Below, piece after piece: positions 1 through 33,851 of a stretch of 33,851 bases of DNA (within the stretch, counting starts at the first letter, position 1; the number at the start of each line of letters is the position of its first letter). Both the position numbers and the translations under genes were made by a program. The notes below the pieces were generated by a model, which had not been told where the DNA came from, made no database searches, and saw only the letters and a list, made by a program, of their open reading frames with translations. Source of the stretch: Clostridia bacterium (GTDB lineage Bacteria > Bacillota > Clostridia > Oscillospirales > CAG-272); assembly GCA_017463485.1 (NCBI GenBank), contig JAFTPD010000018.1:1-33851 (forward strand). The letters run 5' to 3'.

Positions 1-1013
1 ATACTCTCGCTTTGCAGAGCGCGGAACAGATCGGACTTAAGTGCCTCTCGTAGCGAGGTCTCGCGCACGTTGATATCCGAATAGGGAGAGAACGGACAAG
101 GCTCAGCTCCGCCATGGGAGGTGATTTGGAAAAAGCCTCTGCCTGCCGCAAGGCAACCGCCCGTGCTTTTTTCGTCGCACGGAAAGGCAATGAATATCAT
201 CTCGGGATAGGAAGCGCGAAGCTCTGCCATATTCTGCTCCATACGAGCGCGATCCTCATCGGTGGGAGCGAGCGATGCGGTAGTCTCGCTGACGGGAACG
301 TACTCTACATAGAATACGACCTTACAGCCGCGGCTATTCAAATCATCCACAAAATCACGGGAGAATACCTCGCAAAGATTTTCACGGGTGACGGTGACGG
401 ACGCGCCGAAGATCAGATGATTTTTTCTCATCCTCTCCATTCCGTCTATGAGCCTTCCGTACACACCTTCACCGCGGCGGGAGTCGGTCTTTTCCTTGTG
501 ACCTTCGATGCTGAATACGGGAACGAGGTTGCGATGCTTTTCAAACAGAGCAAGATACGTATCGTCTATCATCGTTCCGTTGGTGAAGATCGGGAAAAGA
601 ATTTCGGGAACGCCGCCCGCGGCGCTGATGACGTCACGGCGAAGCATTGGCTCACCGCCTGCAAGAAGAATAAAGCTGATGCCAAGCTCCTTGGCTTCTT
701 TAAATATCTTCAGCCATTCGGCATCACTTAACTGCGCGACAGGGGAGGAATCGCAGCAGGATTGGTTATGACGTGCATAGCAGCCCGCACAGTGAAGATT
801 ACAGCTACTCGTAATGCTTGCGATCAGGAACGGCGGGATATGCTCACCGCCCTCGTTCAGCTCGGCACGACGCTTTGCTGCTTCCTTTATGCTACGGCTG
901 TATTTCATCATAAACGCGCTTTCCTTCGGGTCTTTGAGGGTGGCGCGAAGAATGTTTTTTACAAGATTTTCAACCCCGTTTGAAAGGTATTTTGCAAGAT
1001 CAAAATTTTCCAA
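1..1013 (-). CDS. Radical SAM protein, C-terminus beyond window
   Basis: The reverse strand reads openly from a TTG at 1013 to the left edge with no stop (about 337 residues visible). The translation carries the radical SAM cluster motif CNLHCAGCYA (CX3CX2C, which binds the 4Fe-4S cluster that cleaves S-adenosylmethionine), then LLAGGEP, the usual SAM-contacting glycine motif. Later it has GGCLAAGRGFF and GGAEPCPFSPYSD, which suggests a C-terminal SPASM-like cysteine region continuing outside the window. The TTG start follows GGAGGAG by about 9 nt, and the N-terminus MENFDLAKYLSNGVENLV fits a widespread clostridial radical SAM family of unknown substrate. It has its own promoter and is divergent from the HxlR gene. 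The family call is firm; the substrate is unknown. Confidence 0.88.
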   Translation of the reverse strand, partial: MENFDLAKYLSNGVENLVKNILRATLKDPKESAFMMKYSRSIKEAAKRRAELNEGGEHIPPFLIASITSSCNLHCAGCYARHNQSCCDSSPVAQLSDAEWLKIFKEAKELGISFILLAGGEPMLRRDVISAAGGVPEILFPIFTNGTMIDDTYLALFEKHRNLVPVFSIEGHKEKTDSRRGEGVYGRLIDGMERMRKNHLIFGASVTVTRENLCEVFSRDFVDDLNSRGCKVVFYVEYVPVSETTASLAPTDEDRARMEQNMAELRASYPEMIFIAFPCDEKSTGGCLAAGRGFFQITSHGGAEPCPFSPYSDINVRETSLREALKSDLFRALQSES

Positions 1014-1073
1014 AACAAAAAACTCCTCCTAAATCACATTTTGCTCTTTACTTTACATTTGTTATCTGCTATA

Positions 1074-1102
1074 ATTATACTATCAATAGGCGGATGTGTC
1101 AA
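1074..1102 (-). promoter_or_regulatory. Sigma-A promoter for the radical SAM gene
   Basis: On the reverse strand TTGACA (1102-1097) and TATAAT (1079-1074) are separated by exactly 17 bp, about 60 nt upstream of the TTG start. Confidence 0.75.
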
Positions 1103-1124
1103 TTACGCAATTTATTGTGAGTAA
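1103..1124. promoter_or_regulatory. Imperfect inverted repeat, possible HxlR operator
   Basis: TTAC-gCAA-ttta-TTG-tga-GTAA forms an imperfect dyad directly beside the -35 box of the divergent radical SAM promoter and 36 bp before the HxlR start. HxlR regulators commonly bind dyads in the intergenic region with a divergent gene. Assigning this dyad to HxlR is inference. Confidence 0.3.
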
Positions 1125-1159
1125 GTAAGAAAAATGTTAGTTAAATGGAGGAATTACGT

Positions 1160-1483
1160 ATGTCTCATAGCCATAACTGTCCTTGTACCGAAGCGTGTCC
1201 GCTTCAGCGCGCGATGGAGATGATCGGAGGTAAGTGGAAGCTTGCGATCTTATGCTCTCTCAGTGTAGACGGAACGGTTCGTTATAACGAACTTTTGCGC
1301 AAGGTCAAGGGAATTTCAAATACGATGCTCGCGAGATCCTTACAGGAGCTTGAGAGCGACGGACTTGTTCGCCGTTCGGAATATTTGGAGGTTCCGATTC
1401 GTGTGGAATATGAGCCCACAGATAAAGCAAAGGAGCTTGCTCCCATTCTTGTTCAGCTTGCACAGTGGGCAGCGAAGCAATAG
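1160..1483 (+). CDS. HxlR-family winged-helix transcriptional regulator
   Basis: This 107-residue protein has the complete HxlR signature: N-terminal cysteines (NCPCTEACPLQRAM), then IGGKWKLAILCSL, FNELLRKV-like YNELLRKVKGISNTMLARSLQELESDGLV and a wing ending YEPTDKAKEL. HxlR proteins are small DNA-binding dimers; several sense electrophiles or redox state through the N-terminal cysteine. I chose the ATG at 1160 because an in-frame ATG at 1145 overlaps the GGAGG (1147-1151) that must serve as the ribosome-binding site. The CrtC/AttH-like gene begins 38 bp downstream on the same strand, so the regulator probably controls it or is co-transcribed with it. Confidence 0.92.
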   Translation: MSHSHNCPCTEACPLQRAMEMIGGKWKLAILCSLSVDGTVRYNELLRKVKGISNTMLARSLQELESDGLVRRSEYLEVPIRVEYEPTDKAKELAPILVQLAQWAAKQ

Positions 1484-1521
1484 GAAAAACGGTAAAGAAA
1501 AATTTATGATGGAGGCTAACA

Positions 1522-2646
1522 ATGAGTAAGATTTTGAAATCAATTCATCCCGACGATGATATGCATTATGAAAAAATGGGACTTACCCGAAATAAGATCG
1601 AACCTTGGGAGGACGGTATGCGTACCGACGGAAGCCGCGGTACCTACGAATGGTGGTACTTTGATTCAAGCTTCGTCGACGGTACCAAGCTCGTTTTGCA
1701 GTACTATTCTAAGTCACCCATTCAGGTGAGCGGCAAAATAAAGCCAATCGTTACGGCAGAGCTGACCCTGCCGGATGGACGCGAATATTTCGAGCAGATA
1801 GAAGCGTCGCTACGTGACAGTCACTATGCAAAGACACAGTGTGACGTGAAGATCGGGGACAGCTATATCTGCGGCGACCTTGAGCATTACAATCTCGTTT
1901 TCAAAGGAGAAAAAATTCAGGCAACGGTATCTCTTACCAACACCGTACCTGCATGGCGCAGTCAGTGCGGCCCAATTCTCTTTGGCGACAGCGAAGAATA
2001 TTACTTCAATTGGCTGCCTGCAACGCCTGAGGGCGACGTTACTGCCGACGTAACTTATCCCGATGGGCAGCTTCACCTTGTTGGTAGCGGATATCACGAT
2101 CACAACTGGGGCAATGTCTCCATGTTAAAGCTTATGCATCATTGGTATTGGGGCAGAGCGAAAATTGGAGATTACAAGGTCATTTCCTCGTGGATCACCG
2201 CAGAGAAAAAGTACGGTTACAAGGAGTTTGACGTATTTATGATCGCTAAGAACGGTGAAATTCTCGGAGATAACTCTAATCATACCCTGAAATTTTTGCC
2301 AAGCGACGAATACATTGATGAACACACAGGCAAGCCAGTATACAACACGGTTGCATACGAATACGAAACACCTGCCGGTGAATACTACCGCATTACCTAC
2401 AAGCGCACGGGTGACATCGCCAAAATAAATTTCATTGACCGACTTCTCGGCCCCATGAAATATCTTGCGAAGGTCATCGGCTTTGAAGGCTCATACCTGC
2501 GCTTTCAGGGAATCGCAACGATTGAACGTATAGAGTGCGGTCAGGTGGTAGAAACCGCAACCGAAGACTCTGCCGTTTGGGAGCTGATGTATTTCGGAAA
2601 AGCCGCAGCCGACAAAGAAAACAAGGAAAAGCAGACAGGGGCTTGA
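1522..2646 (+). CDS. Lipocalin-like CrtC/AttH-family protein
   Basis: The 374-residue product has the hallmark TYEWWYFDSSF (residues 41-51) and a second conserved block GYHDHNWGN (190-198), which define the double lipocalin-like fold shared by hydroxyneurosporene synthase (CrtC) and AttH proteins. Carotenoid-pathway members hydrate carotenoids; clostridial homologues are of unknown function and no carotenoid gene lies nearby, so a role on some hydrophobic small molecule is only inference. There is no signal peptide. GGAGG at 1511-1515 supports the ATG at 1522. It follows the HxlR gene by 38 bp and probably forms a two-gene unit with it. Confidence 0.75.
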   Translation: MSKILKSIHPDDDMHYEKMGLTRNKIEPWEDGMRTDGSRGTYEWWYFDSSFVDGTKLVLQYYSKSPIQVSGKIKPIVTAELTLPDGREYFEQIEASLRDSHYAKTQCDVKIGDSYICGDLEHYNLVFKGEKIQATVSLTNTVPAWRSQCGPILFGDSEEYYFNWLPATPEGDVTADVTYPDGQLHLVGSGYHDHNWGNVSMLKLMHHWYWGRAKIGDYKVISSWITAEKKYGYKEFDVFMIAKNGEILGDNSNHTLKFLPSDEYIDEHTGKPVYNTVAYEYETPAGEYYRITYKRTGDIAKINFIDRLLGPMKYLAKVIGFEGSYLRFQGIATIERIECGQVVETATEDSAVWELMYFGKAAADKENKEKQTGA

Positions 2647-2701
2647 TGCACCAATATATCGATAAATTCCAATTTGTCATCAGGTAGCAACAGCGAGTTG
2701 C

Positions 2702-2730
2702 TTGTCAACTCAGGCAATCTATGGTAAAAT
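2702..2730 (+). promoter_or_regulatory. Promoter for the XRE/zinc-ribbon gene
   Basis: TTGTCA (2702-2707), a 17 bp spacer and TAAAAT (2725-2730) lie 30 nt before the ATG at 2760. Confidence 0.55.
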
Positions 2731-2759
2731 ATAACCACAAAATATAGGGTGGTGAAATT

Positions 2760-3524
2760 ATGGAAACAAAGGATATAATTCTTGAACTCAGAACGAAAAA
2801 AGGACTCTCACAAGAGGAACTTGCAGAAAAGATATTTGTAACAAGACAGGCGGTATCTCGGTGGGAAACCGGTGAAACGATACCGAACACGGAAACGCTT
2901 AAACTACTTTCGCAGTTGTTTGACGTGTCGATCAACACGCTTCTCGGTTCGCCTCGTCAGCTTATCTGTCAATGCTGTGGTATGCCGCTTGAAGATTCTA
3001 ATATCAGCAAAGAAGTCGATGGCATTTTCAACGAGGAATATTGTAAATGGTGCTATGCCGATGGCGAATATATGTATCATAACATGGACGATCTGATAGA
3101 GGTCTGCATCGCTCACATGGCAAACGAAGCATTCCCGTCCGAAAAGGTCCGCGCGTATATGAAAGAAATGCTCCCAAAGCTTGACTATTGGAAGCAGTAT
3201 AAAAACCTTGACGGTGCGGAAAAATTCGAGGAATTCAAAAGCAAACTGATTGAGGAAATCAACGCGCTTGGGGTTGAAGGAATGCCGAAGGTTGAGAAGA
3301 TAAATGCTCTTGTGGGCGGATACGTTAACCTTGAATACCGTCTTCCAAACGGTAAGATTGTGAAATTTCTTGACGATAATGCAACCTATCTCGGCAATCA
3401 GCTTGAATGTGAATTCGGCGGCGACAGATGCTTTGGTATCGTAGCCAATATGGACTTTATTCTCATAGCTACTTATGAAGCAAACGGAGAGAATGCCGAG
3501 CTGTTGGTTTATAAGAAAAGATAA
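2760..3524 (+). CDS. XRE-family regulator with zinc ribbon
   Basis: Residues 1-63 form a classic Cro/CI helix-turn-helix (LRTKKGLSQEELAEKI, VTRQAVSRWETG, LLSQLFDVSINTLL). It is followed by a treble-cysteine region with C70, C72, C73, C95 and C98 (CQCCGMPL ... EYCKWCYADG), matching the putative zinc-ribbon domain common as a separate small protein in Clostridia. The remaining residues, about 100-254, include DDLIEVCIAHMANE and a C-terminal domain I do not recognise (GYVNLEYRLPNGKIVKFLDDN). RBS GGTGGTGAAATT precedes the ATG. The gene is monocistronic, between the CrtC-like gene and the tRNA pair. DNA-binding is well supported; the ligand of the C-terminal part is unknown. Confidence 0.85.
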   Translation: METKDIILELRTKKGLSQEELAEKIFVTRQAVSRWETGETIPNTETLKLLSQLFDVSINTLLGSPRQLICQCCGMPLEDSNISKEVDGIFNEEYCKWCYADGEYMYHNMDDLIEVCIAHMANEAFPSEKVRAYMKEMLPKLDYWKQYKNLDGAEKFEEFKSKLIEEINALGVEGMPKVEKINALVGGYVNLEYRLPNGKIVKFLDDNATYLGNQLECEFGGDRCFGIVANMDFILIATYEANGENAELLVYKKR

Positions 3525-3528
3525 CGCA

Positions 3529-3559
3529 GAGGGCTGACGAAAAACAATCGTCAGCCCTC
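3529..3559. terminator. Hairpin after XRE gene, weak terminator
   Basis: A perfect 12 bp stem (GAGGGCTGACGA / TCGTCAGCCCTC) with a 7 nt loop lies just past the stop codon. The plus-strand 3' side is A-rich rather than T-rich, so this may be an mRNA-stabilising hairpin rather than a true intrinsic terminator. Confidence 0.5.
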
Positions 3560-3581
3560 AAAAATTGCGTCGCAGAAAACA

Positions 3582-3615
3582 AAGAAAAAGGCTTCGGGAA
3601 TTGCTTCCCAAAGCC
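3582..3615 (-). terminator. Intrinsic terminator after tRNA-Pro
   Basis: On the reverse strand the stem GGCTTtGGGAA / TTCCCgAAGCC (3615-3590) is followed by TTTTTCTTT, immediately 3' of the tRNA-Pro CCA end. Confidence 0.75.
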
Positions 3616-3620
3616 AATTT

Positions 3621-3696
3621 TGGTCGGAGCGACAGGACTCAAACCTGCGGCCTGATGGTCCCAAACCACCCGCGCTATCAACTGCGCCACGCCCCG
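3621..3696 (-). tRNA. tRNA-Pro (anticodon TGG)
   Basis: The reverse strand folds as a standard cloverleaf: acceptor CGGGGCG pairs with CGCTCCG, the anticodon loop is TTTGGGA with anticodon TGG, the T-arm has GGTTTGAGTCC, and CCA is encoded. It lies downstream of tRNA-Lys on the same strand. Confidence 0.95.
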
Positions 3697-3703
3697 ACAT
3701 ATT

Positions 3704-3742
3704 AAAAAGTCAAGTCCTCGGAGCTTTCGGCTTCGAGGACTT
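3704..3742 (-). terminator. Hairpin with T-tract between tRNA-Lys and tRNA-Pro
   Basis: The stem AAGTCCTCG / CGAGGACTT (3742-3712) with an inner AGC/GCT pairing is followed on the reverse strand by TTTTT. It begins one base after the CCA of tRNA-Lys, so it probably ends the tRNA-Lys transcript or attenuates read-through into tRNA-Pro. Confidence 0.6.
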
Positions 3743-3743
3743 T

Positions 3744-3819
3744 TGGTGACCCATCGGAGAGTCGAACTCCGGACACCATGATTAAAAGTCATGTGCTCTG
3801 CCATCTGAGCTAATGGGTC
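3744..3819 (-). tRNA. tRNA-Lys (anticodon TTT)
   Basis: The reverse strand begins GACCCATTAGCTCAG and ends TGGGTCACCA, with a 7 bp acceptor stem, anticodon loop CTTTTAA (TTT), T-arm GGAGTTCGACTCTCC and encoded CCA. Length is 76 nt. Confidence 0.96.
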
Positions 3820-3874
3820 TTTTACTTGCACCGCAAAGCCTGAAACGTTTTTCCACCCCTGCAAGCACCAAAGT

Positions 3875-3903
3875 ATTATATCATATTATTGTCAGCTTGT
3901 CAA
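3875..3903 (-). promoter_or_regulatory. Sigma-A promoter for the tRNA-Lys/Pro pair
   Basis: Reverse-strand TTGACA (3903-3898), a 17 bp spacer and TATAAT (3880-3875) lie about 55 nt before tRNA-Lys. It is a consensus promoter, as expected for a stable RNA. Confidence 0.8.
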
Positions 3904-3957
3904 TACTTTTTACAAATTTTATAAATTCTTTTTCCTCCAAAAATATTCGCATATCTA

Positions 3958-3986
3958 TTGCAAAAACGGCAATTATATGCTAAAAT
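3958..3986 (+). promoter_or_regulatory. Promoter for the alpha/beta hydrolase
   Basis: TTGCAA (3958-3963), a 17 bp spacer and TAAAAT (3981-3986) stand 45 nt upstream of the ATG at 4032. Confidence 0.5.
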
Positions 3987-4031
3987 GTATTAGCAATTTT
4001 ATCTCACTCTCGGCAAAGGAAAAGAATTTTT

Positions 4032-4862
4032 ATGCAGACACAGACGTTTACATTTTCAAAAGGCTTTTCAAAGGCGACGCTCACATCATACATTCACGAC
4101 ACGTCCCCCGAGATGCCCATGCCCCCTCGTCGCGCAATTATCGTGTGCCCCGGCGGCGGATACGGCTTTCTGTCCGACCGCGAGGCTGAGCCCATTGCCC
4201 TTCAATACTTTGCGTCGGGACTCAACGCCTTTGTGCTTCGCTACTCCATTGGTGAAAAGGCAAAGGACTTCACTCCTCTTACTGAGGCGGCGCTTGCTAT
4301 CGCTCACGTCACACTCAACGCCGAAATATACAATATTGACGCAAATTACGTATTCATCACGGGCTTTTCCGCGGGCGGCCATCTTGCGGCATCTGCGGGC
4401 ACACTGTGGAAGCTCCCCTTGCTTAACGACAGATTGAAAGCGGAGCTTGGCGACGACTACGTTTACGGCGTCAACCGTCCCACTGCCACCCTTCCCTGCT
4501 ACCCCGTCATCACGGCGGGCGTTTACGCTCACCGCGGTTCTATCAATAATCTATGCGGCAAAAGCGATCCCACAGAGGAGGAGATGAACGCATACTCTCT
4601 TGAGCTACACGTGGATGCGGACACCGCTCCCGCATTTTTGTGGCACACCTTTGACGACAGTTGCGTGCCGATACAAAACACTCTTCTGTACGTCGAGGCT
4701 CTGACACGCGCAAAGGTTCGCTTCGAATGTCACATATACCCGCACGGTCACCACGGACTTAGTCTTTGCAGCAAGGAAACCTGGGCAAATCACGAAGGCT
4801 TTTACAATCCCTATTGCGAGGGCTGGATAGATCTTGCCATACGCTACGTTAAGGAATTCTGA
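4032..4862 (+). CDS. Alpha/beta hydrolase, esterase/lipase-like
   Basis: The 276-residue protein shows the order expected of the BD-FAE/acetyl-esterase group: oxyanion region CPGGGYGFLSDREAEP (39-54), nucleophile motif GFSAGG with Ser113, acid in TFDDSCVP and catalytic His in HGHHGLSL near the C-terminus. These enzymes remove acyl groups from small esters or acetylated sugars. It has no signal peptide, so it acts in the cytosol. A purine-rich GGAAAAG site precedes the ATG. The gene is monocistronic and converges on the binding lipoprotein. The substrate is not predictable from context. Confidence 0.85.
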   Translation: MQTQTFTFSKGFSKATLTSYIHDTSPEMPMPPRRAIIVCPGGGYGFLSDREAEPIALQYFASGLNAFVLRYSIGEKAKDFTPLTEAALAIAHVTLNAEIYNIDANYVFITGFSAGGHLAASAGTLWKLPLLNDRLKAELGDDYVYGVNRPTATLPCYPVITAGVYAHRGSINNLCGKSDPTEEEMNAYSLELHVDADTAPAFLWHTFDDSCVPIQNTLLYVEALTRAKVRFECHIYPHGHHGLSLCSKETWANHEGFYNPYCEGWIDLAIRYVKEF

Positions 4863-4863
4863 T

Positions 4864-4904
4864 AAAACAATACCCGACTCCCATTTGGAGTCGGGTATTG
4901 TTTT
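4864..4904. terminator. Bidirectional intrinsic terminator
   Basis: A perfect 18 bp stem (4864-4881 with 4887-4904) has AAAA on its left and TTTT on its right, so it can stop transcripts from both the hydrolase and the convergent lipoprotein gene. Confidence 0.85.
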
Positions 4905-4918
4905 AGTTTCCGAATATA

Positions 4919-6463
4919 TTACGGAAGCTTTGCAGCCTTTCTGTTGATGCTGCTCAGGTTTCTCTTGAGTGCTGTCTCGTTCTTGTTAAGAAGAGTTACA
5001 ACAGTTTCCTGAGAAACACAGCTGAGAACGGGACGAAGCTGGTCGCGGAGCTTGAAGCTCTCGATAGCAGACGACATCATTCCGCAGAAATCAATAGCAA
5101 CGGAATCGTAGAGCAGATTGATAATATCCTGGCTTCTGGGGTCCTTGAGGAACTTAAGGCTCATGGACTTCTCAAAATATGCTTCCTCAACGTATACGGA
5201 GCTGTGGTAAGCGAGCGCCTCAAGCGTTGCGCCGATTCTCTCCAGAGCCGTCTCATCCTGAACAACAGAGCTTACACCAATGCTGGCAGCCATGTCCTGA
5301 ACATAGGTGTAATACTCATCCTGCTCGGTAGAATACTTCGGGATAGGAGCAATACCGTAGTCAAAGGTGATCTCACCGATACTCTTCTCAAGCGCATAGA
5401 ACAGGAATGTAGCCATCATGCCCTCGCGCTCTGCAAACTTGAGGATGATATCGTTTTTCGCGGGATGATCCGCTGCCGCCTCGAAGACATATGTATTGTC
5501 GTCGCTGGTAAGGGCCTGCACCTTCTCGGCAACGTCTACAAGGTAGGTAAGCTCGTCGCTATCGTAGTACCACGAATAGTCCTCTGCATCCTTCTTGATA
5601 AGCTCAACCTTGGAGGATACAAGATAGGGGTCCATGCAGGTGGACGAACCAGTGAGCAGACCGTAGTAGTCACCCTCACTTGCCTTACCGTCATTGTCCT
5701 TCTCGGCGAAGGTGTTAGCGATCATAGCCTTCTGAGCATCCAGCGTCCACTCACCGTCCATAACCTTCTGGTAAGGATCTTCAAGACCGTAGGTAGCGAG
5801 GTCTTTCTGGTTGTAGATGGTAGCAAACATCATTCTGTAAAGAGAAACTGCAATAGCACCCGTTGCCAGATACTGCTTGTTTTCCTCTCCGAAGGTAACA
5901 ACCTCACCAAAGCCCTGTGACCAGTAATTCTTGCTGAGATCAAGATACTCAAAGGTGCCGAGATCGTGATAAAAGCCGTCAACTATCATAACACCCTTGT
6001 TTGTTGTACTGTCAGCAATGATCTGATACATTCCAAGACCGGACTGAACGTCGGTCATGTGAGTAGAGTTGAGGTACTCGGTTCTGTCTCTCGTAAGAAC
6101 AACGAGATCAATGTTAAGCTGCTTTTCAACCGCGTAGTTACGGTGGTAAACAGCGTCGGGAACAAGCTCTCCCGTAGGTGCATAATCGTCCTCGAGATAA
6201 AACTCATCCTCATGCATGTCGACCCAAGCGGTAAGCATGCTAACCTCTGCGCCGCCGTAGTTAAGATCAGCAGGCAGGTCGTGCATCTCGTTAGGATCAA
6301 CGGTGGTCGCAGACTCGGTCGTGCTTTCAGCACCGGTCGTGGAAGCATTGCCGTCGGTAGTTACGTCACCACCGCCGTTATCACACGCTACCAGCGCAGG
6401 CACAAGCATTGCGATTGCAAGAAGCAGGCAGAGCACCTTTGTCAAACTTGCGATACCTTTCAT
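4919..6463 (-). CDS. Orphan ABC-type extracellular solute-binding lipoprotein
   Basis: The 514-residue product starts with a lipoprotein signal peptide (KVLCLLLAIAMLVPALVAC, lipidated Cys27). A Gly/Thr/Ser/Glu linker (28-57) and a body with features of family-1 sugar-binding proteins follow (DGEWTLDAQKAM, GDYYGLLTGS, EYYTYVQDMAASIGVSS). Such proteins capture sugars or oligosaccharides at the outer membrane face for an ABC importer. No permease or ATPase gene is adjacent, so it either serves a distant transporter or acts as a sensor. RBS AAAGGAG and a consensus promoter support the start. The ligand is unknown. Confidence 0.8.
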   Translation of the reverse strand: MKGIASLTKVLCLLLAIAMLVPALVACDNGGGDVTTDGNASTTGAESTTESATTVDPNEMHDLPADLNYGGAEVSMLTAWVDMHEDEFYLEDDYAPTGELVPDAVYHRNYAVEKQLNIDLVVLTRDRTEYLNSTHMTDVQSGLGMYQIIADSTTNKGVMIVDGFYHDLGTFEYLDLSKNYWSQGFGEVVTFGEENKQYLATGAIAVSLYRMMFATIYNQKDLATYGLEDPYQKVMDGEWTLDAQKAMIANTFAEKDNDGKASEGDYYGLLTGSSTCMDPYLVSSKVELIKKDAEDYSWYYDSDELTYLVDVAEKVQALTSDDNTYVFEAAADHPAKNDIILKFAEREGMMATFLFYALEKSIGEITFDYGIAPIPKYSTEQDEYYTYVQDMAASIGVSSVVQDETALERIGATLEALAYHSSVYVEEAYFEKSMSLKFLKDPRSQDIINLLYDSVAIDFCGMMSSAIESFKLRDQLRPVLSCVSQETVVTLLNKNETALKRNLSSINRKAAKLP

Positions 6464-6545
6464 TTGAATTCTCCTTTTGAAATTATTTTGCTCAATCGAG
6501 CATTTTTACTCCGCCGTCGCAAAACAACGGAAATACGCACTATAC

Positions 6546-6574
6546 ATTATATACCCTTCCCCGCATTTTGTCAA
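6546..6574 (-). promoter_or_regulatory. Sigma-A promoter for the solute-binding lipoprotein
   Basis: Reverse-strand TTGACA (6574-6569), a 17 bp spacer and TATAAT (6551-6546), 83 nt before the start. Confidence 0.75.
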
Positions 6575-6617
6575 GGGGATTAACGGATTTTTCACCTGCG
6601 ACCAAAAAAAGTCACAT

Positions 6618-6629
6618 TGTGTTAACACA
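6618..6629. promoter_or_regulatory. Perfect 12 bp palindrome TGTGTTAACACA
   Basis: This dyad sits between the two divergent promoters, about 37 bp upstream of the TrhP-like gene's -35 box and 44 bp upstream of the lipoprotein's. It could be an operator for either, but no regulator gene is adjacent. Weak evidence. Confidence 0.25.
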
Positions 6630-6665
6630 TTTTTACTCAGCCCCTGCGCCGTGGGATAAAAAATA

Positions 6666-6694
6666 TTGACAAAACGGCTCTGCTGTTGTATAAT
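6666..6694 (+). promoter_or_regulatory. Sigma-A promoter for the trhP-uppP-toprim operon
   Basis: TTGACA (6666-6671), a 17 bp spacer and TATAAT (6689-6694), with the first ATG of the operon 52 nt downstream. Confidence 0.8.
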
Positions 6695-6745
6695 GATATG
6701 AGTATGGATTTAAATCAATTATAAGTCGGAAAGGACAATGAATAA

Positions 6746-8029
6746 ATGCCCGAACTTCTATCCCCTGCGGGGAATTTTGAAAAAATGAAGGCGGCTCTGC
6801 TTTACGGAGCGGACGCCGTATATCTTGCGGGACAGGCATTCGGTATGCGCTCGGCGGCGGATAATTTTACCGTCGAGGAAATATGGGAGGCAGTAAAATA
6901 CACTCACGCCCTCGGCAAAAAGCTGTATCTTACCGTGAACACTATGCCTCGCACTCACGAATACCCTGCCCTCATTGAGTTTTTGGACAGCCTCAAGGGT
7001 GCGGGGATCGACGCTATGATAGTGGCAGACCTCGGCGTTATGGCAACCATCAAGGAACGCTTGCCCGATATGGAAATACATATATCTACACAGGCAAGCA
7101 TCATAAGTCCTGCGGCGGCAAAGGCTTACGCCGCAATGGGCGCAAAGAGACTTGTGCTCGCCCGCGAGCTTCGATTCTCCGAGATAAAGCAAATAAAGGC
7201 GGCTCTGCCTCCCGACGTTGAGCTGGAAGCGTTTATCCACGGCTCAATGTGCGTGTCTTACAGCGGACGCTGTCTGCTTGCCAACATGATGAACGGACGC
7301 GACGGCAACCGCGGCACCTGCTCACAGCCCTGCCGTTGGAACTACAAGCTGTACGAGCTGTACGAGGAAAAGCGTCCTGACTTCCCTATTCCGATCGAGC
7401 AAACCGACCTCGGAACGTTCTTTATGTCGTCAAGGGATATGTGCATGATAGAACACATTCCGGAGCTTATGAACAGCGGGATCGATTCCTTCAAGATCGA
7501 GGGGCGCATGAAGAGCGCATATTATACCGCCGTGGTGACAAACTGCTACCGCATGGCAATGGACGCATATATGCGCGATCCCGAAAATTACTCGACCGAT
7601 CCCGCACTGCTCCGAGAGCTTGACAGCGTTTCCCACCGAGAGTACGCTACGGGCTTTTATCTTGACGATCCCATGGTAAATCCTCAGCTCGTTCAGGGCG
7701 GTCACTATATGAAGGAAAAGTCATATTTTGCAACGGCTCTTGAATATGATGAGGAGGAAGCGCGGGCAATACGTTCAATGGGCGTAGAGATGGAAACAGC
7801 GGACGGAAAGCTTTACCGTTTCCGTGAAAAAAACAAGATCAGCGTACACGACAAGGCAGAGGTGATCTCCCCCGGCAGACGTGGAATTCCCTTTACCGTC
7901 GGCGAGCTTTACGACGCCGAGGGACACATCAAGGTAAGCATACCGCATCCCGAGATGATCTTCTGGTGCCGAGTTCCCTTTGAGGTGCGCCCGGGCGACA
8001 TACTGCGCCTCGGCTCTTGCGCGGATTAG
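6746..8029 (+). CDS. trhP: U32-family protein, TrhP-like tRNA hydroxylation factor
   Basis: The 427-residue protein begins ELLSPAGNFEKMKAALLYGADAVY and contains EAFIHGSMCVSYSGRC ... GTCSQPCRWNY, with the four conserved cysteines C169, C176, C192 and C196 that mark the U32 family and probably hold a metal or Fe-S centre. Homologues in Escherichia coli (YegQ/TrhP) and Bacillus (YrrN/YrrO) are needed for prephenate-dependent 5-hydroxyuridine formation at the tRNA wobble position; older annotation calls them collagenase-like peptidases. It is the first gene of an operon with uppP (26 bp gap). An out-of-frame ATG at 6738 lies nearer the SD but opens a short frame only. Confidence 0.88.
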   Translation: MPELLSPAGNFEKMKAALLYGADAVYLAGQAFGMRSAADNFTVEEIWEAVKYTHALGKKLYLTVNTMPRTHEYPALIEFLDSLKGAGIDAMIVADLGVMATIKERLPDMEIHISTQASIISPAAAKAYAAMGAKRLVLARELRFSEIKQIKAALPPDVELEAFIHGSMCVSYSGRCLLANMMNGRDGNRGTCSQPCRWNYKLYELYEEKRPDFPIPIEQTDLGTFFMSSRDMCMIEHIPELMNSGIDSFKIEGRMKSAYYTAVVTNCYRMAMDAYMRDPENYSTDPALLRELDSVSHREYATGFYLDDPMVNPQLVQGGHYMKEKSYFATALEYDEEEARAIRSMGVEMETADGKLYRFREKNKISVHDKAEVISPGRRGIPFTVGELYDAEGHIKVSIPHPEMIFWCRVPFEVRPGDILRLGSCAD

Positions 8030-8055
8030 TGCGAAAATTTTAAAGGAGTAAGCAA

Positions 8056-8949
8056 ATGTTATTTTTTGAGATACTCAAGGCTATCCTGTACGGAATAATC
8101 GAGGGCATCACCGAGTGGCTGCCCGTCAGCTCTACGGGACATCTGATACTGCTTGGCGAATGGCTGCCCTTCACCTTTACGGACAACGCCGAGCTTATGG
8201 CGGAATTTTCCGAAATGTTTGAGGTGGTCATTCAGCTTGGGGCTATTCTTGCGGTGATAATAATGTTCTGGGGCAAGCTTTGTCCTTTTGGAAAAAATAA
8301 GACTCCGGAGCAAAAGAGCCGCACATGGCGGTTGTGGCTTCGAGTCGTGATAGCGAGTATTCCCGCAGCAGTTGTGGGTATACTGTTTGATAAAATACTC
8401 GAAATGGCAAGCGGCAAGGACATCAACGGCTGGCTTTACAACGCCTACGTCGTAGCGGCGGCACTCATAGTTTACGGAATTGCCTTTATCGTAATTGAAA
8501 AATTCAATGCAAAGCGGAACGTACAGCCCTCCGTTGTGGCAGTTGAGGATATAAGCTGTAAAAAGGCATTCGCCGTCGGAGCTTTTCAGGCTCTTTCCAT
8601 AGTTCCCGGTACTTCTCGCTCCGGCTCTACCATTCTCGGCTCGATGTTTTTGGGACTTTCCCGCACCGCGGCAGCAGAGTTTTCCTTCTTCATGGCGATA
8701 CCTGCTATGGTTGGCGCGTCGGGCATAAAAGCGCTTGGATTTGTTAAATACGTCGCCGAGTCCTCCGTTACCGTTCCCGCTGAAGCGTGGATAATTCTTG
8801 CGGTTGCGTCGGTGGTATCCTTTGCGGTATCCATGGCAGCTATCAAGTTCCTTATGGACTTTGTAAAGCGTCACAGCTTTGCTTCCTTCGGAGTATACAG
8901 AATAATCCTCGGCGCGTTGGTTATCGCGTATTTTCTGTTCGTTAAATAA
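8056..8949 (+). CDS. uppP: Undecaprenyl-diphosphatase UppP/BacA
   Basis: The 297-residue polytopic membrane protein carries both signature regions: GIIEGITEWLPVSSTGHLIL near the N-terminus (catalytic Glu/Ser/His cluster) and PGTSRSGSTILGS in the second half (catalytic Arg). UppP removes a phosphate from undecaprenyl diphosphate, recycling the lipid carrier for peptidoglycan and teichoic acid synthesis, and its level affects bacitracin tolerance. RBS AAAGGAG precedes the ATG. It sits between the TrhP-like gene and the toprim gene in one operon. Confidence 0.96.
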   Translation: MLFFEILKAILYGIIEGITEWLPVSSTGHLILLGEWLPFTFTDNAELMAEFSEMFEVVIQLGAILAVIIMFWGKLCPFGKNKTPEQKSRTWRLWLRVVIASIPAAVVGILFDKILEMASGKDINGWLYNAYVVAAALIVYGIAFIVIEKFNAKRNVQPSVVAVEDISCKKAFAVGAFQALSIVPGTSRSGSTILGSMFLGLSRTAAAEFSFFMAIPAMVGASGIKALGFVKYVAESSVTVPAEAWIILAVASVVSFAVSMAAIKFLMDFVKRHSFASFGVYRIILGALVIAYFLFVK

Positions 8950-8951
8950 TT

Positions 8952-9554
8952 ATGGACAACGGCAAGCTGACGCTGGCTTATCCTGTTATCGTTGAAGGAA
9001 AATACGACAAGATAAGACTTTCAAATATTATTGATACGCAAATAATCGTCACCGACGGCTTCGGCATATTCAAAAAGGCGGAAAAGCAACAGCTCCTCCG
9101 CAAAATATGCGAAAAGTCCCCCGTCATCCTGCTTTGCGACAGCGACGGCGGCGGAAAGATAATCCGCTCGCATCTGACGGGCATGCTTCCTCGCGACAGA
9201 GTGATACAGCTCTACATTCCACAGATAAGGGGCAAGGAAAAGCGCAAGAGCGCACCCTCGGCGGCGGGGCTGCTTGGGGTTGAGGGCATGGACGATTCCC
9301 TTCTCCGTAAACTGTTTTTGCCCTATACGACGGAAAATATCGGCTCGTCATCCTCGCGTACAGAAAATTCTCTGACCTTGGCAGAGCTGTACGAGCACGG
9401 CCTTGCGGGAAGAGATAACAGCCAAGGTATGCGCGACGAGCTGTGCGCGTCACTCGGACTGCCCTCAGGTATGTCGGCAAAGGCGCTGCTTGAAGCTTTG
9501 CGCCTGCTTTTGACTCACGAGGAGTATCTTTGCGCGGTTGGCAAAAAATATTAA
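8952..9554 (+). CDS. Toprim-domain protein, RNase M5-like (DUF4093 type)
   Basis: The 200-residue protein opens with a toprim core: PVIVEGKYDKIRL (catalytic Glu) and VILLCDSDGGG (the DxD metal pair). RNase M5 has this fold and matures 5S rRNA, but here the C-terminal half resembles the clostridial DUF4093 variant rather than the Bacillus enzyme, so rRNA processing is probable but not certain. Its ATG begins 2 nt after the uppP stop with no obvious SD, suggesting translational coupling. Confidence 0.75.
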   Translation: MDNGKLTLAYPVIVEGKYDKIRLSNIIDTQIIVTDGFGIFKKAEKQQLLRKICEKSPVILLCDSDGGGKIIRSHLTGMLPRDRVIQLYIPQIRGKEKRKSAPSAAGLLGVEGMDDSLLRKLFLPYTTENIGSSSSRTENSLTLAELYEHGLAGRDNSQGMRDELCASLGLPSGMSAKALLEALRLLLTHEEYLCAVGKKY

Positions 9555-9582
9555 TTTTTTTGATTTGATATGGCAAAAACCC

Positions 9583-9611
9583 TTGACTTTATGGGAATAT
9601 AATAGTATAAT
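9583..9611 (+). promoter_or_regulatory. Sigma-A promoter for pfkA
   Basis: TTGACT (9583-9588), a 17 bp spacer and TATAAT (9606-9611), with a leader of about 80 nt before the pfkA start. Confidence 0.8.
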
Positions 9612-9620
9612 GTAGTTTCA

Positions 9621-9674
9621 CGGACAACAAAATTCGACGCTTGTCCGTCTGAATATGCAAACAGCCCGCGGGCT
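9621..9674 (+). promoter_or_regulatory. Two hairpins in the pfkA leader
   Basis: The 5' leader can form CGGACAA/TTGTCCG (9621-9627 with 9641-9647) right at its start and a palindrome AGCCCGCGGGCT (9663-9674) before the RBS. They may stabilise the mRNA or mark an operator; no known riboswitch is recognised. Confidence 0.35.
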
Positions 9675-9698
9675 TTACGCGATACGGAGGAAAAATAT

Positions 9699-10811
9699 AT
9701 GGCAAAGTTTAAAAAAATAGGTATTCTTACGTCGGGCGGCGACGCTCCAGGAATGAACGCGGCTATCCGCGCGGTGACAAGACACGCGCTCAGCCAGGGC
9801 ATTGAGGTCGTCGGAGTTATCGGCGGTTACGCAGGCTTGCTCGGCGCGGCTACCGAAACGGACAAGGACGTAATTGCCGAAAAATATCTGCGCCCCCTGA
9901 AATCGGGAAGCGTATCCAAAACTATCACTCTTGGCGGCACTATGCTGTATTCCAGCCGTTGCCCCGAGTTTAAGACCAAGGAAGGTATGGATCTCGCGCT
10001 CAAGACCTGCCACGAGCAGAACATTGACGCTATCGTAGCTATCGGCGGCGACGGTACGTTCCGCGGCGCTACCGACCTTACCAATCACGGTATTCCTTCT
10101 ATCGGTATTCCCGCAACTATTGACAACGACATTACCGCAACCGACCACACGATCGGCTTTGACACGGCACTCAACACCTGCCTGTCCATGTTCGACTATC
10201 TGCGCGACACCTCAGAATCTCACGCGAGATGTATAGTTACCGAGGTTATGGGTAACGGATGCGGATATCTCGCGCTGTACGCAGGAATTGCAGCAGGCGC
10301 TGTAACCATCGCTATCCCCGAAATACCTTACGATTACGAATACGGTCTTAACAAGATCCGCGACGCCCGTGCAAAGGGCAAGCGAGGCATGATAGCTGTT
10401 TGCTGTGAAAAGATGGCAAAGGAAGGCGAGGAAAACGTTGCCGAGCATCTTACAAAGTTGATTTCAAGCGAAACGGGCGTTGACTCCCGATTCAATCGCC
10501 TCGGTCATATCGTAAGAGGTGGAATCCCCACCCTTCGCGACCGTTTGGTAGCATCCCAGATGGGAGTTGGTGCGGTTTCCCTTTTGCTTGAAGGAAAGAG
10601 CAATCTCGTTATGTGTCTGCGCGACAACAGAGTAACGCACACGGATATTAATTTTGCTCTCGTGCTTGACAGAATGTATAAGAACAAGCTGAAGGACGGC
10701 GACCTTGAGCCCTTTACTGCGGCACAGGTCGAGGAAATGAAGCTGCGTTGCACCCGCCGCGCAGAAAACATCCGCGAGCTTTACGAAATTTCCAAGAGTA
10801 TTTGTTACTGA
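9699..10811 (+). CDS. pfkA: ATP-dependent 6-phosphofructokinase
   Basis: The 370-residue enzyme phosphorylates fructose 6-phosphate in glycolysis. Visible motifs are GILTSGGDAPGMNAAIRA (phosphate loop), AIGGDGTFRGA (Gly in place of the Asp that marks PPi-dependent enzymes, favouring ATP), IPATIDNDI with the catalytic Asp, and LGHIVRGGIPTLRDR (substrate and effector contacts). It is about 50 residues longer than the 320-residue Bacillus/E. coli type, as in the longer clostridial group. RBS CGGAGG precedes the ATG. It is monocistronic, with its own promoter and terminator. Confidence 0.95.
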   Translation: MAKFKKIGILTSGGDAPGMNAAIRAVTRHALSQGIEVVGVIGGYAGLLGAATETDKDVIAEKYLRPLKSGSVSKTITLGGTMLYSSRCPEFKTKEGMDLALKTCHEQNIDAIVAIGGDGTFRGATDLTNHGIPSIGIPATIDNDITATDHTIGFDTALNTCLSMFDYLRDTSESHARCIVTEVMGNGCGYLALYAGIAAGAVTIAIPEIPYDYEYGLNKIRDARAKGKRGMIAVCCEKMAKEGEENVAEHLTKLISSETGVDSRFNRLGHIVRGGIPTLRDRLVASQMGVGAVSLLLEGKSNLVMCLRDNRVTHTDINFALVLDRMYKNKLKDGDLEPFTAAQVEEMKLRCTRRAENIRELYEISKSICY

Positions 10812-10824
10812 TTATAAAAAATTT

Positions 10825-10860
10825 AAAGGGGCTGTATTTCTAATGTAATATAGCCCCTTT
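10825..10860 (+). terminator. Terminator after pfkA
   Basis: A stem AAAGGGGCT/AGCCCCTTT (10825-10833 with 10852-10860), extended by an inner A-T pairing, follows the stop by 14 nt. Confidence 0.65.
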
Positions 10861-10930
10861 GTCTTTGGGATATTGTTTTGTGTTACTCCTATATCGACAG
10901 AAAGTGCACAAATATTGTAATTATTTTTCT

Positions 10931-11475
10931 GTTACTTCTGCCCGTGTCGGCAGAAGTAACCAAGAACGCCAATTAAGGGAGAAAACCCACGGTTTTCTCC
11001 CTTAATAAACCCTCATTCCTAAACGCGCCGCCTTGCCGCAAGTATGCGGGCAAGGCGTGATTGCGCGCCAAGGTTACAGAACACCCGTAGCGCCAAGTTC
11101 CCGTCGGAGCGACGGCAACTTGGTCGGGCGGAGAACGCCTTGAGCGGGTGGTTGTTTTGAAACCATAGGAGATTTAAAAATTAAAAGTAACGAGAAAAAT
11201 TTCAAATCTCTTTTGGCGTTGTTCCCCCGATAAACTACCGCTACATCAAGCGTGTCTGATCTCCAATTTGCGACCTTTCGGTATAATTTGTAAGAGCGTT
11301 TTCAAGATGGCTCTCTGCGTGATAACTAAGCCCCAAGGTGGGGGGGATTCCAAAGGGAGGGAGGAATTGAGGCGGCAGACCTCAAATTTGAGCTTGCTGA
11401 AAATTTGAGGTCAACAACTCATCCTCCCTCCCTTTGGTCTCCTTTTGGTTACTTTTCGGAGAAGCGAAAAGTAAC
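10931..11475. repeat. Gene-free block of nested inverted repeats, MITE-like
   Basis: I see no credible gene in the roughly 730 bp between pfkA and the flavodoxin gene. The block is bounded by two related GTTACTT hairpins: 10931-10942/10949-10960 (12 bp) and 11448-11458/11465-11475 (11 bp). Inside are a 16 bp inverted repeat (11350-11365 with 11422-11437), a nested 12 bp one (11378-11389 with 11401-11412) and a CCAAGTT...AACTTGG hairpin near 11093-11123. The symmetry suggests a non-autonomous mobile element or a large structured RNA; no transposase is present. Confidence 0.5.
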
Positions 11476-11495
11476 ATAACACATTTAAAACGGAG

Positions 11496-11520
11496 ATCCC
11501 CCGACAGCACGTCGGGGGAT
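11496..11520. terminator. GC-rich hairpin at the 3' side of the flavodoxin gene
   Basis: ATCCCCCGAC/GTCGGGGGAT with a 5 nt loop lies 17 bp past the flavodoxin stop. The reverse-strand T-tract (CCGTTTTAAA) is weak, so termination is likely but not ideal. Confidence 0.5.
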
Positions 11521-11537
11521 TTAATATTATAAAATCT

Positions 11538-12116
11538 TTACGCGCCGCCGTTTATCACGTCTGCCAATTTCGCCGCGAACTGACCGATATCCGATTCGTT
11601 TAACGTCGGCAATGCCACTCCCACTTCACCGTCGCCGTTCTCGCCGCCGTACAGGATCTTATTTCTCATCATACGCACGAATATCCTTTCGAGCCCGCGT
11701 GTGCGCTCACGGCTGAGCTCGCCGCCAAAGCAGATGACCGAAAGCTCTCCGTCCCGTATTGCGCGCGGTATTTTCGCCACGTACTCTCTCATTCTTTCTG
11801 GATGACCGCAGCAGATAAATCCGCCAAGTAAAACGTCGGGGCAAGCGCCGTCGTCCTTCGCCTCCTGCGCCGTGCAAAACGCTTCAAGCGCCAGATTATC
11901 AAGCGAGCCCATTCGCACAGAGCCACCGATAATAACGGCGTCGTATACTCTCAGCTCCGCTCTTGACGGAACACCCTCATATATCATATCCTTCAGCGTA
12001 ACGTCAAAGCGGGTAAGCTTTGACGCAAGCAGCTGTGCCGCCTTCATGCAAGTCCCCGTTTTTCCGCCGCAAGCAATAAGAATTTTCGCCGTTTCTTTTC
12101 TTTTGTTCGTCTGCAT
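11538..12116 (-). CDS. Flavodoxin-domain protein
   Basis: The 192-residue protein has an N-terminal FMN phosphate-loop-like segment (ILIACGGKTGTCMKAAQLLASKL) and the flavodoxin-type strand AVIIGGSVRMGSL, resembling the flavodoxin_5 group that includes HemG-type protoporphyrinogen oxidases. The C-terminal part (RIFVRMMRNKILYGGENGD) is less conserved. It probably transfers electrons with FMN in the cytosol; the partner is unknown. The first residue of the classic T/S-rich loop is Gly, so cofactor affinity is uncertain. SD GAGG is 7 nt before ATG. Confidence 0.72.
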   Translation of the reverse strand: MQTNKRKETAKILIACGGKTGTCMKAAQLLASKLTRFDVTLKDMIYEGVPSRAELRVYDAVIIGGSVRMGSLDNLALEAFCTAQEAKDDGACPDVLLGGFICCGHPERMREYVAKIPRAIRDGELSVICFGGELSRERTRGLERIFVRMMRNKILYGGENGDGEVGVALPTLNESDIGQFAAKLADVINGGA

Positions 12117-12145
12117 ACGCCATCCTCGTTTTTTAAGTATACTTT

Positions 12146-12174
12146 ATTATAACTCCGTTTTACCGTTATGTCAA
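12146..12174 (-). promoter_or_regulatory. Sigma-A promoter for the flavodoxin gene
   Basis: Reverse-strand TTGACA (12174-12169), a 17 bp spacer and TATAAT (12151-12146), abutting the hpf downstream palindrome. Confidence 0.75.
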
Positions 12175-12200
12175 GAGGTCGGCTGATATCAGCCGACCTC
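12175..12200 (-). terminator. Perfect 26 bp palindrome after hpf
   Basis: GAGGTCGGCTGAT is followed by its exact reverse complement, 7 bp past the hpf stop. There is no T-tract after it in the hpf direction, and the next bases form the -35 box of the flavodoxin promoter. It may terminate hpf weakly or act as an operator. Confidence 0.5.
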
Positions 12201-12207
12201 TCGGATA

Positions 12208-12747
12208 TTATTTTTCTGGCTCGATAAGTCCATAAGTGCCATCATGCCGCTTGTATACCACGCAGGTATCTCCCGACACTATATCGTTGAAAACGTAGAA
12301 CTCGTGGTCAAGCAGATTCATCTGCATCACCGCTTCCTCGGGCGACATGGGACGGAATTCAAATTTCTTGGTGCGGATGATGATATCCTCGTCCTCCTCC
12401 ATATCCTCTGCGAAATAATATCCGTCATACGCTCCTTTATCGTCAAACGCCCCCTCACGCAGCTTGCGAGCAAGCTTTGTTTTATTCTTGCGGATCTGGC
12501 GTTCCATCATATCAATTGATCTGTCAAGCGCCTCTCTGAAGCTGTCCGCTCCAATCTCGCAACGGAAAATCGTACCGTCGTTGTTGACGGTAAGCTCCAG
12601 GGTGGAGGTGTTTCTCTTTCGGCTGAGCGTGACCTGAGCCTCTGCCTCGGACTTGAAGTACTTATCCAGCTTTTCAAGCTTGGTGTAAATAAGCTTCTTG
12701 GTGTCCTCGTACACGTTCATCTGTCTGCCGATAATGTTAATCTTCAT
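12208..12747 (-). CDS. hpf: Ribosome hibernation-promoting factor, long form
   Basis: The 179-residue protein has the N-terminal S30AE/RaiA domain (INIIGRQMNVYEDTKKLIYTKLEKLDKYF ... REALDRSIDMMERQIRKNKTKL) and the C-terminal dimerisation domain (RTKKFEFRPMSPEEAVMQMNLLDHEFYVFND ... VVYKRHDGTYGLIEP). Long-form HPF joins two 70S ribosomes into inactive 100S dimers in stationary phase. I chose the ATG at 12747 because GGAGGAAAAAGT lies directly before it; an upstream in-frame ATG at 12780 has no such site. Confidence 0.95.
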   Translation of the reverse strand: MKINIIGRQMNVYEDTKKLIYTKLEKLDKYFKSEAEAQVTLSRKRNTSTLELTVNNDGTIFRCEIGADSFREALDRSIDMMERQIRKNKTKLARKLREGAFDDKGAYDGYYFAEDMEEDEDIIIRTKKFEFRPMSPEEAVMQMNLLDHEFYVFNDIVSGDTCVVYKRHDGTYGLIEPEK

Positions 12748-12815
12748 ACTTTTTCCTCCTTCGTTTGAGTGTATCGCCAATGTGCGGCGGAGGGATACTG
12801 CCTCCTCGCATATTT

Positions 12816-12844
12816 ATTTTACCACATTATTATCAATTTGTAAA
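12816..12844 (-). promoter_or_regulatory. Promoter for hpf
   Basis: Reverse-strand TTTACA (12844-12839), a 17 bp spacer and TAAAAT (12821-12816), about 70 nt before the hpf start. Confidence 0.6.
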
Positions 12845-12916
12845 GTATATTTATCTAATAAAAATTATTTTTGTGAAAAATCACCAAAAGCAAGATTGGA
12901 AATATGACCGTCGTAA

Positions 12917-14995
<2,079 letters not shown>

Positions 14996-15562
14996 TCACG
15001 CAAGCCCAGTGTATTCCACAATGCCACGGTATACGCCATCGGCGAACAACTCGGGCGAGTTGTTCATAAGCGCGCTGTCGGTGGGACTGGTGATAAAACC
15101 AAGCTCCACAAGCACTGCTGGCATAGCAGTCCTTTTGAGCACATAAAGACTTGGCCGCACCTTCATCCCGCGGTCTGCAAGTCCCGTTACATCGCTTATT
15201 CCCTCTACGATATCCTCGCCAAGCTCGAAAGCGGGCGTGCCTCGAGCATAGGCAAACGCCTCCGTTCCCGACGCGCTTGGATTATCCGAAGCGTTGGTGT
15301 GCAAACTGATAAAATAATCTGCGCCCCACGAATTTGCGTCATCCACGCGACGGCGAAGGCTTGTGGAATTGGACGTTCCAAGCACAACGTCGGCTGTCGG
15401 ACGCGACAGGCGCACGTCGTAGTTTCCGCTTCTGCGCAAAAGCTGTGCAAGCTCTATTCCTATCCGATAGACTATATCCTGCTCGCGCAGACCGTTTCCC
15501 TCCGCGCCCGCGTTGGGATTCTGTGGGTTATGACCCTGATCTATGTATATCTTTATTGCCAT
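14996..15562 (-). CDS. N-acetylmuramoyl-L-alanine amidase, Amidase_3 type
   Basis: The 188-residue protein is a stand-alone zinc amidase catalytic domain: H11 in IDQGH, E27 in LREQD, H88 in SLHTNAS and catalytic E153 in VELGF match the metal and catalytic positions of Amidase_3 (LytC/CwlD/AmiC). It cleaves the bond between N-acetylmuramic acid and L-alanine in peptidoglycan. It lacks a signal peptide, transmembrane segment or cell-wall-binding repeats, so it may need lysis, a holin or non-classical export. GGAGGG precedes the ATG. It converges on ligA with no gap and is divergent from rsmI. Confidence 0.92.
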   Translation of the reverse strand: MAIKIYIDQGHNPQNPNAGAEGNGLREQDIVYRIGIELAQLLRRSGNYDVRLSRPTADVVLGTSNSTSLRRRVDDANSWGADYFISLHTNASDNPSASGTEAFAYARGTPAFELGEDIVEGISDVTGLADRGMKVRPSLYVLKRTAMPAVLVELGFITSPTDSALMNNSPELFADGVYRGIVEYTGLA

Positions 15563-15642
15563 GTCTTCCCTCCTCCGTATCTCTCACGACAGATTATGCA
15601 AAACGGAGCGCTGGGGTGCAAATTCACTTTACAGGAGAAAAA

Positions 15643-16542
15643 ATGAGTTCGGTCAAAAACAAAAGCGCCGCCGACATGGGCGACGCGCAAGAAAAAAACA
15701 AGGTGGTCGGAAAAACTCTGTACCTTGTCGCAACCCCTATCGGCAACCTTGCAGATCTGTCCGCGCGGGCGATCAAGGTGCTGTCCGAGGTAGACTTCAT
15801 AGCGGCGGAGGACACGCGGAATTCCCTTCACCTGCTTCAATATTTTGGAATATCCAAGCCGCTCGTGTCCTACTTTGAGCACAACAAGCGGGAGCGCGGC
15901 TGTCAGATCGCCGATAGGCTGGAGAGCGGCGAGAGCTGTGCGCTTATCACCGACGCAGGTACTCCCGCAATATCCGATCCCGGCGAGGACCTCGTGGCTC
16001 TGTGCGCCGAACGCGGTATCAACGTCACGTCAATTCCCGGATGCTCTGCAGGAATTACCGCGCTTACACTGTCGGGACTGCCTACGGGCAGATTTACCTT
16101 TGAAGGCTTTTTGTCCGTCAATAAAGCAGACCGCCGCCGACATCTCGACGAGCTGAAAAACGAAAAGCGGACAATGATATTTCACGAAGCACCGCACAAG
16201 CTGTGCGCAACCCTTGACGATTTTGCAAAAGCCTTTGGCGGTGAGCGGCGTATTTCGCTCTGCCGTGAGCTGACAAAGCTCAACGAGGAGGTGCTGCGTC
16301 TGACGCTTGCCGAGGCGGTGGAGTATTATAAGGATCATAGTCCGCGCGGCGAGTACGTCCTTGTGTTGGCGGGCGCAGCGGATAACGCGAGCACTGATGA
16401 GTTTTGGGCGGAAATGAGTATCCCCGAGCACGTTGAGCATTACGTAAACACGGGACTTTCCAAAATGGACGCCATCAAAGCCGCCGCCCGCGACCGCGGC
16501 GTGCCGAAAAACACGGTGTATAAAGAAATGGTTGATACATAG
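15643..16542 (+). CDS. rsmI: 16S rRNA 2'-O-ribose C1402 methyltransferase RsmI
   Basis: The 299-residue tetrapyrrole-methylase-fold enzyme shows LYLVATPIGNLADLSARA, AEDTRNSLHLLQYFGI, LITDAGTPAISDPGEDLV, SIPGCSAGITALTLSGLPTGRFTFEGFL and FHEAPHKL, all diagnostic of RsmI (YraL). It methylates C1402 of 16S rRNA in the ribosomal P site. The ATG at 15643 follows AGGAG by 6 nt; the upstream open frame overlaps the divergent amidase and is not coding. A short N-terminal extension of about 20 residues (KNKSAADMGDAQEKNK) precedes the conserved domain. Confidence 0.95.
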   Translation: MSSVKNKSAADMGDAQEKNKVVGKTLYLVATPIGNLADLSARAIKVLSEVDFIAAEDTRNSLHLLQYFGISKPLVSYFEHNKRERGCQIADRLESGESCALITDAGTPAISDPGEDLVALCAERGINVTSIPGCSAGITALTLSGLPTGRFTFEGFLSVNKADRRRHLDELKNEKRTMIFHEAPHKLCATLDDFAKAFGGERRISLCRELTKLNEEVLRLTLAEAVEYYKDHSPRGEYVLVLAGAADNASTDEFWAEMSIPEHVEHYVNTGLSKMDAIKAAARDRGVPKNTVYKEMVDT

Positions 16543-16582
16543 TCAAAAAGTGGCTGTCGCATTTGCGACAGCCACTTTTTGA
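16543..16582. terminator. Bidirectional terminator between rsmI and membrane protein gene
   Basis: A perfect 18 bp stem (16543-16560 with 16565-16582) with 4 nt loop ends in AAAAA/TTTTT on both sides and directly touches both stop codons. Confidence 0.88.
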
Positions 16583-16936
16583 TCATTCTGCCTTTTCCTC
16601 CTCTGCGGGAGCTTCCTCAACAGTCTCGGCGGATGCTTCGGCTGCAGGAGCTTCCCCAGCAGGAGCTTCCTCGTCGAGCGTTATCTCAACGTCGTCCTCA
16701 ACCTCTTTGTTAGCGTTTTCATCAATGCCCAGCTTGTCGGAAACCTTGTGCTTGACCTTGCGCCACCAAATCAGCAGGAACGCACCACAAGCAACTACGA
16801 TACCGCCGATGGCGCTTGCAGCAGTGGTTACTACGGCAGGATCGATATATGCGGCAGACGCATTGACAGCAAAAAGCATAAAGGAGCAAACCGTAACACT
16901 TACGGCAAGTATAAGCTTTGAAAAGTTCTTTTTCAT
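16583..16936 (-). CDS. Small exported membrane protein with acidic tail
   Basis: The 117-residue product has an N-terminal signal peptide (KLILAVSVTVCSFMLFAVNASA), a mature start AYIDPAVV, one transmembrane helix (AIGGIVVACGAFLLIWW), a short basic stretch (RKVKHKV) and an Ala/Glu/Pro-rich acidic tail of about 45 residues. The AYIDP-plus-helix layout is common in small clostridial membrane proteins near cell-envelope genes, but no function is established. I chose the ATG at 16936 since GGAGG lies 5 nt before it. Confidence 0.7.
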   Translation of the reverse strand: MKKNFSKLILAVSVTVCSFMLFAVNASAAYIDPAVVTTAASAIGGIVVACGAFLLIWWRKVKHKVSDKLGIDENANKEVEDDVEITLDEEAPAGEAPAAEASAETVEEAPAEEEKAE

Positions 16937-17057
16937 AATATCCTCCAAAAAACTTGATGTATACAGTAAATATTATAACCCGAGGAAGCGTTTTTGTCAA
17001 TCCCCTTTGCACTGTAAAAAAAATATATTTTTCTTAAAACTTTTTTTCAAAAACCTC

Positions 17058-17086
17058 TTGACAAATTCAACCTTATCGTGTATAAT
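17058..17086 (+). promoter_or_regulatory. Consensus promoter for tRNA-Leu(GAG)
   Basis: TTGACA (17058-17063), a 17 bp spacer and TATAAT (17081-17086), 30 nt before the tRNA. Confidence 0.85.
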
Positions 17087-17116
17087 ATCATACGTTGCGA
17101 CAAGCGACACGAATAT

Positions 17117-17201
17117 GCGAGAGTGGCGGAACTGGCAGACGCGCACGTTTGAGGGGCGTGTGGTTTACACCGTACGGGTTCAAGTCCCGTTTCTCGCACC
17201 A
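17117..17201 (+). tRNA. tRNA-Leu (anticodon GAG)
   Basis: Class II tRNA of 85 nt: GCGAGAG at the 5' end pairs with the 3' CTCGC region, anticodon loop TTGAGGG, a long variable arm, GGGTTCAAGTCCC T-arm and encoded CCA. Confidence 0.95.
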
Positions 17202-17240
17202 AGAAAAAACCGAGGCAAAAGCCTCGGTTTTTTCTTGGTG
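17197..17240 (+). terminator. Perfect 20 bp palindromic terminator that includes the tRNA CACCA end
   Basis: Positions 17197-17216 and 17221-17240 are exact reverse complements around an AAAA loop, with GGC/GCC at the tip and T6 in the right arm. The left arm starts within the tRNA (CACCA), so the trailer can pair with the tRNA 3' end. The core (17205-17236) is a good intrinsic terminator. Confidence 0.8.
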
Positions 17241-17263
17241 TGAAACAGGCAACGCAGAAACCG
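17208..17263 (+). repeat. 56 bp direct repeat, copy 1
   Basis: This segment (terminator hairpin plus flank ending GCAGAAACCG) recurs at 17437-17492 with only two differences that I can count. Copy 1 follows the intact tRNA-Leu. Confidence 0.8.
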
Positions 17264-17436
17264 TCCGCCGTTCAGTGGTGCTTCTCTTTTTCAATACCGA
17301 AAAAGCAGGCGGCAAGGTTGCCGTTTTGCCGCAAAGCGCAAACGGTGTCGCTCCGACACCGAGGCAACCTTGGGGCAATAGCGAGCGGAGCGAGTCTTTG
17401 CGGTTCAAGTCCCATTGGCTGAAGCTTTTGATTTTT

Positions 17437-17492
17437 AACCGAGGCAAAAGCCTCGGTTTTTTCTTGGTGCGAAACAGGTAACGCAGAAACCG
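17437..17492 (+). repeat. 56 bp direct repeat, copy 2, with tRNA-like remnant upstream
   Basis: Copy 2 follows GCGGTTCAAGTCCCATTGGC (17400-17419), which looks like the T-arm of a lost tRNA or of another terminator-linked locus. The 17241-17640 interval also holds a REP-like GTCATTCTGAGCGGAGCG segment near 17514. No credible gene is seen from 17241 to 17712. Confidence 0.6.
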
Positions 17493-17627
17493 GACGCAAC
17501 TAAGCTTGCCCGTGTCATTCTGAGCGGAGCGTAGTCGAACTGCAACGCAGCGCGAAGCGGAATCTCGGGCAAGCCACTCGCAGTCCCGATACTGCGCATA
17601 GCCAACGCTGAAATTTTCATTTTCCCC

Positions 17628-17656
17628 TTGATTTTCCGTGGCTTTTGTGCTACAAT
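17628..17656 (+). promoter_or_regulatory. Promoter for the EST-rich lipoprotein
   Basis: TTGATT (17628-17633), a 17 bp spacer and TACAAT (17651-17656), 57 nt upstream of the ATG. Confidence 0.6.
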
Positions 17657-17712
17657 GATTACGGCTACTAAAGAAATTCCATATTGATTTCATTATTGAA
17701 AGGAGAAAAATT

Positions 17713-19026
17713 ATGAAAAAGCTTTTTTCTATCGTGCTTGCTCTCTGCATGCTCGTGGCGTTCACCGCAACGCTGGCGTCCTGCGACGAATCCGGCCAGC
17801 AGACCGAGCAGACCACTCCCGCAAGCTCCGAATCGGCAACCGAGTCTACTACCGAGTCCGCCACCGGCTCTGACACAGAATCGGCAACCGAAACCGAGAC
17901 CGAGACCGAAACCGAAGGTCCTTCGGATATCACCAAAGAAGAATGGCAGGCAGCTATTGCAGACCAGAAGTTCGATAACGTTACCATCCACTATACCCTG
18001 ACTATGGATGGCGAATCCCAGACTCATATCGTTAAGATTGCAGACGACATGGTTTACAGAAAAGTGACCATGACCATGTTCGGCGAGGAATTCTCCCAGG
18101 CTATTTGCTTTACAGGCGAGGAAGGCGCAGAGCAAAGAGAAATGTTCCTTATAGTATTCCTTTCCCTGCTTGCTGAAAAGGACAACTTCGTATTCGACCC
18201 AGAGGAAGGTGTATTCAAAGCGCCCAACGAAGTAACTGCTACCGTTGAAGGCAGTGAGGAAGGTTGGACCGCACACGAATCAATGAAGGACGGCAAGGTC
18301 AAATTCTCTATCGAAGGCAACCTCGAATACTTTGCTTGCACTCTTACCGAAACCACATATATCGGCGAGGAGGAATTGAATTCTTACACCTGCGACGCTA
18401 TGTGGACCTTCTCGGATTACGGCAAGACCGTTATCACTGAGGAGGAGCAGGCAGCGACCGATCTCGGCGGCGGCAGCAGCGACGGCGGAGATGAGGAAGT
18501 AAGCCTTGGTGTCAGCCTCAACCCCGAGCAGTGGAACGCAGCGATCCAGACCTCCAATTTTAATAACGTCACAATGACAAGCTCCGCCCTGTTCCTTTCC
18601 GGAAATGACACCAACACGGATGTCAATCTCTCCACCTTCTGGCTGGACGGAGACACGGTAAAAATAGAAGAGGGCGAGGACTACTCTGAGGTCAGCACCG
18701 ACCCCGAAATGGTATCCACGGTAAGAACGTGGTATATTGACACCACCCTTGCTATCGTTGAGAATTTTGATGACTTCACCTACGACGAGGAGCTGGGATG
18801 CTATACTGCCGGCGAACCGATCGTCTATAACGTAACTATTGAAGAATACAACGCAAAGATCACCGCTCGCGACGTATTGGTTGCATTTGACGAGGATATG
18901 CATGTTGCATACATCATGTGCGAAATGACTCAGGAATTTGAGGAAGACGGCGAGCAGAAGACCTTCGTAATAGAAGTCGCGTTCACCTTCTATGATTACG
19001 GAACTACCGTGATTGAAGCTGAATAA
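17713..19026 (+). CDS. Secreted lipoprotein with duplicated domain, unknown function
   Basis: The 437-residue product has a lipoprotein signal peptide with lipobox LASC (Cys24), then a low-complexity Glu/Ser/Thr linker (about 25-70) and two related domains. These begin KEEWQAAIADQKFDNVTIHYTL and PEQWNAAIQTSNFNNVTMTSSA; each later has a pattern ending in FSDYGKTVI or FYDYGTTVI. The repeats point to an internal duplication joined by a Gly/Ser/Asp linker. It should be anchored outside the cell membrane. Beyond that no enzymatic motif is visible. It has its own promoter, AAAGGAG RBS and terminator. Confidence 0.75.
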   Translation: MKKLFSIVLALCMLVAFTATLASCDESGQQTEQTTPASSESATESTTESATGSDTESATETETETETEGPSDITKEEWQAAIADQKFDNVTIHYTLTMDGESQTHIVKIADDMVYRKVTMTMFGEEFSQAICFTGEEGAEQREMFLIVFLSLLAEKDNFVFDPEEGVFKAPNEVTATVEGSEEGWTAHESMKDGKVKFSIEGNLEYFACTLTETTYIGEEELNSYTCDAMWTFSDYGKTVITEEEQAATDLGGGSSDGGDEEVSLGVSLNPEQWNAAIQTSNFNNVTMTSSALFLSGNDTNTDVNLSTFWLDGDTVKIEEGEDYSEVSTDPEMVSTVRTWYIDTTLAIVENFDDFTYDEELGCYTAGEPIVYNVTIEEYNAKITARDVLVAFDEDMHVAYIMCEMTQEFEEDGEQKTFVIEVAFTFYDYGTTVIEAE

Positions 19027-19040
19027 TCACAGACTCAAAA

Positions 19041-19075
19041 GAGCCCTTGGGAACTTCCCCAAGGGCTCTCTTTTT
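19041..19075 (+). terminator. Intrinsic terminator after lipoprotein gene
   Basis: GAGCCCTTGGG/CCCAAGGGCTC (19041-19051 with 19058-19068) is followed by CTTTTTT. Confidence 0.88.
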
Positions 19076-19085
19076 TGATTTCAGC

Positions 19086-20033
19086 TCAGGCAATCGGAGC
19101 AAAAAAGTCCCGAAGCTCGTCAATATACGTCTTTTGGTCAACGGGAAAACATAGTCCGTGACCCGCACCCGAAATGACCACAAGCCGTTTGTGCTCGGAC
19201 GTGCACGCGGCGTAATTTTCCTCACTCATACTGCAAGGAACGTAATCGTCAACGTCGCCGTGGAAAAAGATAACGGGAATACTGCATTTTTTCATAGATT
19301 CGACGGGAGAATCGGCGTCGGGGTCAAATCCTCCGAACAGTATCGCGCCAAGTCTTGCGAAGGGATACAGAATGTTTGGTGGCAGCTTCATATCGCGCAT
19401 CACCTTTTTGATGATATCCTGCGTGGACGTATAACCGCAATCCGCAAGCACTCCTACGACGTTTATCGGTAACTCCTTTGAAGCGGTCACCATAACAGTA
19501 GCCGCACCCATGGATATGCCTGTAATAATGATTTTGGCATCCTTGTCTATGTTATTCAATACGAAATCTATCCACGTCATACAGTCGCGGCTTTCCTTTG
19601 CACCGAAGGTTATTACCCTTCCCTCGCTGTTACCGCTGCCTCTGTGGTCAACGATAAGCGCGCTGTGTCCAAGCTCAAAGCATCTGTAAACGCCGCCGCA
19701 AAGATCGCGCTCTGCCGTACCTCTGTATCCGTGAAGCAGTATCTCAATAGGTGCGCCCTTTTCGTATTCAAAATACTGTCCGCGAAGGGTAAGACCGTCA
19801 AATGACGTAACGGATACGTCAGTGTGCGCCATTGTGCGGATATCCTTTATCCACTGCGTTATCTGCTCGCGGTGAGGCTCGTAGATCTTACCTTCGGGAA
19901 TGGGATATGCCTCGGGGTGCTTCGGCTTTCTTCTTACAGAATAAAATATTTTGAAAAAGCATATACACGCCACCAAAAGCACAAGCGAGGCGAGCGACAA
20001 AAGTATTGTCAGAGGTATAAGCCAATGCGGCAA
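19086..20033 (-). CDS. Membrane-anchored alpha/beta hydrolase (serine aminopeptidase S33-like)
   Basis: Residues after the start form one transmembrane anchor (LIPLTILLSLASLVLLVACICFF), followed by a hydrolase domain: oxyanion HGYRGT, DHRGSGNSEGR, nucleophile motif GISMGA, acid in FFHGDVDDYVP and His in GAGHG. This layout matches the YqkD/YfhR-type hydrolases anchored to the membrane, with unknown acyl or peptide substrate. I propose the TTG at 20033 because AGGTGG lies 8 nt before it, giving 315 residues; an ATG at 20099 would add 22 residues without an obvious SD. It converges on the lipoprotein terminator. Confidence 0.83.
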   Translation of the reverse strand: MPHWLIPLTILLSLASLVLLVACICFFKIFYSVRRKPKHPEAYPIPEGKIYEPHREQITQWIKDIRTMAHTDVSVTSFDGLTLRGQYFEYEKGAPIEILLHGYRGTAERDLCGGVYRCFELGHSALIVDHRGSGNSEGRVITFGAKESRDCMTWIDFVLNNIDKDAKIIITGISMGAATVMVTASKELPINVVGVLADCGYTSTQDIIKKVMRDMKLPPNILYPFARLGAILFGGFDPDADSPVESMKKCSIPVIFFHGDVDDYVPCSMSEENYAACTSEHKRLVVISGAGHGLCFPVDQKTYIDELRDFFAPIA

Positions 20034-20226
20034 TTTGAACGCCACCTTTCCTTCTTTGTTTCTAAGTGATATTTTAACACAAAAGAGCGGCGATTGCAAC
20101 CTGTTTTTTCAAATTGTCGGCTGAAATCCTCCACTTGCTGCGCAAGACGGCGAACTTGTATCGCCGCCGTTTTGAAATCAAAAACTTCTTGGTTTCTTGG
20201 CGGCGATGAAGGCTCTGCGCCTTTGT

Positions 20227-20280
20227 CCGCACCAATAGCAAAGGGGTACGCGATTGCGTACCCCTTTGCTATTGGTGCGG
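20227..20280 (-). repeat. Perfect 25 bp palindrome including the tRNA-Leu 3' end
   Basis: Positions 20227-20251 are the exact reverse complement of 20256-20280, with a GATT loop. On the reverse strand the first arm contains the last bases of tRNA-Leu(CAG) (CCGCACCA). No T-tract follows, so it is not a standard terminator, although such a strong stem could still stop polymerase. Confidence 0.8.
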
Positions 20281-20359
20281 GTAAAAGGACTTGAACCTTC
20301 ACGAAGTTGCCCCCACTAGAACCTGAATCTAGCGCGTCTGCCAATTCCGCCATACCCGC
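20273..20359 (-). tRNA. tRNA-Leu (anticodon CAG)
   Basis: Reverse-strand class II tRNA of 87 nt: GCGGGTATGGCGGAATTGGCAGACG start, anticodon stem CTAGA/TCTAG with loop TTCAGGT (CAG), long variable arm, GGTTCAAGTCC T-arm, acceptor closing CCCGC and encoded CCA. Confidence 0.95.
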
Positions 20360-20388
20360 AAAAGGTGTTTAGTGGGTATGGTGGAATT
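20343..20388 (-). repeat. Inverted partial copy of the tRNA-Leu 5' end in its own leader
   Basis: The tRNA's first 17 nt (20359-20343) can pair with 20388-20372 in the upstream leader at 15 of 17 positions, separated by 12 nt. In the precursor this would compete with folding of the acceptor and D arms. Confidence 0.6.
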
Positions 20389-20438
20389 AGATCCGCACAT
20401 ACCCGCGTATTAAGTTTTCCTTTAATTTAATTTTTACA

Positions 20439-20525
20439 CGGAGCGAGGTCTCCGAGGTGGGACTTTCGTCTTTAAGGTCTGCGTGCTACGCGACCAACCC
20501 ACATTGCCGCCCGATTTCGGACAAC
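20439..20525 (-). ncRNA. Unidentified structured RNA or tRNA leader
   Basis: A perfect promoter places transcription start near 20525. The first 85 nt can fold into a CCG/CGG hairpin, a GTGGG/CCCAC stem (20502-20498 with 20461-20457) enclosing GGTCGCGT-agc-ACGCaGACC (20495-20476) and GAC-GAAA-GTC (20470-20461), then CGGAG/CTCCG (20454-20439). There is no T-tract, so it probably runs on into tRNA-Leu(CAG). It lacks the marks of SRP RNA, RNase P RNA, tmRNA and T-box leaders. The fold is read by eye. Confidence 0.45.
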
Positions 20526-20531
20526 GCTGAT

Positions 20532-20560
20532 ATTATACACTATTTCACCCTGCTTGTCAA
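20532..20560 (-). promoter_or_regulatory. Perfect consensus promoter for the ncRNA/tRNA-Leu transcript
   Basis: Reverse-strand TTGACA (20560-20555), exactly 17 bp, then TATAAT (20537-20532). This is full consensus, typical of a stable RNA. Confidence 0.85.
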
Positions 20561-20601
20561 GACCTTTTTCCGATATTTTTAATTTTTTCGTCAGAAAATT
20601 T

Positions 20602-20627
20602 AATGGCGGCTCTTGCGAGCCGCCATT
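20602..20627 (-). terminator. Terminator after the flotillin gene
   Basis: AATGGCGGCTC/GAGCCGCCATT (20602-20612 with 20617-20627), loop TTGC on the plus strand, followed on the reverse strand by AAATTTTC. Confidence 0.75.
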
Positions 20628-20634
20628 GTTCTTT

Positions 20635-22020
20635 TTATTGCTCCGTTGTATTAACGTTGCTGTCTGCGCGCTTACCCAAAAGCTCGGGAAGCTGCATACC
20701 CGACATGGAGAATACCTCGTCAAGAGGAGGAACGGATTTCATCATACCCGAGATGAAATTAGCCGTTGCGGTCTTGCCGTCGCTTCCCTGTCCGTTATCC
20801 CAAACGGTAACCTTGTCGATCTTTATGTTCTTAACAGCGTCAACCTGAACGCGCATAAGCTCCTCAAGCTTATCTGCAATAAGCAGCTTGAGTGCCGCCT
20901 CGGAGTCGCCGCCTGCGGACTGAACGATCTCAGCAAAACCTGCCGCCTGCTTTTTTAGTATCTCTTCAGCGCCTCGAGCTTCTGCTTCCATCTTTGCGTA
21001 GATTGCATCTGCTTCACCCTTTGCGCGTCTGCGGATCTGCTCAGCCTCAGCCTCAGCCTCAAGCTCCATCTCCTTCTTTTTAGCCTCTGCACGAACGATA
21101 ATATCCGCCTCCAGCGTTGCCTGCTCTCTTGCGCGTCTTGCTTCCTCTGCCGCGCGCTCAGCCGCATAGGATTCCTCCAGTGCCTTTGCCGCCTGAATCT
21201 TTTCTGCGGTAGTAGCAATTTTGAGAGCCTCTGCTTCCTTTTCCTTGAGCGCCGCCTCGGACATGGCGATCTTCATCTTTGCTTCGTTTTCACCCTGAAT
21301 CGCGATGGAGTTAGCCTCGGAGACCTTAATTCTCTGCTCCATCTTCGCGTTTGCTTCACCGATAGAACCGTCGCGGTCCTGCTCTGCAACGCTCTTCTTC
21401 GCGTCGTTTATAGCCTTTGCAGCCGCTTCCTTACCGAGAGCCGCGATATATCCCGATTCGTCGCTGATATCGGTTACGTTTACGTTGATAAGACGCAAAC
21501 CGATCTTTTTAAGCTCGGTCTCAACGTTACTGCTGACAGCCGCGAGGAACTTGTCACGGTCAGTGTTGATCTCCTCGATGTCCATAGTCGCAATGATAAG
21601 ACGAAGCTGACCGAAAATGATATCCTTGGAAAGCTCCTGTATCTCGGAGAGCTGGAGTCCGAGCAGTCGCTCTGCCGCGTTCTGCATAACGCCGGGCTCA
21701 GTGGAGATACCTACGGTAAATCTCGAGGGAACGTCGATACGGATATTCTGTCTTGACAGCGCATTTTTTAGGTCTACCTGAATGGAAATGGGCGTCAGAT
21801 CAAGATATGCGTAAGACTGGAACACGGGAACTACGAACTCCGCGCCACCGTGGATACACTTCGCACTTCGGTTTGTACCGTCCTTGTTCTTACCGATAGA
21901 ACCGTAGACTACCATGATCTTATCGGACGGGCATTTCTTATATCTGGAGCATACCCAGATGATAAAGGATACCACAACGAGTGCCACTGCACAAATCAAA
22001 AAAATTACTTGGGGTTGCAT
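20635..22020 (-). CDS. floT: Flotillin-like SPFH-domain membrane scaffold
   Basis: The 461-residue protein has one N-terminal membrane helix (VIFLICAVALVVVSFIIWVC), the SPFH/band-7 domain (DKIMVVYGSIG ... FVVPVFQSYAYLDLTPISIQVDLKNALSRQNIRIDVPSRFTVG), then a long Glu/Ala-rich coiled coil (about 200-370) typical of flotillins and a C-terminal oligomerisation region (DKVTVWDNGQG). In Bacillus FloT (YuaG) organises membrane microdomains and is encoded with the NfeD-type protein YuaF, the same pairing seen here (62 bp apart). RBS GGAGGAAAAAGT is clear. Confidence 0.92.
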   Translation of the reverse strand: MQPQVIFLICAVALVVVSFIIWVCSRYKKCPSDKIMVVYGSIGKNKDGTNRSAKCIHGGAEFVVPVFQSYAYLDLTPISIQVDLKNALSRQNIRIDVPSRFTVGISTEPGVMQNAAERLLGLQLSEIQELSKDIIFGQLRLIIATMDIEEINTDRDKFLAAVSSNVETELKKIGLRLINVNVTDISDESGYIAALGKEAAAKAINDAKKSVAEQDRDGSIGEANAKMEQRIKVSEANSIAIQGENEAKMKIAMSEAALKEKEAEALKIATTAEKIQAAKALEESYAAERAAEEARRAREQATLEADIIVRAEAKKKEMELEAEAEAEQIRRRAKGEADAIYAKMEAEARGAEEILKKQAAGFAEIVQSAGGDSEAALKLLIADKLEELMRVQVDAVKNIKIDKVTVWDNGQGSDGKTATANFISGMMKSVPPLDEVFSMSGMQLPELLGKRADSNVNTTEQ

Positions 22021-22082
22021 ACTTTTTCCTCCGTTTGTCTTGTTTATTTTTTGCCTTTCGGCAGAAAATCAATAAAAATGAA

Positions 22083-22712
22083 TTATTTGCGCTTTACCAC
22101 AAGCGTGGTTATACCGCTGACACCAACGACCACGACCTCAGCACCCGTGGGAATAGCATCCTCGTCGTCGGTAACGGCGTCGCGCTCAACGTACGCGCCT
22201 TGAAGCATAACGTGTACCTTTCCCTCTCCCGCGCGATTTGCAGGAACGGTAAGCTGTACCTTGCCTGACATGCCGACAGCGTTTCTGTTGTCAGTGTTGC
22301 CGTCGCTCCGCAGTCCCATAACAGCCTTGAGAATAAGTGCCAAGAACAGCATCATAGCCGCGCCGCAGACGATAGCCACGGGCATAGTTACCCACAGCGA
22401 TATGCCTGATGCATCCATAGCGATTCCCACCCAGCCGAACACTACGAGGAAGGCTATCACGCCGCGGAAGGTGAACACTCGAAGTCCAAGGTCGCCTTCA
22501 GCATCAAAATCCACGTCGGGATCGTTATCTCCAAACACGCCGTCGGTTGATTCGGGAGCATCAAAATCGCCCGAAAGATCGTCCGCATCAACGTCGCCGC
22601 CGACACCAATAAACAAAAGCACTGTTTGGATCAGAAGAATAAGAGTTGACGGAATTGCAATACAGTAAAAAATCTGAGTTGCAAGACTCAACGCATTCCA
22701 CCATGCCATCAT
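22083..22712 (-). CDS. NfeD-family membrane protein (YuaF-like)
   Basis: The 209-residue protein has an N-terminal helix (IFYCIAIPSTLILLIQTVLLFIG), an Asp-rich loop, two more helices (GVIAFLVVFGWVGIAM; LWVTMPVAIVCGAAMMLFLALIL) and a C-terminal OB-fold NfeD domain (GMSGKVQLTVPANRAGEGKVHV ... TGAEVVVVGVSGITTLVVKRK). NfeD proteins partner with SPFH proteins to keep membrane domains or protect against envelope stress. It lies 62 bp before the flotillin gene and 33 bp after the DUF1836 gene, in one probable operon. GGAGG precedes tandem ATGs; I take the first. Confidence 0.88.
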   Translation of the reverse strand: MMAWWNALSLATQIFYCIAIPSTLILLIQTVLLFIGVGGDVDADDLSGDFDAPESTDGVFGDNDPDVDFDAEGDLGLRVFTFRGVIAFLVVFGWVGIAMDASGISLWVTMPVAIVCGAAMMLFLALILKAVMGLRSDGNTDNRNAVGMSGKVQLTVPANRAGEGKVHVMLQGAYVERDAVTDDEDAIPTGAEVVVVGVSGITTLVVKRK

Positions 22713-22745
22713 AATAATATTACCTCCAATTTATTATATTTGATT

Positions 22746-23303
22746 TTATTCAAGCGACCACAGTATATTCTCCGCCTTGCCGCGAAGCTGCGCCGCCGAA
22801 TGAGCGTAAAGCATTACCTGCAATATTTTTGCAAGCTTTTGCCGCGAGCCGCTGATGCTTTCCTCAAAATCCGCCGCCGCGCGCTCTGCCGCCTGCACCA
22901 CGGAATCGGGAGCATCCAAGCTTATTTTATTCTCCGCTATCATGTCCACGTATCTGTGGTACAGCTCGTCGTCACCGATAAGGTCATCAGCGTCGTCGTC
23001 AAGGACTCCGCCAATAACGCGGATAAGCTCGCATATCCGCTCAAGCTGAAGCTCCTCGCGGAGCATATTGATAATAACTATTCGGGCGAACTGCTCCTTG
23101 GAGTACATTCGCTTGACGGGTGATGTTATAAATCCCCTTTTCACCCAATTCTGTATAACGTGACACTCCAGCCCCGTCATAACAGCCACCTGTGAAAGGG
23201 TTATTCCTCCTGCCGCAAATATTCCGTCAAAAAGCCGCTTGGAGCTCCCTCGGTCAAGCTGTGTCACCTCGATCGTCGTTCCCGGAAATCTTTGTAGCAT
23301 CAT
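22746..23303 (-). CDS. DUF1836-family helix-turn-helix protein
   Basis: The 185-residue protein has an HTH-like segment (ITLSQVAVMTGLECHVIQNWVKRGFITSPVKRMYSKEQFARIVIINMLREELQLERI) that matches the MerR-like DUF1836 family of Firmicutes, then an acidic helical region. It probably binds DNA. It is first in the unit DUF1836-nfeD-floT, with GGAGGAAT before the ATG, so it may autoregulate this unit. A TTTTAC-N5-GTAAAA dyad near 23326-23342 upstream is a possible operator. Confidence 0.75.
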   Translation of the reverse strand: MMLQRFPGTTIEVTQLDRGSSKRLFDGIFAAGGITLSQVAVMTGLECHVIQNWVKRGFITSPVKRMYSKEQFARIVIINMLREELQLERICELIRVIGGVLDDDADDLIGDDELYHRYVDMIAENKISLDAPDSVVQAAERAAADFEESISGSRQKLAKILQVMLYAHSAAQLRGKAENILWSLE

Positions 23304-23352
23304 ATTCCTCCCTTCTTTTATACATTTTTACGTAGGGTAAAAGTCAATAATT

Positions 23353-23538
23353 TCAAGAATTTTTATTGAAAATTTTACTCAAAAATCTTTTGAATTTGCC
23401 CTTTTTCTTTCTCTTATTCCGATCAACTTCAAGGACACCGTCCTCTTGCACGTTTTGTGCCGCGAGGAGCTTTTCCTGCCGCAGTCGGTAAACAAGCTCG
23501 TTGTGAGTATTTATTTCTTGCCTTTTACGGTAATCCAT
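23353..23538 (-). CDS. Small basic protein, unknown
   Basis: A 61-residue peptide starting MDYRKRQEINTHNELVYRLRQEKLLAAQ and ending in a strongly basic stretch (RNKRKKKGKFKRFLSKIF). It has a good RBS (GGAGGTGATGAGAG) and lies 43 bp after the membrane protein gene on the same strand. No family is recognised. The basic amphipathic end could bind membranes or nucleic acid. Confidence 0.55.
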   Translation of the reverse strand: MDYRKRQEINTHNELVYRLRQEKLLAAQNVQEDGVLEVDRNKRKKKGKFKRFLSKIFNKNS

Positions 23539-23581
23539 CTCTCATCACCTCCATTAATGTGTCTATCTGAGTTTGTTCAAC

Positions 23582-24403
23582 TCAATGTCCCACCGTGTCG
23601 GTTGAGTATCTTTGTGAAGTCAGCAAATTATTTTGACTTTCGTGCTCCCTTGTCAGTGTGTTGATAAATCCGCTGCCCGAGTAGAGCGTGTAGTCGTAAA
23701 ACTCCTGCCCGCTACCCGTGACTATCACCGCACCGTCGCTGTCACGTCTGAACATATCCAGCGGCACGGGATTGAGCACGACCGCCTTGACCGCCTTTTT
23801 ATTGGTATGAGGCAGTGCCGTATCCGCAAATCCGAATTTTTTGTCCGTTACTCGCGGCTCATTAAATCCCAGAACGAGCTTGAAAACATTCCTTGTGATA
23901 TTGGTCTTTATCTGGACGGTGTTTTTGTCCAGAAAGACAACGTGGGAGAGCTTTTTTGACGGAAGAAATTTCACACAGTAAAGTCGCTCGCCCGTTTCCA
24001 CGGTAAAGTCCAAGCCGTCGGAATGAAAACACAGTGCCGAGAAAAATCCACGCATATACGTCAGCTTGAAATTGCATTTTCGGCATGCTTTCTTTAATTT
24101 TCGGAGAAATTTCCGCCGTTTCCGTATTCTCCTGAATCCTATAAAGTAAACGAGACAAGCACTGATAATAACAGAAAGCGCAGTACCTATCGGCCCCAGT
24201 ATAGCTATCAGCATATATACGCCGAGCACCAACATAATCGCAAGCAATGCCAGCAGTAGTATAAGACATACGACGGCAAGAAGGTTGTTGAATTTTGCAA
24301 AGAAGCCTTCCCTTTTGCGCATGCCGTAGGAGCGATAGATCGGCACGGGATTTTCTTTGCTTTCGACCGCACGCGCCTTTTTATTTCCACCTATAAGCCA
24401 CAC
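23582..24403 (-). CDS. Membrane protein of unknown function
   Basis: About 273 residues: a basic N-terminus, two adjacent membrane helices (LLAVVCLILLLALLAIMLVLGVYMLIAI and GTALSVIISACLVYFIGF), a very basic segment with two cysteines (RRIRKRRKFLRKLKKACRKC) and a soluble C-terminal domain of about 150 residues with no recognised motif. I chose GTG at 24403 because GGAGGTGA lies 5 nt before it. The upstream ATG at 24421 would start only about 5 nt after the expected transcription start. It is probably co-transcribed with the 61-residue gene. Confidence 0.65.
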   Translation of the reverse strand: MWLIGGNKKARAVESKENPVPIYRSYGMRKREGFFAKFNNLLAVVCLILLLALLAIMLVLGVYMLIAILGPIGTALSVIISACLVYFIGFRRIRKRRKFLRKLKKACRKCNFKLTYMRGFFSALCFHSDGLDFTVETGERLYCVKFLPSKKLSHVVFLDKNTVQIKTNITRNVFKLVLGFNEPRVTDKKFGFADTALPHTNKKAVKAVVLNPVPLDMFRRDSDGAVIVTGSGQEFYDYTLYSGSGFINTLTREHESQNNLLTSQRYSTDTVGH

Positions 24404-24429
24404 GCCTCTCACCTCCGCCATACACTTTG

Positions 24430-24458
24430 ATTATATCACGCGGTCAAGTGATTGTCAA
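24430..24458 (-). promoter_or_regulatory. Promoter overlapping the 5' end of the membrane protein gene
   Basis: Reverse-strand TTGACA (24458-24453), a 17 bp spacer and TATAAT (24435-24430). Transcription would begin near 24424, which decides in favour of the GTG start at 24403. Confidence 0.78.
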
Positions 24459-24557
24459 TAGAGAGCGAGTGATTTTTTGTATTTCTCCGTTTTACACAAT
24501 TTTGAAATGTGTTTTTGTATATGTTGGATATATTATCAACTATGAAAGTCAAAAGCA

Positions 24558-24641
24558 CACCTCATCCGTCAGCCTTCGGCTGCCACCTTCTCCCACTGGA
24601 GAAGGGGGGACCATTCGCTTCTGCGAATGGTGGATGAGGTG
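24558..24641. repeat. 84 bp palindromic MITE-like element, complete copy
   Basis: Bounded by CACCTCATCC and its reverse complement GGATGAGGTG. It contains AGCCTTCGGCT, CTTCTCCCACTGGAGAAG and CCATTCGC-ttct-GCGAATGG, all self-complementary. Related half-copies occur at 32602, 32924 and 33059. It lies in a 300 bp intergenic region and carries no ORF. Confidence 0.8.
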
Positions 24642-24668
24642 CGTTTATGATAACGTAAAAAATGCAGA

Positions 24669-24699
24669 AACCCCGACGGCAGATTTTACCGTCGGGGTT
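24669..24699 (-). terminator. Terminator after the C-S lyase gene
   Basis: AACCCCGACGG/CCGTCGGGGTT (24669-24679 with 24689-24699) lies 5 nt past the stop, with TTTCTGCATTTTTT after it on the reverse strand. Confidence 0.75.
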
Positions 24700-24703
24700 G
24701 TAC

Positions 24704-25909
24704 TTACTTATTAAAAACATATTTATCCATGCGGTCAAAGGCTTCTCTGACACAACAGCCCGGAAGCGCGAGATTGAGTCGGATATGATTCGTTCCGCCG
24801 TGCTGACGTCCGTCCTGCCAAGCGACACCGACTCGCCAACCAAGCGGCAAAAGCTCGTCCAGCGTCATATTATGCTCTCGCAGCCACTCGTCAACGTCCA
24901 TAAACACCATATACGTTCCCTGCGGACGCGAGGTACGCACGCCCTTGAAATTATCATTTATGTACTTGCAGGCGTAGTCAATATTCTCGCCAAGCACCCG
25001 GCGCAATTCACTCACCCATTCTTCGCCCTCCTCGCGATACGCACCGATAAGCGCATGCATGGAAAGCACGTTGACCTCGTTGTAATGGGACAGCGAGGAT
25101 TTCTTTTCCACGCGACGGCGCAGGCTGTCGTTGTAGATAACGTGATACGCGCCGACAAGTCCCGCAAGGTTGAAGGTTTTAGAGGGCGCGTAAAGAGCGA
25201 CAGTACGCATCTTCGCGTCCTCGCTTACAAGCTGGGTGGGAATATGCTTGTTTCCGTATAGCACTATATCCGACCATATCTCGTCCGACACCACCTTGAC
25301 GTCGTGCTTTTTGAATATCTCCATTGCGCCTTCAATTTCCCAACGCTCCCATACGCGTCCCGTGGGATTATGTGGCGAGCAGAAAATAGCGGCGTGGATG
25401 CGGTTTTCCACAATGCGTTTTTCCATGTCATCAAAGTCCATGCGCCAGATATTGTTTTCATCAAGATAGAGGGGACTTGATACGATATTGTAGCCGTTAT
25501 TTTTGAGCGATTTCGTAAAGCCCATATAGGTAGGGCTATGCACAAGCACGCTGTCACCGCGCGAGCAGAAAACGCCCATAGCCGACAGCATGCCGCCCAG
25601 CACGCCGTTTTCGTAGCCGATATGCTCTGCCTTTATATCAACAGCACCGTTGCGCTCCTTTTGCCATTTGATGATGGCATCGAAATACTCCTCACTCGGA
25701 CGGAAATATCCGAAAATAGGATGTTCAAGTCTGCGGATGATAGCCTCCGTTACCGTGGGAACGGTCTTAAAGCACATATCCGCTATCCACATAGGGATAA
25801 CGTCAAAGCCCTCATCGGGTGTGCAGGGCGTCCAATCCTCTCCAAGGCAATCCACACAAAGCGCGTCGTGACAATGCCTGTCTATAACCGATTTAAAATC
25901 GTACTTCAT
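24704..25909 (-). CDS. PLP-dependent C-S lyase/aminotransferase, PatB/MalY type
   Basis: The 401-residue fold-type I enzyme begins with the MalY/PatB signature (YDFKSVIDRHCHDALCVD ... DVIPMWIADMCFKTVPTVTEAI). It continues through FCSPHNPTGRVW and VVSDEIWSDIVLYG to the PLP lysine K244 in APSKTFNLAGL. Family members cleave cystathionine or cysteine conjugates to thiol, pyruvate and ammonia. I chose the ATG at 25909 since GAGGAAAAAGTA lies before it. It begins 16 bp after the helicase stop and shares the terminator, so it may be transcribed with the defence operon, although its function looks metabolic. Confidence 0.88.
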   Translation of the reverse strand: MKYDFKSVIDRHCHDALCVDCLGEDWTPCTPDEGFDVIPMWIADMCFKTVPTVTEAIIRRLEHPIFGYFRPSEEYFDAIIKWQKERNGAVDIKAEHIGYENGVLGGMLSAMGVFCSRGDSVLVHSPTYMGFTKSLKNNGYNIVSSPLYLDENNIWRMDFDDMEKRIVENRIHAAIFCSPHNPTGRVWERWEIEGAMEIFKKHDVKVVSDEIWSDIVLYGNKHIPTQLVSEDAKMRTVALYAPSKTFNLAGLVGAYHVIYNDSLRRRVEKKSSLSHYNEVNVLSMHALIGAYREEGEEWVSELRRVLGENIDYACKYINDNFKGVRTSRPQGTYMVFMDVDEWLREHNMTLDELLPLGWRVGVAWQDGRQHGGTNHIRLNLALPGCCVREAFDRMDKYVFNK

Positions 25910-25925
25910 TACTTTTTCCTCGCTT

Positions 25926-28166
25926 TTATTCATTGTCAATTTGTATTTCGTTCAGCATTTGGCGAAGCCGCGCCGTCGGCTCATCCGCGCGAAGTCGGTC
26001 AGCGGCGTAGGCGCGACGCAACAGCTCGGCGGGGATATATTCGTCGTATTTTTCAAACATTGGCAGCTCGTTTTTGCCGACAAGCTCCTCGGTGACTATT
26101 CCCTCTCGCTCCACTACGTCGTTCAAATGGCGGATAAGCTCGCATCCGTCCCCCACTTCCATTCTGAAAGTGATGTAATAGCACCCCTCGAACTCCACAT
26201 TCGAGATTTTGAGAGGTGTGCCGTTTTTTGCAAGAAATTTGCGAAGCGTGCGGAAGGAGCGCGTGCCAAGCCACGGGAACACGCACCACGTGTATCCGCC
26301 GAGATGCACGACGGACTTGTCAAGCATACCTGTATTGCGCGCGATATGGCGTGCGTTTTCAAGCCGCTTTTTCGCGTTTTCCTTGAGATACGGGTACACG
26401 GTGTCCTCCTCCAGCACCTTTTTCATTCGCTGAAGTATCTTTGTGTGTATTTCGCCGAAGTCGCCCGGCCAGGATATCTCCATTTTGCCCTCGACCTGCT
26501 TGACGTAGATCAGCTTATGAAGCATATCAAGCTCCTCCACCTCCCACACGCGCCCTGCAAGAGCAAAGCGATCACCGACGGGTGGCGGAGTTGTTATAGT
26601 ACCTATCTCGTCCGAGCCTGCGCGGACGGTATAATCCTCGCTGTCCTTGAACACGGCGTAGAATTTAAAGCTTTTGAGCAATCGCTCGCCTGCCAGACCG
26701 ACAATAAGTCCCTTTTCCTCCGTGACCTCCAGAAAATCTTTTTCTATCATAGAGATAATAAGGGTACGGTAGTCCTCCTTGTCCACGTTTGCAAAGGGTG
26801 GGAGCGACAAGACGCGCCCTGCAAGTCGCGCGGGAGTCAGCTCGCCCGACGCGGCAAGGATACTCAATGTCTGGTGGAACAAAAGGCTGAACGGCATTTT
26901 CCGTCTTGCGGGCGGCTCGATAAACCGCTCCTCAATATAAAGCTGTATAATGGCTATTCCGCGCAAAAGCTCCCAAGGTATGAGCTGTGGCAGAGGGGTA
27001 TTCGGAAGCGGATCCTCCTCGCGGAACACCATCATCATCTCGGGCGGCTCATCACGTCTGCCCGACCGTCCGAGCCGTTGCAAAAAGCCCGTGACCGAGT
27101 TAGGAGCTTGACTTTGAAGCACGCGCTCAAGGCGTCCGATATCAATACCCAGCTCCATTGTAACCGTGGCGCAGGTGACGGCAAACTCCTCCTCGTTTTT
27201 CATCTTTGCCTCTGCCTCCTCGCGAAGTGCGGCAGATAAATTTCCATGATGGATAAGGAAAATATCCCTGTCCCCGCGATTTTTGGCTATTTGTCGGAGA
27301 GTTGCGCAAATGTACTCCGTTTCCTCGCGGGAATTGGAAAACACCAAGGATTTTTTATCTCGCACACAGTCGTACATATACTCGTACCCTGCGTCAAGCT
27401 GTGGCATTTTGGGCGGAGCTGACGGAGCATCGCGCCCCTCGTCACTTTCCGCACTCGCCACGTAAAAATGCTCAAGTCCCAAGCGCCATTTTATCCGTCC
27501 GCCGCCAAAGTCGGGAACGTCGGTGGGAATACCCGTATCAGCCGACAGCCACTCTGCCGCCAGAGTGGGATCGCCAATGGTTGCCGAAAGTCCCACGCGG
27601 CGCGGCACTCTGCCTATAATATGCGCGATACGGCTGAGCTGACAGATGATCTGATTTCCTCTATCCGTTCCCGTCAGCGTGTGTATCTCGTCAATGACGA
27701 TATAGCGCAGGTCACCGAAAAGTCTTGGTATATCGTTTGAACGGTTGATGAGCATAGCCTCCAGCGATTCGGGGGTTATCTGCAATATTCCCGAAGGCCG
27801 CTCAAGCAGCTTTTTCTTGTGGGACATAGCCACGTCACCGTGCCAGCGTGTAACCGTTATTCCCGACGCTTCAAGCAGCTCGTCCATGCGGGAAAACTGA
27901 TCGTTGATAAGGCTTTTTAAGGGTGCGATATAAAGCGCGCCGACACTTGATGAGGGGTGCTCGTAAAGCTCGGAGAGTATGGGGAAGAACGCCGCCTCCG
28001 TCTTGCCGCTAGCGGTTGATGAGGTCAGGAGAAGGTGGTTGCCCGTCAAAAACAGTGTGCGCGCCGCCGCTATCTGCACCTCGCGCAGCTCCTCCCATTT
28101 GCGGGAGAAAATATATTCGCGTATGAACTCGGGAAATCGGGAAAAGATCTTGTCAGCCTCATTCAT
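25926..28166 (-). CDS. sngC: Shango SngC-like DEIH-box helicase (BrxHI/Lhr-like)
   Basis: The 746-residue superfamily 2 helicase has motif I TASGKT (51-56), motif Ia APLKSLINDQ, motif II DEIH (159-162), motif III SAT (194-196) and motif VI QRLGRSGRR near residue 375. A long C-terminal region follows, as in Lhr-like and BREX BrxHI proteins. It is the last gene of the three-gene operon TerB_N protein, P-loop ATPase, helicase, the composition of Shango, in which the helicase is SngC. It begins 28 bp after the sngB-like stop. GGAGG lies 12 nt before the ATG, slightly long. The helicase call is firm; the Shango name rests on gene order and domain content. Confidence 0.82.
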   Translation of the reverse strand: MNEADKIFSRFPEFIREYIFSRKWEELREVQIAAARTLFLTGNHLLLTSSTASGKTEAAFFPILSELYEHPSSSVGALYIAPLKSLINDQFSRMDELLEASGITVTRWHGDVAMSHKKKLLERPSGILQITPESLEAMLINRSNDIPRLFGDLRYIVIDEIHTLTGTDRGNQIICQLSRIAHIIGRVPRRVGLSATIGDPTLAAEWLSADTGIPTDVPDFGGGRIKWRLGLEHFYVASAESDEGRDAPSAPPKMPQLDAGYEYMYDCVRDKKSLVFSNSREETEYICATLRQIAKNRGDRDIFLIHHGNLSAALREEAEAKMKNEEEFAVTCATVTMELGIDIGRLERVLQSQAPNSVTGFLQRLGRSGRRDEPPEMMMVFREEDPLPNTPLPQLIPWELLRGIAIIQLYIEERFIEPPARRKMPFSLLFHQTLSILAASGELTPARLAGRVLSLPPFANVDKEDYRTLIISMIEKDFLEVTEEKGLIVGLAGERLLKSFKFYAVFKDSEDYTVRAGSDEIGTITTPPPVGDRFALAGRVWEVEELDMLHKLIYVKQVEGKMEISWPGDFGEIHTKILQRMKKVLEEDTVYPYLKENAKKRLENARHIARNTGMLDKSVVHLGGYTWCVFPWLGTRSFRTLRKFLAKNGTPLKISNVEFEGCYYITFRMEVGDGCELIRHLNDVVEREGIVTEELVGKNELPMFEKYDEYIPAELLRRAYAADRLRADEPTARLRQMLNEIQIDNE

Positions 28167-28194
28167 ATCAAGGGCTCACCTCCAAATCAAATCT

Positions 28195-29598
28195 TTAGAA
28201 ATTAAGCAGCTCTGCGGTTATCTTTTTTCTTTCGGCATCAACTGGTTTTGCACCGTCACTCCACGGGTCGCCGTCGCTATCCGAATCGGTTTTCAGAGTT
28301 ACTGCACTACCCACCACCTCAGCGAAACTCGCCTCGGGATTCTGCATCAGGATGTTCAGCACCGTCATATAGTCGCGGAGCATCTCACGCGGCGTTATCA
28401 TGCTGTCCGCACCCGCGCGAGACAGACATATCTGTAAAAATTTCAACTGCTCCTCGTCACTGATGCGCACATTCCAATTATAATACTGCGAATACAGCGC
28501 GCTGACGCGGCGAATGAGAGCCAACAACTCGTCGTCGGACAAGCGGCGCAGACGTATGACGGGACCAATCAAATTCTTAAATCCATCAAGGGCAAATCTG
28601 CTGTCGCAAAGTCGTGAACGAAGTGCCTCGTAGCTGAAAAGTCCGCGGCGAGGATCTTCAAGAAATTGCGGCGTGCCTCCAAAGACTATACAAAGTCCCG
28701 GGGCACGACCCTGCAGGGTATCGTTGAACATTGAAAGTATCTTTTCGTAGTTGTTTTCGCGGCTGACTCGGTGGGTTATCTTATAGAGATTTACGCACTC
28801 GTCGATAAACACCACGAGTCCGCGATAGCCCATTTTGCGCACGAGAGTTGCCCACAGCTTCAAAAAATCGTACCAGTTATCGTCGTCAATGATAACGGAC
28901 ACCGAAAAGCCAAGCTCGCCTCTTGCCTCCGTTTTGCTGGCGAATTCGCCGCGAAGCCAACGGAGTGCCGCACTCATTTTGCGCTGTGATTCGTCGCCGC
29001 TATCAAGATATGCGCGGTAATATTCCGTTACCACGCGGGCGAAATCAAAGCCGCCGACAAGGTATTCAAGCTCGCCTATCTCGCTCTTGACAAGAGCTGT
29101 AAGCTTTGCGGAAAACTCAGCACTGTCAGGGGATATCCCCTCCCCTGCAAGTCTTTCCTGCAGGGTGGATATCCATCTTCCTATAAGCTTTGGCAACGCC
29201 CCGCCGTCGGGAGATGACTTGGACGCCAGATTTTTTATAAGCTCTCGGTAGGTGGCAACGCCCGAGCCGCCACTGCCGTGAAGTCGCCGCTCGGGCGACA
29301 GGTCGGCGTCGGCGGTGATGAAGTCGCGCTCCAAGGCATAGCCTCTGATAAGCTGAATGAGAAAGCTCTTTCCGCTTCCGTATCTTCCGATAAGAAAACG
29401 CATAGCTCCGCCGCCCTCGTTGACCTCCTCAAGGTCGGAGAGCATTGCGGCTATCTCGTCCCGTCTGCCAATAGCAATATAAGGCGCGCCCGCGCGCGGA
29501 ACGACGCCCGCAGACACGGATGACAGGAGCGAGGAGAGTATGCGCCTCGGAACCTTAACCTCGGAATTATTATTCATAGCATTAGTATTTTCTTGCAT
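28195..29598 (-). CDS. sngB: Shango SngB-like P-loop ATPase (DUF2791/BrxD-like)
   Basis: The 467-residue ATPase has Walker A GRYGSGKS (71-78), Walker B LVVFIDE (261-267) and sensor-like VFGGTPQFLEDPRRG, with an arginine-rich C-terminal half (RLRRLSDDELLALI). The order AIGRRDEI ... FLIGRYGSGKSFLIQ is typical of DUF2791, the family of BREX BrxD. In Shango, SngB is the ATPase encoded between the TerB-domain protein and the helicase, exactly as here (12 bp and 28 bp gaps). GGAGG is 4 nt before ATG. It probably works with the helicase on invading DNA; this is inferred from the family. Confidence 0.82.
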   Translation of the reverse strand: MQENTNAMNNNSEVKVPRRILSSLLSSVSAGVVPRAGAPYIAIGRRDEIAAMLSDLEEVNEGGGAMRFLIGRYGSGKSFLIQLIRGYALERDFITADADLSPERRLHGSGGSGVATYRELIKNLASKSSPDGGALPKLIGRWISTLQERLAGEGISPDSAEFSAKLTALVKSEIGELEYLVGGFDFARVVTEYYRAYLDSGDESQRKMSAALRWLRGEFASKTEARGELGFSVSVIIDDDNWYDFLKLWATLVRKMGYRGLVVFIDECVNLYKITHRVSRENNYEKILSMFNDTLQGRAPGLCIVFGGTPQFLEDPRRGLFSYEALRSRLCDSRFALDGFKNLIGPVIRLRRLSDDELLALIRRVSALYSQYYNWNVRISDEEQLKFLQICLSRAGADSMITPREMLRDYMTVLNILMQNPEASFAEVVGSAVTLKTDSDSDGDPWSDGAKPVDAERKKITAELLNF

Positions 29599-29610
29599 AT
29601 TTCCTCCAAA

Positions 29611-31266
29611 TCAAATACTCTCGCGCACAGCGTCGGCGTAGTCCTCTATCACGCTGTAGCCGCCGTCACATTCCTCAAGTATGATGTCGCCTATCTCGCC
29701 GTCGGCGGAGATGGCGTTTATCTCGTCAGCAAGCGCGTCGGGCATCTTGCCCATCCGTCTTGCAAATTCACGCTGTCCCGAAATGTCACCGTCAAGGCAC
29801 AGCCGCACAAACTCCGAAAGCTCGCCGAAAGTAGTATCTGCCTGCGGCTCGACTGCGAGTTCGGCTTCAGCTTCGACCTTGACCGACTCGAAAGCGTCAC
29901 CGTCGTCGCCAAACGCCTCGGTGAGAATTTTCGTCGTTTCCCAAGAGCTTTTTTCAATCGCATCAGCTCCTTTTAGCGAAACCTCTACGCGCGGCAGATC
30001 GTATCTGCGCTCATATTCGGGCATTTTCTTTATTTCGTCTGCCTTTTTCAGCGCGGCAATATAGTCCGTCGGCGTGCGAGGGGACATATATGCGTCAATA
30101 GCGTCACGCAAATTTATGGGCAGCGACATAACGCTGAGACGGGAGCGCGTACCTATCCAAGAGCGCAATCTGTTCTCTATATGCCGCACCATATCGCCAA
30201 TAAGAAATCTCAATTCGTGCGAACGCGAAAAGGACGTATAGGACACCGACACGCGGAGCTTGTTCATATACGCACACAGCGCCCCCGAATACACGTCACG
30301 CCTGACCGTACAGTCGCCCATGCTGACAAGCGGCTTCTCCCCATTTTCCCTTTGCAGAATAAGGGGAATTATCGCTCCGAGGGTGGACGGTATCATTTTT
30401 TCAAACAGCTCCCTGTGCTGACCTTGATAAAATTTGCTTTTCGTGTAATCATAGCTACAGCAAAAGCGCAGGAAAAACCGCGCGATCTCCTCAGCACCTC
30501 CCCGCTCGGATACGGGGTCAAGATAAAACTCCTTCAAGGTGGCAGAGCCGGATAGGGCGCACAGCTCCTCCGTCGTCAGTAGCTCGGACGGCGGCAATTT
30601 GTGGACAAGGCAAAAGTCGCACATCCATTCAGCCGCGTGAACGTCAAGCTGAGGAAATTTCTTGCGGTAATTACGCCAGACAAGCGCCATTTCATCCCTT
30701 GCCTCACGCGCTGACTCGCTCGTGTGCGGAATATTTATAAGCTCAAAAAAGTAAAGCAGGATATAGGAATAATCAATTTTGATATACTCTCCTTGCCGCG
30801 CGCTCTCTCGCCAATAAACGTAATAAGCGAGCTGACCGCGCCGCATCTGCGCGTATTGCGGGAGATAGGAAAAGAAAGACTCGTATGGGGGTGTCCCCTC
30901 GGGACGGCGGGCATGATATTTTTCAGCATCCGCAACAAAGCTCTCAAAATATCTGTACGAGCTGTCCCACGCAAAAACGGACACTCGGTGGATCAGCAAG
31001 CCGTCGGTGGTGTATTCAAACAGCGGCGTTGGCTCGCGCTCGTCGGCGGTATGCGGCGGAACGTAGTGTATCTTGCCTATCTCGCTTGTGTTTTCCTCGC
31101 CGTCAAAGACGTGTACCTTCTCCCCAACCTTGTCGCTGTCGAATTCTATCTCCACAGCGCGGGGCGTTGGACGCGTGGTGGGGATTGGACGGGACACCGA
31201 CTTTTTTGCGGGGAGCAGATTGTCAATGCTCCAAAAATCGTCAAAAGCTTTCGTTTTATCGCTCAA
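29611..31266 (-). CDS. sngA: Shango SngA-like TerB_N-domain protein
   Basis: A protein of about 551 residues. Residues after about 100 match the TerB_N region found in tellurite-resistance-linked and phage-defence proteins (ESFFSYLPQYAQMRRGQLAYYVYWRESARQGEYIKIDYSYILLYFFELINI). Later parts include a central helical region (ELLTTEELCALSG) and an acidic C-terminal tail. I propose the TTG at 31266 because AGGAGG sits 7 nt before it; an ATG two codons earlier overlaps the SD. It is first in the operon, behind a TTGACA-17-TACAAT promoter. SngA in Shango is a TerB-like protein; its biochemical role is unknown. Confidence 0.78.
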   Translation of the reverse strand: MSDKTKAFDDFWSIDNLLPAKKSVSRPIPTTRPTPRAVEIEFDSDKVGEKVHVFDGEENTSEIGKIHYVPPHTADEREPTPLFEYTTDGLLIHRVSVFAWDSSYRYFESFVADAEKYHARRPEGTPPYESFFSYLPQYAQMRRGQLAYYVYWRESARQGEYIKIDYSYILLYFFELINIPHTSESAREARDEMALVWRNYRKKFPQLDVHAAEWMCDFCLVHKLPPSELLTTEELCALSGSATLKEFYLDPVSERGGAEEIARFFLRFCCSYDYTKSKFYQGQHRELFEKMIPSTLGAIIPLILQRENGEKPLVSMGDCTVRRDVYSGALCAYMNKLRVSVSYTSFSRSHELRFLIGDMVRHIENRLRSWIGTRSRLSVMSLPINLRDAIDAYMSPRTPTDYIAALKKADEIKKMPEYERRYDLPRVEVSLKGADAIEKSSWETTKILTEAFGDDGDAFESVKVEAEAELAVEPQADTTFGELSEFVRLCLDGDISGQREFARRMGKMPDALADEINAISADGEIGDIILEECDGGYSVIEDYADAVRESI

Positions 31267-31311
31267 GATCATCCCTCCTCTCTCAAAAATTTGCAAAATT
31301 GTTAATATACC

Positions 31312-31340
31312 ATTGTACCATACAAAAGCAGTCTTGTCAA
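31312..31340 (-). promoter_or_regulatory. Promoter for the Shango-like operon
   Basis: Reverse-strand TTGACA (31340-31335), a 17 bp spacer and TACAAT (31317-31312), about 45 nt before the sngA-like TTG. Confidence 0.75.
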
Positions 31341-31389
31341 GTCAAACGTGTTTCAATCCTGCACTTTACAGAAAATTAAAAAACTGTGC

Positions 31390-31418
31390 TTGACAAGCGC
31401 GCGGCGGTGCTATATAAT
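31390..31418 (+). promoter_or_regulatory. Sigma-A promoter for the small membrane protein
   Basis: TTGACA (31390-31395), a 17 bp spacer and TATAAT (31413-31418), 35 nt before the TTG start; divergent from the Shango promoter. Confidence 0.82.
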
Positions 31419-31452
31419 AATTGTAGCTTGATAAATTAAAGGAGGTATTGCC

Positions 31453-31971
31453 TTGAAGATCAAAAATGCCGCTGTTAATTCTCTGATATATTTTCTGTAT
31501 TTTTTCGGCGCATGCCTTATCACTATGCTTGCCGAGGCACTGTTGCTCAAAATAATAGACAAATTCGTAATTCTCCCCTACCTCACCCAAACCGTTATGC
31601 GTATAGTTATCTATTCAGCCGCCGTCCCCGCGCTCGTATCCCTGCTCGGCTATTTTGAGGGCTACAGAGAGGCTCGCTTCAACGCGGCAGAATCGGCTGT
31701 TTCCTGCGTTTTTGCAATAATTCTGCACTCCCTTTTCGCCATGCTGTTTAATTTTCAGGCGTTTATCACGGGCGCTGTCAGGTTTACCGCGGGACTTATC
31801 CACAACGGCTCAGAGATCACTTATGAGAATATGATGAGTCAGACGCCCTACTCGCTCTTTCTGCTCATATTTCTGGCTTACGGAGCTCTGTACTCCCTCC
31901 TGCTCATGTTTTTCAAATACTACGGAGCAAAGAAACGCATTTCCGACAGACGCGAGCTGACGGGAGAATAA
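31453..31971 (+). CDS. Four-helix membrane protein, unknown
   Basis: The 172-residue protein has about four hydrophobic helices (SLIYFLYFFGACLITMLAEALLL; VMRIVIYSAAVPALVSLLGYF; SAVSCVFAIILHSLFAMLFNF; YSLFLLIFLAYGALYSLLLMFF) and a charged C-terminal tail. It resembles the uncharacterised small integral membrane proteins common in Clostridia; no motif gives function. TTG is the start, with GGAGG 7 nt before it. It is divergent from the Shango operon, 186 bp from its first gene. A link to defence is possible but unproven. Confidence 0.72.
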   Translation: MKIKNAAVNSLIYFLYFFGACLITMLAEALLLKIIDKFVILPYLTQTVMRIVIYSAAVPALVSLLGYFEGYREARFNAAESAVSCVFAIILHSLFAMLFNFQAFITGAVRFTAGLIHNGSEITYENMMSQTPYSLFLLIFLAYGALYSLLLMFFKYYGAKKRISDRRELTGE

Positions 31972-31977
31972 ATTTAA

Positions 31978-32001
31978 GGCAGAGAATTCTCTGCCTTTTT
32001 T
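31978..32001 (+). terminator. Intrinsic terminator after the membrane protein gene
   Basis: GGCAGAGAATTCTCTGCC (perfect palindrome 31978-31995) followed by TTTTTT. Confidence 0.88.
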
Positions 32002-32114
32002 ATTTGGAGAATTGAAAACGGGAAATTGGAGGGCAATTCGTCAGTCGTCCGAAACGCCGCAAAAATCATAGAGATGTTTACTGTTATTACATAACGAAAA
32101 GCCCCTTATTGCGC

Positions 32115-32539
32115 GGGACGTCGAACCGCTTTCTGCGAAAGCCGCCCTCCCCTACCGCGAGAAAATCAAATGAAGCTTTTCGCAAAGCGAAAAGCAACAT
32201 CAATTATTCATTATTCATTATTCATAATTCATTATTCTTTATTCTTTATCACGGACAGTCGGGGACGCCTGTCCCTACAAACGATTAGAATTTTTCGTTG
32301 TTTTAACACCAAAAGGTTTATATTGCCTTTCTGTTATTCAATAACGAAAATCTTTTCAAAATTGTAGGGACAGGCGGCTTTCGCAGAAAGCGGCTCGACT
32401 GTCCGCACGAGAAAGGCATAATTTTTTAACGGGAGGAGACCATTTGCAAGCAAATGCGCCCCTCCCCTACGGTGAGAAAGTAAAAGCTCCGTTGAAATAT
32501 TATATTTCTCGGTAGGGGACGGCGCCCACGACGTCCCGT
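32115..32539. repeat. Family of dispersed palindromic units (GGGACGTC / CTGTCCCTAC type)
   Basis: Related units lie at 32115-32157, 32253-32278, 32364-32405 and 32513-32539 in both orientations. Two of them carry the same internal CCGCTTTCTGCGAAAGCCGCC-like hairpin module (its two halves CGCTTTC/GAAAG are complementary), and others lack it. There is no gene in the region from 31972 to 33142. It is a repeat graveyard next to the defence operon. Confidence 0.6.
32203..32248 (+). repeat. AT-rich heptamer tandem repeat (ATTATTC)
   Basis: About six tandem, partly degenerate copies of ATTATTC/ATAATTC. No spacer pattern, so not CRISPR. Confidence 0.75.
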
Positions 32540-32601
32540 AATATCGCAAAAATCATCAATAATCCGAAATACGAACAAATGCATTTTACATCATGGAAAA
32601 A

Positions 32602-32651
32602 CACCTCATCCGTCACGGCTTCGCCGCGCCACCTTCTCCCACTGGAGAAGG
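32602..32651 (+). repeat. Half-copy of the CACCTCATCC palindromic element
   Basis: Begins CACCTCATCC and ends in CTTCTCCCACTGGAGAAGG, matching the left half of the complete element at 24558-24641. Confidence 0.75.
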
Positions 32652-32801
32652 CTTAATATCCTAAAAGGTATATGCGGAAGCCCTCCTCTGGGAGGAGGGG
32701 ATGCGACGCTTTAGCGGCGCGGGGAGGAGCCTGCGTGCCAAAAAGATTTTATTCTTTTTTCGTTACGCGTTCTCCCTCAGTCTTTTGCTTCGCAAAATCC
32801 A

Positions 32802-32820
32802 GCTCCCTCCCGGAGGGAGC
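32802..32820. repeat. Short GC-rich palindrome
   Basis: GCTCCCTCC-c-GGAGGGAGC is a perfect 9 bp dyad with a single central base, within the repeat-rich tract and unlinked to any gene. Confidence 0.6.
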
Positions 32821-32923
32821 CTTTCACAAAACATATCCTATCTCTATCCCTTGTTTGCTTTTTTTCATCGGTTAACCTCTTTTGAACCACGCCACTATGG
32901 CGGGGTTTTCGTTTTACAAAAAT

Positions 32924-33113
32924 CACCTCATCCACCGCTACGCGGTCCCCCTTCTCCCACTGGAGAAGGCTCAATCAAAAAAACTTTTCGTTGCCTTATA
33001 ACCGTTAGTTCTCAAGCGCCTTTGGGTTGTGTATTAAGGAAAAAGGTTCTATAAAAAGCCTTCTCCAGTGGGAGAAGGGGGACCATTCGCTGTAGCGAAT
33101 GGTGGATGAGGTG
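32924..33113. repeat. Split palindromic element bounded by CACCTCATCC and GGATGAGGTG
   Basis: A left half (32924-32970) and a right half (33059-33113) face each other with about 90 bp of unrelated sequence between them, as if the 84 bp palindrome had received an insertion at its central CTTCTCC/GGAGAAG region. The right half also holds CCATTCGC/GCGAATGG. Confidence 0.7.
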
Positions 33114-33142
33114 TCAAAATATCACATTTTTTTATTTTCCTG

Positions 33143-33171
33143 TTTACTTTTGTAAAAATATGTGATATAAT
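33143..33171 (+). promoter_or_regulatory. Promoter of RNA-SLOG cassette 1
   Basis: TTTACT (33143-33148), exactly 17 bp, TATAAT (33166-33171). The 37 nt from 33135 to 33171 are identical to those in cassette 2, offset 394. Confidence 0.82.
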
Positions 33172-33177
33172 AACTAT

Positions 33178-33386
33178 GCTCAACAAATCAAATAATCAAA
33201 AGGTGTAGTTTCTTACAAGGGATAATTGTACCTTTTTTCCCATATCCTAATTTTTGAATTTGGCAAAAATGCAAATTCCGTAAATTAGGATGTAGAAACT
33301 ATTCCCGTTCTGATTTGATTTGTTGAGCGACAAATCGGAGTTTGCGTTTTTCGGGCGGCAACTTCGGTTGTCGCTCTTTTTATTTT
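33178..33386 (+). ncRNA. Structured leader/sRNA with variable stems, cassette 1
   Basis: The expected start site falls at the outer stem. P1: 33178-33193 with 33313-33328 (16 bp, perfect). P2: TAGTTTCT/AGAAACTA (33206-33213 with 33294-33301). P3: ATCCTAATTT/AAATTAGGAT (33244-33253 with 33282-33291). P4: GAATTT/AAATTC (33256-33261 with 33273-33278) around GGCAAAAATGC. The 3' end is a terminator: GCGGCAAC-TTCG-GTTGTCGC (33355-33374) plus a T-tract. A rival pairing AGCGACAA (33326-33333) with TTGTCGCT (33368-33375) would disrupt the terminator. No known riboswitch core is recognised. Confidence 0.7.
33355..33386 (+). terminator. UUCG-capped terminator, cassette 1
   Basis: An 8 bp stem with one G-T pair and a TTCG loop is followed by TCTTTTTATTTT, 21 nt before the SLOG-like ATG. 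It lies inside the cassette, so it would stop transcription before the gene unless read through. Confidence 0.82.
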
Positions 33387-33406
33387 ACCAATGGAGGAAT
33401 TTCGTT

Positions 33407-33493
33407 ATGACAATTACATTCTGCGGACACGGAGATTATGTGAGAAACGCCGAGGACGAACAAAAAGTTCTTGAAATACTTGAACGGGGGTAA
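33407..33493 (+). pseudogene. Truncated SLOG-like ORF, 28 codons
   Basis: An ATG with GGAGG 9 nt upstream starts MTITFCGHGDYVRNAEDEQK and stops at TAA after EILERG. The start resembles the N-terminus of clostridial SLOG (Rossmann-like nucleotide-ligand-sensing) proteins, normally well over 100 residues. The rest is missing, so this is a broken gene or a short peptide kept for regulation. Its first 46 nt are identical to the start of the next copy. Confidence 0.55.
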
Positions 33494-33536
33494 TATCTAA
33501 TAAATCACCGACACAAAAAATTTTCCCGTTTTCCTG

Positions 33537-33565
33537 TTTACTTTTGTAAAAATATGTGATATAAT
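33537..33565 (+). promoter_or_regulatory. Promoter of RNA-SLOG cassette 2
   Basis: TTTACT (33537-33542), 17 bp, TATAAT (33560-33565); sequence identical to cassette 1 over 37 nt. Confidence 0.82.
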
Positions 33566-33570
33566 GAAAA

Positions 33571-33785
33571 CGCCAAACAAATTTAATAGTAAAATCAATG
33601 GTATTATTTTCCGTATGGAATAGCTGTACCTTTTTTTAGGCATAATCCCCCTATAAATTTGGCAAAAGCGCAAATTTCCCGGGGTGATTATGGTAGTAAT
33701 ACCTTCATTCTATTAAATTTGTTTGGCGACAAATCGGAGTTTGCGTTTTTCGGGCGGCAACTTCGGTTGTCGCTCTTTTTATTTT
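33571..33785 (+). ncRNA. Structured leader/sRNA with variable stems, cassette 2
   Basis: P1: 33571-33589 with 33710-33728 (19 bp, perfect). P2: GGTATTA/TAATACC (33600-33606 with 33697-33703). P3: CATAATC/GATTATG (33641-33647 with 33686-33692), continued by C-G pairs after one mismatch. P4: AAATTT/AAATTT (33655-33660 with 33672-33677) around GGCAAAAGCGC. Sequence differs from cassette 1 in all of these stems while pairing is kept; GTACCTTTTTT and AATTTGGCAAAA are shared. The terminator is at 33754-33773 plus T-tract, with the competing GCGACAA/TTGTCGC pairing. Confidence 0.7.
33754..33785 (+). terminator. UUCG-capped terminator, cassette 2
   Basis: GCGGCAAC (33754-33761), TTCG, GTTGTCGC (33766-33773) and a T-tract; identical to cassette 1. 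Confidence 0.82.
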
Positions 33786-33805
33786 ACCAATGGAGGAATT
33801 TCGTT

Positions 33806-33851
33806 ATGACAATTACATTCTGCGGACACGGAGATTATGTGAGAAACGCCG
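33806..33851 (+). CDS. SLOG-like protein, only the N-terminus in window
   Basis: The frame starts MTITFCGHGDYVRNA and runs off the right edge after 15 codons, so it may be full length, truncated like copy 1, or part of a longer array. The TFCGH start resembles SLOG/DUF1273-type proteins, which are proposed to bind nucleotide-derived ligands. With so few residues the family call is tentative. GGAGG precedes the ATG, itself downstream of an intrinsic terminator. Confidence 0.5.
   Translation, partial: MTITFCGHGDYVRNA

Follow-up and report, generated by a model that had tools for sequence, protein, structure and literature searches.

Tandem RNA units at a contig end

The stretch analysed here (33,851 nt, hereafter the window) makes up contig C9 of a genome assembled into 21 contigs totalling 1.74 Mb, and it carries two RNA units at its downstream end (Table 1). 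The usual layout of a unit is a promoter, a core closed by the helix P1, a linker, an intrinsic terminator, a ribosome site and a gene. A sequence-only reading of the window had reported that two blocks are repeated identically around cores that differ yet fold equally. Both repeats are exact (33135-33171 equals 33529-33565, and 33327-33452 equals 33726-33851), and P1 is a perfect inverted repeat in each unit. Upstream of the array, positions 32629-33080 hold palindromic, MITE-like repeats (CCTTCTCCCACTGGAGAAGG) in both orientations, which are also found near the copy at locus L009.

Table 1. Elements of the two RNA units, in window coordinates
Feature	Position	Strand	Remarks
Unit 1 promoter	33143..33171	+	-35-like TTTACT 33143-33148, -10 TATAAT 33166-33171, spacing 17 nt; basis: sequence
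Unit 1 P1 5' strand	33178..33193	+	Perfect 16 bp inverted repeat; covariation
Unit 1 P4 loop and 3' arm, upstream strand of pseudoknot	33265..33279	+	Complementary to 33337-33351
Unit 1 P1 3' strand	33313..33328	+	Perfect 16 bp inverted repeat; covariation
Unit 1 linker, upstream strand of antiterminator	33327..33340	+	GCGACAAATCGGAG, one bulged A; complementary to 33362-33374
Unit 1 linker, downstream strand of pseudoknot	33337..33351	+	GGAGTTTGCGTTTTT; GGAG 33337-33340 common with antiterminator
Unit 1 intrinsic terminator, hairpin (33355-33374) and T run	33355..33381	+	33362-33374 doubles as downstream strand of antiterminator
Truncated SLOG-like start after unit 1	33407..33493	+	28 codons
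Unit 2 promoter	33537..33565	+	-35-like 33537-33542, -10 33560-33565; basis: sequence
Unit 2 P1 5' strand	33571..33589	+	Perfect 19 bp inverted repeat
Unit 2 P4 loop and 3' arm, upstream strand of pseudoknot	33664..33679	+	One bulged T
Unit 2 P1 3' strand	33710..33728	+	Perfect 19 bp inverted repeat
Unit 2 linker	33726..33750	+	Antiterminator strand 33726-33739, pseudoknot strand 33736-33750
Unit 2 terminator, hairpin (33754-33773) and T run	33754..33780	+	33761-33773 doubles as antiterminator strand
SLOG-like start after unit 2, cut by contig end	33806..33851	+	Same block on contig C11 runs to a 28-codon fragment

The window ends exactly where the 126-nt block ends, and the same block opens contig C11 of this genome and recurs there, as would be seen if a repeat had interrupted the assembly. 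The first reading had proposed looking for more units beyond position 33851; the contig stops inside the array, and contig C11 carries three more RNA units, followed by a complete SLOG-like gene of 151 residues. The array would therefore comprise at least five units before an intact SLOG-like gene if the two contigs are joined as the repeat suggests, and additional units could lie between them. Behind each of the first four units the gene start stops after 27-28 codons. Mean identity among the five units is 0.87 in the 45 nt upstream, 0.67 in the core (0.52 after shuffling the cores of units 1 and 2) and 0.93 in the 130 nt downstream. Thus, flanks that are identical for units 1 and 2 are only similar across all five (0.78-0.96 upstream and 0.86-0.98 downstream). 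The same DNA search found five further RNA copies elsewhere in the genome.

A second, independent array occupies positions 886-1667 (reverse strand) of locus L169, with four promoter-RNA-terminator units and a gene only after the last; identities there are 0.72-0.98 upstream, 0.48-0.81 in the core and 0.63-0.88 downstream. At locus L109 (2782-3215), one unit of each of the two size classes described below, long and short, stand in tandem before a SLOG-like gene.

A structured RNA family of Clostridia

A covariance model (R1) was built from an alignment of ten copies from the window's genome (A1). In that genome it returned 15 matches, of which 14 were kept as copies, ten of them strong (E of 5e-31 or better) and four shorter and weaker (E of 2e-6 to 2e-11); the fifteenth, which lies opposite unit 2 on the reverse strand (E of 3e-4), is an artefact of the long hairpin. 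Counting genomes with a match at E up to 0.001, and including the window's own genome each time, we found the RNA in 27 of 58 relatives, 8 of 12 genomes in the genus, 109 of 345 in the order and 90 of 391 in the class (a draw that includes some genomes of the order); reverse-strand artefacts reach an E of 1.6e-5, so that a few single-match genomes near 1e-4 are doubtful, and the large searches used stricter filters with about six candidates scored per genome, so that genomes and copies can be missed. In a draw of 398 genomes from the phylum, which included at least 14 listed order or class genomes lacking a match, the window's own genome gave the sole match. A pattern scan yielded at least 119 loci, and the named records among the matches listed are Clostridia-type metagenome assemblies, mostly from animal guts; the exceptions among those listed, one Paenibacillus and one Planctomycetales record, had no model match at E 0.001.

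Carriage by phages or plasmids was considered and set aside. One phage-labelled scaffold from human faeces (MT835503.1; locus L233, 337-532) has a member (E of 1.3e-21) before the frame of an EcoRI-type adenine methylase, three viral pattern scans returned 0, 1 (locus L234) and 0 stretches, and a plasmid search found no family member.

The first reading had not recognised the RNA as a named family, and Rfam 15 agrees, with no match at the gathering score. On the window it detected only 4 tRNAs; on the array part (L012 1-1800), searched at E up to 5, all 11 matches fell below gathering; and on twelve further loci, covering both size classes, matches lay only elsewhere in the loci (tRNA, Gut-1, L21 leader). 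Literature searches, mostly with narrow combined terms, did not find the RNA described, and the supplementary candidates of one study could include it (PMC8040213). These results identify a real, widespread structured RNA family that lacks an Rfam entry. A Gut-1 RNA (RF01706; L044 847-921, forward strand) shares a locus with one family member.

For comparative analysis, the starting set of 226 matches (217 distinct) was reduced to 193 by removing 24 that had fewer than 8 of the 9 outer P1 pairs or lacked the T run at the end (cut or broken copies and antisense rows), and then to 192 by removing one antisense row; 161 members remained once near-duplicates were taken out. The family falls into two size classes of about 210 nt (long) and about 160 nt (short), and a cut at 195 nt divides the 161 members into 134 long and 27 short. 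Where a flank or motif was absent, subsets were used (132 long members in a region-pair scan; 132 long and 26 short in the pseudoknot permutation test). A held-out set came from 51 matches in 49 class-level loci, of which 15 seen before or duplicated and one removed for its P1 were discarded, leaving 35. In unit 1 of the window P1 starts 7 nt past the -10 element, and a -10 element matching at 5 or more of 6 positions lies 4-9 nt ahead of the model start in 123 of the 161 members.

The fold is maintained across this variation. In an alignment of 102 family matches (A4; 101 distinct), 95.2% of the 2976 cells in P1, P4 and the terminator form standard pairs, both sides have changed in 26 of 31 pairs, and none of 500 shuffles reaches any of five measures. 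Cells changed on both sides number 370 vs 89.6 in shuffles, and sliding the strands by 1-3 columns lowers pairing to 36-44%. Because A4 was fitted to the structure of the model, these counts favour that structure; tests of own against swapped strands, which are independent of the fitting, gave -20.18 vs -9.69 kcal/mol for P1, -16.76 vs -7.29 kcal/mol for P3 (93 long members with a recognisable P4) and -16.53 vs -11.26 kcal/mol for the terminator. Among the 35 held-out members P1, the terminator and the antiterminator described below each beat 5000 of 5000 permutations, with the -10 element in place in 31 and a gene behind in 30. P1, the terminator and an inner stem (c16-32/c-32:-16) head the best rows of the region-pair scan (120 pairs, 132 long members), followed by a pairing of linker and terminator. 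P1, P3 and the terminator are thus maintained by compensatory change, and the selection on RNA fold that had been proposed from two copies holds in the wider alignment, where the shuffles place it far beyond chance.

Downstream genes and a putative attenuator

A ribosome site with a frame of at least 40 codons follows within 150 nt in 130 of the 155 non-redundant members with enough sequence, compared with 39 of 146 in a control reading outward upstream. The median distance to the gene start is 21.5 nt, and 104 of the 130 lie within 40 nt. These genes are diverse: the 130 proteins match 65 Pfam families at E 0.001, with LRR_5 (13), DZR zinc ribbon (12), DUF6809 (7), AMP-binding (3) and SHOCT (3) leading among the 25 families listed, and many others have lipoprotein-like starts when read by eye. 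A small Cys-rich protein with a CCCDECDY motif, with no Pfam or NCBIfam match, recurs behind the RNA (L050 1284-1481 on the reverse strand, L056, L086, L277 and others); 4 of 11 loci with this protein have the RNA, and divergent forms of it also occur in the class-level set. A role in defence was rejected, as the 130 proteins include 17 PADLOC families with one member each.

The SLOG-like gene of the window had raised the idea of an RNA partner for a SLOG protein, which these data do not support. The window's protein has no Pfam match at E 0.01 and owes its label to weak YpsA matches of its relatives; in the order, 64 of 197 genomes have SLOG relatives. The YpsA SLOG family accounts for 2 of the 130 downstream proteins at E 0.001 (weaker matches exist besides), and the RNA was found at 2 of 30 fetched SLOG loci, one of them the window's own; with 28 loci lacking it and such diverse genes downstream, a dedicated SLOG partner RNA was discarded. 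Of the ideas in the first reading, a selected RNA fold, an RNA outside Rfam and a leader of the sensing kind find support, and a partner of the SLOG protein does not. The same counts weigh against a protein-RNA pair like the type III toxin-antitoxin systems, in which the RNA would bind the protein of the downstream gene (SLOG in the window) and the terminator would set their ratio. In ToxIN, as outlined in PMC8860590, the order is promoter, pseudoknotted RNA, terminator and gene, and the order of parts here is the same; however, type III systems have one endoribonuclease toxin family, whereas 65 Pfam families follow this RNA rather than a single partner, and an antiterminator is present. As to the tandem antitoxin repeats that type III systems have in a single transcript, most loci here have single units, and each array unit has its own promoter and terminator. 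We regard such a pair as very improbable.

Behind P1, the linker (GGAGUUUGCGUUUUU) is complementary to the loop and 3' arm of P4, with which it would form a pseudoknot. In the long class 98.9% of 1308 cells are paired, compared with 30-58% when slid; covariation is slight because both strands are conserved, the linker being nearly invariant, and permuting partners made no difference (own 31.1 vs others 31.2; 60/132 long members). In the short class the pseudoknot changes from member to member and covaries (own 26.3, against 21.0 when permuted and 23.8 in the best of 2000 permutations; n = 26), in a test that favours the own value since the apical strand was picked for best fit to its own linker. 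All 35 held-out members have a linker-core duplex of -12 kcal/mol or better, a threshold of our own choosing applied without a permutation control. Computation establishes the complementarity of the pseudoknot strands, and in the short class their covariation as well.

The first 12 bases of the linker can instead pair with the 3' arm of the terminator (z of 6.3, among the best rows of the 120 scanned). Over the 161 members this antiterminator has a mean energy of -12.46 kcal/mol with the own partner, -10.81 when permuted (-11.27 in the best of 2000 permutations) and -6.52 with shuffled linkers, and folding linker plus terminator gives it as the minimum-energy structure for 115 of 161 members and for 32 of 35 held out. 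Standard pairs fill 87.2% of 1084 cells and none of 500 shuffles reaches any of five measures, although one of the 11 drawn pairs mostly fails (columns 281-343, unpaired in 73 of 90). A switch between the P1 3' strand and the terminator 3' arm was also tried; it is weak (-9.74 vs -8.82; z of 1.5), and the linker pairing is preferred. The pseudoknot and the antiterminator have just four bases, GGAG, in common, and trimmed forms of about 11 bp each could therefore coexist.

The complementarity between linker and terminator would have no use in a plain small RNA, and this, together with the frequency of genes with a ribosome site close behind, argues against a trans-acting RNA, about 200 nt long and equipped with a promoter and a terminator of its own, whose gene would be reached by read-through and whose arrays would serve dosage or variety. 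That interpretation accounts for the well-formed terminator and for complete units that lack a gene inside arrays (three of four in L169, the first in L109); 25 of the 155 members have no gene start by our criterion, and among them are inner array units, which fit a leader model poorly. Overall, we judge a trans-acting small RNA unlikely.

We consider it probable, on evidence that is computational throughout, that each unit is instead a cis-acting, riboswitch-like transcription attenuator. The family places a structured leader with an intrinsic terminator between promoter and gene, together with an alternative antiterminator pairing indicated by complementarity and covariation, and the sensing leader envisaged in the first reading is the type of element that promoter, fold, terminator, antiterminator and held-out results support, likewise by computation. 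Transcription would start at P1 or immediately upstream of it, and the core (P1, P2, P3 and P4) would fold first, leaving the linker with two pairing options, the P4 side or the terminator side. Pairing with the P4 loop and 3' arm would occupy GGAG in the pseudoknot, so that the terminator hairpin forms and transcription stops (OFF); pairing with the terminator loop and 3' arm would give the antiterminator and let the polymerase continue into the gene, usually 10-40 nt on (ON). The core would act as the sensor of a metabolite, an ion, a protein or another RNA, with the signal shifting the balance toward OFF or ON, and we infer competition between the two linker pairings in the cell, with an outcome decided by the signal. 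When the pseudoknot is left out, the antiterminator is the predicted state of linker and terminator in most members; however, both strands of the pseudoknot are transcribed ahead of the terminator and form stronger duplexes (linker-core average -21.09 vs -12.46 kcal/mol, the cost of opening P4 excluded), so that either default is possible. No strongly conserved ligand pocket is evident, and a GGGATA element common in the long class (61 of 134 members) occurs in 1 of 27 short ones.

In riboswitches of preQ1 class I type II, a small pseudoknot of the H type serves as the aptamer. The assignment of OFF and ON is taken from topology, by analogy with the transcriptional preQ1 switch of this type in Bacillus subtilis, in which the pseudoknot likewise favours an intrinsic terminator and competes with an antiterminator hairpin, as described in PMC11625349. 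The RNA here differs from that switch: it measures about 160-210 nt, its P1 is long, its pseudoknot reaches past P1 into the linker, Rfam has no match for it, and the genes that follow are very diverse. c-di-GMP switch regulons include many surface proteins, and T-box leaders carry the T-box consensus in their antiterminator. A T-box leader was rejected, since that consensus (searched as a short regular expression) occurs in none of the 161 members and Rfam gave no match. Several leaders in a row before one gene recall the tandem arrangement that is most prominent for T-box and c-di-GMP leaders in Bacillota (PMC12452182); here, in contrast, each unit has its own promoter, and near-identical flanks enclose differing cores without an Rfam match.

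If the attenuator reading is right, these RNAs would form an orphan switch family, present in about one quarter to one third of the sampled class and order genomes and in 14 copies in the window's genome, preceding surface-repeat, lipoprotein-like, zinc-ribbon, biosynthetic and uncharacterised genes of gut bacteria. Its signal, once found, would reveal a common regulon missed by current annotation.

Apparent reassortment between cores and flanks

What is unusual in this family is its arrays and the way its cores are reassorted. Among 37 pairs with cores at least 0.86 identical and downstream sequence to compare, 23 (25 loci in nine groups) are followed by unrelated sequence. In the clearest pair, L086 and L019, core identity is 0.98 compared with 0.58 upstream and 0.55 downstream, and the two are alike from P1 to the end of the linker and different outside. 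The downstream edge of likeness varies, as other pairs include the terminator (L130 and L174, 0.94; L098 and L147, 0.97); averaged edge profiles are noisy and stay above background into the terminator, with a few upstream positions also above. Conversely, 85 pairs that are alike downstream (0.78 or more) have cores from 0.51 to 0.99 identical; they are mostly copies of the small Cys-rich gene, which both RNA classes precede, and a few are array units of the window. Near-identical cores before unrelated genes, and related genes with different cores, point, from sequence comparison, to an apparent shuffling of cores among unrelated genes.

Like cores before unrelated sequence might also come from a mobile DNA element that inserts between promoters and genes and has P1 for its terminal repeats, and in several pairs likeness does start at P1. 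Unlike fixed transposon ends, however, P1 differs between copies through compensatory changes (both sides altered in 8 of 11 outer pairs), promoter, linker and terminator hold set places around the core, and in several pairs likeness continues through the terminator. A mobile element is therefore a highly doubtful explanation, and our preferred guess for the route of reassortment is homologous recombination in the conserved edges combined with selection against broken P1 helices.

The cores had been described as diversified, which is true across copies; fast change in place is not supported. A core 0.97 identical to that of unit 4 stands at the matching position in a sister genome, and the sole non-array pair alike on both sides has a core identity of 0.99. 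The other 12 of the 13 pairs alike on both sides lie within one array or contig, and core replacement at a fully syntenic locus was not found among the 13, so that cassette exchange rests on non-syntenic cases. It is possible, and we put it forward tentatively, that the family represents class-wide exchangeable switches, with cores of one fold moving as cassettes between promoters and terminator-gene modules and arrays collecting different cores between constant flanks. If so, gene regulation could be rewired by swapping the switch, and the reassortment would offer a concrete case for studying how regulatory RNAs pass between genes.

In G009, a sister genome, the RNA terminator is cut in its loop after CTTC at two loci (L020 1690-2420 and L073 1690-2290). 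The same sequence follows the cut in both, with a TnpV gene (Pfam) and a DUF6809-like gene (by eye). A third copy of this TnpV-bearing sequence, at L231 in genome G008, also stands after CTTC, with no RNA.
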